From: Cellulophaga fucicola
GTDB lineage: Bacteria; Bacteroidota; Bacteroidia; Flavobacteriales; Flavobacteriaceae
Direction: 5' to 3'
DNA: 59,562 bases
Assembly: GCF_900119145.1 (NCBI RefSeq)
Contig: NZ_FPIY01000008.1
Location: forward strand, 1 to 59,562
Positions 1-59,562 of the stretch are shown piece after piece; positions within the stretch are counted from its first letter, which is position 1, and each line of letters begins with the position of its first letter. The position numbers and the translations under genes are program-made. A model generated the notes under the pieces. It did not search any database. It was not told the DNA's origin and saw nothing but the letters and a program-made list of their open reading frames with translations.

Positions 1-13
1 AAAATAAGTAAAT

Positions 14-1183
14 CTAATTTGTTGCTGGCTTGTATTCTTTTTTATCTATTACCATTTTAGCAATAATCTCCCTCAAGATTTCAGAAGTACCACCACCAAT
101 TGGCCCAAGTCTACTATCCCTAAGTAATCTAGCCAAAGGATAATCCTCCATATAACCATAACCTCCTAAAAACTGCAAACAGTCATAAATAACCTCATCA
201 GCCATCTTTGTAGACTTCAACTTAGATATAGTTGCTTCTTTCACAACATATTCACCTTTATTTAACCTATACGCTACTGAATAGTTATATTCTCGGCATA
301 TTTCCATATCTGCATATAAATCTGCATACTTATGCCTTAATGCCTGGTATTTGTCTATTGTTTTTCCAAACGTTGTACGCTCAGACATATATTGACGCGC
401 ATAATCTAAAGCATACTCTGCTCTAGCGTGTGCATTAACCCCCATTATTAATCGTTCTAAAGCAAAATGCTGCATTATGTAAGAGAACCCCTTATCTTCT
501 TCACCCATTAAATTAGATGCAGGTATCGTAACATTATCAAATGCTATTTCTGCCGTATCAGATGCTCTCCAACCTAACTTATTAAGTTTAGAAGCAGAAA
601 CACCTAAAGTATCTTTATCTACCATAAAAATGCTAATACCTTTATTACCTAATTCAGGACTAGTCTTTGCAGCAACTACCATATAGTCACAATATACTCC
701 GTTTGTAATAAATGTTTTAGAGCCATTAATTACATATGTATCTCCTTTTTTAACAGCAGTAGTTCTCATACCAGCGACATCACTACCTCCAAAAGGTTCC
801 GTAACACATAAACAACCAATTTTTTCACCAGCTATACTAGGTGTTAAGTAGTTTTGTTTAATAGCATCATCTCCTTCTTTTGTAACGTGTGTCATTGCTA
901 AGTAGGCGTGTGCCCACATTGCAGCAGCAAAACCACCAGAATTAATTTTTTGCAATTCTTCTAAAAAGATAATTGTATAAAAAAGATCTAAATCTAATCC
1001 TCCGTATGCTTCTGGAGAAGCAAGACCAAAATAGCCCATATCTCCAAATTTCTTCCAGATAGAACGATCAATAGTTCCTGATTCTTCCCACTTATCTATA
1101 TTGGGAACAACTTCCTTTTTTAAAAATTCTTTTAGACTTTCTCTAAATAATTGATGTTCTTCTGTGAAGTACATACCTTCCAT
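14..1183 (-). CDS. acyl-CoA dehydrogenase
   Basis: A 389-residue FAD-dependent acyl-CoA dehydrogenase, which would oxidise an acyl-CoA to the trans-2-enoyl-CoA and pass electrons to ETF. The N-terminal helical domain, the middle beta domain (motif CVTEPFGGSD) and the C-terminal helical domain (LGGYGYMEDYP) are all present, so it is full length. Where medium-chain enzymes carry the catalytic Glu (EGTSE), this protein has GGGTSE. A Glu in the segment ALERL is placed as in the long-chain/isovaleryl type, so that is the likely base (inference). The substrate cannot be read from sequence. Met4 (start at 1174) is an equally good start. It ends 13 bases from the window edge and lies 7 bases after the next gene upstream, so the two may be co-transcribed. 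Confidence 0.9.
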   Translation of the reverse strand: MEGMYFTEEHQLFRESLKEFLKKEVVPNIDKWEESGTIDRSIWKKFGDMGYFGLASPEAYGGLDLDLFYTIIFLEELQKINSGGFAAAMWAHAYLAMTHVTKEGDDAIKQNYLTPSIAGEKIGCLCVTEPFGGSDVAGMRTTAVKKGDTYVINGSKTFITNGVYCDYMVVAAKTSPELGNKGISIFMVDKDTLGVSASKLNKLGWRASDTAEIAFDNVTIPASNLMGEEDKGFSYIMQHFALERLIMGVNAHARAEYALDYARQYMSERTTFGKTIDKYQALRHKYADLYADMEICREYNYSVAYRLNKGEYVVKEATISKLKSTKMADEVIYDCLQFLGGYGYMEDYPLARLLRDSRLGPIGGGTSEILREIIAKMVIDKKEYKPATN

Positions 1184-1190
1184 ACCTGTT

Positions 1191-2078
1191 TCATTTTTTA
1201 TCGATGCTCAAATATAGTTTAATTCTATCAATCTTATTCGCAGGAAATCCCTCAATATTTATTAAATCAGCAAAAGAAGTAAAAGCTCCGTTTTCTTCCC
1301 TATATGCAACTATATGCTTTGCAAGATCATATTTAATATAAATTAATTTAGAAATCTCGTACGCTGTAGCGTTATTAATATCTATTAATACAACATTAGG
1401 CTTGCTTATAACCTTATAACGCTTCAAAAGACGCACTACAACCTCAGGAGACAAACCATAAACATCTAACAACTGATCGTTTACCAGAAAACCACCTAAC
1501 CTATCTCTAAATTTAATTATCCTAGCAGATAATTTCTCTCCTATTCCATTTATTTTCTGAAGTTCTTCTGCAGTTACCGTATTAATATCTGCAACATCAT
1601 AAGCCGTAGAGACTATTGGCTTTTTAACAAAACCGACACTTGTTGCATTCTTTTTAATTTTACTGGTCCAATCTGGAAATTTAAAATAAGGAGATAAAAC
1701 ACCTAATAACGAATCGGAAACTTTAGTAACCTCTTTAAAATCTGCCGTAGAGTTTACATATTTATTTAAAGCCCTATAACTATGCAACCTATCTATTTCC
1801 TCTACAGACATACCTAATGTATACCCTTTATAATCCGAAATGTAATTTGGATTAAAAGGATAGATTTTAAATGTATTCTTTTCTATAGATTGATTTTTTA
1901 AAGAGTCTATTTTAGATTGAAGTTCGGCATTATGAGTTAAACCGTTTGTAGAAGATGTAAATACCCCATTACGAACCAAAAAATAAACAACCTGAAGAAT
2001 TACGATGAATAGTAATAAAAAGAAAATCCCACTTTGCTGTTCTTTACTGAACTGAAAGTGGGACTTAAACTTTTTCAT
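1191..2078 (-). CDS. ComEA-like helix-hairpin-helix protein
   Basis: A 295-residue protein with one N-terminal membrane segment (about residues 15-36) and an exported C-terminal part. It carries two helix-hairpin-helix units. The first is DINTVTAEELQKINGIGEKL, about residues 164-196. The second begins DINNATAYEISKL, about residues 232-290, and is closely similar. HhH units of this kind bind DNA backbone non-specifically, and in ComEA they bind incoming transforming DNA at the cell surface. The protein is longer than typical ComEA, so a role in DNA uptake is possible but not shown. It sits 10 bases downstream of the symporter gene and 7 bases upstream of the dehydrogenase gene on the same strand. 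Confidence 0.8.
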   Translation of the reverse strand: MKKFKSHFQFSKEQQSGIFFLLLFIVILQVVYFLVRNGVFTSSTNGLTHNAELQSKIDSLKNQSIEKNTFKIYPFNPNYISDYKGYTLGMSVEEIDRLHSYRALNKYVNSTADFKEVTKVSDSLLGVLSPYFKFPDWTSKIKKNATSVGFVKKPIVSTAYDVADINTVTAEELQKINGIGEKLSARIIKFRDRLGGFLVNDQLLDVYGLSPEVVVRLLKRYKVISKPNVVLIDINNATAYEISKLIYIKYDLAKHIVAYREENGAFTSFADLINIEGFPANKIDRIKLYLSIDKK

Positions 2079-2088
2079 TATTTTATTT

Positions 2089-4158
2089 TTACTTCTCTAT
2101 TGTCTGCTTTGTATGCAGCTGACCAGATTTTAACTTTTTAAAGTACTCCGACAAGTCTTTTTTAACTTCGCCAGACATTATATACAGACCTATTATATTA
2201 GGAAAGGACATTGCCAAGATCATCATATCTGAAAAATCTAACACAGCACCTAAACTAACAGAAGCCCCTATTACAACAAATACTAAAAAGAACATTTTGT
2301 AAACAAATTCAGTTCTTTTACTTTTTCCAAATAAGTAAGTCCAAGCACGCATACCGTAGTAAGACCAAGATATCATTGTAGAAAATGCAAATAAGAAAAC
2401 AGCCAACGCCAAAACATAAGGAAACCAAGAAATTTGACTACCAAAAGCATCAGATGTTAACTGTGCACCAGCCATACCTTCTACTTCATGCATACCAGTA
2501 AATATTAACACCAACGCAGTTAATGTACAAACTACTACCGTATCTATAAAAGGCTCTAAAAGCGCAACAAAACCTTCTGATGGAGGATTGTTGGTTTTTG
2601 CTGTACTATGTGCAATTGCTGCAGAACCAACACCAGCCTCGTTAGAGAATGCTGCTCTTTGGAAACCTACAACTAAAACACCCACAATACCACCTTTTAA
2701 TGCAGACGGGCTAAAAGCTCCGTCTACAATCGCAGAAAATGCAGGACCTATATTTTGTATATTCATAACAATAACTGCTAAAGCAGCTACTACATAAATA
2801 GATGCCATAACTGGTACAATTTTACCCGTTACTTTAGCAATACTATTAATACCTCCAATAATAACAACACCTACTAAAACTGCTGTCACTACGCCAAACC
2901 AAAAACCGTTACCAACTAGCGCTGGAAACTGACCTGCTAATTGCTCAAAAGACTGGTTTGCTTGGAACATATTACCACCTCCAAAAGAAGCTCCAACGGC
3001 TAATACTGCAAATGCTCCTGCAAGTACTTTACCTACTCCTTTCATATTTCTTTTCTCAAGACCATAACGCAAGTAGTTCATTGGCCCTCCAAATACTCTA
3101 CCATCAGGTAAAATATCTCTATATTTTACACCTAGTGTACACTCTACAAATTTTGAAGACATACCTAACAATCCGCAAACAATCATCCAGAAAGTTGCAC
3201 CTGCACCACCTAATGATACTGCTACTGCCACACCTGCAATATTACCTAAACCAACAGTACCTGATACTGCTGTAGCTAATGCCTGAAAATGTGTTACTTG
3301 ACCTGGAGCATCTGGATCATCATACTTACCTCTTGCAAGGTCTAATGCATGTTTAAATCCACGAATATTAATAAAGCCCATTCTTACTGTAAAGAAAGTT
3401 GCTCCTAATACCAACCAGATTACAATAAATGAAATTGGTTTAGTTAACGGATCTCCATTAGGATGCGTTAAAACTACTGGGTCATCATAATTAATTTCAG
3501 CAAAGTAATGTGCACCTTGCTCTATAACGTGTTCTTTATTCTCTGAGTTATAAACAACCTTACCTGCCGCTGTTAAATGGTTTAATGTACCATTAGCCAA
3601 AGACACTATATTTTGATCTTCACCTGCTGCGTTAGTAAGAACTGCTATATCTTCACCTTGCTTAACTTTTTCTCCATCTCCTTTAAGCCAAGTTTTTAAC
3701 GTAAACTTATCTTCTAACTCAGGAGACCAGTTAGGCACACCTATTCTTTTAGAGTCTGCATATACTACAGGATCATAAATACCTATTGCAGCAAAAGGGT
3801 CCCAAAACAAAACAGACCCCAAAGCACTTACTGCTGGAGTCATAGTTCCGTTAAAAATTTCGGCAATTGCTTCTGATTCTACGGTAAATACTTTGGTTAC
3901 ACTTTTTCCGCTAGAGTCCGTAACTACTACACTATACGGTATTCCCTCTACCAAATGTTCAGCTTTATTAGAGCTTAGAGGAGTTGCTTGGTTACTCCAT
4001 TTATAGGTATAAGGGGCAACACCACCTTTTACCTCTAGCTTAATCACTCCATCATTTATAGAATTTGAGGGATTAAAAACTTTTCCTTCTACACTAAAGT
4101 CTTGAGAAAATACAGACACAGACATTAAAAAAGAAAGAAAATATAGGTATTTCTTCAT
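2089..4158 (-). CDS. Na+/alanine-type symporter (AGCS) with extracytoplasmic N-terminal extension
   Basis: A 689-residue alanine/glycine:cation symporter. Residues from about 240 on are the membrane transporter, with hallmark segments such as [14 protein letters not shown] and the conserved NEAGVGSA. The first 240 residues are unusual. They hold a signal peptide (residues 1-18, ending SVFSQ), a PKD/SprB-repeat-like domain ([13 protein letters not shown], then [12 protein letters not shown], about residues 25-95), and a segment around residues 153-225 that reads like a biotinyl/lipoyl-type hammerhead fold ([18 protein letters not shown]) but lacks the modifiable Lys motif. A typical AGCS protein is about 450-500 residues and has none of this. 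The substrate is probably alanine or glycine with Na+, by family. The extension's role is unknown. Confidence 0.88.
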
Positions 4159-4239
4159 CGTTGATTGAATTTTTTGAGTTAGTTAGGACGGCAATATCCA
4201 AAAAATAATCAACTCAATCAAGGAATTTTCATTAAATTA

Positions 4240-5253
4240 TCAACCAATCTGGAAGATTTCATTCAATTTCATAATTTGCTCTGGCCTGCCTAAAACAATA
4301 ACTTTACTCTTAGATTCTAATTGTAAATCTGCTTCTGGATTAATAATATATTCACCATCAGGAGCAATGTAACCTATTATAGTACAACCTGTTCGTTTTC
4401 TTAGATCTAAATCTCTTAACGAATTACCTGTTATTTTATCTGTAAGATCTTCTATTGCTATTTCTTCTAGTGTAGTGGTATGTTTGCCTTCTGTAGAAAG
4501 TTTATCCATAAAACTTATTAAATCTGGCATTACAACTAAAGATGCCATATGGTCACCACCAATTTTATCTGGCATTATTACTTTATCTGCTCCTGCCAAT
4601 ATTAATTTACGCTGAGAGTTTATTAAAGATGCTCTACTTATTATAAACAATTCTTTATTTAACTGCCTACTAGATAACACTACAAAAAGATTAGATGCAT
4701 CATCTGGCATTGCTGTAATTAAGTATTTTGCTTTAGAAACACCTGCTTCTATTAAAGAATCATCATCTGTTGCATCTCCTTCTATAAAAAGAACTTCATC
4801 TTCATATTTTTCTATAACTTGTTTGTCTTTTTCTATAACAACAAATGGCCTCTTATAACTACTTAATCTTTCTGCTGCCTGCGCACCATTTCTTCCGTAT
4901 CCGCAGATAATAATATGACCAGACAAGTCTTTAATTTTATTTTTCACTCGTTTCTTCTTTAATAGTTGCACTGAATTTTTACCCAAAACATATTCTGTAA
5001 CCACAGATATAGCATAGGCGACAATAAAAACACTAGAGATTATAAAAAATATTGTAAAAATTTTAGATGCAGTATCTAATGGCTTAACCTCAGAAAAACC
5101 AACGGTAGCCATTGTTATAACAGTCATATAAACTGCCTCCATCCAACTGTAACCAGAAATATACCTATACCCTAAAATACCTATTGTTAAAATAGATACA
5201 ATTAACAACTCTGCTAAGTATATTTTAGATCTGAATAATTTTAAAAGCTTCAC
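4240..5253 (-). CDS. K+ channel protein with RCK (TrkA-N/TrkA-C) domains
   Basis: A 337-residue two-transmembrane K+ channel subunit. Helix 1 is about residues 12-32, followed by a pore loop whose filter reads TVGFSE (the usual TVGYG/TVGFG with Ser in the last position), and helix 2 is about residues 65-88. The cytoplasmic part starts with an RCK-N Rossmann domain (IICGYGRNGAQAAERL, about 113-230), followed by an RCK-C domain ending near residue 335. RCK domains gate such channels by binding nucleotides or cations, and the channel would be a tetramer in the inner membrane. The gene stands alone, 81 bases after the stop side of the symporter promoter region and 74 bases before pspC. Confidence 0.88.
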   Translation of the reverse strand: MKLLKLFRSKIYLAELLIVSILTIGILGYRYISGYSWMEAVYMTVITMATVGFSEVKPLDTASKIFTIFFIISSVFIVAYAISVVTEYVLGKNSVQLLKKKRVKNKIKDLSGHIIICGYGRNGAQAAERLSSYKRPFVVIEKDKQVIEKYEDEVLFIEGDATDDDSLIEAGVSKAKYLITAMPDDASNLFVVLSSRQLNKELFIISRASLINSQRKLILAGADKVIMPDKIGGDHMASLVVMPDLISFMDKLSTEGKHTTTLEEIAIEDLTDKITGNSLRDLDLRKRTGCTIIGYIAPDGEYIINPEADLQLESKSKVIVLGRPEQIMKLNEIFQIG

Positions 5254-5327
5254 CTATAAATGGTATTTTAACACTCAACAAAGCATTTCTAAGAATAGAA
5301 ATACACTTTATGTTGGACTATTAATTA

Positions 5328-5555
5328 TTACAAATCAAAAACCGATGTCCTTTTGGTATAAAGTAAATCTTTAATTTTTAGCCAAAATGCTAAAAATAAG
5401 TATAGTGCAAATCCAAATCCTAACGTAGCAAAAGTTAGGTAAATAAAAGAAGTACGCACTATTCTAGCCCTTATTCCAAAGCGCTCCGCTATACGTCTAC
5501 ACACCTCAAAACCACGTTTTTGAAAATAGTACAATATGTTATAGAAAAATTTCAT
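5328..5555 (-). CDS. PspC-domain small membrane protein
   Basis: A 75-residue PspC-family protein. It has an amphipathic N-terminal part with the family pattern FEVCRRIAERFGIRARIVR, then a membrane segment at about residues 36-62. In other bacteria PspC senses envelope stress with PspA/B. No such partner is nearby, and short stand-alone PspC proteins are common in this family. It lies 9 bases downstream of the DUF2851 gene on the same strand, so the two are probably co-transcribed. Confidence 0.8.
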   Translation of the reverse strand: MKFFYNILYYFQKRGFEVCRRIAERFGIRARIVRTSFIYLTFATLGFGFALYLFLAFWLKIKDLLYTKRTSVFDL

Positions 5556-5564
5556 TGTATAAAA

Positions 5565-6848
5565 TTAACTATTTCTACTTAATAAACTACTACCAACAGC
5601 ACATTGCAAGCATTTATTTTTTACGCAATACTGCTTATACAACTGTAATATAGACTGCCCTTCTTTTGCGTTTTCTACATTTACACTTAAATTAGTAAAA
5701 CCAGCTATTATGCTATTCTTTTCTTTAGAAAGGCTAGTTATAATTTCTAAAATAGCTTCATTATCATCCTTACCTATATATTTAGCATAACAAAATCGTA
5801 ATGGCAAAATAGTATTTATAACTAATAGATCTACAAAAGATTTAGTTAGCTTTTTTTTACTTTTTTTTGACTCTTTAGCAAACGTAAAATGATTATCCCA
5901 ATAACTACTTGCTGTAACATTACAAACAGCATATATTTCGGATAAATTTTTAGCCTGCATTAACTTAGCAAACAATGTTTGATGCGCTACATACAAAGAA
6001 GATAATTGAGATAAACGTATGGTAGGAAAATTAGTAGGCCTTAATTTAAAAAAAGCCACAGCAACTTCATCATTAATAGTTAATTCAAACTTGTTTTGTA
6101 AAAAAGCATATTCTTTTTGGAGCTCCATATAATATGTATCGGTAATATCTTGCTTCTGCAGTAAACCCGCTAAACCAAACAAAAGACTTTCGGACTGTTG
6201 TTGCTTATTAGTTACTTTCTTAAAAACATTATAAGTAACGTTATTTGCGATATTTAAAAACGAATCTCCGTTAATGGTAGAGCCAAAATTCTTCATTAAC
6301 ATTAGAAATAAAACTTGCTCCCAATTATTATTAGAATCTTTTAAAAGCTTTAGAACAAGAATAGATTTCTGCTCTAGACGCTCTAAATACAATCTATCTA
6401 ACCAGTTTTTAAACAAAAAAGAATCTACAGATGCAATGTCTTTTTCACAATTGATAAATACTTTTTTTGTTGTAGAAAATAACTGCTGGTAATTTTGTAA
6501 TACTGAAGTAGATATATAGTCTTTAAGAACCAAGGTTGGAATTTCAGAATTATCTGTTCTAAAAACTGTTGCATCGTCTTCCCAAACAACATGCAGTATT
6601 ACATTATTATAATTTTTATCTTGCTCATGATTGTGCGCATACCAATGAGACGCATTTAAATGTATTTCTACATTACCAGCCCACAACTGGCCTCCTATTT
6701 TAACTTGAGCATTAAAAAAATCTGGACCTTCGTTATAGTTATGCGTGCCAGTAGATACAATTGTTATTGTATCTCCGTTGGTAGTTTGCAAACCTTTTAA
6801 CTGTAATTTTTTATATTTCCATATAAAATGTAAAAGATCTTCACGCAT
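5565..6848 (-). CDS. DUF2851 family protein
   Basis: A 427-residue protein of the DUF2851 family, widespread in Bacteroidota and without a known function. The conserved N-terminal block (HFIWKYKKL, then GTHNYNEGPDFFNAQVKIGG and WAGNVEIHLNASHWYAHNH) is intact. The C-terminus has a Cys-containing motif, CVKNKCLQCAVG, that may bind metal. There is no signal peptide, so it should be cytoplasmic. The N-terminal block with Asp, Glu and His residues recalls a nuclease-like core, but that is only an impression. It is co-oriented with pspC, 9 bases apart. Confidence 0.82.
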   Translation of the reverse strand: MREDLLHFIWKYKKLQLKGLQTTNGDTITIVSTGTHNYNEGPDFFNAQVKIGGQLWAGNVEIHLNASHWYAHNHEQDKNYNNVILHVVWEDDATVFRTDNSEIPTLVLKDYISTSVLQNYQQLFSTTKKVFINCEKDIASVDSFLFKNWLDRLYLERLEQKSILVLKLLKDSNNNWEQVLFLMLMKNFGSTINGDSFLNIANNVTYNVFKKVTNKQQQSESLLFGLAGLLQKQDITDTYYMELQKEYAFLQNKFELTINDEVAVAFFKLRPTNFPTIRLSQLSSLYVAHQTLFAKLMQAKNLSEIYAVCNVTASSYWDNHFTFAKESKKSKKKLTKSFVDLLVINTILPLRFCYAKYIGKDDNEAILEIITSLSKEKNSIIAGFTNLSVNVENAKEGQSILQLYKQYCVKNKCLQCAVGSSLLSRNS

Positions 6849-6864
6849 AACTATAATAAGGTTG

Positions 6865-6886
6865 TTTGCTTACTAAAGTAAACAAA
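6865..6886. repeat. imperfect inverted repeat in the DUF2851/rhodanese gap
   Basis: Two 10-base arms (TTTGCTTACT and AGTAAACAAA, one mismatch) separated by AA, between the rhodanese stop and the DUF2851 start (both minus strand). There is no T-run after it on the minus strand, so it is not a clear terminator. It could be a weak hairpin or an operator for the DUF2851 gene. Confidence 0.35.
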
Positions 6887-6905
6887 AAGAATTTTATATG
6901 TAAAA

Positions 6906-7214
6906 TTACTCTTTTACATCACCTTCCCAGTTCATAAAACCGCCTTCTAAATTGTAAGCGTTATCAAAACCAAGACTATTCATTATTGCACAAGCTTGTC
7001 CGCTACGGTTTCCAGATCTACAATAAACATAATATGTCTTTGTTTTATCTAGTTTTTCTAATTCATCTATAAAGCCTTGACCCTTGTAAATATCAATATT
7101 TACAGCATTTGGTATTATACCTTCTGCAATCTCATCTTCAGTCCTTACATCTAATATAAAAGCGTTAGCGTCCTCTGCTAATTTTGCGCTCCATTCTTCT
7201 TGTGTTAAATCCAT
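6906..7214 (-). CDS. rhodanese-like sulfurtransferase
   Basis: A 102-residue single rhodanese domain covering the whole protein. The active-site loop YCRSGNRS (Cys near residue 65) has the six-residue CRSGNRS arrangement of active sulfurtransferases, and the start block (AFILDVRTEDEIAEGIIPNAVNID) is also intact. It would carry sulfur from a persulfide donor to an acceptor in the cytoplasm, but the acceptor cannot be named. It is divergent from the marR gene, with 72 bases between the two start codons. Confidence 0.88.
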   Translation of the reverse strand: MDLTQEEWSAKLAEDANAFILDVRTEDEIAEGIIPNAVNIDIYKGQGFIDELEKLDKTKTYYVYCRSGNRSGQACAIMNSLGFDNAYNLEGGFMNWEGDVKE

Positions 7215-7256
7215 CTTAAATATTTTTTTTCAAAAGTAATTAAAATATATTTTACA

Positions 7257-7273
7257 TACATTTGTATATACAA
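7257..7273 (+). promoter_or_regulatory. marR promoter -7 box overlapped by a perfect palindrome (candidate MarR operator)
   Basis: TACATTTG at 7257-7264 matches the Bacteroidota -7 consensus TAnnTTTG exactly. A perfect 12-base palindrome, TTGTATATACAA (7262-7273), overlaps its last three bases and ends 13 bases before the marR start. MarR dimers bind short inverted repeats over their own promoters, so this is a good candidate for autoregulation, and possibly control of the divergent rhodanese gene. No clear -33 TTG was found. Confidence 0.5.
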
Positions 7274-7286
7274 TTATTGTAGCGAC

Positions 7287-7745
7287 ATGGATGTGAATAA
7301 AATTTTAAAATCGAATAAGCCTTTAGCCCTAGAAAGCAAGACTATTATTCACTTAATGTTAGTACACCAAAGCATATCAGAAAAAACAACAGAAGCCTTA
7401 AAACCTTTTGATGTTTCTATACAGCAGTTTAATGTTTTACGTATATTAAAAGGGCAAAACGGAAAAGCTGCAAACCTTAGCACCTTAAATGAAAGAATGG
7501 TGTCTAAAATGAGTAACACAACTAGATTAGTAGATAAACTAATTTTAAAAGATTTTGTAAAACGTACAGTTTGCGAAGAAAACAGAAGAAAAATTGAAAT
7601 TTTTATCACTAAAAAAGGAAAAGAAGAACTTTTAAAAATGAGTAACACTATGCTTGCTATGGAAAAAGAACTTCTAAAAGATGTAAATACGGAAGACTTA
7701 ATTACTTTAAATAAATTATTAGACAAATTAAACACAGACAAATAA
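7287..7745 (+). CDS. MarR family transcriptional regulator
   Basis: A 152-residue MarR-type winged-helix regulator. The order is an N-terminal dimerisation helix, the winged HTH (about residues 45-110: FNVLRILKGQNGKAANLSTLNERM, then TTRLVDKLILKDFVKR as recognition helix and wing), and a C-terminal dimerisation helix (LLKDVNTEDLITLNKLLDKL). The stop is 10 bases before the yceI-like gene, so the two form an operon. YceI-family genes are often found behind MarR regulators in Bacteroidota. The ligand is unknown. Confidence 0.9.
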   Translation: MDVNKILKSNKPLALESKTIIHLMLVHQSISEKTTEALKPFDVSIQQFNVLRILKGQNGKAANLSTLNERMVSKMSNTTRLVDKLILKDFVKRTVCEENRRKIEIFITKKGKEELLKMSNTMLAMEKELLKDVNTEDLITLNKLLDKLNTDK

Positions 7746-7755
7746 AACAACAATT

Positions 7756-8316
7756 ATGAAAAAATTATCAGTAAGCATTTTAGCATTAGTATTTTCTGTT
7801 GCAGCATTAACAGCTCAAGAAAAAAAAATTAACACAGAAACAAGTAACATTACTTGGAAAGGATATAAAGTAACAGGTTCTCATGAAGGTTCTTTAGATT
7901 TTAAAGAAGGCTCTTTAGTGTTTAAGAACGATAAATTATCTGCTGGTGAATTTGTAGTAGACATGACTACATTAACTGTTACAGATTTAGAAGGTGGTAT
8001 GAAAGGTAAATTAGAAGGCCATTTAAAGTCTGATGATTTCTTTAGTACTGAAAAAAATACAACTTCTAAATTAGTTTTTACTGTTGGTAAGGCTACAGGG
8101 AAAAATGCTTACGCAGCAAAAGGTAAATTAACTATAAAAGGTATTACTAAGCCAGTAGACTTTACAATATCTGTATATGGTAGTAAAGCAACAGCAAGCT
8201 TAAAAGTAGATAGAACAGATTTTGACATTAAATACAAGTCTGGTAGCTTTATAGAGAACTTAGGAGACAAAGCAATTTATGACGATTTTGATCTTGTTGT
8301 AGATTTACAATTCTAA
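7756..8316 (+). CDS. YceI family periplasmic lipocalin-like protein
   Basis: A 186-residue YceI-family protein with a signal peptide (residues 1-20, ending ALTAQ). The mature part has the family's beta-barrel repeats, including GYKVTGSHEGSLDFKEGSL near the start, LEGHLKSDDFFSTEKNTTSKL in the middle, and VDRTDFDIKYKSGSFIENLGDKAIYDDFDL at the end (cited in part). In characterised relatives the barrel binds a long polyisoprenoid or fatty amide. It should be in the periplasm. It is followed by a terminator at about 8336-8367. Confidence 0.9.
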   Translation: MKKLSVSILALVFSVAALTAQEKKINTETSNITWKGYKVTGSHEGSLDFKEGSLVFKNDKLSAGEFVVDMTTLTVTDLEGGMKGKLEGHLKSDDFFSTEKNTTSKLVFTVGKATGKNAYAAKGKLTIKGITKPVDFTISVYGSKATASLKVDRTDFDIKYKSGSFIENLGDKAIYDDFDLVVDLQF

Positions 8317-8335
8317 AACATACTTTAATATTGTT

Positions 8336-8367
8336 TTAAACCTCACTTTTGTGTGGTTTTTTATTTT
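8336..8367 (+). terminator. terminator after marR-yceI
   Basis: AAACCTCAC, loop TTTT, GTGTGGTTT (8 of 9 pairs), then a T-rich run. It lies 20 bases after the yceI stop and before the trp promoter, so it separates the two operons. Confidence 0.65.
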
Positions 8368-8381
8368 TTATGAAACTCTAG

Positions 8382-8412
8382 TTGGGTATTATAAAATTCC
8401 TTTATATATTTG
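8382..8412 (+). promoter_or_regulatory. trp operon promoter
   Basis: TTG at 8382-8384, 20 bases, then TATATTTG at 8405-8412, which is an exact match to TTG-N(19-21)-TAnnTTTG. The leader-peptide ATG begins only 6 bases after the last base of the -7 box. Transcription should therefore start at or within a base or two of the ATG, making the leader mRNA nearly leaderless. Confidence 0.75.
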
Positions 8413-8417
8413 ACCTA

Positions 8418-8471
8418 ATGAAAATAACAACTAACATATGGTGGTGGAACAACTTACGTCAAACGTCGTGA
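8418..8471 (+). CDS. trpL: trp operon leader peptide (three consecutive Trp codons)
   Basis: A 17-residue open frame, MKITTNIWWWNNLRQTS, ending in TGA at 8469-8471. Three TGG codons in a row (8439-8447) just before a Rho-independent terminator and the trpE start are the hallmark of a ribosome-controlled attenuator. Ribosomes would stall here when charged Trp-tRNA is scarce. The stop codon lies inside a segment (8465-8471, GTCGTGA) that can pair with 8513-8519 (TCACGAC), as needed for an antiterminator. It was recognised by codon content and position; its length is below normal gene-calling limits. Confidence 0.85.
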   Translation: MKITTNIWWWNNLRQTS

Positions 8472-8500
8472 GCAAAGCATCATTGTAATCATATACATAA

Positions 8501-8533
8501 AAGGCTTGTCTATCACGACAAGCCTTTTTTTTT
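8501..8533 (+). terminator. trp attenuator terminator
   Basis: A perfect 10-pair stem, AAGGCTTGTC (8501-8510), loop TATCAC, and GACAAGCCTT (8517-8526), running into nine T (8525-8533), 22 bases before trpE. The alternative pairing of 8465-8478 with 8504-8519 (GTCGTGA with TCACGAC, then GC, AA and GC pairs with two single-base bulges) would take up both arms and prevent termination. Confidence 0.85.
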
Positions 8534-8555
8534 ATTTAAAAATTTAAAGTTTAAG

Positions 8556-9953
8556 ATGAAATATAATCTAACATCACACTACAAAAAAATATTAGCAGAT
8601 ACTATTACTCCTGTTAGTATGTACTTAAAAATTAGAGATAAGTTTCCTAATAGCATTTTATTAGAAAGTAGTGACTACCACGCAAACAATAATAGTTTTT
8701 CTTATATCTGTTGCAACCCTATTGCTTCTATTAAAATAGAAAACGAAACAATACTAGAAAACTACCCAGATGGCACTAGCCAAACTACCGTTATAGATAA
8801 AACTGTAGATGTTGCCACTGTTCTACATAACTTTAGTACTAAGTTTAGTTCTTCTAATAATGACTTTAAATTTATAAACAATGGTCTTTTTGGATATATG
8901 GCTTATGATTCTGTTCGTTATTTTGAAGATGTAAACATTACCAAAAAGGATAATTCTATTGTTATACCAGATATGTATTATGCGGTATATAAGAATGTAA
9001 TTGCTGTTGATCATTTTAAAAATGAAGCATACATATTTGCACATACTTATAACACAGAAAATAACATTCCAGAAATAGAACAATTATTAAACGTAAGAGA
9101 TTTTGCTACTTACAATTTTTCTAAAACAGGAGAAGCAACATCTAACTTAACAGATAACGACTTTTTAGAACAGGTAGATTTAGCTAAAAAACATTGTCAG
9201 CGTGGAGATGTTTTTCAATTGGTATTGTCTAGAAGATTTTCTCAGGAATTTAAAGGAGACGAATTTAATGTATACCGTGCCTTAAGATCGGTAAATCCAT
9301 CACCTTACTTATTCTATTTTGATTATGGCGACTTTAAAATATTTGGAAGCTCACCAGAAGCACAAATTATAGTTAAAGATGGCAAAGCAGAGATACACCC
9401 AATCGCAGGTACATTTAAACGTACTGGTAATGACGAAAAAGATGCTGTTCTTGCTAAAGAGTTAACAGAAGATAACAAAGAAAATAGCGAACACGTAATG
9501 CTGGTAGATTTAGCCAGAAACGATTTAAGCAGAAACGGAAATACTGTTACGGTAGAAAATTATAGAGAGGTTCAGTTTTTCTCCCACGTAATTCACTTAG
9601 TATCTAAGGTTACAGGAATAAAGAAAAAAGACATTCCTACTATGAAGGTTGTTGCAGATACGTTCCCTGCTGGCACACTTAGTGGCGCACCTAAACATAT
9701 GGCTATGCAACTTATAGAAAAATACGAAAAAACAAGTCGTGGTTACTATGGTGGCGCAATTGGATTTATGGATTTTAACGGAAACTTTAATCACGCTATA
9801 ATGATTAGAACTTTTCTTAGTAAAAATCACCAACTACATTACCAAGCAGGCGCTGGTTTAGTTGCGGCATCTAACCCACAAGACGAACTACAAGAAACAT
9901 ACAATAAATTAGGAGCACTAACTAAAGCTTTAGAAATAGCTGAGAACATTTAA
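8556..9953 (+). CDS. trpE: anthranilate synthase component I
   Basis: A 465-residue chorismate-binding enzyme that makes anthranilate from chorismate and ammonia, the first step of tryptophan synthesis. The C-terminal chorismate-binding domain is intact, with motifs such as FQLVLSRRF, PSPYLFYFDYGDFKIFGSSP, IAGTFKRTGN, ELTEDNKENSEHVMLVDLARND and ADTFPAGTLSGAPK. It is followed 4 bases later by trpG, its glutaminase partner, and is the first structural gene behind the attenuator. The N-terminal domain would hold the tryptophan feedback site. Confidence 0.96.
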   Translation: MKYNLTSHYKKILADTITPVSMYLKIRDKFPNSILLESSDYHANNNSFSYICCNPIASIKIENETILENYPDGTSQTTVIDKTVDVATVLHNFSTKFSSSNNDFKFINNGLFGYMAYDSVRYFEDVNITKKDNSIVIPDMYYAVYKNVIAVDHFKNEAYIFAHTYNTENNIPEIEQLLNVRDFATYNFSKTGEATSNLTDNDFLEQVDLAKKHCQRGDVFQLVLSRRFSQEFKGDEFNVYRALRSVNPSPYLFYFDYGDFKIFGSSPEAQIIVKDGKAEIHPIAGTFKRTGNDEKDAVLAKELTEDNKENSEHVMLVDLARNDLSRNGNTVTVENYREVQFFSHVIHLVSKVTGIKKKDIPTMKVVADTFPAGTLSGAPKHMAMQLIEKYEKTSRGYYGGAIGFMDFNGNFNHAIMIRTFLSKNHQLHYQAGAGLVAASNPQDELQETYNKLGALTKALEIAENI

Positions 9954-9957
9954 GACG

Positions 9958-10521
9958 ATGAAAAAAATACTAGTTATAGATAATTACGACAGTTTTACAT
10001 ACAATTTAGTGCACTACCTAGAAGATTTAGATTGTGATGTTACAGTAAAACGAAACGACCAATTAACACTGAAAGAAGTAGATGCTTTTGAAAAAATAGT
10101 ACTTTCTCCAGGTCCAGGTATACCCGACGAGGCTGGTTTATTAAAACAAATAATAGCAAAATATGCACCTACTAAAACTATTTTAGGTGTTTGTTTAGGA
10201 CAACAAGCCATTGGCGAAGTTTTTGGCGGTTCTTTAATTAATTTAGAACAAGTTTACCACGGTATTGCTACCACTATTACAGTTATTAAAGACGATGTTT
10301 TATTTAATGGTTTAGGCAAAGAATTAAAAGTTGGTCGTTACCATTCTTGGGTTGTTAATCCAGATTTGCCAGAAGTTCTAGAAGCTACTTCTGTTGATGA
10401 AAACGGACAAATAATGTCTTTACGCCATAAGGCTTATGATGTTAACGCAGTACAGTTTCACCCAGAATCTGTATTAACACCAGAAGGAAAACAAATGCTA
10501 AAAAATTGGGTAAATAAGTAA
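9958..10521 (+). CDS. trpG: anthranilate synthase component II (glutamine amidotransferase)
   Basis: A 187-residue class I glutamine amidotransferase that supplies ammonia to TrpE. The triad is visible: the nucleophile Cys in GVCLGQQAIGE, and His and Glu in QFHPESVL. The N-terminal signature IDNYDSFTYNLVHYLE and the oxyanion segment LSPGPGIP are present. In many bacteria the same subunit also serves p-aminobenzoate synthase. No second glutaminase is in the window, so that possibility stays open. There is a gap of 47 bases to trpD. Confidence 0.95.
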   Translation: MKKILVIDNYDSFTYNLVHYLEDLDCDVTVKRNDQLTLKEVDAFEKIVLSPGPGIPDEAGLLKQIIAKYAPTKTILGVCLGQQAIGEVFGGSLINLEQVYHGIATTITVIKDDVLFNGLGKELKVGRYHSWVVNPDLPEVLEATSVDENGQIMSLRHKAYDVNAVQFHPESVLTPEGKQMLKNWVNK

Positions 10522-10568
10522 AATAGATCGATATCAAAATTTTACTTATTCATTAATAAAAATTAAAG

Positions 10569-11561
10569 ATGAAAACAATATTAAATAGATTAATTAATCA
10601 CGAAATTCTTGGAAAAGAAGATGCCAAAAATGTATTGGTAAACATTGCTAAGGGTGATTACAATACAAGTCAGATTGCAGCTTTCTTAACTGTTTATATG
10701 ATGCGTAGCGTTACTATTGAAGAGTTAGAAGGTTTTAGAGATGCATTACTAAACCTTTGCTTAGCTGTAGATTTATCTGCATATAACCCAGTAGATTTAT
10801 GTGGCACTGGTGGCGATGGTAAAGATACTTTTAACATTTCTACACTTGCCTCTTTTGTAACTGCGGGGGCTGGTATAAAAGTTACCAAGCACGGTAACTA
10901 TGGCGTATCTAGCAAATGTGGTAGTAGCAACGTAATGGAATCTTTAGGTATAAAATTTAGTAGTGATATTAGCTTTTTAGAAAAAACAATAGACCAAGCT
11001 GGTATTTGTGTATTACACGCACCACTTTTTCATCCAGCTATGAAAAACGTTGCACCAATACGTAAAGAGTTGGCAGTAAAAACATTCTTTAATATGTTAG
11101 GCCCCATGGTAAATCCTGCCTTTCCTAAAAACCAAATGGTGGGTGTTTTTAATTTAGAATTAGCTAGAATGTATGGCTACCTTTATCAAAATACAGATAA
11201 AAACTTTACCGTTTTACACGCCTTAGATGGGTATGATGAAATTAGCTTAACAGGGAACACAAAGACAATCTCTCGTTTATCAGAAAGTATGCTTAAACCA
11301 GAAGATTTTGGAGTACAAAAAATAAAACAATCAGATATTGTTGGCGGAGAAACCGTTGAAGATTCTGCTAAAATATTTGTAGACATCTTAAGCGGTAAAG
11401 GTACAGATCCACAAAACAATGTGGTTTGTGCTAATGCAGGTATAGCAATTGCTACTGTAGAAAATATAAGCCCTAGAGAAGGCTTTTTAAAAGCACAAGA
11501 ATCTTTGCGTAGTGGTAAAGGTTTAGAAGCATTAAAAAAATTACAAAAGCTAAGTGCATAA
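10569..11561 (+). CDS. trpD: anthranilate phosphoribosyltransferase
   Basis: A 330-residue enzyme that transfers phosphoribose from PRPP to anthranilate. The glycine-rich PRPP loop CGTGGDGKDTFNIS and the segment KHGNYGVSSKCGSSNVMESLG are intact, and the length is normal for the family. The stop TAA is directly followed by the ATG of trpC, so translation is probably coupled. Confidence 0.96.
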   Translation: MKTILNRLINHEILGKEDAKNVLVNIAKGDYNTSQIAAFLTVYMMRSVTIEELEGFRDALLNLCLAVDLSAYNPVDLCGTGGDGKDTFNISTLASFVTAGAGIKVTKHGNYGVSSKCGSSNVMESLGIKFSSDISFLEKTIDQAGICVLHAPLFHPAMKNVAPIRKELAVKTFFNMLGPMVNPAFPKNQMVGVFNLELARMYGYLYQNTDKNFTVLHALDGYDEISLTGNTKTISRLSESMLKPEDFGVQKIKQSDIVGGETVEDSAKIFVDILSGKGTDPQNNVVCANAGIAIATVENISPREGFLKAQESLRSGKGLEALKKLQKLSA

Positions 11562-12344
11562 ATGGATATCTTAGAAAAAATAGTACTAGACAAACGCAAG
11601 GAGGTGGATTTAAGAAAATCTCTTATTCCTGTATCGCAATTAGAAGCTTCGGTTTTGTTTAACAGACAAACTAGTTCTTTAGCTAGCGCATTAAAAAATA
11701 GTACCTCTGGCATTATTGCCGAACACAAAAGAAGGTCTCCTTCTAAAGCTGTAATAAATAATAGCTTATCTGTGCAAGATGTTGCTACTGGTTACCAAGA
11801 CGCTGGCGTTTGTGGTATGTCTGTTTTAACAGATGGCAAATATTTTGGAGGCTCATTAGACGATTTACTAACTGCAAGAGCAGCTGTACAAATGCCGCTA
11901 TTACGCAAAGAGTTTATTATAGATGAATACCAAATACTAGAAGCTAAAGCCTACGGAGCAGATGTTATTTTATTAATAGCTGCTATATTAACTAGAGAAG
12001 AAATAAAACAATTCTCTGAATTTGCAAAAAGCTTACATTTAGATGTTTTACTAGAGGTACATAACCAAGAAGAATTGCACAAGTCCATTATGCCTAGTTT
12101 AGATATGTTAGGCGTAAACAACCGTAATTTAAAGACTTTTACCGTTAGTCTAGAGACAAGTAAATCTTTATCTACTTTAATACCAAACGATTTTGTAAAA
12201 GTATCTGAAAGTGGTATTAGTAACATAGGAGCTATTAAAGAATTACAACCATATGGCTACAAAGGTTTTTTAATAGGTGAAAATTTTATGAAAACAGATA
12301 ACCCTGGCAAGAGTGCTACTAACTTTATAACATCTTTAATTTAA
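11562..12344 (+). CDS. trpC: indole-3-glycerol phosphate synthase
   Basis: A 260-residue TIM-barrel enzyme that decarboxylates and closes the ring of CdRP to give indole-3-glycerol phosphate. The catalytic/substrate segments IIAEHKRRSPSK, LRKEFIIDEYQI, LLEVHNQEE, GVNNRNLKTF and VSESGI are visible in barrel order. It is not fused to TrpF, unlike in E. coli. Its stop codon shares one base with the trpF start. Confidence 0.96.
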   Translation: MDILEKIVLDKRKEVDLRKSLIPVSQLEASVLFNRQTSSLASALKNSTSGIIAEHKRRSPSKAVINNSLSVQDVATGYQDAGVCGMSVLTDGKYFGGSLDDLLTARAAVQMPLLRKEFIIDEYQILEAKAYGADVILLIAAILTREEIKQFSEFAKSLHLDVLLEVHNQEELHKSIMPSLDMLGVNNRNLKTFTVSLETSKSLSTLIPNDFVKVSESGISNIGAIKELQPYGYKGFLIGENFMKTDNPGKSATNFITSLI

Positions 12345-12985
12345 TGAGGCTGAAAGTTTGTGGTATGAAGTATTTAGAGAATATGGAGGCAGTGGCAGCA
12401 TTGCAACCAGACTATTTAGGCTTTATATTTTGGGAACCTTCATCTAGGTATTTTAATGGCAAAATGGGAAATATCCCAGATGGCATTAAAAAAGTTGGTG
12501 TTTTTGTTGATGCTGATTTAGATTATGTTGTAGATAAAATTAACCAATATAATTTAGAAGCTGTACAACTACACGGTAAAGAATCTCCTGAGTTTTGTAA
12601 AGGATTACGAAATTCTAGTCTTGGATTAAAAGGGAAACAACCACAGATTATAAAAGTTTTTTCTATTAAAGATAGTTTTGACTTTAGCATCCTTACTCCT
12701 TTTGAAAAAGTATGCGACTATTTTTTGTTTGATACTAAAGGAAAATTGCCTGGTGGTAATGGTTATACTTTTAACTGGTCTGTTTTAGAAAATTACACAT
12801 CTACCAAACCTTATTTTTTAAGTGGTGGTATTGGCGTAAAAGATGTAGATAAGGTTAAATCTTTTTTACACACACCAGCATCTAAATACTGTGTTGCACT
12901 AGATGTAAATAGTAGTTTTGAAATAGAACCAGGACTAAAAAATATTGAAAAATTAAAAGAATTTAAAACAGCATTAAGTATCTAA
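12344..12985 (+). CDS. trpF: phosphoribosylanthranilate isomerase
   Basis: A 213-residue TIM-barrel isomerase converting PRA to CdRP. The catalytic Cys is in the N-terminal motif LKVCGMKY and the general acid Asp is in the segment DYFLFDTKGKLPGGNG. VQLHGKESPEF and LSGGIGVKDV (phosphate site) are also seen. The start overlaps the trpC stop by one base (TAATG). It is followed by a 31-base gap to trpB. Confidence 0.95.
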   Translation: MRLKVCGMKYLENMEAVAALQPDYLGFIFWEPSSRYFNGKMGNIPDGIKKVGVFVDADLDYVVDKINQYNLEAVQLHGKESPEFCKGLRNSSLGLKGKQPQIIKVFSIKDSFDFSILTPFEKVCDYFLFDTKGKLPGGNGYTFNWSVLENYTSTKPYFLSGGIGVKDVDKVKSFLHTPASKYCVALDVNSSFEIEPGLKNIEKLKEFKTALSI

Positions 12986-13016
12986 ACTAAGTACTTAAAA
13001 CTTAATACTAATTCAG

Positions 13017-14198
13017 ATGAATTATAATGTAACAGAAAAAGGATATTACGGAACATTTGGCGGTGCCTATATTCCAGAAATGTTATATCCTAACGTAGAA
13101 AATCTACGTAAAAATTACCTTAAAGTTATGGCAGAGCCAGACTTTAAAGCAGAGTTCGATCAGCTTTTAAAAGATTACGTAGGCAGACCTTCTCCTTTGT
13201 ATTTCGCAAAAAGATTATCAGAAAAATACAACACAAAAGTATATTTAAAAAGAGAAGACCTTAACCATACTGGTGCACATAAGGTTAACAATACTATTGG
13301 TCAGATTTTAATGGCCAAAAAATTAGGCAAGCAACGTATTATTGCAGAGACTGGCGCTGGTCAACACGGTGTTGCCACAGCTACTGTTTGCGCTCTAATG
13401 GGTATGGATTGCGTAGTTTATATGGGGGAGATTGATATTGCTCGCCAAGCACCAAACGTTGCTCGTATGAAAATGCTAGGCGCAGAAGTTAGACCTGCTC
13501 TTTCTGGCAGTAAAACACTTAAAGATGCAACCAACGAAGCTATTCGTGACTGGATTAACAACCCTGTAGACACACATTACATTATTGGTTCTGCTATTGG
13601 CCCGCATCCTTACCCAGATATGGTTACTAGATTTCAATCTATTATATCCGAAGAAATAAAGTGGCAACTAAAAGAAAAAGAAGGTCGTGAAAATCCCGAT
13701 TATGTAGTTGCTTGTATTGGTGGCGGTAGTAACGCTGCTGGTACATATTATCACTTTCTACACGAAGAAGAAGTTGGTATTATTGCTGTAGAAGCTGCTG
13801 GTAAAGGTATAAATTCTGGAGAAAGTGCTGCTACATCTGCACTTGGTAAAGAAGGTGTTATACACGGCTGTAAAACATTACTAATGCAAACCAATGACGG
13901 ACAAATTACAGAGCCCTACTCTATTTCTGCAGGGTTAGATTATCCTGGAGTTGGACCATTGCATGCGCACTTATACAAATCTGGAAGAGGAGAATTTTAT
14001 TCCGCTACAGATGATGAGGCAATGCAATCTGGTTTAGAATTAACAAAATTAGAAGGTATTATACCTGCTATAGAAAGCAGTCACGCTTTAGCTATTTTTA
14101 AACACAAAACTTTTAAACCAGACGATGTAGTTGTTATAAGCTTATCTGGTCGTGGAGATAAAGATTTAGATAATTACATTAAATATTTTAACTTATAA
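13017..14198 (+). CDS. trpB: tryptophan synthase beta chain
   Basis: A 393-residue PLP enzyme that joins indole and L-serine to form tryptophan. The PLP-binding Lys lies in LNHTGAHKVNNTIGQ, the catalytic Glu region is ETGAGQHGVATAT, and the phosphate-binding loop is GGGSNAAG. All are canonical for TrpB1, as expected for a gene next to trpA. There is a gap of 9 bases to trpA. Confidence 0.97.
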   Translation: MNYNVTEKGYYGTFGGAYIPEMLYPNVENLRKNYLKVMAEPDFKAEFDQLLKDYVGRPSPLYFAKRLSEKYNTKVYLKREDLNHTGAHKVNNTIGQILMAKKLGKQRIIAETGAGQHGVATATVCALMGMDCVVYMGEIDIARQAPNVARMKMLGAEVRPALSGSKTLKDATNEAIRDWINNPVDTHYIIGSAIGPHPYPDMVTRFQSIISEEIKWQLKEKEGRENPDYVVACIGGGSNAAGTYYHFLHEEEVGIIAVEAAGKGINSGESAATSALGKEGVIHGCKTLLMQTNDGQITEPYSISAGLDYPGVGPLHAHLYKSGRGEFYSATDDEAMQSGLELTKLEGIIPAIESSHALAIFKHKTFKPDDVVVISLSGRGDKDLDNYIKYFNL

Positions 14199-14207
14199 AA
14201 TTGTATA

Positions 14208-14969
14208 ATGAATAGAATTAATCAAAAAATGCAAGAAGACAAAAAACTTCTTTCATTGTACTTTACTGCAGGTTATCCAGAGCTTAACAACACAGTTAAA
14301 ATAATTAAAGATTTAGAGGCCAGCGGTATAGATATGATTGAAATTGGATTGCCTTTTAGCGATCCGTTAGCAGATGGACCTACTATACAAAACAGTTCTA
14401 CTATTGCGCTTAAAAATGGTATGACCACCAAATTACTTTTTGAGCAATTAAAAGATATACGTAAAACAGTTTCTATACCATTAATTATAATGGGGTACTT
14501 TAACCCAATGTTACAATACGGTGTTGAAGCATTTTGCGCAAAATGCGCAGAAATTGGTATAGATGGTTTAATTATGCCAGATTTACCTTTGGCTGTTTAT
14601 CAAGATGAATACGAGGCTATTTTTAAAAAACACAACCTAAAAAACATCTTTTTAATTACACCACAAACTAGTGACGAACGTATTAAGGAAATTGATAATG
14701 CATCTGATGCATTTATTTATATGGTAAGTTCTGCTAGTGTTACAGGTTCTAAAACTGGTTTTGGACAAGAACAAACAGATTATTTTGAGCGTATTGCGAG
14801 TATGAATCTTAAAAATCCGCAAATTATAGGATTTGGTATTAATAATAACGAAACCTATACACAAGCTACAAAAGAAACAAAAGGAGCAATTATTGGCTCT
14901 GCATTTATAAAACACCTAACAGAAAATGGTGCAGATACAATTTCAGATTTTGTACAAAAAATAAGATAA
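14208..14969 (+). CDS. trpA: tryptophan synthase alpha chain
   Basis: A 253-residue TIM-barrel lyase that cleaves indole-3-glycerol phosphate to indole, which is channelled to TrpB. The catalytic Glu is in IEIGLPFSDPLADGPTIQ and the catalytic Asp in GLIMPDLPL. The family phosphate loop (VSSASVTGSKTG, then GFGINN) is present. It is the last gene of the operon, followed by a strong terminator. Confidence 0.97.
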   Translation: MNRINQKMQEDKKLLSLYFTAGYPELNNTVKIIKDLEASGIDMIEIGLPFSDPLADGPTIQNSSTIALKNGMTTKLLFEQLKDIRKTVSIPLIIMGYFNPMLQYGVEAFCAKCAEIGIDGLIMPDLPLAVYQDEYEAIFKKHNLKNIFLITPQTSDERIKEIDNASDAFIYMVSSASVTGSKTGFGQEQTDYFERIASMNLKNPQIIGFGINNNETYTQATKETKGAIIGSAFIKHLTENGADTISDFVQKIR

Positions 14970-14990
14970 GAACTTATTTTTATAAACATA

Positions 14991-15024
14991 AAAAAGCTGT
15001 TTCATAATTGAAACAGCTTTTTTT
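14991..15024. terminator. bidirectional terminator between trpA and the GDPD gene
   Basis: A 13-pair stem, AAAAAGCTGTTTC and GAAACAGCTTTTT around ATAATT, with A and T runs on the two sides. It sits between convergent genes, so it can end the trp operon on the plus strand and the receptor-hydrolase-phosphodiesterase operon on the minus strand. Confidence 0.85.
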
Positions 15025-15044
15025 GGTTGTGGTTGTTTGTGTTA

Positions 15045-15980
15045 TTATTTTCTGTATTGTATGGCCTTGTTAGGGTAATCTGTAATTAAACCATCTACTC
15101 CCATTGCAAGTAAATTTTCCATATCAGTCTCATTATTAACTGTCCAAGGAATAACTTTCATATTTTTTGAGTGCAGTTCTGCTATTACTTCTTTAGACAA
15201 CATATTGTGTAACGGACTGTAAATTTGTGGTACAAACCCCAATGCTTTTAAATTTGTTTCTACATCATCTTTATACACCAAAGCAGCTATTGTATACTCT
15301 GGATAATTTTGATGCAAATACTGTAACACTCTAAAATCAAAACTTTGTAACACTACATTTTCAACCGCAATTTTATCTTTAATAGTTGCTATAACTAAAT
15401 CAGAAAAATCTTTTGGATTAGGGTGATAAATGCCATCGCCCTCTGGTAAACTCTTAATTTCTATATTGTATTTAATTGGCGCAGCATTACCTGCTGTTAA
15501 AGAATCTGCAAGTGCTATTACATCTAACAGCAAAGGTTTTGTTACAAACTGTTTTTCTTGCTCTGGAAAATTAATATTACCCATACTACCACAGTCGTAC
15601 TTTTGAGTTTGCTTATACGTATGCTGATAAATATTTAGAGCAATAGAATCTTTTTTAGCAATGGTTTGCCCAAGAGAATCTAAACAAAAAAGCGGGTTAA
15701 AATAAGGCTCATGAGACACCAAAACTTGCTTATCTTTAGTTACAGCCAAATCTAGCTCAATAGTATTTACACCAAGTTCTATTGCTTTTTTAAAGGCAGG
15801 CAAACTATTTTCTGGCATTAAGCCTCTAGCACCACGGTGACCTTCTAAATCAAAATTATAAGTTACCACTGTCTCTTCAACCGAAGCAGTTTCTTCTTTT
15901 ACTTCTTTCTTTTTATCGCTTTGCTTACAAGCAATAAAGCCTATGCTTATTAGGCTACAAATAACTAATTTTAATTTCAT
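15045..15980 (-). CDS. glycerophosphodiester phosphodiesterase, lipoprotein
   Basis: A 311-residue GDPD-family enzyme that hydrolyses glycerophosphodiesters to glycerol-3-phosphate and an alcohol. The lipoprotein signal ends in IGFIAC, so it is probably membrane-anchored in the periplasm or at the surface. Catalytic motifs are visible: the His/Arg pair and Glu in EGHRGARGLMPENSLPAF, ELDLAVTKDKQVLVSHEP, and NIEIKS further on. It ends VDGLITDYPNKA, typical of the barrel's last strand. Its ATG overlaps the stop of the upstream hydrolase gene (ATGA), so it belongs to that operon. Confidence 0.92.
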   Translation of the reverse strand: MKLKLVICSLISIGFIACKQSDKKKEVKEETASVEETVVTYNFDLEGHRGARGLMPENSLPAFKKAIELGVNTIELDLAVTKDKQVLVSHEPYFNPLFCLDSLGQTIAKKDSIALNIYQHTYKQTQKYDCGSMGNINFPEQEKQFVTKPLLLDVIALADSLTAGNAAPIKYNIEIKSLPEGDGIYHPNPKDFSDLVIATIKDKIAVENVVLQSFDFRVLQYLHQNYPEYTIAALVYKDDVETNLKALGFVPQIYSPLHNMLSKEVIAELHSKNMKVIPWTVNNETDMENLLAMGVDGLITDYPNKAIQYRK

Positions 15981-16930
15981 TTTATAATATTATTTAAAAA
16001 TGCAACCGTATTTACATACACACCTTGCCAGTCTTTGGATCTAATATCGCTTGCTATTACGTGATTTCCACTTTCTGGAAAAGCCATCTTTGCTTTATCT
16101 TCTTCTGGCGTACCAAGAGCATCATACATTACTTGCATTGCAGGTACAGAAACTACATTATCTTGCTCTTCTTCATTCTTGTAATAATACCCTAAAAACA
16201 CAGGACACGTAACTTTAGAAAAAGTCTCTGTTGTCATATTACTTTTCAGTAACGTAATTAAAGACACATAACCGTTTACGTGGTAATTAGTAGACCAGTA
16301 CTTTGCCTCTTCTTCTGGGCGTTTTTGCACTTGCATAGAACCTCCTAAAACTTTCATAAATTGTTCTTTTCCGCCTGGCTCTATAATTGCAGCCATTGCA
16401 GGATTAATTAAATCTATAAAAGGAGAATACAACACCAATGCTTTAATATCCTTGTCTTCTGCTGCCAAAGCCAAGCTTAAAGTACCACCTGTAGATGTAC
16501 TAATTACAATAACCTCTTCGCCTATTTGCTTACCATATGCTATAGCCTGCCTTGCAGAAGCTATGTAGTTTTCTGGTGTTAAATCTTCGAACGTATTGTC
16601 TCTGTAAATTCCGTGCTCTTCTAAACGAGCCATATATGTATTTGCATTAAAGTTTGCCGATAATTGAGACATTACTGGCTCTCCTTCTTGCTGACTTGCT
16701 CCAAAACCGTGTAAATACACAAAAGCTATAGGAGATTTTTTATATTTATAATCTTCCGACCAAATTATACGAGCCTCATTATCAGGCTTTATACCTACTA
16801 CATTTTTCTCGTTAATCTGAATATTTTCTTCTACTTCCTTTAAACTCTGCATTTTCACTGCTTTTTGCGCTGTTGCAAAAGAAACAATTACTAGAAACAA
16901 AGAAAGGATATATGTGTTTTTATTTTTCAT
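15977..16930 (-). CDS. secreted alpha/beta hydrolase (lipase/esterase-like)
   Basis: A 317-residue protein with a signal peptide (residues 1-21, ending FATAQ) and a serine alpha/beta-hydrolase fold. The oxyanion segment is FVYLHGFGAS. The nucleophile elbow reads VISTSTGGTL, so the usual GxSxG is SxSxG with the first Gly replaced. The catalytic His is in SGNHVIASD and the acid is probably in the region before it. It resembles monoglyceride lipase/carboxylesterase-like enzymes; the substrate is not known. It lies 24 bases after the receptor gene and overlaps the GDPD gene by 4 bases. Confidence 0.85.
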   Translation of the reverse strand: MKNKNTYILSLFLVIVSFATAQKAVKMQSLKEVEENIQINEKNVVGIKPDNEARIIWSEDYKYKKSPIAFVYLHGFGASQQEGEPVMSQLSANFNANTYMARLEEHGIYRDNTFEDLTPENYIASARQAIAYGKQIGEEVIVISTSTGGTLSLALAAEDKDIKALVLYSPFIDLINPAMAAIIEPGGKEQFMKVLGGSMQVQKRPEEEAKYWSTNYHVNGYVSLITLLKSNMTTETFSKVTCPVFLGYYYKNEEEQDNVVSVPAMQVMYDALGTPEEDKAKMAFPESGNHVIASDIRSKDWQGVYVNTVAFLNNIIK

Positions 16931-16954
16931 TATATTGTTATTTAATTTTTTAGC

Positions 16955-19456
16955 CTAAAAGTTTACAGACAATTGAATTCCGTAAAATGCAGGAGGACCA
17001 GCAATAAATGTAGGAATCCCAAAAGCACCACCTGTATTACCTGCATCTATAATAAACTCCTCGTCTAAAACATTAGTTGCGTATAAACTAATCTCGTATT
17101 TACCTTGTATAGTTATACCTGTTCTAATGTTTAATAAACCATAACCATCTTGAGATATGTTTGGTAAATTAGTTTCTTCAAAAAACACTTTAGACTTATA
17201 AGTATATGTTGGTCTTAAAAAAACAGCTACTTTATCATTTAAAATAGGGTTAATATTAAATCCTGCAGAGAAAGAGTGTTCTGGTGTTAACCTAAAAGTA
17301 TTACCTGCTAACTGTTGTGGATTACCATTAGAATCTTCATCATCAAAAGAAGCATCTATAAAACCGTAATTAGCAAAAAATGAACTACTTTTTGCAAACT
17401 GATATTGCATTGCAGCTTCAAAACCTAATGCTTTAGCACTACCACTATCATTAGGCACCACAACTAGGCCATCAGTTTCATCTAAACGAGCAATTGTTGT
17501 CTGAAAATTACTATAATCGTAATAAAATCCGTTTATATCAAACTGTAATTTATTATCTAACAAAAGAGATTTAATACCAAGCTCGTAAGACCAAACAGTT
17601 TCATCTGACAATACATTTACATCGTTAGCTGTTACATTAATTACATTTGGTCTTCTACCACGTGCTACATTTCCAAAAAGTGTAAAATCATCATTTAAAT
17701 CGTAATTTACAGCAAACCTACCCACGGCAGATAAAAATGTTTCACTTGCAGAAATTCTTCCATTTGTTGGTACAAATAAGTTATTAGGAAATGCTCCTAA
17801 AAAGTTACCTAATAATCCTGGATTATCTGCATTTATAACTTCTAAACCTGCATTGCTATTTTCTAATGTTGCTCTTAAACCTAAAGTAACTGTTAACTTT
17901 TCTGTAAGATCGTAAGATCCGTCTGCAAAAATATCTCCAGAATAATTTTCTCCGTAGTTAATAGACTCCTCTTTATTAAAAGGTAGCAAAGGAGCACCTG
18001 CCAATGGACCAAAACTACCAGGATCGTTAGGAATATTAGGAAATAAAGTTGCTACGCCGTTTACAACCAAAGCATCTGTAGCTACTAAAAGTGCTAAGTA
18101 ACTTTGCTCATTAACCTCAAAAGGCACAGCTTGTGATCCGTTTTCATAAAAGAAATTAGCTCCTACAAAACCAGATAATTTATCATCATTATCAAAATTA
18201 AAACGTACTTCTTGACTAAATTGCTCTCCTTCTGCAACCTCTCTAAAAAATAAAACAGGTGCTACTGTACCATCTGCATCAAAGGCTTCATCAGAATTAA
18301 ATTTTCTGTAGGCAGAAATAGAAGTTACATCCCAATTATCATTTAATGATGACTTTAAAATTCCTGTAAAACCATATACTGTACGGTCTAACCCTAATTC
18401 TTTACCACGCTCTAAATCTGCAAAAGAGTTAGGACTTAAATCACCTCCTAAAGGAGCAAAAGTTCCACTTTTAAAAGAAGTTCCTGGAGGTGTATCTTGT
18501 TGCCAATTTGCAATAAAATCAAACGTAGTATTATCACTAATCATATATTTTAAAGAACCTCTAAGCGCTAAGGTTTCTTTACCATTTAGGTCTCCGCCAG
18601 AAAGGTTTTCTATATATCCGTCTCTTCTATTGTAAATTGCAGCTACACGTGCAAACAACTTATCTTTTACTAAAGGAGTATTTACATAACCGTTTACTAA
18701 AAACTGATTGTAATTACCAATACCTGTTTTTAAAGAAGCAGAAGTCTCATTTTTAGCCTTGTTTTGAATAATGTGCATTGCTCCAATTTGTGCACCTCTG
18801 CCAAAAAGAGTCCCTTGGGGACCTTTTAAAACTTCTACACGTTCTATGTCAAACAACTCTACAACAGAACCACGAGATTTACTAATAGAAACCCCGTCTT
18901 GGAAAACAGATACTCTTGGCTCTACTCTAGAATCTCCGCTATCACTAGTAATACCCCTTACAACAATACCTGGGTTATTTACACTTTGAATTTGAATTTG
19001 TAAACCTGGTACATAATCTGAAAAAGTATCATACTCAAATGTACCCTGATTGTTAATAAAATCACTACCGTAAGATGTAATTGCAATTGGCACATCTTTA
19101 TTTAACTGCTCTCTTTTTTGAGCAGTAACGACTAAACCATCTAATTGAAAAGAAGGCTCTTTAAGATTAAAATTTAAAATAGTTTCTGTTGTTGTAATAG
19201 TTATAGATTTACTTATGCTTTTGTACCCTAAGTAAGACACCGTAACGGTATATGTTGTATTTGTTAAGTCGCTAATTTTATACATTCCAGACTCATTTGT
19301 TACCGCACCGATTGACATACTTTGTATAACAACGTTTGCTCCCATTACTGGAGTGCCAGTTTCGTCTAAAACTTGACCTTTAATACTTGTATTATTTTGT
19401 GCCGAAGCAGAAAATATTGTAAATAATAGTAAAATAAAATAGTAATTCTTTTTCAT
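16955..19456 (-). CDS. TonB-dependent outer-membrane receptor
   Basis: An 833-residue receptor. In order: a signal peptide (residues 1-19), a carboxypeptidase-regulatory-like domain (about 22-105: IKGQVLDETGTPVMGANVVI), a TonB box-like segment (LDGLVVTAQKRE), a plug domain (about 115-235, including VEVLKGPQGTLFGRGAQIG), and a beta barrel ending in Phe (QLSVNF). It is not SusC-like and has no SusD partner. The plug sequence resembles the group of siderophore/sterol/lipid-type receptors. Co-transcription with a lipase-like enzyme and a GDPD suggests import of a lipid-derived product, which is inference. Confidence 0.92.
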   Translation of the reverse strand: MKKNYYFILLLFTIFSASAQNNTSIKGQVLDETGTPVMGANVVIQSMSIGAVTNESGMYKISDLTNTTYTVTVSYLGYKSISKSITITTTETILNFNLKEPSFQLDGLVVTAQKREQLNKDVPIAITSYGSDFINNQGTFEYDTFSDYVPGLQIQIQSVNNPGIVVRGITSDSGDSRVEPRVSVFQDGVSISKSRGSVVELFDIERVEVLKGPQGTLFGRGAQIGAMHIIQNKAKNETSASLKTGIGNYNQFLVNGYVNTPLVKDKLFARVAAIYNRRDGYIENLSGGDLNGKETLALRGSLKYMISDNTTFDFIANWQQDTPPGTSFKSGTFAPLGGDLSPNSFADLERGKELGLDRTVYGFTGILKSSLNDNWDVTSISAYRKFNSDEAFDADGTVAPVLFFREVAEGEQFSQEVRFNFDNDDKLSGFVGANFFYENGSQAVPFEVNEQSYLALLVATDALVVNGVATLFPNIPNDPGSFGPLAGAPLLPFNKEESINYGENYSGDIFADGSYDLTEKLTVTLGLRATLENSNAGLEVINADNPGLLGNFLGAFPNNLFVPTNGRISASETFLSAVGRFAVNYDLNDDFTLFGNVARGRRPNVINVTANDVNVLSDETVWSYELGIKSLLLDNKLQFDINGFYYDYSNFQTTIARLDETDGLVVVPNDSGSAKALGFEAAMQYQFAKSSSFFANYGFIDASFDDEDSNGNPQQLAGNTFRLTPEHSFSAGFNINPILNDKVAVFLRPTYTYKSKVFFEETNLPNISQDGYGLLNIRTGITIQGKYEISLYATNVLDEEFIIDAGNTGGAFGIPTFIAGPPAFYGIQLSVNF

Positions 19457-19475
19457 CGTGTTTTTTTAAGATGTC

Positions 19476-19483
19476 CAAAACTA
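19476..19483 (-). promoter_or_regulatory. -7 box of the TonB receptor operon
   Basis: Minus-strand TAGTTTTG matches TAnnTTTG exactly, 20 bases upstream of the receptor ATG. No TTG was found at the right distance, so the promoter may depend on an activator. Confidence 0.4.
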
Positions 19484-19535
19484 TACAGCTACTGTTAAGC
19501 TAAATACTTAGTCAGTTTATAATAATGTTAGGCTA

Positions 19536-19563
19536 GTATTAACACGTATTAAGTAAGTATTAA
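19536..19563. repeat. three helically phased GTATTAA repeats upstream of the TonB receptor
   Basis: GTATTAA starts at 19536, 19546 and 19557, a spacing of 10 and 11 bases, which is one DNA turn. They lie 53-87 bases upstream of the receptor's -7 box, the usual place for an activator. The rest of the 295-base gap (19457-19751) shows no gene. Confidence 0.4.
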
Positions 19564-19751
19564 TAAGGCACTACCATTGTTAAGACAAGTTTAAATAAAA
19601 CACGTAAAAATCTTATAATAAGACAACTAACTAACAAAACATCATTTAACATATAAATTGCACAACCATTCAATTTATACAAAAGAAAAAGCCCTAAACA
19701 ATATGATTAAACATAATGTTTAGGACTTGAATCAAAAATAAAATACAATCG

Positions 19752-21389
19752 CTATTTTTTTAGATCGATATCTTTTATATTCTTAATCTTATTTCGTTCT
19801 AAGAAAGCATCTATAGTTTCAAAATGTTCTATTACACGCTGGTCTTTAAACTCGTATACCTTTTCTGCAAGCCCTTGTAAAAAGTCACGATCATGAGATA
19901 CCAATATTAATGTTCCATCAAAATCTAATAAAGCTTCTTTTAATATGTCTTTAGATTTTAAATCTAAATGGTTTGTAGGCTCATCTAATATTAAAAGATT
20001 TACAGGTTCTAACAATAGTTTTACCATAGCTAGTCTTGTTTTTTCTCCTCCAGAAAGTACACTAACTTTTTTATCTATATCGTCTCCTTTAAACATAAAC
20101 CTACCCAAGATATTTTTTATCTGGGTACGCACATCTCCTTTAGCAACCTCATCTACCGTTTGAAAAATGGTTAAATCTGGATCTAGTAATGACGCTTGGT
20201 TTTGAGCAAAGTAACCTACCTGTACATTATGGCCTAAGCTACATTTACCCTCATACTCTATTTCTCCTAGAATAGATTTTATCATAGTAGATTTACCCTC
20301 ACCGTTTCTACCAACAAAAGAAACTTTTTCTCCTCTAGAAATAGACATACTTGCATTTTTAAATACTGTATGGTCTCCGTAAGTTTTAGTTAAATCTTCA
20401 ACCGAAACAGGGTAATCTCCTGAACGTTGTGCTGCCGGAAACGATAATCTCAAAGCCGAATTATCAACCTCATCAATCTCTATAATATCTAGTTTTTCTA
20501 GCATACGCTCTCTAGAAGTCACTTGGTTTGTTTTAGAGTACGTTCCTTTAAAACGCTCAATAAAACGCATATTATCTTCTATAAATTTACGTTGCTCTTC
20601 GTAGGCTTTAATTTGGTGTGCTCTACGATCTTCTCTAAGCTGTAAATAATGCGTGTAGTTAGCTTTATAATCATAAATTTTGCCCATAGTAACCTCTATA
20701 GTTCTATTGGTAATATTATCTATAAAAGCCCTATCATGAGATATAACCATAACTGCTTTGGCTTTGTTTACCAAAAAGTCTTCTAGCCAAATTACAGATT
20801 CTATATCTATATGGTTCGTTGGCTCATCTAACAAAATAAGATCTGGTTTTTGTAATAGAATTTTTGCTAACTCTATACGCATACGCCATCCGCCACTAAA
20901 CTCACTCGTAAGTCTATTAAAATCCTCAGGCTTAAAACCCAAGCCTTTTAATGCTTTTTCTACCTCAGCATCATAGTTAACATCTTCTAGGGCATAGTAT
21001 TGCTCACCAAGCTCGGACACCTCTTCTATAATTGCCATATAGGCATCACTCTCATAATCTTTTCTTGTTTCTAACTCTTTGTTTAAATGCGCCATACGGT
21101 CTCGCATTGTAAAAACGTGACTAAAAGCCTTAGACGCTTCTTCTACCACTGTACAATTATCTTCTGCTAATAAGTGCTGTGGTAAATAAGCAATTACAGT
21201 ATCTTTAGGGCAACTTACTTTACCCTTGGTTGCTTTTTGCTCACCTGCAACAATTTTCATCATTGTAGATTTACCAGCACCGTTTTTACCCATTAAGGCA
21301 ATTTTATCATTCTCATTAATCACAAAATTTACGCCACTAAACAGTGTAGTTCCGCTAAATTCTACTGCAATATTATCTACTGTAATCAT
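19752..21389 (-). CDS. ABC-F family ATP-binding protein
   Basis: A 545-residue duplicated ATPase with no membrane segments, the ABC-F arrangement that acts on the ribosome E site rather than in transport. First cassette: Walker A GKNGAGKST, signature FSGGW, Walker B LILLDEPTNH. A charged linker follows at about residues 240-320 (P-site tRNA interaction motif region: LREDRRAHQIKAYEEQ). Second cassette: GRNGEGKST, LSGGEKT, LLILDEPTNH. The length and linker fit the YbiT/EttA-like housekeeping group. A resistance role is possible but not suggested by context. It has its own -7 box at 21409-21416. Confidence 0.9.
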   Translation of the reverse strand: MITVDNIAVEFSGTTLFSGVNFVINENDKIALMGKNGAGKSTMMKIVAGEQKATKGKVSCPKDTVIAYLPQHLLAEDNCTVVEEASKAFSHVFTMRDRMAHLNKELETRKDYESDAYMAIIEEVSELGEQYYALEDVNYDAEVEKALKGLGFKPEDFNRLTSEFSGGWRMRIELAKILLQKPDLILLDEPTNHIDIESVIWLEDFLVNKAKAVMVISHDRAFIDNITNRTIEVTMGKIYDYKANYTHYLQLREDRRAHQIKAYEEQRKFIEDNMRFIERFKGTYSKTNQVTSRERMLEKLDIIEIDEVDNSALRLSFPAAQRSGDYPVSVEDLTKTYGDHTVFKNASMSISRGEKVSFVGRNGEGKSTMIKSILGEIEYEGKCSLGHNVQVGYFAQNQASLLDPDLTIFQTVDEVAKGDVRTQIKNILGRFMFKGDDIDKKVSVLSGGEKTRLAMVKLLLEPVNLLILDEPTNHLDLKSKDILKEALLDFDGTLILVSHDRDFLQGLAEKVYEFKDQRVIEHFETIDAFLERNKIKNIKDIDLKK

Positions 21390-21408
21390 TTCTATATTTT
21401 AAAGACTG

Positions 21409-21416
21409 CAAAACTA
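21409..21416 (-). promoter_or_regulatory. -7 box of the ABC-F gene
   Basis: Minus-strand TAGTTTTG, an exact TAnnTTTG match, 20 bases upstream of the ATG. No -33 TTG at the expected distance. Confidence 0.4.
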
Positions 21417-21570
21417 ACAAAAAGTAAAGAATGTAGTAGCGGCTTTTATCACTTTAGTTGTAAATAATTAAAACTTGCATTAACACTCATTAACAAAGAC
21501 TTACAACTCTATTAACTAAGATTCTATAAGAATTACTATATCTTGAGGATGAACATAAAAAACAAATGAT

Positions 21571-21711
21571 ATGGGAATTATTGATGATAAGAGATTAAAA
21601 AGAAAAAGGAAACAAACAAATCCGACTAACCCAACAGGGAATACAAATATTGATACAAATAAGTTTGATATTGATTCCAAAACAATTAAGGATCAACAAA
21701 ACAAGAAATAA
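21571..21711 (+). CDS. small basic ORF of unknown function
   Basis: A 46-residue open frame that starts MGIIDDKRLKRKRKQTNPTN. The N-terminal part is strongly basic (KRLKRKRK), followed by a Thr/Asn-rich tail and DIDSKTIKDQQNKK. There is no signal peptide or membrane segment. Support for a real gene: it fills the space between the divergent ABC-F gene and the next plus-strand gene, and it is followed 20 bases later by a clear terminator (21732-21766) that no other gene needs. I do not recognise a family. It could be a small nucleic-acid-binding or ribosome-associated protein (inference from charge only). Confidence 0.5.
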   Translation: MGIIDDKRLKRKRKQTNPTNPTGNTNIDTNKFDIDSKTIKDQQNKK

Positions 21712-21731
21712 CCCCACAAGCTTTATATTTT

Positions 21732-21770
21732 AAAGCCCTGAAGTCTACTATAGATTTCAGGGCTTTTCTT
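21732..21770 (+). terminator. terminator after the small ORF
   Basis: AAAGCCCTGAA (21732-21742) and TTCAGGGCTTT (21756-21766), 11 perfect pairs with a 13-base loop, followed by a T-rich stretch. Confidence 0.75.
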
Positions 21771-21887
21771 TTTTTAAAAACTTAACACATTATTCATATT
21801 AATTTAAATTTTGAAATGAAAAACTAGTTGCAAAAACGCAATAAATTCTTACAAAAATCGTTTTATTTCGAACAAAAAAATTCAACA

Positions 21888-22679
21888 ATGAAAAAACAAA
21901 TCTTAGTACTTACTACATTTTTATCTGTTTCTTGCCTTACCTATGCGCAAGAATTGGAATCTACAGAAGAAACACCTGCTGATGAAATATCTGTTTTAGA
22001 TTATCAAAACAAGAAAAACATAGTAAAATTTAGCTTAACAAGTCTTGTGTTTAAAAACTTTCAGTTTCAATACGAAAGAGTTTTAAATAAAACTTTTTCT
22101 GTTGCATTATCTTATGGAACAATCCCTAAAAGCGGAATTCCATTTGGAAAATCTATTAAAGAAATTGCTGGTGATGGCGACTTAACTAAGATTATAGCCG
22201 ATGGAAAAGTTGGTTACTCTAGTTTTACTCCTGAAGTACGTATTTACACAGGAAAAAAAGGATATGGTAAAGGTTTTTATTTAGCGCCATTTTTTAGAGC
22301 TTCTAAATATACCTTTGAAAACATAAACTTTGATTACGATTTAGATAACGGAGATACTGCTACTATAAACACTAGCGGTACTTTAAAGGGTAGTACTTTT
22401 GGTCTATTATTAGGCTCACAATTTAATTTAGGACATAATCTTGTTTTAGATTGGTGGATTGCTGGTCCACATATAGGGACTAGTAACGGAGACCTGAGAG
22501 GTACAACTTCTAGAGTATTATCTCAGAACGAACAAGATGCTTTATTAGACAGCTTACAAGATACAGATATAACATTTGTAGATGCTGAATACAAAGTAGA
22601 TGAAAATGGTGCCGAAATATCTTTAGATGGTCCTTGGGCTGGTGTACGTGCTGGTTTAAGTATTGGATATAGATTTTAA
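21888..22679 (+). CDS. outer-membrane beta-barrel protein (DUF3575-like)
   Basis: A 263-residue protein with a signal peptide (residues 1-18, ending LTYAQ). The mature part looks like a small beta barrel: alternating strands (VKFSLTSLVFKNFQFQYERVL, cited in part), GFYLAPFFRASKYTF, FGLLLGSQFNLGHNLVLDWW, and a C-terminal strand GVRAGLSIGYRF ending in Phe. DUF3575 proteins share this layout. I chose the ATG at 21888 because it gives a normal signal peptide; the open frame extends upstream without an ATG-led signal. The function is unknown. A strong terminator shared with pyc follows. Confidence 0.8.
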   Translation: MKKQILVLTTFLSVSCLTYAQELESTEETPADEISVLDYQNKKNIVKFSLTSLVFKNFQFQYERVLNKTFSVALSYGTIPKSGIPFGKSIKEIAGDGDLTKIIADGKVGYSSFTPEVRIYTGKKGYGKGFYLAPFFRASKYTFENINFDYDLDNGDTATINTSGTLKGSTFGLLLGSQFNLGHNLVLDWWIAGPHIGTSNGDLRGTTSRVLSQNEQDALLDSLQDTDITFVDAEYKVDENGAEISLDGPWAGVRAGLSIGYRF

Positions 22680-22702
22680 AACGCTTTTACATCTAATTTA
22701 TA

Positions 22703-22743
22703 AAAAAAGCCATTCTTCTAAGTTTAGAAGAATGGCTTTTTTT
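22703..22743. terminator. bidirectional terminator between the barrel gene and pyc
   Basis: A long near-perfect stem (AAAAAAAGCCATTCTTCTA paired with TAGAAGAATGGCTTTTTTT) around an AGTT loop, between convergent genes. Confidence 0.9.
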
Positions 22744-22759
22744 ATAAATGTACTAAACT

Positions 22760-25700
22760 CTATTTAAGTACCAATACTAGATCGTCTGAGTTTACAAGAG
22801 AACCACCAGATAATTGTATTTTATCTACAATACCTTCTGCAGTGGCTGTTACTGTTGTTTCCATTTTCATTGCTTCAATTACAAACAAAGGCTGATTTTT
22901 TTTAACTTCTTGTCCTTTTTTAACTAAGACATTAGATAACAAGCCTTGTAAAGGCGCACCTATTTCTTTAGAATTATTATCATCTGCTTTTATGTTCTGT
23001 GCCTTAACAACCTTTATAGAGGTATCTTTTACCATTACATTACGTAGCTGTCCGTTAATTTTAAAGAAGATGCTTACATATCCATTTTCATCTGGTTCAC
23101 CTTTTAACATTAAAGACACTAAAACGTTTTTACCACGATCTAGTTCTACTATAATTTCTTCGCCCACATCCATACCATAAAAGAAATTCTTTGTTGGTAT
23201 GTTCATGACATTGCCATACTTAACGTGGTTGTTATATGCGTCTGTAAATACTTTTGGATATAGTTTGTAAGACAAGAAATCTGTTATCTCTAAATCTCTA
23301 CCCATACCTTTAGCAAATTTTCGTTTAAAAGATTTAAATTCCTTTTCAAAATCTATAGACTCTAAATGTGCATTTGGTCTTTCTGTATATGGCACCTGAT
23401 CTTTTAAAATCAATTTCTGAAGCTCTTTTGGAAAACCACCAACTGGCTGACCAAGATCTCCTTTAAAGAAACTAATTACAGATTGAGGAAAAGAAATTGT
23501 ATCTCCCTTTTCTAAAACATCCTTGACAGTTAAATTATTACTTATCATATACTGGGCCATATCACCCACTACTTTAGAACTCGGTGTTACTTTAACTATA
23601 TCTCCAAACAATTGGTTTACCTCACCGTACATTTTTGTAACCTCAGGGAATTTATCTTCTAATCCTAGTGCAATTGCTTGTCCTTTTAAATTAGAATATT
23701 GTCCGCCAGGTATTTCATGCTTATATACTTCTCCAGTTCCAGATTTTAAGCCAGACTCAAAAGTATAGTAATAGTTACGTACCGTTTCCCAATAGTTAGA
23801 ATATTCTGCTAATTTTTCTGTATCTAATTTATTTTCACGTTCATGAAAACGCAACATCTCTACTACAGAGTTAAAGTTTGGCTGAGATGTTAGACCTGAC
23901 AATCCGCCAAGGGCAACATCTACAACATCTACACCTGCTTCTATTGCTTTTAAATACATTGCCGCTTGTATAGAAGACGTATCATGCGTGTGTAAATGTA
24001 TTGGTATATTTATTTCTGATTTTAAGGCTGATATTAGCTCAAACGCAGCATTAGGCTTTAGCAAACCTGCCATATCTTTAACCCCTAAAATATGTGCACC
24101 AGCATTTTCTATATCTTTTGCTAGTTGAACATAGTATTTAAGATTGTACTTTGTTTTAGTAGGATCTAAAATGTCTCCTGTATAACAAAGAGAACCCTCT
24201 GCTAAACCACCTGTTTTTTTGCGCACATGTTCTATAGTTGGCGCAATAGATTTCATCCAGTTAAGTGAATCAAAAATACGGAAAACATCTACTCCTGTTT
24301 CCCAGGATTTTTCAACAAATTTTTCAATTAAATTATCAGGGTACGCAGTATAGCCAACACCATTAGAGCCACGAAGAAGCATTTGCAATAACACGTTTGG
24401 CATAGATTTACGTAATAATGCCAAACGTTCCCAAGGGTTTTCTTGTAAAAAACGCAAACAAACATCAAACGTAGCACCACCCCAAACTTCCATACTAAAT
24501 ATTTCTGGAAAGTTTTTAGCATAACCTTCAGACACTTTTAGCATATCTATGGTACGCATACGAGTCGCCAATAAACTTTGGTGCCCATCTCGCATTGTAG
24601 TATCTGTAAAATGTACTTTTTTCTCATTTTTTAACCAAGTTGCAAAACCTTCTGGACCTAGATCTGTTAACAAATCTTTTGTTCCTTTAGGAAAAGGACC
24701 TCTTTTATCAAAAGAAGGAACTTTTGGTTTAGAAAAAACGTGATTAGGATCTTTCTTTTTTACATCTGGATTACCATTAACAATAGTTTCTCCAAGATAT
24801 TCTATTAATTTATTAGCACGGTTTCTTGGCTCTACAAATTCGAACAAAGAAGGTTCGTTTTTAATGAAGTTAACCGTAACCTTACCGTCTCTAAATGTTT
24901 GGTGTTTTAAAATATTATCTAAGAACGCCATATTGCTTTCTACGCCTCTAATACGGAACTCTGCCAATGCTCTACGCATTTTACGGCAAGACCCATCTAA
25001 GGTTCTACTAATTGCAGAAACCTTAACAAGCATAGAATCAAAAAATGGAGAAATACGTACTCCTTGATAAATACTACCAGCATCTAAACGAATACCAAAA
25101 CCGGAAGCACTTCTATAGGTTGTAACTACACCATAATCTGGTTTAAAATCGTTTGCAGGATCTTCTGTTGTAATTCTACATTGTAAAGCATAGCCCGTAA
25201 TCTTTACAGATTCTTGATCTTGTATTTTTATTTGCTGATCTGACAGTTTGTAACCACCTGCAATAAATAGTTGTGCTTTTACTAAATCTATATTGGTAAT
25301 CATTTCTGTTACCGTATGCTCTACTTGTATTCTTGGGTTTACTTCTATAAAGTAAATACTACCATCGTCATCTACCAAAAACTCTACTGTACCTATATTA
25401 TTATAGTTTACAGCTTTACAAATATCTATAGCGTACTTATACAAACTATCTCTAGTTTCTTGTGGCAAGCCTATAGATGGTGCAAATTCAATTACTTTTT
25501 GGTAACGTCTTTGTACAGAACAATCTCTTTCGTACAAATGCACCATATTACCGTGTGTATCTGCAACTATTTGTACTTCTATATGTTTTGGATTTTCTAC
25601 AAATTTTTCAAGAAAAACGGTATCATCACCAAAAGCATTTAAAGATTCTCTTCTTGCTTCAGGAAAAGCCTTTACTAATTCTTCTTCTGTACGTATAACT

Positions 25701-26212
25701 CGCATACCGCGACCACCACCACCAGAAGCAGCTTTTAGCATTAAAGGATAACCAATACGTTTAGCTTCATTTATAGCAATACTTACATCTACTAAATCTT
25801 TATCACTACTTTGTATAATTGGTATATTATTAGCAACAGCAACTTCTTTAGCTGTTATTTTATCTCCTAAAGATTTTAGCACAGATACTTTAGGACCAAC
25901 AAAAATAATATCGTTGTCAGCACATTTTTGAGCAAATTCTGCATTCTCAGATAAAAAGCCATAACCAGGATGTATAGCGTCTACACCATTATCTTTTGCT
26001 ACCTGTATAATAGCATCTATATTTAAATATGGCTTTAAAGGCTCATGATCTTCTCCTATTTGGTAACACTCATCTGCCTTATATCTATGTAAAGAATAAC
26101 GGTCTTCATAGGTATATATGCCAACGGTCTTAATACCTATTTCTACACATGCTCTAAAAATACGGATTGCAATCTCCCCTCTATTTGCTACTAAAACCTT
26201 GTTAATTTTCAT
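22760..26212 (-). CDS. pyc: pyruvate carboxylase
   Basis: A 1150-residue single-chain enzyme that carboxylates pyruvate to oxaloacetate with biotin and ATP, replenishing the TCA cycle. Domains in order: biotin carboxylase (1-450: KVLVANRGEIAIRIFRA, the glycine-rich loop KAASGGGGRGMR, and IEVNPRIQVEHTVTE), carboxyltransferase (about 530-830: TTMRDGHQSLLATRMRT, with metal-site HLHTHDTS), and biotinyl carrier (about 1075-1150, biotin Lys1116 in VIEAMKMETTV). It is full length. Its own promoter lies at 26320-26350. The biotin ligase gene birA is about 9 kb away in the same window. Confidence 0.97.
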   Translation of the reverse strand: MKINKVLVANRGEIAIRIFRACVEIGIKTVGIYTYEDRYSLHRYKADECYQIGEDHEPLKPYLNIDAIIQVAKDNGVDAIHPGYGFLSENAEFAQKCADNDIIFVGPKVSVLKSLGDKITAKEVAVANNIPIIQSSDKDLVDVSIAINEAKRIGYPLMLKAASGGGGRGMRVIRTEEELVKAFPEARRESLNAFGDDTVFLEKFVENPKHIEVQIVADTHGNMVHLYERDCSVQRRYQKVIEFAPSIGLPQETRDSLYKYAIDICKAVNYNNIGTVEFLVDDDGSIYFIEVNPRIQVEHTVTEMITNIDLVKAQLFIAGGYKLSDQQIKIQDQESVKITGYALQCRITTEDPANDFKPDYGVVTTYRSASGFGIRLDAGSIYQGVRISPFFDSMLVKVSAISRTLDGSCRKMRRALAEFRIRGVESNMAFLDNILKHQTFRDGKVTVNFIKNEPSLFEFVEPRNRANKLIEYLGETIVNGNPDVKKKDPNHVFSKPKVPSFDKRGPFPKGTKDLLTDLGPEGFATWLKNEKKVHFTDTTMRDGHQSLLATRMRTIDMLKVSEGYAKNFPEIFSMEVWGGATFDVCLRFLQENPWERLALLRKSMPNVLLQMLLRGSNGVGYTAYPDNLIEKFVEKSWETGVDVFRIFDSLNWMKSIAPTIEHVRKKTGGLAEGSLCYTGDILDPTKTKYNLKYYVQLAKDIENAGAHILGVKDMAGLLKPNAAFELISALKSEINIPIHLHTHDTSSIQAAMYLKAIEAGVDVVDVALGGLSGLTSQPNFNSVVEMLRFHERENKLDTEKLAEYSNYWETVRNYYYTFESGLKSGTGEVYKHEIPGGQYSNLKGQAIALGLEDKFPEVTKMYGEVNQLFGDIVKVTPSSKVVGDMAQYMISNNLTVKDVLEKGDTISFPQSVISFFKGDLGQPVGGFPKELQKLILKDQVPYTERPNAHLESIDFEKEFKSFKRKFAKGMGRDLEITDFLSYKLYPKVFTDAYNNHVKYGNVMNIPTKNFFYGMDVGEEIIVELDRGKNVLVSLMLKGEPDENGYVSIFFKINGQLRNVMVKDTSIKVVKAQNIKADDNNSKEIGAPLQGLLSNVLVKKGQEVKKNQPLFVIEAMKMETTVTATAEGIVDKIQLSGGSLVNSDDLVLVLK

Positions 26213-26319
26213 TTACTCTATTTTTGTTAGTGTTTACTGCCAAGATGCAATTATTTTATTAAATTAGATGCTAATCATTAATATAAATTAACACAATTAC
26301 CTCTTTTTATTCTACTTAT

Positions 26320-26350
26320 CAAAGGTACTTCATTTAACCGTTTTTATCAA
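26320..26350 (-). promoter_or_regulatory. pyc promoter
   Basis: On the minus strand: TTG (26350-26348), 20 bases, TACCTTTG (26327-26320), an exact match to the Bacteroidota consensus. This predicts a 5' leader of about 100 bases before pyc. No riboswitch-like fold was recognised in it. Confidence 0.65.
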
Positions 26351-26478
26351 TATTAAAATTTTACAAAACAACCTTATTTCGTATCATATTGTTACTATTT
26401 AACCTATATTACATTTATTTAATAAGTAATTTAAGTCTATTACTGAAAATTCATTTTTTAAAACATCAATAAATAAGC

Positions 26479-26509
26479 TTGACATTGATCTTAAAAATTA
26501 TTACCTTTT
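26479..26509 (+). promoter_or_regulatory. promoter of the bTHX gene
   Basis: TTG at 26479-26481 (within TTGACA), 20 bases, then TACCTTTT at 26502-26509 (7 of 8 to TAnnTTTG). The bTHX ATG follows 18 bases later. With the pyc promoter this accounts for the 315-base gap 26213-26527, which otherwise shows only A+T-rich sequence. Confidence 0.55.
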
Positions 26510-26527
26510 AAGAAAATTATATGATAT

Positions 26528-26656
26528 ATGGGAAAAGGAGATAAAAAATCGAAGAGAGGAAAAATCATAAACGGCACGTATGGAGCCAAAAGGAAGCGAA
26601 AAATTAAAAGAAAACCTACTTTACAAGAAAAGATTAATCCAGAAAAAAAGAAGTAA
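26528..26656 (+). CDS. 30S ribosomal protein bTHX
   Basis: A 42-residue, extremely basic protein. The start MGKGDKKSKRGKIINGTYGA matches the bTHX pattern (MGKGDxKxRRGKI..G.YG.R/K) known from Thermus and widespread in Bacteroidota. This small protein sits in the 30S head and stabilises 16S rRNA contacts. A lysine-rich tail ending PEKKK follows. It is missed by gene callers with a length limit. It has its own promoter and lies 166 bases upstream of the next plus-strand gene. Confidence 0.85.
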   Translation: MGKGDKKSKRGKIINGTYGAKRKRKIKRKPTLQEKINPEKKK

Positions 26657-26822
26657 AACTAACCATTTTACGCTTTTTATCTAAAAAACCAACCACTTTA
26701 ACCGATAACAAATAGGTTCTACACCACAAATTTGACTGTGTTTACCACATTACTTTTTAATTAACCTAAAAATAAACCAATTTTGTAATACCAAATTGCA
26801 AACATAACCAACCCCCAACACT

Positions 26823-27365
26823 ATGCTTAAAAGTACTTTTGTTATTCTTTCACTTGTAATGACTACAACGTTTACAAACACATCTAATTGTGACAATGCT
26901 TACTCTGCAACTTCTTATGCGCTTAACTACGCTAAAAAGTCTTTAAAAGCTGATAATTTTGATCATCAAAAATTTTATGCTAATAAGGCATATACTGCCC
27001 TAGAAAAAAGTAATAAGCTTATGAAGCAATGTGATTGCCTTAAAGCTAAAACTACTGTCTTAAGCGGTTTAGAAAATATAGATAAAGCTAGTAAGCCTAA
27101 AGATTGGGACTTAGGAAGGCATTATGCTAAACTAGCACTTATAGATGTAGAAAATACAATTACAGCTTTAGATATTTTTACGCAAAATGGCATAAACACA
27201 GTTTCTTCTGCTGCCGAACTAAAAGACAACTCTTTATTATTAGAAGCTGTTGAGCTAGAGAAACAACGCGTAAGTCTAGAAGCTGAAATAGAAAAACTAC
27301 TTAGCAAAAAAAGAGTTTTAGCTATTAGAATTGCTGAAAACATACAGAAACAAAGACAAAACTAA
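26823..27365 (+). CDS. small exported helical protein, unknown
   Basis: A 180-residue protein with a probable signal peptide (residues 1-19). The rest is predicted mostly helical, with regular charged heptads toward the C-terminus (LLLEAVELEKQRVSLEAEIEKLLSKK), which suggests a coiled coil. Three or four Cys lie in the mature part (NCDNAY, KQCDCLKAK), so a disulfide is possible. No family is recognised. It has alpha-solenoid-like pairs such as SYALNYAKKSLKADNF and FYANKAYTALEKSNKL. It is convergent with the small lipoprotein gene, 5 bases between stops. Confidence 0.7.
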   Translation: MLKSTFVILSLVMTTTFTNTSNCDNAYSATSYALNYAKKSLKADNFDHQKFYANKAYTALEKSNKLMKQCDCLKAKTTVLSGLENIDKASKPKDWDLGRHYAKLALIDVENTITALDIFTQNGINTVSSAAELKDNSLLLEAVELEKQRVSLEAEIEKLLSKKRVLAIRIAENIQKQRQN

Positions 27366-27370
27366 TTTAC

Positions 27371-27745
27371 TTAGTCTACAACTAACGTAAGCTCTAAACT
27401 ATTACTTTCTTCTATAATATTTAACTCGTACGTGTAAAAACCTAGCGGTAAAGGTGTCTCACCTACATAATCTATTGGTTGTAATGTATATGTTTGTTCG
27501 TCTGCCTCTATAGAAATGTAAGCATAACCATATGCTGTTTCATATTCTAAATACTCAGAAAAAGCATCAGGTGCTATATTTGTATGTACCGTTTCTGCAT
27601 CCCCTACCTGTACTGTTGTATAAGTTACACTACTTGTATTTTTTATTCTAATATTTACAGCTTCTAGATTGTCATCTCTATCATCACAACTAAAACAAAA
27701 GGTTAACATTAAAAGTACAATAGGTAAAAACAGTTTATTTTTCAT
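27371..27745 (-). CDS. small lipoprotein, unknown
   Basis: A 124-residue lipoprotein: signal peptide with lipobox CFSC (Cys near residue 20), followed by DDRDDN, then a short beta-rich domain (VNIRIKNTSSVTYTTVQVG, and ending LELTLVVD). The acidic residues after the Cys fit lipoprotein export signals for surface display in Bacteroidota. Met4 of the longest frame (27745) gives the best signal peptide. No function is recognised. Confidence 0.75.
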   Translation of the reverse strand: MKNKLFLPIVLLMLTFCFSCDDRDDNLEAVNIRIKNTSSVTYTTVQVGDAETVHTNIAPDAFSEYLEYETAYGYAYISIEADEQTYTLQPIDYVGETPLPLGFYTYELNIIEESNSLELTLVVD

Positions 27746-27795
27746 AGCACACATATTTAATTGTATACTATAAAAACGATGTTTTACACATATTA

Positions 27796-28557
27796 TTATC
27801 TAATAAAAACAGGCATATTGTCTTTTTCTGTATACTCTTGACTATAAGCGTAGCCATCTGTAGTAAACTTTTTAATATCGTCTAAAGTTTCTGCATTAGT
27901 ATCTATAATATAACGCACCATACAACCTCTAGCCTTTTTAGCGTAAAAACTTATAACCTTTAACTTATCATTTTTCCAATCTTTAAAAACTGGAGTTATA
28001 ATAGGCGATTTTAAACTCTTTTTATCTACAGCGCCAAAATACTCGTTACTTGCTAGATTTACAAAAAGTTCATTTTCTTTAAGTTCTGAATTTAAATAGG
28101 CAGTTAATTGCTTCTTCCAGAATTCGTGTAAATTTTTAGCAGAACCTACCGCTAATTTTGTTCCCATTTCTAAACGATAAGGCATCATTAAATCTAATGG
28201 CTTTAACACACCATACAACCCAGAAAGTATTCTAAGTTTATCTTGTAAAACATTTAGCTTGCTTTCTGGTAAAGAATACGCATCTAGCCCTTGGTATACA
28301 TCTCCATTAAATGCATAAACAGCTGGTCTTGCGTTTTCTGTTGTAAAAGGAATGACAAAATCTTGATTGCGTTGCCAGTTTAATTGTGCTAAATTATCAG
28401 AAATACTCATAAGCTCAGAAATAGCTTTGGGAGTTTTCTTTTTAAGAACCTCATTCAACTTTTTTGCTTCAGTTAAAAACTGAGGTTCTGTAAATTTTTT
28501 AGTTGGTAATTTAGTATCAAAATCTAATGACTTTGCTGGCGAAATAACAATCTTCAT
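27796..28557 (-). CDS. yaaA: peroxide stress protein YaaA family
   Basis: A 253-residue YaaA/DUF328 protein. The N-terminal signature MKIVISPAKSLDF and motifs NGDVYQGLDA, LRILSGLYGVLKPLD and FYAKKARGCMVRYI are conserved and the length is normal. In E. coli YaaA lowers free iron during peroxide stress, and the fold binds DNA-like substrates. It is cytoplasmic. A 20-base perfect palindrome sits 27-46 bases upstream of the ATG. Confidence 0.92.
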   Translation of the reverse strand: MKIVISPAKSLDFDTKLPTKKFTEPQFLTEAKKLNEVLKKKTPKAISELMSISDNLAQLNWQRNQDFVIPFTTENARPAVYAFNGDVYQGLDAYSLPESKLNVLQDKLRILSGLYGVLKPLDLMMPYRLEMGTKLAVGSAKNLHEFWKKQLTAYLNSELKENELFVNLASNEYFGAVDKKSLKSPIITPVFKDWKNDKLKVISFYAKKARGCMVRYIIDTNAETLDDIKKFTTDGYAYSQEYTEKDNMPVFIR

Positions 28558-28583
28558 CTTTTCTTTAATTTGATATAAAATTA

Positions 28584-28603
28584 AGAATCATTTTAATGAT
28601 TCT
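28584..28603. repeat. 20-base palindrome upstream of yaaA
   Basis: AGAATCATT, centre TT, AATGATTCT, with nine perfect pairs. It lies between rluD and yaaA (both minus strand). There is no T-run after it on the minus strand, so it looks more like an operator than a terminator. Confidence 0.4.
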
Positions 28604-28652
28604 ACCTATAGTCTAAAAGAGTTTTTTAATACCACTATTGCAAAAACTAATA

Positions 28653-29681
28653 CTATTGAGAATGCTTAGCGTAATGCCTCCACTTATCTATAACACTTGC
28701 CATATCTTCTGGTATTTCTGAGTTAAACTGCATTAACTCCTTAGTAACAGGATGTACAAAACCAAGCGTTTTAGCGTGTAATGCTTGTCTAGGTAATATT
28801 TTAAAAGCATTTTCTACAAACTGTTTGTATTTTGTAAATGTTGTACCCTTTAAAATACGTTCACCTCCATAGCGCTCATCATTAAATAATGTGTGCCCTA
28901 TGTATTTCATATGCACTCTAATTTGGTGTGTTCTACCAGTTTCTAATTTACAAGAAACCACAGTAACATATCCTAAACGCTCTATTACTTTATAGTGTGT
29001 TACCGCTTCTTTACCCTCGTCTCCTTCAGGAAAAACGTGCATTTGCAACCTATTCTTTGGATGACGTCCTAAATGGCCTTCTATAGTTCCTTCATCATCC
29101 TCTACATTACCCCAAACAATAGCAATATATTCTCTTTCAGATGTTTTATCAAAAAACTGCTTAGACAAGAAAGTCATAGCGGCTTCTGTTTTAGCAACTA
29201 CTAAAAGTCCAGATGTATCTTTATCTATTCTATGTACCAATCCTGGCCTATCACTAGTATTGTTAGGCAATTCGTCCTTACAATGATGTAATAATGCATT
29301 TATTAAAGTTCCAGAGTAGTTACCGTGCCCTGGGTGCACAACCATTCCTGGTTCTTTGTTTACTACCAAAAGAACATCGTCCTCGTAAACTATATCTAAA
29401 GGTATATCTTCTGGTTGTAATAAAAACTCGTATGGTGGATGCGTAAACATAACACGTATCTCATCACCTGCTTTTACTTTATAGTTTTGCTTAACTACCA
29501 CATTATTTACCCAAATGTGACCGTCTTTTGCTGCTTTTTGTATTTGACTACGTGTTGCGTTTTCAATAAAATTCATTAAAAACTTATCTATACGTAGCGG
29601 CTCTTGGCCTTTAGAAGCTATTACCTTATGGTGCTCATAAAGTTCCTCTTCATTGGCTTGTGGTCCAAATTCTTCACTCAT
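28653..29681 (-). CDS. RluA-family 23S rRNA pseudouridine synthase (RluD-like)
   Basis: A 342-residue pseudouridine synthase. An S4 RNA-binding domain comes first (about residues 25-90: PLRIDKFLMNFIENATRSQIQKA), then the catalytic domain with the key Asp in GLVHRIDKDTSGLLVVAKT. Later motifs LETGRTHQIRVHMKYIGH and HAKTLGFVHPVT complete the core. S4 plus this length fit RluD, which modifies helix 69 of 23S rRNA. It is 24 bases downstream of the PASTA gene on the same strand, so the two are probably co-transcribed. Confidence 0.9.
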   Translation of the reverse strand: MSEEFGPQANEEELYEHHKVIASKGQEPLRIDKFLMNFIENATRSQIQKAAKDGHIWVNNVVVKQNYKVKAGDEIRVMFTHPPYEFLLQPEDIPLDIVYEDDVLLVVNKEPGMVVHPGHGNYSGTLINALLHHCKDELPNNTSDRPGLVHRIDKDTSGLLVVAKTEAAMTFLSKQFFDKTSEREYIAIVWGNVEDDEGTIEGHLGRHPKNRLQMHVFPEGDEGKEAVTHYKVIERLGYVTVVSCKLETGRTHQIRVHMKYIGHTLFNDERYGGERILKGTTFTKYKQFVENAFKILPRQALHAKTLGFVHPVTKELMQFNSEIPEDMASVIDKWRHYAKHSQ

Positions 29682-29705
29682 AAAATATGTAGCTTACTGT
29701 TGTTA

Positions 29706-30260
29706 TTAGTGGTTACCGTTACCACAAACCAATTCAACCTTAGATGTTTTTGGTAATTTTTCTCCGGCTTTAATTTCTTTTCCCTTGTACTTAATTTTAA
29801 GTACCATATCCTCGCCAATATTATCTACATAAGATACTTTTAGCACATCTAAACCAACAGCACGTAACATAGATGTTGCGTTTCTTTTTGTTTTTTGTAT
29901 TACCTGTGGTACAGATACTTTTTTGTATCCAGAAGGGTTTACTGTAAAATATATTTTTCTGTTCTTTTTTACTTTGTTTCCTGCTGGTGGGTTTTGCTCT
30001 ATAATAGAAAACCTTGGAAAATTTGGATTGTAATTCGCAGAATCTAAAACCTGAGAACGCAATCCTACTTTATCTATTTCATGTTTCATTTGAGAAACTG
30101 CCATTCTAGAAAAATCTGGTACTTCTACAAACTCACCATGATTTGTAGTTGACTTTAACCATTGTAAAACTCCAAAAACCAATAATACCACCACTACTAA
30201 GGCAATACCAAGTTGAATAATTAATGTTTTACTTTTTAAAAAGTTGAAAAAATTTCGCAT
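29706..30260 (-). CDS. membrane-anchored PASTA-domain protein
   Basis: A 184-residue protein with a short cytoplasmic start, one membrane helix (about residues 11-30) and two PASTA domains (EVPDFSRMAVSQMKHEIDKV and SVPQVIQKTKRNATSMLRAV begin them) in the periplasm. PASTA domains bind peptidoglycan stems or beta-lactams in kinases and PBPs, but no kinase or PBP domain is present here. I chose the ATG at 30260 (MRNFFNFLKSK). A longer frame exists but its start would add an odd hydrophobic tail. It is divergent from the ddl gene, a cell-wall enzyme. Confidence 0.82.
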   Translation of the reverse strand: MRNFFNFLKSKTLIIQLGIALVVVVLLVFGVLQWLKSTTNHGEFVEVPDFSRMAVSQMKHEIDKVGLRSQVLDSANYNPNFPRFSIIEQNPPAGNKVKKNRKIYFTVNPSGYKKVSVPQVIQKTKRNATSMLRAVGLDVLKVSYVDNIGEDMVLKIKYKGKEIKAGEKLPKTSKVELVCGNGNH

Positions 30261-30278
30261 AACTATAATATTATCGCA

Positions 30279-30286
30279 CAAATATA
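30279..30286 (-). promoter_or_regulatory. -7 box of the PASTA-rluD operon
   Basis: Minus-strand TATATTTG, an exact TAnnTTTG match, 18 bases before the ATG at 30260. No -33 TTG was seen. Confidence 0.45.
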
Positions 30287-30360
30287 TAAAACCCAATGCT
30301 TTTTTCTTTAATTTAAAAAAATGATATTTGTTATTACCATTTAAGATCTTTATAAATACC

Positions 30361-31335
30361 ATGAAAAAAAATATTGCCATCATTATGGGAGGCTACTCTA
30401 AGGAGTATAAAATATCCCTAAAAAGCGGAAATGTTGTTTACAAACACCTAGATACCAACAAGTTTAACACTTATAGAATTCATATTCTAAAAGATAAATG
30501 GGTTTATGTAGATGCCAACGACCAAGAGAGCCCTGTAGATAAAAGCGACTTTTCTATTACAGAAAATAATCAAAAAATAAATTTTGACTGCGTTTTTAAT
30601 GCAATTCACGGTACACCAGGAGAAGATGGTTACCTGCAAGCCTATTTTAATTTAGTTGGCTTAACCCAAACCGCTTGCGATTTTTACCAAGCTGCTCTTA
30701 CATTTAACAAGAGAGATTTACTTAGTGTGCTAAAACCTTATGGTATTAAATCTGCAGATTCTTACTACTTAAATAAAGGTGATGCTGTAAACGAAAATGA
30801 AATTATAACCAAAGTTGGCTTGCCGTGTTTTGTAAAAGCAAATAAAGCAGGTAGTAGCTTTGGTATTTCTAAGGTTCATAAAAAAGAAGACTTGGCACAA
30901 GCCATAGAAAATGCTTATTTGGCTGATGACGAAATTATTATTGAAGCTTTTTTAGATGGTGCAGAAGTATCTGTAGGTGTTATTATGTACAATGGCAAAC
31001 CTACTGTTTTACCAATTACAGAAATAACTACAGAGAACGACTTTTTTGACTATGAAGCTAAGTACGAGGGCAAATCACAAGAAATTACCCCTGCAAGAAT
31101 ATCTAAAGAACAAGAAGAAAAAGTAAGTGAGATAGCTAAAAGAGTTTATAAAATTCTAAAAATGAAAGGCTATTCTAGAAGCGAATTTATATTTGTAGAT
31201 AATGAACCTTTTATGTTAGAGATGAATACAACTCCTGGTCTAACAGAAGAAAGTATTTTACCGCAACAAGCAGCTGTAGCAGGTATATCCTTAGCAAACT
31301 TGTTTGAAAGTGCTATTACAGAGGCTTTAAGATAA
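30361..31335 (+). CDS. ddl: D-alanine--D-alanine ligase
   Basis: A 324-residue ATP-grasp ligase that joins two D-Ala for peptidoglycan precursors. N-terminal motif IAIIMGGYSKEYKISLKSG, then NAIHGTPGEDGYLQAYF (first substrate loop), ATP-grasp segments PCFVKANKAGSSFGISKV and IIEAFLDGAEVSVGV, and the metal/second-substrate loop EMNTTPGLTEESILPQQAA. I chose ATG 30361 because it starts the conserved MKKNIAIIMGG. A terminator-like hairpin follows at 31361-31391. Confidence 0.95.
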   Translation: MKKNIAIIMGGYSKEYKISLKSGNVVYKHLDTNKFNTYRIHILKDKWVYVDANDQESPVDKSDFSITENNQKINFDCVFNAIHGTPGEDGYLQAYFNLVGLTQTACDFYQAALTFNKRDLLSVLKPYGIKSADSYYLNKGDAVNENEIITKVGLPCFVKANKAGSSFGISKVHKKEDLAQAIENAYLADDEIIIEAFLDGAEVSVGVIMYNGKPTVLPITEITTENDFFDYEAKYEGKSQEITPARISKEQEEKVSEIAKRVYKILKMKGYSRSEFIFVDNEPFMLEMNTTPGLTEESILPQQAAVAGISLANLFESAITEALR

Positions 31336-31360
31336 TTTAGCTACTTTAGTTATTTACAAA

Positions 31361-31391
31361 AGTGTATTAAGAAATGTAATACACTATTTTT
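31361..31391 (+). terminator. terminator between ddl and coaD
   Basis: AGTGTATTA (31361-31369), loop AGAAATG, TAATACACT (31377-31385), nine perfect pairs, then A and six T. It lies 25 bases after the ddl stop. Confidence 0.7.
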
Positions 31392-31412
31392 TATAAAACA
31401 AAACACAATTAT

Positions 31413-31868
31413 ATGAAACGTGCCATATTTCCCGGTTCTTTTGATCCACTTACTTTAGGCCACACAGATATTATAAATAGAGGTATTACACTTTTTGATG
31501 AAGTAATTATTGCCATTGGTATTAATGCTGAAAAAAACTATATGTTTACCCTAGAAGAACGTATGCATTTTATTACTGAAGCTTTTAAAGACGAGCCAAA
31601 AGTAAAAGTGATGACCTACAAAGGACTTACTGTAGACTTCTGCAAAGAAGTAGATGCTCACTTTATTTTAAGAGGATTACGTAACCCTGGAGATTTTGAA
31701 TTCGAAAAGGCTATTGCACACACAAACAGAAAGTTATCAGAAATTGAAACCGTATTTTTACTAACTTCATCTGGCAAATCTTACATTAGTTCTTCTATTG
31801 TACGTGATGTTATTAGAAACAATGGTGATTATACTAGCTTGGTGCCAGACACAGTTAGAGTTTCATAA
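31413..31868 (+). CDS. coaD: phosphopantetheine adenylyltransferase
   Basis: A 151-residue nucleotidyltransferase, the penultimate step of CoA synthesis. The (T/H)xGH motif is in FPGSFDPLTLGHTDIINRG and the second ATP motif is SGKSYISSSIVRDVI (ISSxxVR). LRGLRNPGDFEFEK is the family's pantetheine-site segment. Normal length. A gap of 42 bases leads to the carboxypeptidase gene. Confidence 0.95.
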   Translation: MKRAIFPGSFDPLTLGHTDIINRGITLFDEVIIAIGINAEKNYMFTLEERMHFITEAFKDEPKVKVMTYKGLTVDFCKEVDAHFILRGLRNPGDFEFEKAIAHTNRKLSEIETVFLLTSSGKSYISSSIVRDVIRNNGDYTSLVPDTVRVS

Positions 31869-31910
31869 ACACAAACCTATTGTATTTTAACTAAAAATAA
31901 TTACACCAGA

Positions 31911-33656
31911 ATGAAAAAAATTATAGGTCTTTTTAGTCTACTATGTATAATTGCTTGTAGCGAAAAACCAGAAGACAAAGAAAAAGATTTTCAAACTTTT
32001 TTTGAAACTAGCAACGGACTAGAAACTCCTACATACACAGAGGTTATTGACTTTTACATTAAGCTTGCTAAAGAGTTTCCGCAAATAAACGTGCTTACTA
32101 TTGGCGAAACAGATAGCGGTCTGCCACTGCATTTGGTAACCTATAATCCAGATGGTGAATTTAACTTTAACAAGCTAGAAGATAAAACCGTAATTTTAAT
32201 AAACAACGGTATACACCCTGGAGAAAGTGATGGTATTGATGCTACTATGCTTTTATTTAGAGATTTAGTAGTAAACAAAATTGGAGCGCCAAGAAATACG
32301 GTACTAACCACTATTCCTATTTATAATGTTGGCGGTGCATTAAATCGTAATTCTACTTCTAGAACCAACCAAAACGGACCTAAAGAATACGGTTTTAGAG
32401 GTAATGCCCAAAACTATGACCTTAATAGAGATTTTATAAAAAACGACACCAAAAATGCAAAAACTTTTGCTGAGATTTTTCATTTAACCAAGCCAGATAT
32501 TTTTATAGACAATCACGTTAGTAATGGCGCAGATTACCAGTATACGTTAACGCACCTGTTTACACAACACAACAAGTTAGGTGGCGACTTAGGCAACTAT
32601 TTACATACAGAAATGATGCCTACTCTAGAAACATCATTAGAAGAGATTAACTGGCCAATTACACCTTACGTTAACGTTTTTAATAATGTTCCAGAAAAAG
32701 GATTTTCTCAATTTATGGATTACCCTAGATACTCTACTGGCTACACTACTCTCTGGAATACTTTAGGCTTAATGGTAGAAACACATATGCTTAAACCGTA
32801 TAAAAAACGAGTTATGGGCACATACTATCTAATGCAAAAAATGATAGACATATCTGAAAAAGATGGCGAAAAAATTAAAGAATTAAGAGCTAATGCTTTT
32901 ATTGCCGATCAAGAAAAAACAACATATCCGCTACAATTTAAAATAGACACTACAAAATCTTCAATATTAAAATTTAAAGGGTTTGAAGCAGACATTATAA
33001 AAAGTGAGGTTACTGGTCTAAACAGATTAAAGTATAACAAGTCTAAACCATTTACTAAAGATGTTGACTATAAAAATTATATGATAGCAACTAGCAGTGT
33101 AAAAATACCTGCGGCATATGTAATTCCAAAAGGATGGAAAAAAGTGATTCCGTATCTAGAAGCAAATAAAATTAATTATACAGAATTAGAAAAAGACACT
33201 ATTATTGCTGTAGAATCTTATAGAATAAAAGATTACAAAACTCGTACAAGTGCTTACGAGGGTCACTACCCACATAACAACACTATAGTTAGCGCAAGCA
33301 AACAAGATGTACAGTTCTATAAAGGTGATTTTTATGTACCAACAAACCAACGTGGCATTAGATACATACTAGAAACACTAGAACCAGGAGCCATTGATTC
33401 TTTTTTTAACTGGAACTTTTTTGACACCATTCTACAACAAAAAGAAGGTTTTTCTCCTTATGTTTTTGAAGACGTAGCTGCGCAACTACTAAAAGATAAT
33501 TCAGACCTAAAAGCAGAATTTGAGCTTAAAAAGTCTGAAGACGAAAGTTTTGCTAGTAGCTGGTATGCACAGTTAGATTGGCTGCACAAAAAATCTCCTA
33601 ATTACGAAAAAGCACATTTACAATACCCTATATACAGAGTATTGAAGAGTAATTAA
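31911..33656 (+). CDS. M14-family zinc carboxypeptidase, lipoprotein
   Basis: A 581-residue metallocarboxypeptidase. The signal peptide ends in a lipobox (CIIAC, Cys near residue 17). Zinc ligands are visible as His and Glu in NNGIHPGESDGIDA and His in FIDNHVSNGADYQY. The catalytic Arg-type segment SRTNQNGPKEYGFRG and the Asn-Arg pair NYDLNRDF are also typical of M14. The C-terminal 250 residues are extra beta-rich sequence. It probably trims peptides in the periplasm or on the surface; substrate unknown. Convergent with the Nudix gene, sharing a 23-base palindrome over both stops. Confidence 0.88.
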   Translation: MKKIIGLFSLLCIIACSEKPEDKEKDFQTFFETSNGLETPTYTEVIDFYIKLAKEFPQINVLTIGETDSGLPLHLVTYNPDGEFNFNKLEDKTVILINNGIHPGESDGIDATMLLFRDLVVNKIGAPRNTVLTTIPIYNVGGALNRNSTSRTNQNGPKEYGFRGNAQNYDLNRDFIKNDTKNAKTFAEIFHLTKPDIFIDNHVSNGADYQYTLTHLFTQHNKLGGDLGNYLHTEMMPTLETSLEEINWPITPYVNVFNNVPEKGFSQFMDYPRYSTGYTTLWNTLGLMVETHMLKPYKKRVMGTYYLMQKMIDISEKDGEKIKELRANAFIADQEKTTYPLQFKIDTTKSSILKFKGFEADIIKSEVTGLNRLKYNKSKPFTKDVDYKNYMIATSSVKIPAAYVIPKGWKKVIPYLEANKINYTELEKDTIIAVESYRIKDYKTRTSAYEGHYPHNNTIVSASKQDVQFYKGDFYVPTNQRGIRYILETLEPGAIDSFFNWNFFDTILQQKEGFSPYVFEDVAAQLLKDNSDLKAEFELKKSEDESFASSWYAQLDWLHKKSPNYEKAHLQYPIYRVLKSN

Positions 33657-33666
33657 ATTACTCTTC
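33644..33666. terminator. perfect palindrome over both stop codons of convergent genes
   Basis: GAAGAGTAATT (33644-33654), centre A, AATTACTCTTC (33656-33666), 11 perfect pairs. It covers the last codons and stops of the carboxypeptidase (stop 33654-33656) and Nudix (stop 33658-33660) genes. It may act as a compact bidirectional terminator. The following sequence is A-rich rather than T-rich, so this is tentative. Confidence 0.45.
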
Positions 33667-34245
33667 AAACAAAATCTTAATATTAGCATAAGAATTTTCT
33701 AAGGCCTTGGCAATTTTCCCAGGGCCTTTCCATTTTACTTTCTCTATGCCTTCCTCTTTTTGTCCCGTAAGCTCTCCATCATAAGAAGTAGTCATAGCAA
33801 ACCAGTGTACCTCTTTTAGCTTGTATTTACCATTACGCTTAAAAATATGGTAGGTAATTTTCAACAAGTTTTCAATTTTTAATCCTTGAACACCTGTCTC
33901 CTCCTCTACTTCTCTAATAGCACAATTCTCAATAGTTTCGCCTTTATCTAGTTTTCCTTTAGGCAAATCCCACTTATCATTTCTATAAATAAAAAGTACT
34001 TTACCGGCATCGTTTGTTACCACGCCACCGCCAGCAACAACAATAGGAATATTCTTAGCGAACTTCTTTAAAATCTCCTCTTTATTAGGATGATAGATGT
34101 ATGCCTTTGGCAATTTATTCTTAGACAGGGCTTTTATAGCCTCATTAATTGCCTCCCCATTCAATAAAAAATATTTATTATCTGCGATATCTGACAGTTT
34201 ATTTGTCAAAATCAAGGGCAATTCATTCACAAAAACTTTATACAT
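33658..34245 (-). CDS. Nudix hydrolase
   Basis: A 195-residue Nudix-family hydrolase of nucleoside-diphosphate-linked compounds. The Nudix box is complete (G-x5-E-x7-REVEEETG within GKLDKGETIENCAIREVEEETGV, cited in part) at about residues 110-132. The first 70 residues are an extra domain, which in relatives pairs with the Nudix core. Met10 of the longest frame (34245) is my choice; the longer frame would overlap the divergent pyrE start. The substrate cannot be named. Confidence 0.88.
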   Translation of the reverse strand: MYKVFVNELPLILTNKLSDIADNKYFLLNGEAINEAIKALSKNKLPKAYIYHPNKEEILKKFAKNIPIVVAGGGVVTNDAGKVLFIYRNDKWDLPKGKLDKGETIENCAIREVEEETGVQGLKIENLLKITYHIFKRNGKYKLKEVHWFAMTTSYDGELTGQKEEGIEKVKWKGPGKIAKALENSYANIKILFEE

Positions 34246-34248
34246 TTG
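34241..34248 (+). promoter_or_regulatory. -7 box of pyrE
   Basis: TACATTTG matches TAnnTTTG exactly and ends 4 bases before the pyrE ATG (34253). Transcription would start at or inside the ATG, so pyrE mRNA may be leaderless. The box also contains the Nudix start codon (minus strand, 34243-34245). No -33 TTG at the usual distance. Confidence 0.4.
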
Positions 34249-34252
34249 CGGT

Positions 34253-34897
34253 ATGGTTTTAAATAAAGACACTGCAAAAAAAACAGCCGAACTTCTATTG
34301 CAAATTAATGCAATTAAGTTGAAACCAGAAAATCCTTTTACATGGGCTTCTGGATGGCAATCTCCAATCTATTGTGATAATAGAATTATTCTATCATATC
34401 CTATAATTCGCAACTACGTTCGTGAAGAAATGGCTAAACAGGTAGAAGAACTATACGGTAAACCAGATGTTATTGCTGGTGTAGCTACTGGCGCCATTGG
34501 TATTGGTATGCTTGTTGCAGAGTATTTAGGGCTTCCGTTTGTATACGTTAGGCCAGAAGCTAAATCGCACGGTAGACAAAATCAAATAGAAGGTCATCTA
34601 TCTCCTAACCAAAACGTTGTGGTTATAGAAGATTTAATTAGTACAGGAAAAAGCAGTTTAAATGCTGTAAAGGCACTTAAGGAAGCTGGCGCCAACATTA
34701 AAGGCATGGTTGCTATTTTTACTTATGGTTTTAATGTAGCTGAAGAAAATTTTAAAAACGAAAATATAGAATTACATACGTTAAGTGACTACCCTAACTT
34801 AATACAACAGGCGTCTGATACTAACTATGTTCAAGAAAAACAATTAAACACACTACTGCAATGGAAAAGTAACCCAGCAGTATGGAAACCAGAATAA
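34253..34897 (+). CDS. pyrE: orotate phosphoribosyltransferase
   Basis: A 214-residue PRTase that forms OMP from orotate and PRPP in pyrimidine synthesis. The PRPP motif VVVIEDLISTGKSSLNAV is intact, as are PDVIAGVATGAIGIGMLVA and FVYVRPEAKSHGRQNQIEG (orotate/hood region, cited in part). I chose ATG 34253 because the conserved region starts there. The stop is 1 base before the ATG of the SRPBCC gene. Confidence 0.95.
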   Translation: MVLNKDTAKKTAELLLQINAIKLKPENPFTWASGWQSPIYCDNRIILSYPIIRNYVREEMAKQVEELYGKPDVIAGVATGAIGIGMLVAEYLGLPFVYVRPEAKSHGRQNQIEGHLSPNQNVVVIEDLISTGKSSLNAVKALKEAGANIKGMVAIFTYGFNVAEENFKNENIELHTLSDYPNLIQQASDTNYVQEKQLNTLLQWKSNPAVWKPE

Positions 34898-34898
34898 T

Positions 34899-35291
34899 AT
34901 GCATATAGAAGCACCCAAAAAAACAGTATCTAAAAGCGATAAAGAGGTTTTTGATTTCTTAATTGATATTAAAAATTTTGAAAAACTAATGCCAGATAAC
35001 ATTAGTAAGTTCGAAGTATTAAGTGAAGATAAATTTCTTTTTGCCCTTAAAGGTATGCCAGAAATTGTTTTAAAACTAAAAGAACAATATCCTAACAATA
35101 AAATAATACTAGGAGCTGCTAGCGAAAAATTACCGTTTACATTAACAGCAGACATTAATGGAATTTCTGCAACAGAAACTGAAGTTACATTAAGTTTTGA
35201 AGGCGAATTTAACGCTATGATGGCAATGATGATCAAAGGCCCTATCACTAAATTCATAGATACCTTATCAGAAAACCTACAGGTTATTTAA
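34899..35291 (+). CDS. SRPBCC (START-like) family protein
   Basis: A 130-residue protein with the beta-alpha-beta layout of the SRPBCC/Bet v1-like fold, a hydrophobic cavity for a ligand. Clear segments are KSDKEVFDFLIDIKNFEKLMPDNI at the start (cited in part) and a long C-terminal helix (AMMAMMIKGPITKFIDTLSENL). It lies directly after pyrE and its position there is conserved in Flavobacteriia in my recollection. No ligand is known. Its stop overlaps the birA stop by 4 bases (convergent). Confidence 0.8.
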   Translation: MHIEAPKKTVSKSDKEVFDFLIDIKNFEKLMPDNISKFEVLSEDKFLFALKGMPEIVLKLKEQYPNNKIILGAASEKLPFTLTADINGISATETEVTLSFEGEFNAMMAMMIKGPITKFIDTLSENLQVI

Positions 35292-36019
35292 TACAACAAC
35301 TGTATTTCTTTTAAGTTATATTCTTTAAAAATATTATCCTCTAGTAGAACTATTAGTTTTCCGCTAGAGGATACTCCTTTTATAAAGCCCATAAACAACG
35401 CTCCTTCATTATTTTTAAATGTTGACGGCTTATTTACCCTAAACATAATTTCTTGGTACAAGGCTCTTAAAGCATCCGGATTCTCCAAAAAATCTTTTGT
35501 TACGTATTTTTTTAATTTCTGAATTATAATATTTAAAACTTCATCCAAATTAAAAGTTTCTCCCTTTAATAATTTTAAAGAAGAAACATTTGGCAAATTA
35601 TTAAACGATAATTGATTTACATTTAGCCCTATTCCTATAATTGAAGATTGTATTTTACTGCCAATCAATATATTTTCAATTAAAATACCACATATTTTAG
35701 AATTAGCTGACAGAATGTCGTTTGGCCACTTTACGGCTAAATTAGGTATATTTAGCTGTTGCAGAGCTTCGTACAGAGCTAAAGAAACACACATATTTAA
35801 CAAAAATTGATCTGCAACCTCCAAACCTTCACCTTTCTTCAATACACTAAAAGTCAAGTTTTTACCTGGCTCAGATAACCAATGCGTACCCATTTGCCCA
35901 CGTCCTTGCAATTGATTTTCGGTTACAACTACAGTAAAATCGTCTAAGTTACTAGAGACAATTAACTGCTTTAAATACTCGTTTGTAGAGTTGGTGGCAT
36001 TAAGTTTGATTATGTGCAT
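35288..36019 (-). CDS. birA: biotin--[biotin carboxyl-carrier protein] ligase
   Basis: A 243-residue biotin ligase without the N-terminal DNA-binding domain (monofunctional type). The biotin/AMP loop appears as GRGQMGTHW (GRGRxG in E. coli), followed by NLTFSVL and the catalytic Lys segment LAVKWPNDIL. The C-terminal SH3-like domain ends at the stop. It would biotinylate the pyruvate carboxylase and acetyl-CoA carboxylase carrier domains. It does not control a bio operon by itself. Confidence 0.94.
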   Translation of the reverse strand: MHIIKLNATNSTNEYLKQLIVSSNLDDFTVVVTENQLQGRGQMGTHWLSEPGKNLTFSVLKKGEGLEVADQFLLNMCVSLALYEALQQLNIPNLAVKWPNDILSANSKICGILIENILIGSKIQSSIIGIGLNVNQLSFNNLPNVSSLKLLKGETFNLDEVLNIIIQKLKKYVTKDFLENPDALRALYQEIMFRVNKPSTFKNNEGALFMGFIKGVSSSGKLIVLLEDNIFKEYNLKEIQLLY

Positions 36020-36085
36020 ATGTGGATTATTATAATATTCTGCAATCTTATGTTAAAAACAATAGTTAAAAAAACAAAAAAACAA

Positions 36086-36093
36086 TAACTTTG
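36086..36093 (+). promoter_or_regulatory. -7 box of the rsfS operon
   Basis: TAACTTTG, an exact TAnnTTTG match, 20 bases before the rsfS ATG. No -33 TTG was seen at the usual distance. Confidence 0.45.
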
Positions 36094-36112
36094 TATAATC
36101 TAAAATTTTTGA

Positions 36113-36490
36113 ATGCAAAAAAATACAACTAGTGCAGACGAACTAATCGCTTTAATTTTACAAGGGATAGATGATGTTAAAGGGCACGATATAAATTTAC
36201 TTGATCTTAGAGATATAGACAACACTGTATGTGACTATTTTATAGTTTGCAATGGTACGTCTAATACGCATGTTAATGCAATAGTAGGTTCAATACAAAA
36301 AACCGTTAGTAAAGCAATACACGATAAACCTTGGCACGTAGAAGGATCAGATAATTCTGAGTGGGTTTTACTTGACTACATAAATGTTGTAGTACACGTT
36401 TTCCAAAAACAAATAAGAGATTTCTATGATATAGAAGGACTTTGGGGAGACGCAAAAATTACCGCAATAGAGAGTAGTTATAACCAGTAA
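36113..36490 (+). CDS. rsfS: ribosomal silencing factor RsfS
   Basis: A 125-residue RsfS (DUF143) protein. It binds uL14 on the 50S subunit and blocks subunit joining in starvation. Conserved blocks: LLDLRDIDNTVCDYFIVCNG and EGSDNSEWVLLDYINVVVHVF (cited in part). The stop is 9 bases before ftsH, as in many Flavobacteriia, so it heads the rsfS-ftsH-LUD-cdsA-psd-ACBP operon. Confidence 0.94.
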   Translation: MQKNTTSADELIALILQGIDDVKGHDINLLDLRDIDNTVCDYFIVCNGTSNTHVNAIVGSIQKTVSKAIHDKPWHVEGSDNSEWVLLDYINVVVHVFQKQIRDFYDIEGLWGDAKITAIESSYNQ

Positions 36491-36499
36491 AAAAAAAGA

Positions 36500-38482
36500 A
36501 TGGCAAAAGATAATAGCACAAAACCTACTAAACCTAAATTCAACTCTTGGTGGATTTACGGTATTTTAGTAGTCTTAATCATAGGATTTCAGTTTTTAAG
36601 TAGTGATGGATTATCATCTACTAGTAAAAAAACTACATCAGAACTATTAGAATACATCAAAAATGGAGATGTAAACAAGGTTATTGTAATTACTAATGCT
36701 AAGTATGCTAAAGTATACCTTACCAAAGAAGCATTAGAAAAAGAAACGCACAAAACTGTTGCTAAACCAAGTTTTTCTCTAAACCCTACAGAATCCCCTA
36801 GTTACATTGTTAACTATGGTGATTTACAGAATTTTGAGAACGAACTTAAGAAAGTAAAAAGTGAAAACAGCTTAGATACCAAAATAGAATATGGTACAGA
36901 ATCTAACACGTTTGAAAATCTTTTATTTACACTATTACCATTTGTACTAATTATAGGTATTTGGATATTTATGATGCGTAGAATGTCTGGCGGTGGCGCT
37001 GGAGGTGGCGGTGGTCAAATATTTAACATTGGCAAATCTAAAGCTAAGTTATTTGACGAAAAAACAGATACACGTACCTCTTTTAAAGATGTTGCTGGTT
37101 TAGAAGGAGCAAAAGAAGAAATAGAAGAAATTGTTGAGTTCTTAAAAAACCCAGAAAAATACACCTCTTTAGGTGGTAAAATACCAAAAGGAGCATTATT
37201 AGTTGGCCCTCCAGGTACTGGTAAAACATTACTAGCTAAGGCTGTTGCTGGTGAAGCTAAAGTTCCTTTCTTCTCTTTATCTGGTTCTGACTTTGTAGAG
37301 ATGTTTGTAGGTGTTGGTGCTTCTAGAGTACGTGACTTATTTAAACAAGCTAAAGATAAATCTCCTGCAATTATTTTTATAGATGAAATAGATGCTATTG
37401 GTAGAGCTCGTGGAAAAAACAACGCTACAGGATCTAACGATGAAAGAGAAAACACATTAAACCAATTATTAACAGAGATGGATGGTTTTGGCACCAACAC
37501 CAATGTTATTGTATTGGCTGCAACTAACCGTGCAGATGTTTTAGATAAAGCATTAATGAGAGCTGGTCGTTTTGATAGACAAATTTATGTAGATCTACCA
37601 GACATTAGAGAACGTAAAGAAATTTTTGAAGTACATGTTAAGCCAATTAAAACAGCAGAAACATTAGATTTAGATTTCTTAGCTAAACAAACTCCTGGTT
37701 TTTCTGGAGCAGATATAGCTAACGTTTGTAATGAAGCTGCTTTAATTGCTGCTCGTAAAGAGAAAAAATCTGTAAACAAACAAGATTTCTTAGATGCTGT
37801 TGACAGAATAGTTGGCGGTCTAGAAAAGAAAAATAAAATAATTACGCCTAAAGAAAAGAAAACTATTGCTTATCATGAAGCTGGTCACGCAACCGTAAGT
37901 TGGATGCTAGAACACGCTGCACCGTTAGTAAAAGTTACTATTGTACCTAGAGGACAATCTTTAGGAGCTGCTTGGTACTTGCCAGAAGAGCGCCAAATTG
38001 TTCATGCAGAACAAATGTTAGACGAAATGTGTGCTACTCTTGGTGGTAGAGCTGCAGAGAAAGTTATTTTTAACAAAATATCTACTGGTGCTTTAAGTGA
38101 CTTAGAAAAAGTAACTAAGCAAGCAAGAGGTATGGTAACTGTTTATGGCTTAAATGACAAAATAGGTAACTTAACGTATTACGATTCTTCAGGTCAAGAT
38201 TCTTATGGTTTTTCTAAGCCTTATAGTGAAGAAACAGCCCGTGTAATTGATGAAGAAATCTCTAAATTAATTGAAGAGCAGTACGTAAGAGCCATAGAAC
38301 TTTTAGACAACAACAAAGACAAGCTTACAGAACTAGCAGAACGTTTGCTAGAAAAAGAAGTTATCTTTAAAGATGATTTAGAGAAGATTTTTGGAAAAAG
38401 ACCTTTTGCTAAAGACGTTAAAGAAAACGCTGAAGAAGAAGCTAAGAAAGACGCTGCTGCTAATTCTTCTGAGGAAGAATAG
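36500..38482 (+). CDS. ftsH: ATP-dependent zinc metalloprotease FtsH
   Basis: A 660-residue membrane-bound AAA+ protease that degrades misfolded and short-lived membrane and cytosolic proteins. Two membrane segments at about residues 17-35 and 144-162 flank the periplasmic part. The AAA core has Walker A GPPGTGKT (starts about residue 236), Walker B (AIIFIDEIDAIG) and the second-region-of-homology DRADVLDKALMRAGRFDRQ. The zinc site HEAGH is at residues 459-463. The glycine-rich linker is SGGGAGGGGGQ. Full length. Confidence 0.97.
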   Translation: MAKDNSTKPTKPKFNSWWIYGILVVLIIGFQFLSSDGLSSTSKKTTSELLEYIKNGDVNKVIVITNAKYAKVYLTKEALEKETHKTVAKPSFSLNPTESPSYIVNYGDLQNFENELKKVKSENSLDTKIEYGTESNTFENLLFTLLPFVLIIGIWIFMMRRMSGGGAGGGGGQIFNIGKSKAKLFDEKTDTRTSFKDVAGLEGAKEEIEEIVEFLKNPEKYTSLGGKIPKGALLVGPPGTGKTLLAKAVAGEAKVPFFSLSGSDFVEMFVGVGASRVRDLFKQAKDKSPAIIFIDEIDAIGRARGKNNATGSNDERENTLNQLLTEMDGFGTNTNVIVLAATNRADVLDKALMRAGRFDRQIYVDLPDIRERKEIFEVHVKPIKTAETLDLDFLAKQTPGFSGADIANVCNEAALIAARKEKKSVNKQDFLDAVDRIVGGLEKKNKIITPKEKKTIAYHEAGHATVSWMLEHAAPLVKVTIVPRGQSLGAAWYLPEERQIVHAEQMLDEMCATLGGRAAEKVIFNKISTGALSDLEKVTKQARGMVTVYGLNDKIGNLTYYDSSGQDSYGFSKPYSEETARVIDEEISKLIEEQYVRAIELLDNNKDKLTELAERLLEKEVIFKDDLEKIFGKRPFAKDVKENAEEEAKKDAAANSSEEE

Positions 38483-38512
38483 TACAATAGATTACAAATT
38501 TTAAAGATTTTA

Positions 38513-39121
38513 ATGAGCATATTTGGTAAACTTTTTGGAGGTAATAAAAAAAAGAGTTCTGATGTACCCGCAGAAAACCGCGGAGTGCATATGCCAGAGC
38601 TAGACTTACCTATAGACGAAAAGTTTACCATCTATTTTAAAAAGAATGGCGGTAAATTTATCTATTGCGATTCTGAAGATGAAGTTTCATTAGCTCTAAA
38701 AAACATAGTAGAAGAAAATAACTGGGAAGACAGTTCTTTTTTTCATTTAGATGATAGATTAGAAAAAAAATTTGCAAGTGAGCATTTAAAATTTTCTAAA
38801 TCTGCACAAAAAAGTACAGTATTTTTTACAACCTGCGAGCATCTTATTGCTCAAAATGGTTCAATCTTAATTTCTTCTAATCAATTAAAAGAAAGAAAGA
38901 TGAACGAACTTCCTGATAATTTTATTGTTTATGCCACAACTAGCCAGCTTACACCAAGTTTGGGCGATGGATTAAAAAGCATAAAAAGGAAGTACCAAGG
39001 AAGTATACCTGCCAACATTACAACCATAAAACACTTTCAATCTAACATAAAAGAAGAAGATTTTTTATCTTATGGTAGTACATCTAAGAACTTATATCTT
39101 ATCTTAATGGAAGATTTATAA
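38513..39121 (+). CDS. LUD-domain protein (LutC-like)
   Basis: A 202-residue protein with a LUD (lactate utilisation) domain, the domain of LutC/LutB. The segments FTTCEHLIAQNGSILISSNQ and YATTSQLTPSLGDGL (cited in part) are typical. No lutA or lutB genes are near, so a role in lactate oxidation is not suggested. It sits between ftsH and cdsA (30 bases and 2 bases), so it is read with them. Its function here is unknown. In this lineage the linkage to ftsH and phospholipid genes is the strongest hint. Confidence 0.85.
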   Translation: MSIFGKLFGGNKKKSSDVPAENRGVHMPELDLPIDEKFTIYFKKNGGKFIYCDSEDEVSLALKNIVEENNWEDSSFFHLDDRLEKKFASEHLKFSKSAQKSTVFFTTCEHLIAQNGSILISSNQLKERKMNELPDNFIVYATTSQLTPSLGDGLKSIKRKYQGSIPANITTIKHFQSNIKEEDFLSYGSTSKNLYLILMEDL

Positions 39122-39123
39122 GT

Positions 39124-39927
39124 ATGAAAGAAATCTTAAAAAGAGGAATAACAGGTATTGTCTACGTACTACTTTTATTATCAGCTGTATTCTTAAACTC
39201 AGATGCATTCGATTTTTTATTTATGGCTTTTGGCTTAGCTTGTTTGTTTGAGTATAAACGTATTGTTAAACTAAAAGGCTATTATGTATTTGTAGCATAC
39301 CTAGCATTATGGTGGGCTTATATTTATCTTATTAAAAGTGATTGGATTATAAACGTGCTACTTGTAGCTACATTACTTATAGACTTCTTTTTACTTTATT
39401 TCTTATTTTCTAAAAAAGAAATAACCTTTAAACCCCTTCATAAATTTTTAATCGCACTATTTTTCTTAGGAGGCGGTTGTATTTTCTTAACTATGATACC
39501 TTATAGAGGTGGTGGTTTTGAAAAAATATTAATTATGGGGATTTTTATTTTAATCTGGGTAAACGACAGTTTTGCCTACTTAGTTGGTCGTAAATTAGGG
39601 CGCACAAAGCTTTTTCCAACTGTATCTCCAAAAAAAACAATAGAAGGCGCTGCAGGAGGTTTAATTTTTGCTTTAATTGCTGCTTATATTATTTCTATAT
39701 TTGAAACAAACTTAAGTATTATACAATGGTTTATATTAGCCACTGTAATTGTAGTAGCAGGCAATTTAGGTGATTTAATAGAATCTAAATTCAAAAGAAA
39801 AGCTAACGTAAAAGATAGCGGAGCAATTTTACCAGGACACGGAGGCATTTGGGACCGTTTAGACAGCCTTGTTTTTGCTGCACCATTTGCATTTTTAACT
39901 TTAATTATATTTTCACATGTTTCATAA
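39124..39927 (+). CDS. cdsA: phosphatidate cytidylyltransferase
   Basis: A 267-residue integral membrane enzyme making CDP-diacylglycerol from phosphatidate and CTP. It has about seven or eight membrane helices. The C-terminal signature is complete (KRKANVKDSGAILPGHGG, then IWDRLDSL), with the metal-binding Asp residues. WVNDSFAYLVGRKLGRTKLFP is also conserved (cited in part). It overlaps psd by 11 bases, so the two are translationally coupled. Confidence 0.95.
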   Translation: MKEILKRGITGIVYVLLLLSAVFLNSDAFDFLFMAFGLACLFEYKRIVKLKGYYVFVAYLALWWAYIYLIKSDWIINVLLVATLLIDFFLLYFLFSKKEITFKPLHKFLIALFFLGGGCIFLTMIPYRGGGFEKILIMGIFILIWVNDSFAYLVGRKLGRTKLFPTVSPKKTIEGAAGGLIFALIAAYIISIFETNLSIIQWFILATVIVVAGNLGDLIESKFKRKANVKDSGAILPGHGGIWDRLDSLVFAAPFAFLTLIIFSHVS

Positions 39928-40582
39928 AGAGGGACAAAAAATTATCATTATTACATTTATATTAGTAACTGCTGCCGTAATAGCTGCCGATTACTTTGTA
40001 ACCCTTAATTGGCTAAAATTAACTTTACAACTTACTGCTTTAGTATTCTTAATATTGATATTACAGTTTTTTAGAAACCCTAAAAGAAAAGTAGTAAAAA
40101 GTTTTGATGACATTCTTGCTCCTGTAGATGGTAAAGTTGTAGTTATTGAAGAAGTTGAAGAACCTGAATATTTTAAAGGAAAACGTAAGCAAATTTCTAT
40201 TTTTATGTCTCCTATAAATGTACACGTTACAAGATACGCTGCTTCTGGCTCTGTAAAGTACTCTAAATACCATCCAGGTAAATATTTAGTTGCATGGCAT
40301 CCCAAAGCTAGTACAGAGAACGAACGCACTACAGTTGTTATTAACACTCCTAAATTTGGAGACATTTTATACAGACAAATTGCTGGCGCATTAGCAAAAA
40401 GAATTGTAAATTATGCTAAAGTTGGTGATAGTGTTCATCAAGGTGAAGATGCTGGTTTTATAAAATTTGGATCTAGAGTAGATGTTTACTTACCTTTAGA
40501 TACTGTTGTAACGGTAAAACTTAATCAGAAAGTAACTGGCGCTAAAACTTGTATTGCTACCTTACCTAATAAAGATGACTAA
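39917..40582 (+). CDS. psd: phosphatidylserine decarboxylase
   Basis: A 221-residue enzyme that converts phosphatidylserine to phosphatidylethanolamine, the main lipid of this group. Short type with N-terminal membrane helices (about 10-30 and 35-50). The autocleavage site is GS in DAGFIKFGSRVDVYLP, the Gly-Ser that yields the pyruvoyl group. VDGKVVVIEEVEE and MSPINVHVTR are family motifs. It overlaps cdsA at its 5' end and the ACBP gene at its 3' end. Confidence 0.93.
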   Translation: MFHKEGQKIIIITFILVTAAVIAADYFVTLNWLKLTLQLTALVFLILILQFFRNPKRKVVKSFDDILAPVDGKVVVIEEVEEPEYFKGKRKQISIFMSPINVHVTRYAASGSVKYSKYHPGKYLVAWHPKASTENERTTVVINTPKFGDILYRQIAGALAKRIVNYAKVGDSVHQGEDAGFIKFGSRVDVYLPLDTVVTVKLNQKVTGAKTCIATLPNKDD

Positions 40583-40847
40583 TGATAAGCTACATAAAGA
40601 GTTTCTAGAATCTGTGGAATATGTAAACAATTACATAAACCCTTTGCCTGCAGACTTACTTTTAAAATTATATGCATACTACCGTATAGCACATAAGAAC
40701 TTTGACAACCCAGGCAGTACAACACCGCTTATAAATGCCTTTAAAGCAAACGCTTTAATACAAGCCAAAAACCAAAGTACTGACGAGGCTATGCAAAACT
40801 ATATAGAACTAGTTAACAAGGAAATTAAAAATAAAGACTTAAAATAA
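40575..40847 (+). CDS. acyl-CoA-binding protein
   Basis: A 90-residue ACBP-family protein, four helices, which binds long-chain acyl-CoA. The core pattern LPADLLLKLYAYYRIAHKNF (cited in part) and the C-terminal AFKANALIQAKNQSTDEA are recognisable as the bacterial form of the KxYYKQAT...W..A.K...G.S family. I chose the ATG at 40575 (MTNDKL). It overlaps psd by 8 bases. It may hand acyl-CoA to lipid synthesis made by CdsA and Psd in the same operon (inference). Confidence 0.85.
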   Translation: MTNDKLHKEFLESVEYVNNYINPLPADLLLKLYAYYRIAHKNFDNPGSTTPLINAFKANALIQAKNQSTDEAMQNYIELVNKEIKNKDLK

Positions 40848-40852
40848 TACAT

Positions 40853-40886
40853 AAAAAAAGACCGCTTTAAAAGCGGTCTTTTTTAT
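40853..40886. terminator. terminator after the ACBP gene
   Basis: AAAAAAAGACCGCTT, loop TAAA, AGCGGTCTTTTTT, a strong stem with A and T runs on both sides. It ends the plus-strand operon and may also end kmo (minus strand). Confidence 0.85.
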
Positions 40887-40887
40887 T

Positions 40888-42228
40888 TTATAATAGTTCA
40901 ATTATTTTTTGCATAATAACATCGCTATCCCAATCTTTTTCTATATTGGGTAGTTTCATTATTTGCTGCATAATAGCTTCTTGCTTATCTCCTAAAGCTA
41001 AAGCCTCTGCATATGGTCTATTACTAAAGGTGACCCTTGAATATACTGGCAACCATTTTTCTGGATAAGCCGCAGCAAATTTCTTCTCAATCTTTTTTTG
41101 CAACAAAAATAATGGATCTGCTGTTTTACTACTCATCTCTACAAAATTTCTGTAACTAAGCTCAGCAATAGCATCTGCATTAGGCTTACGTTCTTTTTGA
41201 TACTCTTCAAAAGCTAGGGTCCAGTTATCAGGATATTTTTCTAACATATTAGTTAGTATAAAAATATCTTCAAAACCAGCATTCATACCTTGTCCATAAA
41301 AAGGAACTATTGCGTGCGCAGAATCCCCCACTAAAGCAGCTTTATCCCAATACGTCCAAGGAAAACATTTCATTGTTACCATTGCGCTAGTTGGGTTTTT
41401 AAAGAAATCACCAATAAGATTATCTAAATCTGGCATAACATTAGGAAAATGCGTAGAAAAGAACTCCCTAGCCTGCTCCTTGGTATTTATACTTTCAAAC
41501 GACGTATCTCCTTCAAAAGGCATAAAAAGCGTACAAGTAAAGCTACCATCTATGTTTGGCATTGCTATAAGCATAAACTTACCACGTGGCCATATATGAA
41601 AAGAGTGTTTATCTAACTTATGCGTACCATCTTCATTAGGGAGAATAGACAACTCTTTGTAACCTACTTTTATAAATTTTTGCGAATAATCAAATCCGCT
41701 ACGTCTTTGCATTTTATGACGAACTCTAGAAAAAGCACCATCACATCCAAAAACACAGTCAAATTTATACTCTTCCCAGACTCCTTTTTCAGATTCGCCT
41801 GTAAATATTTTTGCTTCTGGTAAATCTACATCCCACACTTTCTCAGAAAAACGAAACTCTGTTCCTTCGGCTTCTGCCAAATCTATCATCTTTCTATTTA
41901 AAAGTCCTCTAGAGGTAGACCAAATAGCTTCTTCTTCTTTACCATATTTCTGAAAATACAAAGGCACACCATCTACGTGCATTGCTCTTTGATATAATGG
42001 TATTGCTATTTTTTTAATTTCGTCTTCTAAACCTACCTGCTTTAATGCGTTCCACCCCCTATTACTCATTGCTAAGTTTATAGAGCGTCCGGAAAACTCT
42101 ACGGTACGTATATCTGGTCTTCTATCAAAAACAGTAACCTTATGCCCTTCTTTTCTTAAGTAAATGGCCAATAAAGAACCTACTAATCCGGAGCCAACTA
42201 TGGCAATGTCTTTTGGAGATTGTGACAT
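40888..42228 (-). CDS. kmo: kynurenine 3-monooxygenase
   Basis: A 446-residue FAD-dependent hydroxylase that turns L-kynurenine into 3-hydroxykynurenine, in the tryptophan-to-quinolinate/NAD route. The Rossmann motif IVGSGLVGSLLAIYL and the GD motif LVGDSAHAIVPFYGQGMNAG are visible, as is DG in CVFGCDGAFSRVRHK. Length and C-terminal helices fit KMO. The kynureninase gene is 1.5 kb away, but with a clpP-like and a lipoprotein gene between them on mixed strands. Confidence 0.93.
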   Translation of the reverse strand: MSQSPKDIAIVGSGLVGSLLAIYLRKEGHKVTVFDRRPDIRTVEFSGRSINLAMSNRGWNALKQVGLEDEIKKIAIPLYQRAMHVDGVPLYFQKYGKEEEAIWSTSRGLLNRKMIDLAEAEGTEFRFSEKVWDVDLPEAKIFTGESEKGVWEEYKFDCVFGCDGAFSRVRHKMQRRSGFDYSQKFIKVGYKELSILPNEDGTHKLDKHSFHIWPRGKFMLIAMPNIDGSFTCTLFMPFEGDTSFESINTKEQAREFFSTHFPNVMPDLDNLIGDFFKNPTSAMVTMKCFPWTYWDKAALVGDSAHAIVPFYGQGMNAGFEDIFILTNMLEKYPDNWTLAFEEYQKERKPNADAIAELSYRNFVEMSSKTADPLFLLQKKIEKKFAAAYPEKWLPVYSRVTFSNRPYAEALALGDKQEAIMQQIMKLPNIEKDWDSDVIMQKIIELL

Positions 42229-42340
42229 ATTTTATGTGTGTAAAGAGATTAAGCAAAATGTAAAAATTACACGAATAAGAGATCTAAACATAGTCTATTA
42301 CCCGTATATATAACACATCCGCGTTATGCGTCTACATATA

Positions 42341-42381
42341 AAAAAGTCCTTCACAATTTTTATTTTTATGAAGGACTTTTT
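42341..42381 (-). terminator. terminator after clpP
   Basis: Arms AAAAAGTCCTTCA (42341-42353) and TGAAGGACTTTTT (42369-42381), 13 perfect pairs. It lies on the minus strand just after the clpP stop (42395) and upstream of kmo. Confidence 0.8.
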
Positions 42382-42394
42382 CTTTTAACAAATC

Positions 42395-42943
42395 TTATTC
42401 TAATATTCCGTCTACTATTCCGTAGGCTACAGATTCCTCTGCATTCATCCAGTAATCTCTATCAAAATCTTTCATTACTTTTTCAAAATCTTGACCACAA
42501 TTATCTGCTAAGATTTGTGCGCTTAATTCTCTGGTTTTTATAATTTCTTCGGCTTGTATCTGTATATTAGACGCCTGACCTCTTGCTCCACCACTTGGTT
42601 GATGAATCATTACCTGAGCGTGTGGCTGTATAAAACGTCTTCCTTTAGCACCTACAGATAATAATATAGACCCCATAGAAGCCGCTAAACCAGAACAAAC
42701 TGTAGAAACAGGACTTTTTAAAGACTTAATAGTATCATAAATAGCAAAACCTGAAGTTACATAACCTCCCGGGCTGTTTATAACAAACTGAATTTCTTCA
42801 CTTCCTTGTAAATCTAAATACAACAAACGATCTATAACGTGCTTTGCAGAGTCATCATCTACCATACCCCATAAAAACACTTTTCTTTCATTCAACAACT
42901 TTTCATCAATTGCTTCTTGAACTTTACCTTTTTTTGAACTCAT
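42395..42943 (-). CDS. ClpP-family protease (second ClpP, inferred)
   Basis: A 182-residue ClpP-family serine protease. The catalytic triad is complete: Ser89 in AASMG, His114 in VMIHQPSGG, Asp163 in DFDRDYW. It lacks the usual N-terminal propeptide. No clpX or tig is adjacent, so this is probably a stand-alone ClpP rather than the clpPX locus (inference). It probably forms rings and degrades proteins with a Clp ATPase. It is between kmo and an unknown lipoprotein. Confidence 0.88.
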   Translation of the reverse strand: MSSKKGKVQEAIDEKLLNERKVFLWGMVDDDSAKHVIDRLLYLDLQGSEEIQFVINSPGGYVTSGFAIYDTIKSLKSPVSTVCSGLAASMGSILLSVGAKGRRFIQPHAQVMIHQPSGGARGQASNIQIQAEEIIKTRELSAQILADNCGQDFEKVMKDFDRDYWMNAEESVAYGIVDGILE

Positions 42944-42961
42944 TGCCTATTTTATTTACAT

Positions 42962-42969
42962 CAAAAATA
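42962..42969 (-). promoter_or_regulatory. -7 box of the ClpP gene
   Basis: Minus-strand TATTTTTG, an exact TAnnTTTG match, 18 bases before the ATG. No -33 TTG was seen. Confidence 0.4.
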
Positions 42970-43034
42970 ATCAATTTATTTATAAAGTACACAGCTACAT
43001 TTCATCAATCTAAAAAACATACTACAAAACACAG

Positions 43035-43042
43035 TATCTTTG
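43035..43042 (+). promoter_or_regulatory. -7 box of the unknown lipoprotein gene
   Basis: TATCTTTG, an exact TAnnTTTG match, 17 bases before the ATG at 43059. Confidence 0.4.
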
Positions 43043-43058
43043 TTAAAAATTAAACTTT

Positions 43059-43757
43059 ATGCGTAAAATATTCACTTTTATCCTTGCCACTACCCTTATT
43101 GTTTCTTGTAAAGAAACTAAAAAAGAAGATACTGTAACACCTACAGAAACACAAGAACCAACAAAAAAAGAGCTTACTATATTAGACAGTGTAGCTAATG
43201 CTCACGGTTTTGAAAACTGGAAAAACATCACACAATTGCAATTTACTTTTAATGTAGACAGAGACAGCAACCATTTTGATCGTACTTGGAACTGGCGTAC
43301 AAAAAGTAATGATGTTTTAGCAATGACAGCTAAAGATACTATTGCTTACAATAGAAAATCTATGGATTCTATTGCTAAAAAAACAAATGCAGGGTTTATA
43401 AATGATAAATTTTGGTTGATAGCCCCTTTTAATCTTGTTTGGGATAAAGACAATTTTACATTTACTACAGCCAAAAACACTGAAGCTCCTATTAGTAAAA
43501 AGCCAATGCAAAAACTAACTATTGTATATGGCAATGAAGGTGGTTATACTCCTGGAGATGCGTACGATTTTTACTTTGATGACGATTACCTAATTAAAGA
43601 ATGGGTATACAGAAAAGAAAATGCTGCAGAACCATCTATGAGTACCACTTGGGAAAACTATACAGAACAAAACGGATTAAAAATTGCCTTAGACCATAAG
43701 AATGCCGAAGGCAATTTTAAATTATATTTTACAGATGTAAAAAGTATTAGCAAGTAA
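43059..43757 (+). CDS. lipoprotein of unknown function
   Basis: A 232-residue lipoprotein (signal peptide with lipobox LIVSC, Cys near residue 17). After a Thr/Glu-rich spacer the mature domain begins DSVANAHGFENWKNITQLQ and continues with beta strands, WNWRTKSNDV and YDFYFDDDYLIKEWVYRK. The pattern recalls lipid-binding outer-membrane lipoprotein folds (LolA/LolB-like), but the similarity is weak. It is convergent with kynureninase, 3 bases between stops. Confidence 0.72.
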   Translation: MRKIFTFILATTLIVSCKETKKEDTVTPTETQEPTKKELTILDSVANAHGFENWKNITQLQFTFNVDRDSNHFDRTWNWRTKSNDVLAMTAKDTIAYNRKSMDSIAKKTNAGFINDKFWLIAPFNLVWDKDNFTFTTAKNTEAPISKKPMQKLTIVYGNEGGYTPGDAYDFYFDDDYLIKEWVYRKENAAEPSMSTTWENYTEQNGLKIALDHKNAEGNFKLYFTDVKSISK

Positions 43758-43760
43758 TGA

Positions 43761-45035
43761 TTATTGCTTTTGCAAAATACCCTCTTTTAAAATTTGTCCA
43801 AAGCGGTACATATCTTCAAAAGAACAGTAAAATGGTGCAGGAGCTAAACGTATTACGTTTGGCTCTCTCCAATCTGTTATTACTCCGTTTTTCATTAAGT
43901 AGTTAAACAACTCTTTTCCTAGACCGTGTAATAACACAGATAATTGTGTACCTCTTTCTTTAGGTGTAATAACCTCAAAACTGGCTGTTTTTACTTCTTT
44001 ATCTATTTCTTGTAACACAAACTCTAAATAGCTTACAATTACATCTCTTTTCTTAATTAAAGCTGGCATACCCACCTCTGCAAACATTTCTAAAGATGCT
44101 AAATATGGGGCCATTGCCAATACTGGCGGGTTGCTTACTTGCCAAGAATCTGCCGTGTAACTAGATTCAAATTCTGGTTTCATTAAAAAACGAGTTTCTT
44201 TTTTAGAACCCCACCAACCTTCTAGTCTAGGAATAGTATCGTCTGCTAGATGCTGTTCGTTTACATATACACCAGATGCATTTCCTGGTCCACTATTTAT
44301 ATATTTATAACTACACCATGATGCAAAATCTGCATTCCATTCATTTAATTTAAGTTCTATATTACCTGCTGCGTGTGCTAAATCCCAACCAACAAAAGCA
44401 CCAACATCTTGCCCTGCTTTGGTTATCGTTTTCATATCAAAAACCTGACCGTTGTAATAGTTTACTCCACCAATTAAAACAAGTGCAAGCTCATCTCCTA
44501 CTTCATTAATTTTTGCAACAACATCTTCTGTACGCCAAAAATGCTCTCCGTCTCTTTTTTTAACCTCAACAATGGTGTCTTTAGGATCATACCCGTGAAA
44601 TTTAACCTGACTAGTTAACATATATTGGTCTGATGGAAATGCCTTTTCTTCACAAATAATTTTAAACCGCTTTGTTGTTGGTCTATAAAAAGAAGCCATT
44701 AAAAAATGTAAGTTTACGGTTAACGTATTCATTACACATACTTCTTTTGTTTTTGCCCCCAACAATGTTCCCATTGGTGGCGCTAAACGCTCGTGATAAT
44801 CCCACCACGATTTTTCTGCATAAAAATGCCCCTCTACACCTAACTGCGCCCAATCTTGCATTACATCGCCTACAAACTTCTGTGCTGTCTTTGGCTGTAA
44901 ACCTAAAGAGTTTCCTGTAAAATAAATGGCATCCTTACCATTAATTTTAGGAAAATAAAACTGATCCCTATATCCTTTTAAAGCATCATTAGCATCTAAC
45001 TCTTTAGCAAACTCTAAGGTATTTTTAAACTGCAT
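43761..45035 (-). CDS. kynU: kynureninase
   Basis: A 424-residue PLP enzyme that cleaves kynurenine or 3-hydroxykynurenine to (3-hydroxy)anthranilate and alanine. The PLP Lys lies in SWCSYKYINSGPGNASG. Other blocks include FTGNSLGLQPKTA near the start and FVGWDLAHAAGNIELKLN. Normal length. With KMO it gives 3-hydroxyanthranilate for quinolinate synthesis. It has a -7 box at 45052-45059. Confidence 0.95.
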   Translation of the reverse strand: MQFKNTLEFAKELDANDALKGYRDQFYFPKINGKDAIYFTGNSLGLQPKTAQKFVGDVMQDWAQLGVEGHFYAEKSWWDYHERLAPPMGTLLGAKTKEVCVMNTLTVNLHFLMASFYRPTTKRFKIICEEKAFPSDQYMLTSQVKFHGYDPKDTIVEVKKRDGEHFWRTEDVVAKINEVGDELALVLIGGVNYYNGQVFDMKTITKAGQDVGAFVGWDLAHAAGNIELKLNEWNADFASWCSYKYINSGPGNASGVYVNEQHLADDTIPRLEGWWGSKKETRFLMKPEFESSYTADSWQVSNPPVLAMAPYLASLEMFAEVGMPALIKKRDVIVSYLEFVLQEIDKEVKTASFEVITPKERGTQLSVLLHGLGKELFNYLMKNGVITDWREPNVIRLAPAPFYCSFEDMYRFGQILKEGILQKQ

Positions 45036-45051
45036 CTATTTAATTTTTATT

Positions 45052-45082
45052 CAAAAATAAGAAATCAAAATAACTATTTTTG
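45052..45082. promoter_or_regulatory. back-to-back -7 boxes between kynU and the methyltransferase
   Basis: Minus-strand TATTTTTG at 45052-45059 for kynU and plus-strand TATTTTTG at 45075-45082 for the methyltransferase, both exact TAnnTTTG matches, 15 bases apart. The two promoters must share space, so they may be read alternatively or respond together. Confidence 0.4.
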
Positions 45083-45095
45083 CAAAAACTTTTTT

Positions 45096-45737
45096 ATGCA
45101 TTTTTTATCTTCCTTACTAGAAAATTATATTGCCAATAACTCTGAGAATGAACCTGAAGTTTTAAAAGAACTTACCAGAGAAACACATTTAAAGGTAATA
45201 CAACCTAGAATGCTTACCGGGCATTTTCAAGGACGTGTACTTAGTATGCTATCTAAGATTAGCAACCCTGAAAATATTTTAGAGATTGGTACTTACACTG
45301 GGTATTCTGCTATTTGTTTAGCTGAAGGATTGCGAAAAAATGGAAAACTACACACTATAGATGTTAACGAAGAACTAAGTTATATACAACAAAAGTATTT
45401 TAAAAAAAGTGGTTTTGCTGATAAAATTGAAGCGCATGTTGGTGATGCTCTTAATATAATACCAACTTTAGACGTTACTTTTGATTTGGTTTTTATTGAT
45501 GCGGAAAAAAGAAGTTATCCTGCTTATTTTGAAGCTGCTCTTAAAAAAACAAGACCTGGAGGCATTATTTTATCAGACAATGTACTTTGGTCTGGTAAAG
45601 TTATAGAACCACTAAACCCTAAAGATGTTGCCACAAAAGTATTACTAGAATATAACAAAAGTTTAAAAGATGATCCTAGGGTAGAAACTGTTTTACTACC
45701 AATTAGAGATGGCCTTACGCTAAGTAGGGTTTTGTAA
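45096..45737 (+). CDS. class I O-methyltransferase (caffeoyl-CoA OMT-like)
   Basis: A 213-residue SAM-dependent methyltransferase. SAM motif ILEIGTYTGYSAICLAEGL, the acidic motif DLVFIDAEKRSYPAYFE and the segment ILSDNVLWSGKVIEP (with metal-site Asp/Asn) match the bacterial caffeoyl-CoA/catechol OMT group. Substrate unknown. Its 3' end overlaps the PAP2 gene by 23 bases on opposite strands. Confidence 0.9.
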   Translation: MHFLSSLLENYIANNSENEPEVLKELTRETHLKVIQPRMLTGHFQGRVLSMLSKISNPENILEIGTYTGYSAICLAEGLRKNGKLHTIDVNEELSYIQQKYFKKSGFADKIEAHVGDALNIIPTLDVTFDLVFIDAEKRSYPAYFEAALKKTRPGGIILSDNVLWSGKVIEPLNPKDVATKVLLEYNKSLKDDPRVETVLLPIRDGLTLSRVL

Positions 45738-46275
45738 GCTTTTTACTAAGCTTATACAATACAAAAGCAAAAATTGTACCTACCAATGCACCAACAGTAA
45801 TATCTAAGGGGTAATGTACACCAACATATATTCTACTTGTACAAAATAGTATTGGCCATAAATAAGCTAGATAAATCCACTTGTATTCTTTTCGTAAAAC
45901 AAGAACCACAATTGTTGTTAAAGAGAATGAAGAAGATGCGTGCCCAGAGAAAAAACTATATCCTTTAGCCTTTACCACTACACGTATAAGGTCTCCTAAG
46001 GCAGTATCACTACTTGGCCTTACTCTAGCTACAAAATCTTTAGTTAAATTGGTAAGCAACATTACAAAAAGAAAAACAGCAACTATAGTAAAAAAATCTA
46101 CTAATGCTTGTTTTTTAGGTCGCTTGTAAAAAACTAGAATAAGAAAAAAAATATAAAGCGGAATCCAAGTTGTTATATTGGTCACTATAGACCAAAAATA
46201 ATCATACTCTTCTAAACCAAGATTGTTTAAGTATATAAAAGTATCCCTATCCCACTGCAAGAGTTCATCTAACAT
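45715..46275 (-). CDS. PAP2-family membrane phosphatase
   Basis: A 186-residue membrane protein with about five helices and the three PAP2 motifs: KDFVARVRP (KxxxxxxRP), SGHASSSFS, and SRIYVGVHYPLDITVG (SRxxxxxHxxxD). It would dephosphorylate a lipid phosphate such as undecaprenyl pyrophosphate, phosphatidate or PGP. The substrate is not determined. 4 bases after the tatA stop on the same strand, so the two may be co-transcribed. Confidence 0.92.
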   Translation of the reverse strand: MLDELLQWDRDTFIYLNNLGLEEYDYFWSIVTNITTWIPLYIFFLILVFYKRPKKQALVDFFTIVAVFLFVMLLTNLTKDFVARVRPSSDTALGDLIRVVVKAKGYSFFSGHASSSFSLTTIVVLVLRKEYKWIYLAYLWPILFCTSRIYVGVHYPLDITVGALVGTIFAFVLYKLSKKLTKPYLA

Positions 46276-46279
46276 AAAA

Positions 46280-46561
46280 TTACTTTCTCTTAATTACGCC
46301 AGTAATGTCTTGTACATCCTCTTTTACCTTAGTAACACCGTCTTTGATGTCTTTGGTAAAGCTAGTATCTATACCTTGCTTTTCTGCGCTTTTAGTAATT
46401 TCTTGTTTAATATCTTCGGTTGCGTCTTTAAGCTGACGCATACCTTTACCCAAGCCCTTTGCGATATCAGGAACTTTATCTGCACCAAAGACCATCACCA
46501 CGATAAACATAATGAAGAAAATTTCGCCTCCGCTAATAAATAAGATAAACGTTGAATACAT
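46280..46561 (-). CDS. tatA: Sec-independent translocase TatA/B family
   Basis: A 93-residue TatA-type protein: N-terminal membrane helix (residues 5-24, ISGGEIFFIMFIVVMVF with the conserved Glu), an amphipathic helix starting GADKVPDIAKGLGKGMRQLK, and an acidic, lysine-rich tail. It would form the Tat pore with TatC, which is not in the window. I chose ATG 46561. The longer frame adds residues with no family match. A -7 box ends 5 bases upstream. Confidence 0.88.
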   Translation of the reverse strand: MYSTFILFISGGEIFFIMFIVVMVFGADKVPDIAKGLGKGMRQLKDATEDIKQEITKSAEKQGIDTSFTKDIKDGVTKVKEDVQDITGVIKRK

Positions 46562-46565
46562 ATTA

Positions 46566-46573
46566 CAAATATA
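46566..46573 (-). promoter_or_regulatory. -7 box of tatA
   Basis: Minus-strand TATATTTG, an exact match, ending 5 bases from the ATG, so transcription would start at or inside the start codon. Confidence 0.4.
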
Positions 46574-46601
46574 ATCAGAAGTTTGATTGCACCATAAAAA
46601 A

Positions 46602-46637
46602 AGTCCCACATCTTGAATAATTAACAAGTGTGGGACT
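46602..46637 (-). terminator. terminator after the M1 peptidase gene
   Basis: AGTCCCACATCTTG paired with CAAGTGTGGGACT (one bulge), followed on the minus strand by seven T. It lies 24 bases after the peptidase stop. Confidence 0.75.
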
Positions 46638-46660
46638 CTCTATTTTTTTTAAGGCTGAAA

Positions 46661-48970
46661 CTATTGCTTCACATTTCCTTTAAATTTATCAAAACCTGAC
46701 TTCACTTCTTTAGCTGGCCAAGAGTTGTTTGTTGTATCAATATCAGCAGTTTCTGCTTTAGGATCTACAACTACACCTGTTAATTCTTTCTGAGAAGAAA
46801 TTACTTTTTTAACCTCTTTATCACTCATTCTCCAAACTTCTGCTGGGTAAGTAACATTCTCTTTAGAACCATCTGCATAACTATATTCTACTATTAAAGG
46901 CATTGGTATACCACCTGGCTTATTAAAAGTAACTTCGTAAAAGAATTTTGGTTCTTTTACAGCTGCTCTTTCTGCTGCAGTTAAGTTATCCATCATAAAT
47001 TCTTTTAATGTCTTAGATACATCTGATGGGTTTTTACCTTTTAAGTTAGCATCAAAATCATCACTATCCATATCTGCTAGAAAAACCATTGGTGGTAAGT
47101 CACTTAATTTTAAGTTTCTTTGCTCCATTACATCTCTAATTTGCTTTGGTGGCTTGTTAGACACTTGGTATTTTTTAACTTCTTTAACTCCCATATCTAC
47201 GTAATCTGTAGTATAGAACCAACCTCTCCAGAAATAATCTAAATCTACTGCAGATGCATCTTCCATAGTACGGAAGAAATCTTCTGGTGTTGGGTGTTTA
47301 AACATCCAACGATGAGAATATGTTTTAAACGCATGATCAAACAACTCTCTACCCATTACTGTTTCTCTTAAGATGTTTAATGCAGTTGCCGGCTTACCGT
47401 ATGCATTATTCCCCAATTGATACACATTTTCTGGGTTAGCCATAATTGGTGTAATAAAACTTTGATCACCAGCCATGTAAGGTACTATTTTAGAAGGCTC
47501 TCCTCTTCTAGATGGGTATTTAGCATTTGGTGCAATTGCATCTGGAAATTCATCTCCAAATTCTTGCTCTGCCATATATTGCATAAAAGTATCTAAACCT
47601 TCATCCATCCAACCCCACTGACGTTCGTCAGAGTTTACAATCATAGGAAAAAAGTTGTGACCTACTTCGTGTATAATTACACTTATCATTCCGTATTTAG
47701 TTCTATCAGAATATGTACCATCTTCATTCGGTCTTCCGTAGTTCCAGCAAATCATTGGGTATTCCATACCTTGTTGCTTTGCATGTACAGATATTGCTTT
47801 TGGATAAGGATAATCAAAAGTATGAGCAGAATAAGAACGTAACGTATGTGCTACTGCTTTAGTAGAATATTCTTCCCATAATGGGTTACCTTCTTTTGGA
47901 TATAAAGAAACTGCCATTGCTGTTTTACCACTTGGCAATTTAACATTTTGCATATCCCAAATAAATTTACGTGATGTTGCAAAACCGTAATCTCTTACGT
48001 TCTTAGCAATAAACTTCCACGTTTTCTTGTCTTTAGAGAAACCTTTTTCTGCAGCTTCTGCTTCTTTTTGTGTTACTATAACTACTGGCTTATCAAAAGA
48101 CTTCACTGCCTTTTCATAACGCTTCATCATATCTTTAGAGAATACTTCTTTTCTATTCTGTAATTCTCCTGTTGCATCTAATACGTGATCTGCAGGTACT
48201 GTAATGTTTACTTCGTAATCTCCAAAAGGTAAAGCAAACTCGCCACTACCCCAGAACTGATGGTTTTGCCATCCTTCTACATCACTATAAACTGCCATTC
48301 TTGGAAAGAACTGAGCAATTACATAGGCTTTGTTACCGTCTTTAGCAAAAGACTCGTATCCAGATCTTGCTCTACTTACTGTATGGTCTGGTATGTTGTA
48401 CCACCACTTAATAGAAAAAGAAATTTGATCTTGACTTTTTAATGCTGTAGGTAAATCTACACGCATCATAGTTTGGTTAATTGTATAAGGTAAATCTTTA
48501 CCGTTAGATCCTTTTACATGCTGAATTTTAAATCCACCATCAAATTCTGCACCTTTCATATGAGAACCAGCAAACTGACTTACAGGCACTGCACCGTTTA
48601 AAGAAGAACTATTTCTTAACGCAGACTTATTTCCTTTTTCACGTACGTTCTGATCTAACTGAACCCATAAAAACTCTAAATCGTCTGGAGAGTTATTAAT
48701 GTACGTAATTGTTTCTTCACCGTAAATTTTTGAGTTTTTATCATCCAACTCAATGTCCATTTTATAATTGGCTTGTTGTTGGTAATAAGCTGGTCCCGGA
48801 GCACCAGACGCAGACCTATATGCATTAGGAGTAGAAAACTCCTGGTACATTTGTCTAAATTTACTCTGGTTGGTATGGCCAGCTTGTCTTTCTGTTTGTT
48901 CTTGTGCTTGCACCATTACAGTGGCAAACATAAATAGAACAGCAGCTAAATAGTAGTTAATTTTGTTCAT
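46661..48970 (-). CDS. M1-family metallopeptidase, secreted
   Basis: A 769-residue M1 aminopeptidase-like protein with a signal peptide (residues 1-22, ending MVQAQ). The zinc site is HEVGH at residues 434-438, with the third ligand Glu in the segment WMDEGLDTFMQY. The usual GAMEN exopeptidase motif is not obvious (a GMEYPMICW segment lies there instead). It would hydrolyse peptides in the periplasm or at the surface. It is next to a DUF6702-like gene and the five-gene paralogue array, all on the same strand. Confidence 0.9.
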   Translation of the reverse strand: MNKINYYLAAVLFMFATVMVQAQEQTERQAGHTNQSKFRQMYQEFSTPNAYRSASGAPGPAYYQQQANYKMDIELDDKNSKIYGEETITYINNSPDDLEFLWVQLDQNVREKGNKSALRNSSSLNGAVPVSQFAGSHMKGAEFDGGFKIQHVKGSNGKDLPYTINQTMMRVDLPTALKSQDQISFSIKWWYNIPDHTVSRARSGYESFAKDGNKAYVIAQFFPRMAVYSDVEGWQNHQFWGSGEFALPFGDYEVNITVPADHVLDATGELQNRKEVFSKDMMKRYEKAVKSFDKPVVIVTQKEAEAAEKGFSKDKKTWKFIAKNVRDYGFATSRKFIWDMQNVKLPSGKTAMAVSLYPKEGNPLWEEYSTKAVAHTLRSYSAHTFDYPYPKAISVHAKQQGMEYPMICWNYGRPNEDGTYSDRTKYGMISVIIHEVGHNFFPMIVNSDERQWGWMDEGLDTFMQYMAEQEFGDEFPDAIAPNAKYPSRRGEPSKIVPYMAGDQSFITPIMANPENVYQLGNNAYGKPATALNILRETVMGRELFDHAFKTYSHRWMFKHPTPEDFFRTMEDASAVDLDYFWRGWFYTTDYVDMGVKEVKKYQVSNKPPKQIRDVMEQRNLKLSDLPPMVFLADMDSDDFDANLKGKNPSDVSKTLKEFMMDNLTAAERAAVKEPKFFYEVTFNKPGGIPMPLIVEYSYADGSKENVTYPAEVWRMSDKEVKKVISSQKELTGVVVDPKAETADIDTTNNSWPAKEVKSGFDKFKGNVKQ

Positions 48971-49029
48971 TTTCTATGGTTTTATGTAGGCGAAAATTAA
49001 CACTTTTTTAGCGATTTGTTAAAGCAACT

Positions 49030-49530
49030 CTAAAACTTTAACATTCCTTTATTATTTCCACGGGTTAGAACAACACTTTTCTTACTTTTTAAGAACTTAA
49101 AATGTACTATGTTTTTTTGTTCTTCATATATATCTGTAAGTATAGTACTTTCTGCCTCAATAGTTTTAAGTTCTTCTAATTTAACATTTTCAACCTCTAG
49201 ATATATTACTATGTTATCTACATCGTATTCTCTACCTATATAATTAACCTTAACTTCTTCTCCGTTTATGTAAATATGAAACTTTTGCTTTAGATATTTT
49301 TTTATATAATCTTCAGCTTGTTTGTTCTCATTTTTAGTCGCTAAATTAGATTTTATGTCATAGCGTTGCTTTAACAACTCATCAAAATCATCTATAAAAA
49401 CCCTAGACGTTATTTGTAGTGTATGCTCTTTATCAGAATAATTAACACTAGTTACACTTACATAGTATTTATGTAGCGCAACAAAAGCAAAAAGGGGCAA
49501 CACTAATAATAAAAATCTTTTTTTAAGCAT
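49030..49530 (-). CDS. DUF6702-like exported protein
   Basis: A 166-residue protein with an N-terminal hydrophobic segment (residues 1-20, MLKKRFLLLVLPLFAFVALH). The mature part KYYVSVTSVNYSDKEHTLQI is followed by VFIDDFDELLKQRYDIKSNL (cited in part) and a beta-rich C-terminus. The pattern fits DUF6702, a family of exported flavobacterial proteins that I recall next to M1 peptidases. Met16 of the longest frame is my choice. A -7 box lies at 49551-49558 and another at 49573-49580. Confidence 0.72.
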   Translation of the reverse strand: MLKKRFLLLVLPLFAFVALHKYYVSVTSVNYSDKEHTLQITSRVFIDDFDELLKQRYDIKSNLATKNENKQAEDYIKKYLKQKFHIYINGEEVKVNYIGREYDVDNIVIYLEVENVKLEELKTIEAESTILTDIYEEQKNIVHFKFLKSKKSVVLTRGNNKGMLKF

Positions 49531-49550
49531 GATATGTAGTTTATAATCAC

Positions 49551-49580
49551 CAAAAGTAAGCAATTGGCGTGCCAAATATA
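49551..49580 (-). promoter_or_regulatory. two -7 boxes upstream of the DUF6702-like gene
   Basis: Minus-strand TACTTTTG (49551-49558) and TATATTTG (49573-49580), both exact TAnnTTTG matches, in the 67-base gap after the paralogue array. They suggest an internal promoter for the DUF6702-M1 part. Confidence 0.4.
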
Positions 49581-49597
49581 TGACGTAGTTTATTTAT

Positions 49598-50374
49598 TTA
49601 ATTTGATTGAACACCTATTTTTTTTGTCTTAAATTCCATACTTCTTTTGCGCAAATACTCCCATATTTTTAGTTGGTCTTTTGTATTTATTACAACCTGA
49701 AAATCATCTTTAAACTCACAGTACCACATAAACAAATCTATTTTATCTTTTTCTATCCCTAATTCATTTACAAATAACGAGTCTGCATAATATCTTTTAA
49801 CACGCATAGTTTTCTGGTATCTACGATTACGCTCTACTCTTTTCTTTAATAGTTTGGTTTGTCCGTTTAATGCATTTATTAACGATAAAATTGGTCCGCC
49901 AGACATTGATGAGTACAGTGCACGTTCATCTGAAGATAGTGTTTTTACATTTTGATTAGGCAACCCCAATGACCTACCATCAACAACAGGTTCTAAAGTT
50001 AAACTATTTAAGTCTGTAGCAATATTACCAGATAAATAAAATGGTTTTACTACTACCTCTTTTAACTCTGTTAATGCTACTTCTAAAGCTACTACCCAAT
50101 TATTCTGTTGTAAAATAGCAGCAGTAATTACTATTTTTTTATTTGTAAACTGTACTGCAGAAAACTCGATGGTATCTTTTTCTTGCGCCGGAATAGAAAA
50201 GTACCCGTTTAAATTTGTAATTGTAGCTTTATTACTTGTTTTATTTAATACGTAAACACCAACAACTTCTTCTGTTGTACTGGTTACCGTACCTTTTATA
50301 TCTATACTTTTATTTTGCGCTACGCCAGCTTGCACAAATAAGACAACCACTAACAAACAGAATAGTTTTTGCAT
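49598..50374 (-). CDS. carboxypeptidase-regulatory-like domain protein, array copy 5
   Basis: A 258-residue exported protein: signal peptide (residues 1-19, ending AGVAQ), then a CarboxypepD_reg-like beta sandwich (about 25-100: IKGTVTSTTEEVVGVYVLNK, then DTIEFSAVQF). Next is a TonB-box-like transition (LTELKEVVV), a linker with ALNGQTKLLKKRVERNRRYQ, and a C-terminal helical region with the shared motif DLFMWYCEF. It is the last of five paralogues and the most divergent of copies 2-5. The gap to copy 4 is 1 base. Function unknown. Confidence 0.8.
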   Translation of the reverse strand: MQKLFCLLVVVLFVQAGVAQNKSIDIKGTVTSTTEEVVGVYVLNKTSNKATITNLNGYFSIPAQEKDTIEFSAVQFTNKKIVITAAILQQNNWVVALEVALTELKEVVVKPFYLSGNIATDLNSLTLEPVVDGRSLGLPNQNVKTLSSDERALYSSMSGGPILSLINALNGQTKLLKKRVERNRRYQKTMRVKRYYADSLFVNELGIEKDKIDLFMWYCEFKDDFQVVINTKDQLKIWEYLRKRSMEFKTKKIGVQSN

Positions 50375-50375
50375 A

Positions 50376-51107
50376 TTATTCTTTTTCTTTTAAAAATGAC
50401 TTAGCCTTCATTTTAAAGAATGCTTTTATAAATACATCGTTGGGTTGCAACATAAAAGCATCAAAATCCTCATCTTGCTCACAATATAAAATATATTCTT
50501 GCAAGCGTTCTTTTGGTATTTTTAGCTTACTAAGAACTGTAGAATCTAAATACTTGCGCTGCATTTTTTGGCTTGTTGCATAACGCTTATTTCTAGCCAC
50601 GCGTTCTTTTAACATTTTAGTACGGCCACTTAAGTAATTTATAACCGGATCTAATGAGTTTTTAATACCATCAAAAGACATCGTTTTACCAGAAATTAAT
50701 TCTCTTTCTGCTAATTCTAATGTTTTTACATTTGCATGAACAAAACCTAAACTCATTGCTGTTACTTGTGTTCTTTGATCCAGAACAACCTCATCTAACT
50801 CCTCTAGAGTTTCATCTAAATTGATTATATAACTTTTAAGGTCTAGTATTTTTTGGGTGATAACAATCTCCCTATTTTTAAACTGCACAGCAGAGAACTC
50901 TATAGTATCTTGTAAACGTACCGGAATAGAAAAAGAGCCATTTTCATTTGTTATAGATCCTTTATTGCTAGTTTTATTTAATACATAAACACCAACAACT
51001 TCTTGTACATTACTAATTACACTACCTTTTAATTGTACAATCTTATCTTGCGCAGTAGTTAGTTGAGTAGCAGTAACCAAAAACAAGAAAAATTGTAACT
51101 TTTGCAT
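50376..51107 (-). CDS. carboxypeptidase-regulatory-like domain protein, array copy 4
   Basis: A 243-residue protein. A signal peptide (ending TTAQ) is followed by the regulatory-like domain (VQLKGSVISNVQEVVGVYVL, then LQDTIEFSAVQFKNREIVIT) and TonB-box-like LEELDEVVLDQRT. LSGRTKMLKERVARNKRYA and a C-terminal motif EYILYCEQD follow. It is 2 bases from copy 3 and 1 base from copy 5. Copies 3 and 4 are nearly identical over the middle block. No membrane barrel and no catalytic residues. Confidence 0.8.
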   Translation of the reverse strand: MQKLQFFLFLVTATQLTTAQDKIVQLKGSVISNVQEVVGVYVLNKTSNKGSITNENGSFSIPVRLQDTIEFSAVQFKNREIVITQKILDLKSYIINLDETLEELDEVVLDQRTQVTAMSLGFVHANVKTLELAERELISGKTMSFDGIKNSLDPVINYLSGRTKMLKERVARNKRYATSQKMQRKYLDSTVLSKLKIPKERLQEYILYCEQDEDFDAFMLQPNDVFIKAFFKMKAKSFLKEKE

Positions 51108-51109
51108 AT

Positions 51110-51838
51110 TTACTCTTCTTTAAATTTTAAAAAAACCTCGCTTTTTTGTCGTAAAAAATCCCAAACAATAAGTTTATTTTTCTCCTTAAAAATACCATCA
51201 AACCTTTTGTCGTACTCGCAATACAGCATAAACTCATCTATACGATCTATAGGAATGTCTAAACTTTTTGAAAAAATTGAATCTACATAACTACTTCGCA
51301 ATTCTTGACTACGTGCATAGCGTTTATCTCTAGAGATTCTGTCTTTTAGCATTTTTGTACGACCACTTAAAAAGTTTATTAGTGGATCTAAACTCATATA
51401 ATTATTACCATTATTAGCCGAAAATAATTCTCTCTCTGACAAAGGCAAAACTTTTACATCTGCATTTGGCAATCCTAAGCTTTTTGCTGTTATAAAAGTT
51501 CTTTGGTCTAAAACAACCTCATCTAACTCTTCTAAAGTTTCGCTTAAATCGACTAAATAATTTTTAGAATCTAATATTTTCTGGGTGATAACAACCTGCC
51601 TGTTTTTAAATTGTACAGCAGAAAACTCTATGGTATCTTGCAAACGAACCGGAATAGAAAAACTTCCGCTTTTGGTAGTAATTGTTCCTTTACTTGTTGT
51701 TTTATTTAAAACGTAAACACCAACTACCTCTTCTGCTTGGGCTACAACAATACCTCTTAATTGCACTACTTTTTCTTGTGCTGTGCTTATTTGTGTAAAC
51801 GCAGTTAAAACTAAAAAACAGTACAATTGTCTCATCAT
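51110..51838 (-). CDS. carboxypeptidase-regulatory-like domain protein, array copy 3
   Basis: A 242-residue exported protein (signal peptide ending ISTAQ). The regulatory-like domain contains EVVGVYVLNKTTSKGTIT and SFSIPVRLQDTIEFSAVQF. The middle holds LEELDEVVLDQRTFITAKSL, GLPNADVKVLP and LSGRTKMLKDRISRDKRYA. The C-terminus carries EFMLYCEYD. The start codon overlaps the stop of copy 2 by one base. The central block is shared closely with copies 2 and 4. Confidence 0.8.
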   Translation of the reverse strand: MMRQLYCFLVLTAFTQISTAQEKVVQLRGIVVAQAEEVVGVYVLNKTTSKGTITTKSGSFSIPVRLQDTIEFSAVQFKNRQVVITQKILDSKNYLVDLSETLEELDEVVLDQRTFITAKSLGLPNADVKVLPLSERELFSANNGNNYMSLDPLINFLSGRTKMLKDRISRDKRYARSQELRSSYVDSIFSKSLDIPIDRIDEFMLYCEYDKRFDGIFKEKNKLIVWDFLRQKSEVFLKFKEE

Positions 51839-52593
51839 TATTTATCCTCTATTGGGTTTTCATTTTCTTTTAAAAAGACCAAGCTTTTACGAACTAAAAA
51901 GTCCCAAATAATAAAATCGTTTTTTTCTCTAGCAAGAGAATTAAACTCAGAATCTACCTCACAATACAATATAAATTCTTCTATGCGGTCTCTAGGTATG
52001 TTTAAATCTTTTATAAAAACGGAATCTGCATAAGAATTTCGCATTTCTTGACTACGTGCATAACGCCTATCTCTGGCTACACGCTTTTTAAGCATTTTAG
52101 TACGACCATTAATTGCGTTTAAAAGCTTGTTCATATTTATGCTTAAACCACCAAACATAGGTCCGTGATTTGCATCATGCAATAAGCGTTCGCTTTGTGG
52201 CAGCACAACAGCATCTGCATTTGGCAAGCCCAAACTCTTTGCAGACACAAAGGTTCTTTGGTCTAAAACAACCTCATTTAACTCCTCTAAAGTTTCTTCT
52301 AATACTATAATGTTGTTTTTACTTTCCAACATTTTTTTAGTTACTATAATATCTTTTTTCTTAAACTGTACAGCAGAAAAAATTATAGTATCAGTCTCAT
52401 TGGCTGGCATAACAAAAAAACCATTAGCATTGGCTATAGTTGCCTGCCCGCTAGTTGTGTTTATAACATATACACCTACCACTTCTTCTGCGGTACTCAT
52501 AATAGTACCTTTGACTGCCTTATAAAGGACAACCTGCCCGTTTGCAAAGAAACAGGCACATATAAAGATTAAAAAAAGTAGATTTTTCTTCAA
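51838..52593 (-). CDS. carboxypeptidase-regulatory-like domain protein, array copy 2
   Basis: A 251-residue exported protein (signal peptide residues 1-19). The regulatory-like domain is EEVVGVYVINTTSGQATIAN, followed by DTIIFSAVQFKKKDIIVTKK, then LEELNEVVLDQRTFVSAKSL and GLPNADAVVLPQSERLL. The rest is NGRTKMLKKRVARDRRYARS and EFILYCEVD. It begins 3 bases after copy 1. Same layout as copies 3-5. Confidence 0.8.
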   Translation of the reverse strand: MKKNLLFLIFICACFFANGQVVLYKAVKGTIMSTAEEVVGVYVINTTSGQATIANANGFFVMPANETDTIIFSAVQFKKKDIIVTKKMLESKNNIIVLEETLEELNEVVLDQRTFVSAKSLGLPNADAVVLPQSERLLHDANHGPMFGGLSINMNKLLNAINGRTKMLKKRVARDRRYARSQEMRNSYADSVFIKDLNIPRDRIEEFILYCEVDSEFNSLAREKNDFIIWDFLVRKSLVFLKENENPIEDK

Positions 52594-52596
52594 GCT

Positions 52597-53337
52597 TTAT
52601 AGTTTTTTATATTCCTTACTATGGGTTACAAGAAAATCTATAAGCTGAAATTCGTTAGACTTTTTCAACAATGTTTGAGATGGTATTTTATCATCACAAT
52701 ACTGTAAAAAATTATCTATTTTATCTTGAGGTATTCCTAAATCAGTTACAAAAAAGTCATCTTCGTACACCTGTCTTAAAACTCTACTTATTTTAATTTC
52801 TGGCACTTTTGCTTTTTCGTCTTTTTTCTTTTTAGACTTTGTTAAAGCCTTAAAAAGATTTACAAAATTAATTCCATTTTGCAAACCTCCGTTTTGAATA
52901 TCGGTATTTGCAACGTTGTTAACAATAGTAGTACGGTCTATCTCGTACTCTACTTCTTTAAACTCTTCATTCTTAAGTTCTATAAATTTTTCTTGATCTT
53001 CTGGGCTAACTACAACCTCGTCTAGTTCTGTAACTTTTTCGTTAACATCTATTACCAAACGGTTTTTCTTTAAAATAGCCTCAGTAATAAATACTATTTT
53101 AATTTTATAATTTAAAGCTGTAAAAGCTAACTGATCTCCTAATTTTACATTTATAGCAAAATCACCGTCTTGATCTGTAACTACAGCATCTTCTGCAGTA
53201 ACATTTATAACATCCAAATCTGGCACATTAATATCTCTATAGATAACAGTACCTCGTAATAGCGTACGCTCTGCATCTTGTGCAAAAACTGTTACGGTAA
53301 TTAGTAAAAAAAATAATGCAAGTAAATTGTTTTTCAT
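52597..53337 (-). CDS. carboxypeptidase-regulatory-like domain protein, array copy 1 (divergent founder)
   Basis: A 246-residue exported protein and the first gene of the array. The signal peptide ends VFAQ. The regulatory-like domain is more typical here (RGTVIYRDINVPDLDVINVT, then VVTDQDGDFAINVKLGDQLAF), followed by VTELDEVVVSPE, a charged linker (KSKKKKDEKAKVPE), and a C-terminal motif DNFLQYCDDK. It lacks the GRTKML block of the others, so it is the outlying member. Its own promoter is at 53384-53413. Confidence 0.8.
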   Translation of the reverse strand: MKNNLLALFFLLITVTVFAQDAERTLLRGTVIYRDINVPDLDVINVTAEDAVVTDQDGDFAINVKLGDQLAFTALNYKIKIVFITEAILKKNRLVIDVNEKVTELDEVVVSPEDQEKFIELKNEEFKEVEYEIDRTTIVNNVANTDIQNGGLQNGINFVNLFKALTKSKKKKDEKAKVPEIKISRVLRQVYEDDFFVTDLGIPQDKIDNFLQYCDDKIPSQTLLKKSNEFQLIDFLVTHSKEYKKL

Positions 53338-53383
53338 AGGGGTTAGTTTTTACTACTCAGAAAATTATTTTCTAAGTATCACT

Positions 53384-53413
53384 TAAATATAATGAAATGC
53401 AATTTACATTCAA
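53384..53413 (-). promoter_or_regulatory. promoter of the five-gene array
   Basis: Minus-strand TTG (53413-53411), 19 bases, TATATTTA (53391-53384), 7 of 8 to TAnnTTTG. This gives a leader of about 40 bases before copy 1. A tight operon of five genes would follow. Confidence 0.5.
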
Positions 53414-53486
53414 AAAAAATAGAGTACCATTAAACTTTTGTTAATTTGTAAAATTGAATTTTAAGAATCTTTTAAAAATATAATGC

Positions 53487-54179
53487 ATGAAAAAATTATT
53501 ATTAGCTAGTACATCTACCCTTTTTGGAGAACGCTATTTAGAATACATATTACAAGATGTTGCTTTATTTTTTAAAGATGTAGATACCGTAACCTTTATA
53601 CCTTTTGCCAGGCCAGGCGGCATAAGTCACGATGACTACACAGAAATTGCAGCTAAAGCATTTGCTAAAATTGATAAAAAAGTAATAGGCCTACACACCT
53701 ACAAAAACCATAAAGAAGGCATAGACCAAGCGCAGGCTTTTTTCTGTGGTGGCGGCAATACATTTGTTTTGGTACAACAACTGTACAGCCAAAATGCAAT
53801 GCAACATTTAAAAGAACGTATTACCAACGGCACACCTTATATGGGCACAAGTGCAGGTAGCAATATTGCTGGTATTACTATGAAAACCACTAACGATATG
53901 CCTATAGTATACCCTCCAAGTTTTGATACTATGCATTTGGTAAACTTTAATATAAATGCCCACTATCTAGATCCAGACCCTAATAGCAAGCACAATGGCG
54001 AAACCAGAGAAACTAGACTAAAAGAGTTTCACGCATATAACAACACACCCGTAGTTGGTTTAAGAGAAGGCAGTTTTTTACTTGTAACTGCAAATACAAT
54101 AGAACTTAAAGGCAAGCATACCGCTCGTATTTTTGAAGTTAACAAAACACCATACGAAAGCAAAACCATTGATTTTTAA
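53487..54179 (+). CDS. pepE: peptidase E (Asp-specific dipeptidase)
   Basis: A 230-residue S51-family serine dipeptidase that cleaves Asp-X dipeptides, in the class-I glutamine-amidotransferase-like fold. The nucleophile Ser122 is in GTSAGSNIAG. FFCGGGNTFVLVQQL and a late His/Glu segment (INAHYLDPDPNSKHNGETRE) are conserved. It is cytoplasmic. It is not co-transcribed with the genes on either side. Confidence 0.92.
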   Translation: MKKLLLASTSTLFGERYLEYILQDVALFFKDVDTVTFIPFARPGGISHDDYTEIAAKAFAKIDKKVIGLHTYKNHKEGIDQAQAFFCGGGNTFVLVQQLYSQNAMQHLKERITNGTPYMGTSAGSNIAGITMKTTNDMPIVYPPSFDTMHLVNFNINAHYLDPDPNSKHNGETRETRLKEFHAYNNTPVVGLREGSFLLVTANTIELKGKHTARIFEVNKTPYESKTIDF

Positions 54180-54261
54180 AATACTGACGTGCCATAGATG
54201 TTATTTAACGGATACCAATTGCATTTTAACCACAGTTTTAGGTTGCCACACATCTTTACTT

Positions 54262-54269
54262 TATTTTTG
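54262..54269 (+). promoter_or_regulatory. -7 box of the large surface protein gene
   Basis: TATTTTTG, an exact TAnnTTTG match, with TTG at 54243-54245 (16 bases upstream, slightly short). The ATG is 40 bases downstream. Confidence 0.4.
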
Positions 54270-54308
54270 TTAGCACTGTTTATTTGCAAAATATAACACC
54301 CCTATTGT

Positions 54309-57020
54309 ATGAAAAAATTAGTTTTTGGATTATTTTTAAGTACTTGTCTGTTTACCAGTATACAAGCACAAGTTAAAATTGGCGAAAATCCACAAAACCT
54401 AGACGCTAACTCAGTTTTAGAATTAGAAAGCACCAATAAAGCTTTGGTAATTACTAGACTTAGTACGTTACAAATGGATGCAATGACTCCTTTAAACGGA
54501 GCATTAATTTACAACACAGATACCAACTGTGTACATTATTACAATGGCACAATTTGGATTAACTTATGTGAAGCAGAAAATGCAGGCGATATTAACTTGG
54601 TAGAAAACCCTGCCAATACATTTACATTTACAAATGCTGCAGGCGTAGAAACTGTTTTTGAAACTCCAGAATTTACAAATAACTATACAGGTTCTGGTGC
54701 TAGCTCTATTACTAGTGGAATAAAAGTGACAGACGATGGAAACACGGTTAATATTGAAGTTTTTCAGTTAGACGGCGCTTCTATTTTAGACGGTACCATT
54801 AGCGGAGCTAAAATTACAGATGATGCCATTAAAGCTAACCATATAGGAGATAACGAAATAAACAACACCCACATAGCAGACAACTCGCTAAGTGCTGTAA
54901 AAATAGCCCCAGGTGCAGAAAGTCAAGTTTTAAAAACACAAGGAGGCACTACTGTTTGGGGAACTTTAGACGCTACTAGCATTGCAGGTCAAGATTTAAC
55001 TGCAGATACATCTATAGCACTAACAGGGACACCTACTGGTTCTTTATTAGAAACTGTTGGCATTTCTGTTGCCGATGGTGGAATTACGAATGCTAAATTA
55101 GCTGCAAATGCGGTTACTACAGACAAAATAGCAGATGAAACAATACTTTCTGAAGACATATTAGATGGTGCAATTGCAACACTAGATATTGCAGATGATG
55201 CCATAATTACCTCTAAAATAGCAGACGCAAATGTTACTACTAGCAAAATTGCTAACGGCACAGCTAATCAAGTTTTAAAGACAAATAATGCTGGCGATGG
55301 CGTAGAATGGGGAGCACTAGACGCAAATAATATTACAGGTCAAGATTTAACTGCAGATGCATCTATAACACTAACAGGAACACCTACTGGTTCTTTATTA
55401 GAAACTGTTGGTATTTCTGTTGCTGATGGTGGAATTACGGTTGCTAAATTAGCTGCAGATGCAGTTACTACAGATAAAATAGTAAATGAGACAATACTTT
55501 CTGAAGACATATTAGATGGTACAATTGCAACACTAGATGTTGCAGATAATGCTATAACTGCTGATAAAATAAATGCAGATGTTGCTGGCTCTGGGTTAAC
55601 AAAAAACACAACTACTGGTGCTTTAGATGTAGATGTAACTGCCTTGACGGGTGATGGTAACATTACGTCTACCGACTTAAATGTTACAGGTGACACTAAT
55701 GCTTTATTGGGCGATGTTAATTTAGAGATTAACCCAAGTGCAGTTGGTGCAAATGAAATTGCTGACAAAAATATTACACTAACAAAATTAGCAGATGGTA
55801 CTGCCGTAGGACAATTAATGCAATGGAATGGTACCGGCTGGGTTTTAGTTGATGCTACTACCTTAACAGCAGATGGATTAATTGGTAACGAAGTTACCGG
55901 ACCAACAGATGCCACACTTGTTGTTTCTGGTTCAGGAACCGTAGCAGATCCATTAACTCTAGATGTTAGTGCAGGCGGAATTAATACGGATGAACTGGCT
56001 GACAATGCCGTAACAACAGTAAAAATTACTGATGCAAATGTTACTAGGGATAAAATTGCTGATTTAGCAATTAACGATGCTAAACTAGACAAAACAAATA
56101 TTTCTCTATCTGGCTTTGCTGTTCCAACGGGCGACTTATCTATTGGTTCACAAAAACTAACCAATGTTTTAAACCCTACTGATGCGCAAGATGCTGCAAC
56201 AAAGTTTTATGTAGATGCAGCAGTTACAGCAGGAACCACTGCTTTAGCTTTAAAAGAAGATAGCGCAAATAAATCTAATGACGGTACTTTAGTTGATAAC
56301 TCTGTAACTGATTTCCCAACAGAACAAGCTGTAAAAACATATGTTGATAGTAAAACTGTTAGTGGTACAACAGGGTCTATCTTTTTTGCTGATGCAACAG
56401 GCCAAGCTACAGAAAACAATAGTCAATTATTTTGGGATAACACAAACAATAGGTTAGGAATTGGAAGAACAAACCCGCAAGACAAATTGGATGTCGAGGG
56501 ACAAATTAGAGCAAGAGATGGATTCGCTGCAACTGGAGGAACAGTTGGCCAACCATCTTATGGTTTTTATACCAATGGAGATACAAATACTGGAATGTTT
56601 AGAATTGCTGAAGACCAAATTGGTTTTTCAACTGCTGGTATTCAAGCTATAACAATAGACGCAACTCAAAACGTTGGTATTGGAACTACATCCCCAAATT
56701 CTACATTACATACAGGTGGCTCGTTAGCTACTGCAATATTAACTACAACAGGCAATTTAACTCTTTCTGATATTCACCACACAATAATAATTGGTTCTGA
56801 TGGAACTATCGCACTACCCGCAGCCAGCACTTGCCAAGGTAGAATTTACATTATTAAGAATCCAGATACAGCAACTATTACAGCATCTCCTGATTATTCC
56901 GTAACTTTTACTCCTGGTTCTTCTTATTTAGATTCTATGGGTAACAACAACCCAACATCACTTCCTGCTGGTATAACAAAATTACAAAGTGACGGTACTA
57001 ACTGGCAACAAATAAACTAG
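54309..57020 (+). CDS. large secreted repeat protein
   Basis: A 903-residue protein with a signal peptide (ending SIQAQ). The first 95 residues are a module (QVKIGENPQNLDANSVLELE) that recurs in the partial gene at 58538. The rest is mostly low-complexity beta/Asp/Thr/Ala-rich sequence with many short 'ITDAKL', 'DKIAD', 'GTISG' type repeats, including two tandem 117-residue units (54957-55307 and 55308 on). The end has a tail-fibre-like segment (NRLGIGRTNPQDKLDVEGQI). No sorting domain is visible. It is probably a surface or extracellular adhesin-like protein; function is inference. Confidence 0.75.
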   Translation: MKKLVFGLFLSTCLFTSIQAQVKIGENPQNLDANSVLELESTNKALVITRLSTLQMDAMTPLNGALIYNTDTNCVHYYNGTIWINLCEAENAGDINLVENPANTFTFTNAAGVETVFETPEFTNNYTGSGASSITSGIKVTDDGNTVNIEVFQLDGASILDGTISGAKITDDAIKANHIGDNEINNTHIADNSLSAVKIAPGAESQVLKTQGGTTVWGTLDATSIAGQDLTADTSIALTGTPTGSLLETVGISVADGGITNAKLAANAVTTDKIADETILSEDILDGAIATLDIADDAIITSKIADANVTTSKIANGTANQVLKTNNAGDGVEWGALDANNITGQDLTADASITLTGTPTGSLLETVGISVADGGITVAKLAADAVTTDKIVNETILSEDILDGTIATLDVADNAITADKINADVAGSGLTKNTTTGALDVDVTALTGDGNITSTDLNVTGDTNALLGDVNLEINPSAVGANEIADKNITLTKLADGTAVGQLMQWNGTGWVLVDATTLTADGLIGNEVTGPTDATLVVSGSGTVADPLTLDVSAGGINTDELADNAVTTVKITDANVTRDKIADLAINDAKLDKTNISLSGFAVPTGDLSIGSQKLTNVLNPTDAQDAATKFYVDAAVTAGTTALALKEDSANKSNDGTLVDNSVTDFPTEQAVKTYVDSKTVSGTTGSIFFADATGQATENNSQLFWDNTNNRLGIGRTNPQDKLDVEGQIRARDGFAATGGTVGQPSYGFYTNGDTNTGMFRIAEDQIGFSTAGIQAITIDATQNVGIGTTSPNSTLHTGGSLATAILTTTGNLTLSDIHHTIIIGSDGTIALPAASTCQGRIYIIKNPDTATITASPDYSVTFTPGSSYLDSMGNNNPTSLPAGITKLQSDGTNWQQIN
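54957..55558 (+). repeat. tandem 351-base repeat within the large surface protein gene
   Basis: Copy 1 begins at 54957 (WGTLDATSIAGQDL) and copy 2 at 55308 (WGALDANNITGQDL), an offset of 351 bases (117 codons). Long stretches are nearly identical in DNA, for example the segment that encodes GISVADGGIT and AILSEDILDG-like repeats. It is likely to expand or contract by recombination. Confidence 0.75.
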
Positions 57021-57021
57021 T

Positions 57022-58179
57022 ATGAAAAACTTACTTTACATATTTTTATGTTGTAGTTCTGTTGCCGTAGCACAAAATGCCATGTATAACAATGGTAGCA
57101 TACGCATACATGATACGGGTACACTTGGGCTGCATACCAACCTTATTAACGATGCTCCTTTTGATCAGAATTTGGGTACACTTGGTTTTTATGGTCAAGT
57201 AACAACTAGTGTTACAGGTGCGTTTATTCCTGTTTTTTATGATGTAGAAATGTACAAGCCTTTTAGTTCTGCTATTCTAGAAACTTCTATTACAACTACC
57301 AATGCATTAAACCTTGTAGATGGCGACTTTGTTACTCTCCGTAACAATCCGCTAGAGAATATAAAACTAACACAAGACGCATTTACTGTAGGCGAGTCTA
57401 ACCTATCTAAAGTAGATGGGTATATGCTAGTAGAACAAAAGCAAAACTTCTTTTTTACCGTTGGCGATTCTGGCTACATAAGACCTTTAACATTGCAGTC
57501 GCAAAGCGAAAATGTAACCGCTAAGTGTGCATACTTTTTCGAAGATCCTAACTTTCCATCAACCTTTAGTACAAGTTTTAATACAAACAGCAAACAAAAA
57601 GAAGTTAGAGACGTTAGCACCACAGAATTTTGGGACATAGATAGCAGTTTACCATCTACTGTTAGTATTTCTTGGAACGACCGTAGTAATATAGCAAACC
57701 TAGTAGACGAGTATTACCAAGTAGGCATTGCGGGTTGGCACAGAATACAAAAAAGATGGGTTAATTTGGGTAGCGTAGACCCTATTGGCGATCTTAACCA
57801 AGGAGCAGTAACATCAGAAACTTTTGTACCTAACGATTACGAAGTTATTACATTGGCTAAAATGGCAATTCCAACAGAATTGTTAGATCTAGAAAACTAC
57901 TATGTAAGTAATAATGGCGATGGTGTAAACGACTTTCTTGTAATTCCAGAACTAGAGTTATCTCCAAACAATCGCATTCGAATTTTTGATAGAAACGGAC
58001 TTAAAGTTTTTGAAAAAGATAACTATCAGAGCGAGTTTAATGGCTACTCTAACATAAACAATAACGTATATAAACGAAACGAAGGTTTACCAAGTGGTGT
58101 TTATTTTTACCTTGCTTTCCTAGACGATCTTCAACTAGAATACCAAGGATTTTTATATCTAACTGGTACAGGCAACTAA
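57022..58179 (+). CDS. secreted protein with T9SS type-B sorting domain
   Basis: A 385-residue protein with a signal peptide (residues 1-17, ending SVAVAQ). The C-terminal 90 residues form the gliding-motility-associated, type-B sorting domain of T9SS (NYYVSNNGDGVNDFLVIPEL, then RIRIFDRNGLKVFEKDNYQS and SGVYFYLAFLDD). It would be exported by type IX secretion and held at the cell surface. The N-terminal 290 residues are unknown, with beta-rich segments. It starts 1 base after the stop of the repeat protein, so the two are read together. Confidence 0.85.
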   Translation: MKNLLYIFLCCSSVAVAQNAMYNNGSIRIHDTGTLGLHTNLINDAPFDQNLGTLGFYGQVTTSVTGAFIPVFYDVEMYKPFSSAILETSITTTNALNLVDGDFVTLRNNPLENIKLTQDAFTVGESNLSKVDGYMLVEQKQNFFFTVGDSGYIRPLTLQSQSENVTAKCAYFFEDPNFPSTFSTSFNTNSKQKEVRDVSTTEFWDIDSSLPSTVSISWNDRSNIANLVDEYYQVGIAGWHRIQKRWVNLGSVDPIGDLNQGAVTSETFVPNDYEVITLAKMAIPTELLDLENYYVSNNGDGVNDFLVIPELELSPNNRIRIFDRNGLKVFEKDNYQSEFNGYSNINNNVYKRNEGLPSGVYFYLAFLDDLQLEYQGFLYLTGTGN

Positions 58180-58537
58180 GCTTATTTTGCATTAAATAAA
58201 CGTTATATTTTAAACAAACAGTTGTATACTCAACTTAACACACATTACTACTGAATAGCTTTAATGCTAGTAGCTTGCTATATTTCAAACCCAAATTACA
58301 AAAAATCTATTTCGTCTGTAAGAAAACAACTTCGCTAACATACGTAAAAACAACATATTTTATTGTATTTTTATGCTAATTACATTATGTAATTAGCACA
58401 CTTACTTGCTATTGTTTTATCCAAACAGCTAGCATTAAAGTCTACATACATATACATATTATAAGCTTTCACAACATATATTGTATGCAAAGCTATTTCT
58501 TTTAGTAATTTACAACTGTTAACCATTACATACACAA
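58180..58537. other. 358-base intergenic region in the surface locus
   Basis: A+T-rich, no open frame of note on either strand. It holds the inverted repeat at 58374-58398 and presumably the promoter of the next gene, but I found no clear TAnnTTTG at a suitable distance. Confidence 0.6.
58374..58398. repeat. 25-base inverted repeat in the surface locus
   Basis: TGCTAATTACA (58374-58384), centre TTA, TGTAATTAGCA (58388-58398), 11 perfect pairs. No T-run follows on the plus strand. It could be an operator or a hairpin after the sorting-domain gene. Confidence 0.5.
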
Positions 58538-59562
58538 ATGAAGATTAAACAATTATTACTCATAGGTTTTTTAGCATTAGCTCAATACTCTTTTGGGCAG
58601 GTTAAAATAGGAAATGACATTAACACAATACACCCCTCCTCTATTTTAGAATTAGAAAGCACAGACAAGGTGCTTATACTAACTAGAGTTACAACTGCAC
58701 AAATGGCTACCATTACCCCCCTAACTGGCGCTATGGTTTACAATACTGATGAAGGCTGTGTGTTTCAATACAATGGTATTTTGTGGCAATCTCTATGCGA
58801 CACTAGTTCTTTTAATGAAACAAATACGGTTATTTTTGATAACAACGACGGAACTTTCTCTTACACAAACGAGAATAATATCACAGTAACCATTACTAAA
58901 GCCCAATTGGCAGATAATGGTGATGGTACATTTAGCTTTACAAATGGTAATGGTAGTCCTGTAGATTTTGTAGGTACAGACAACCAAACAATAAGTACAG
59001 ACGGAACATCTGGTAATATAGCCTTAGAAGATGGCGGAACTTTAATTTTAAATGTTGATGATGCAGATGCTGATATCACAAACGAATTAAATACAAACTT
59101 TACACTAAACGGTACTGCTATAGAAATTACAGATGCTGGCGGAACAATAGCGCAAGACTTAAACGGAACTTTTGCTACAGATGCAGAAGTTGGTGTTGTT
59201 GCAAGCGCAAGTGCAGCAGCCATACAAGCAGTACAAGACGATGTAGATTTAAATGAAGCTGATGCAGATGCTGCTATTGCTGCTGCAAACACGGCAATCG
59301 CTCTAAAAGAAGATGCTGCTAATAAATCAACTAATGTTGCTTTAGGAACTTCTGACGATGCATTCCCTACTCAGAATGCTGTTAAAACTTATGTAGATGC
59401 GCAAGTTGCTGGATCTACACAAGTAATTGTAAGTACTGATGCAGACAATGATGTTACTGCTGGTGCTGATGGTGGTGCTTTTTATAACGATGCTACACTA
59501 CAAACAAACATTACAAACAATACAACTGCTATCACCGCAGAAACTACAAGAGCTACGGCTGC
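58538..59562 (+). CDS. second large secreted repeat protein (5' part; truncated by the window)
   Basis: An open frame of 341 complete codons with no stop, running off the window. The signal peptide ends YSFGQ, then a start module (QVKIGNDINTIHPSSILELE) similar to the 903-residue protein's. The body repeats Asp/Thr/Ala-rich segments (DDADADITNELN, DADAAIAAANTA) and shares the segment IALKEDAANKS with that protein. It is missed if only frames with a stop are listed. Same family as the gene at 54309. Confidence 0.8.
   Translation, partial: MKIKQLLLIGFLALAQYSFGQVKIGNDINTIHPSSILELESTDKVLILTRVTTAQMATITPLTGAMVYNTDEGCVFQYNGILWQSLCDTSSFNETNTVIFDNNDGTFSYTNENNITVTITKAQLADNGDGTFSFTNGNGSPVDFVGTDNQTISTDGTSGNIALEDGGTLILNVDDADADITNELNTNFTLNGTAIEITDAGGTIAQDLNGTFATDAEVGVVASASAAAIQAVQDDVDLNEADADAAIAAANTAIALKEDAANKSTNVALGTSDDAFPTQNAVKTYVDAQVAGSTQVIVSTDADNDVTAGADGGAFYNDATLQTNITNNTTAITAETTRATA

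Follow-up and report, generated by a model that had tools for sequence, protein, structure and literature searches.

The trpL attenuator of Escherichia coli combines tandem Trp codons, the alternation of 1:2, 2:3 and 3:4 pairings and a terminator followed by a T-run. In our study, a similar arrangement has been found upstream of the trpEGDCFBA operon of Cellulophaga fucicola, whereas this element differs from trpL in its three tandem Trp codons, in its other sequences, in its Bacteroidetes promoter and in a predicted 5' UTR of 0-1 nt. Sinorhizobium meliloti is an Alphaproteobacterium. The attenuator RNA of its trpL/rnTrpL has its 5' end at the ATG of the leader ORF according to the available text of PMC7298713, whereas in our case a transcription start at the ATG is predicted from the sequence. 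Closer relatives are found in Flavobacterium psychrophilum, which belongs to the same phylum and probably to the same family; leader-peptide attenuation has been proposed for its amino-acid operons (PMC9723704) and a trp leader has been reported 5' of its trp operon (PMC6414381), and the available passages of both papers, which place these attenuators before amino-acid operons, make no mention of a leaderless type. The closest described system is the Bacteroid-trp motif (RF01692), catalogued as a table entry in Weinberg 2010 (PMC2864571), with which our element shares sequence, hairpin, Trp codons and the location upstream of trp genes. The system is thus ordinary in kind, and its less expected parts are the predicted leaderless start and an apparent coupling between the trp and his leaders.

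The window, i.e. the whole stretch of 59,562 nucleotides that was analysed, was found to match RF01692 at 8398-8510 on the forward strand with 61.6 bits (gathering score 49), over positions 1-131 of the 131 of the model. As the motif has already been described, this match assigns the element to a catalogued kind and it is not new. Other, weak matches to Rfam, rnk_leader and MicC among them, were rejected as they lie far below their gathering scores. The position upstream of tryptophan genes holds here also, as trpE (8556-9953; Pfam Chorismate_bind and Anth_synt_I_N) is the first gene of the controlled operon and is followed by six more, trpG, trpD, trpC, trpF, trpB and trpA (9958-14969), all seven genes being assigned by Pfam and on the forward strand like the other features of the locus given below. 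RF01692 was found once in the own genome, in 275 of the 397 genomes sampled from the family, in 42 of the 395 genomes of a phylum sample (35 of these 42 belonging to the same family) and in 27 of the 395 genomes of a class sample (13 of these 27 of the same family), in searches which lose weak matches.

The analysis of the leader has shown three features expected of a ribosome-mediated trp attenuator, namely a short ORF with tandem Trp codons, an intrinsic terminator located after this ORF and ahead of the first gene, and a mutually exclusive antiterminator, supported by covariation. The leader peptide MKITTNIWWWNNLRQTS is encoded at 8418-8471; its three tandem TGG codons, the putative sensing site, were found at 8439-8447 and its TGA stop at 8469-8471, exactly as the earlier note had read them. 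The terminator, which had been placed at 8501-8533, is likewise present and spans 8499-8533, with a 12-pair stem of 8499-8510 and 8517-8528, a loop of 6 nt (8511-8516) and a T-run to 8533. It was obtained both from folding and from a terminator scan, for which 8499-8528 was the sole site within 8000-9000 (0.3 expected in shuffles). The GTCGTGA of 8465-8471 is fully complementary to the TCACGAC of 8513-8519 as had been proposed, and these two stretches lie in the 5' arm (region 2, 8465-8478) and the 3' arm (region 3, 8504-8519) of the antiterminator, the latter comprising the terminator 5' arm, its loop and the first bases of its 3' arm. The proposed extension of this helix over the left arm of the terminator was also found, as 8475-8478 paired with 8504-8507 in the minimum free energy (MFE) structure, but it crosses an internal loop and not quite the two bulges which had been described. 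The duplex of 8463-8480 with 8502-8519 has an energy of -14.8 kcal/mol, a value reached by 5 of 1000 mononucleotide shuffles of its 5' strand (mean -7.2, sd 2.3).

These parts suggest the following mechanism. RNA polymerase probably initiates at 8417 or 8418, so that the leader ORF would lie at or adjoin the 5' end. In the presence of charged tRNA-Trp, the ribosome would reach the stop codon at 8469-8471 and cover 8465-8478; the emerging 8499-8510 could then pair with 8517-8528 and transcription would end in the T-run. Under a shortage of charged tRNA-Trp, the ribosome would halt on the TGG codons at 8439-8447 and leave 8465-8478 free to pair with 8504-8519 before the terminator 3' arm exists, and the polymerase would continue into trpE. 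A 1:2-type hairpin, formed by 8437-8446 with 8478-8487 and an inner helix of 8453-8458 with 8467-8472, was present in the MFE structure of the full leader as well as of the RNA ending at 8510, and it partly coincides with the hairpin in the RF01692 model. In the absence of a ribosome this hairpin (8437-8487) would mask the antiterminator arm at 8467-8472, and the terminator would be expected to form.

Folding with blocked stretches, which the earlier note had suggested as a check, gave the expected switch when the RNA ended at 8519. With 8418-8460 blocked, the antiterminator was the MFE structure (-15.5 kcal/mol; 8465-8471 with 8513-8519 and 8475-8478 with 8504-8507), and with 8452-8484 blocked it was absent from the MFE structure. 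The full-length RNA, on the other hand, gave the terminator as MFE structure under every ribosome scenario tried, and hence the switch must be kinetic. When no ribosome is present and the RNA ends at 8516 or 8519, 8475-8478 and 8441-8448 are paired in the MFE structure with portions of the loop and 5' arm of the terminator. In the stop-codon scenario, the RNA ending at 8519 forms a weak helix (-6.9) from 8441 onward with 8507-8516. The default state is therefore less clean than in the text-book scheme, and we cannot place the modelled no-ribosome structure of the RNA ending at 8516 or 8519 in the proposed scheme.

The comparison with relatives has covered 186 loci, namely 150 matches listed from the family sample (the weaker ones among its 275 genomes were left out), 25 from the phylum sample and 11 from the class sample; several genera are present more than once and the counts over these loci are thus not independent. 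The conservation of the Trp codons in relatives, on which the earlier note had made its reading depend, was confirmed, as WWW is present in 181 of the 186 loci and WW in the other 5. The distance from the start to these codons is also kept; WWW is preceded by 7-9 residues in 181 of 186 loci, and the Trp run follows after 8 residues in 167 of 186. The terminator was found in 185 of the 186 loci, the exception (L085) being cut by a contig end, and the antiterminator core, taken as TCGTGA or TCGTAA, was recognised in 173 of the 185 loci with a terminator. The last Trp codon ends 18-19 nt before this core in 159 of the 173 loci.

Covariation was analysed in an alignment of 62 rows, 30 of them picked for divergence; as core and terminator are near-invariant in most of the family, the covariation rests on the divergent loci. 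Changes on both sides were found in 8 of the 10 terminator pairs tested, with 98.5% of cells paired, whereas versions slid out of register had 15.2-60.3% of cells paired and 1-4 pairs with two-sided changes. The antiterminator has two-sided changes in 5 of 7 pairs and 88.1% of its cells are paired; sliding it by 1-3 columns lowers the paired cells to 11.8-54.9% and leaves 1-4 pairs that change on both sides. Its covariation score was reached by 0 of 500 shuffles and its number of pairs changing on both sides by 1 of 500. The covariation which the earlier note had called for between 8465-8471 and 8513-8519 was thus seen in 5 of the 7 pairs, but the outermost pair, G8465-C8519, is unpaired in 28 of the 62 rows. 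Further, an alignment-free test was made on 19 divergent loci whose 3' arms are distinct and lack TCACGA. The cognate arms gave a mean of -14.0 kcal/mol and the permuted arms one of -11.0 (sd 0.59), none of 20,000 permutations being as low as the cognate set, and the cognate arms were better than the non-cognate mean in 16 of the 19 loci; in L094, L183 and L186 they were no better. Together, the comparative data support ribosome-mediated transcription attenuation in evolutionary terms. With WWW kept, with the spacing from Trp codons to core, and with compensatory changes in both helices, this mechanism, as the earlier note had suggested, is the best-supported reading, and we hold it highly probable that the element attenuates transcription of the trpEGDCFBA operon under the control of the translating ribosome.

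The position of the stop codon was found to vary. Its first base lies 3 nt after the start of the core, and so inside it, in 101 of the 173 loci, 8 nt after the start in 32 and 6 nt before it in 31. The stop codon within the antiterminator arm, described earlier as a neat version of the classical mechanism, is accordingly one of three common arrangements, and as a conserved, essential design it was rejected. In 171 of the 173 loci, the stop begins no more than 9 nt ahead of the core start and no more than 8 nt behind it, and at these distances the core would be covered by a ribosome terminating there. This coverage by the ribosome at the stop codon, as far as can be judged from the sequences, is the conserved property. 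TCGTGA is outside the leader-peptide frame in 37 of 165 loci, which, with the varied stop position, indicates that the core is conserved as RNA and not for the peptide.

In promoters of Flavobacterium, the consensus TAnnTTTG is located at -12 to -5 and transcription starts 4-5 nt downstream of it, as given in the available text of PMC6847099 and PMC9723704. Upstream of the leader peptide, a -7 box of this Bacteroidetes sigma-A type, TATATTTG, is present at 8405-8412, and a -33 TTG element lies 20 nt upstream of it at 8382-8384, in a spacing that is kept in relatives. Only 5 nt separate the end of the box from the leader ATG. Transcription is therefore predicted to begin at 8417 or 8418, with a 5' UTR of 0-1 nt, a point not raised in the earlier note, and in this lineage translation of the leader peptide seems to set in with the first base of the mRNA. 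In the accessible portions of the open-licence literature, no leaderless attenuator was seen described for Bacteroidetes.

The gap between box and ATG was counted with a PWM in the 186 loci (the box scores <=8 bits in 10 of them) and has two peaks, exactly 5 nt in 29 loci and 14-23 nt in 116. A gap of 4-6 nt was found in 33 loci and one of 7-13 nt in 29, and 8 loci are elsewhere or doubtful. Two boxes of <=8 bits (L014, L019) have the 5-nt gap and are counted among the 29, whereas the doubtful L090 (gap 3) and L094 (gap 2) are included in the 35 short-gap loci (<=6 nt) and not in the 29 or the 33. The -33 TTG at a spacer of 19-20 is present in 28 of these 35 loci and in 93 of 114 long-gap loci. 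The 29 spacers of five nucleotides comprise 20 different sequences. A tree of TrpE was built with 96 rows, 11 of 107 loci being left out (3 lacked a TrpE match and 8 had <300 aligned residues); forty loci were fetched for it, mainly with short or intermediate gaps. On this tree the 33 short-gap loci require 8 changes, at least 5 of which are forced by starred branches, and this count is approximate as the tree is a quick one with some long branches and the loci were chosen by gap. The TrpE clade of the window has exactly 5 nt in 22 of its 25 rows (7, 7 and 8 in the others) and a second clade has 5-6 nt in 6 of 6, while in the long-gap clades the distance varies from 14 to 20 nt; the persistence at 5 nt in the clade of the window therefore indicates a constraint. 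In the heavily sampled genus g128, presumably Flavobacterium, the trp gaps are 16-20 nt and the leaders are not leaderless.

The same attenuator could have an ordinary 5' UTR, if it were transcribed from another promoter further upstream, and leaderless mRNAs are indeed a minority in flavobacteria (5.5% of the 890 CDSs of F. psychrophilum for which a start was assigned, in the available text of PMC9723704). We consider this unlikely, since the box with its TTG element at the proper distance is present, the box stands exactly 5 nt before the ATG in 29 of 186 loci despite the 20 different spacer sequences, and the clade of the window keeps to this distance so closely. If the prediction of a leaderless start holds, the leaderless and the leadered genera would form a natural experiment on the time of ribosome loading and attenuation, in a phylum which initiates translation without Shine-Dalgarno sequences.

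The his leaders were compared in 60 genomes picked by their trp gap, with HisG found in 58 of them. A His-rich leader was found upstream of hisG in 57 of these 58 genomes and was not found in G364. The his boxes, which were picked by a simple ad hoc score and are often imperfect (TAnTTTTA), lie <=9 nt from the ATG in 20 of 22 genomes with a trp gap of 4-6, in 6 of 17 with a gap of 7-13 and in 1 of 18 with a gap >=14. For G108 and G203, the boxes taken at 14 and 13 nt have equal-scoring alternatives at 8 and 7 nt, and both genomes are counted as exceptions, G586 is the reverse exception, and G317 has no good his box in the scored range. The trp and his gaps are correlated with a Spearman rho of 0.70 (n=57), a value inflated by shared ancestry.

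The whole-genome counts of boxes before ATG codons are crude, as many of the ATGs matched are not starts. In the own genome, TAHHTTTG-N5-ATG was found 57 times vs 112 in the reversed control, i.e. with no excess. In five trp-leaderless genomes summed, TATATTTG-N4-8-ATG gave 132 vs 120 in the control and TATATTTG-N16-20-ATG 188 vs 108, and in five leadered genomes summed the respective counts were 188 vs 116 and 289 vs 105. Leaderlessness throughout the genome is hence unsupported by the own-genome and ten-genome counts, and since these crude counts show no overall surplus of short gaps in the short-gap genomes, the trait would seem to be confined to attenuator leaders, which is suggestive only. 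We see an even chance that in a group of Flavobacteriaceae genera to which this one belongs the trp leader (box 5 nt before the ATG) and the his leader (7-8 nt) are specifically leaderless while ordinary genes have normal 5' UTRs; the trp ATG is then predicted at the transcription start and the his ATG about 2-4 nt away from it. If true, this could be speculated to reflect selection for ribosome loading once the 5' end emerges, with translation and transcription starting in step, in bacteria without Shine-Dalgarno sequences.

The own genome was also observed to carry further leaders of this kind. A his attenuator lies upstream of hisG in C8 (L221, reverse complement, about 1189-1301), with the leader MRNNNTHHHHFTPCYQAS followed by an 11-pair terminator and T-run and with an imperfect box 7 nt before the ATG. 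A probable Phe/Tyr attenuator in C12 (L222, reverse complement, about 1327-1449) has the leader MNTRYFWNGFYFYFFFKRGAGLL before a terminator and stands upstream of a gene with a prephenate dehydratase domain, and a probable branched-chain attenuator upstream of ilvD in C8 (L223, about 1045-1165) has the leader MKTNNIIIIVLVIIISLWG followed by a 17-pair terminator. Leaderlessness could not be extended to the phe leader, in which no convincing box near the ATG was seen by eye, or to the ilv leader, in which the eye found only an imperfect box 8 nt from the ATG.

Instead of stalling on its Trp codons, the ribosome or the RNA might respond to free tryptophan, by nascent peptide arrest as in TnaC, by TRAP or by a T-box, and Trp-rich peptides are known to be also able to arrest ribosomes. 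Such a sensor is very improbable here, as the peptide after WWW and the position of the stop vary in relatives, unlike what is expected of an arrest peptide, and RF01692 alone reaches the Rfam gathering score in the window, where neither a T-box nor a tryptophan-binding riboswitch was detected at that score; none was among the five weaker Rfam matches in 8200-8700 either. Just past the yceI-like gene (end 8316), a hairpin with a T-run was read from the sequence at 8338-8369 (5+3 pairs, one mismatch; absent from the output of the terminator scan), which is probably the terminator of yceI itself. The idea that the terminator at 8499-8528 merely ends yceI-like transcription and that the short ORF is accidental would suit its place between two co-directional genes, but it can practically be dismissed, because the hairpin at 8338-8369 probably makes a second terminator needless, and different genera share WWW, the spacing and the antiterminator, with compensatory changes.

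Attenuation by the ribosome being preferred, a motif that has been listed as a leader RNA gains evolutionary support for its mechanism of attenuation. The RF01692 match does not extend past 8510, where the terminator 5' arm finishes; the model is therefore without the terminator loop and 3' arm and omits most of the terminator. Moreover, its first 20 positions correspond to 8398-8417, over the -7 box, and it thus takes in promoter sequence; if the leaderless prediction holds, 8398-8417 would be untranscribed here (8417 possibly excepted). A model with boundaries corrected at 8398-8417 and 8511-8533 may detect more divergent members. Outside the family, the attenuator was often seen, by eye from the translation, to precede another first trp gene, which is trpB-like in L032, L037, L053, L172, L176, L177, L181 and L189 and trpD-like in L174, L184 and L187.
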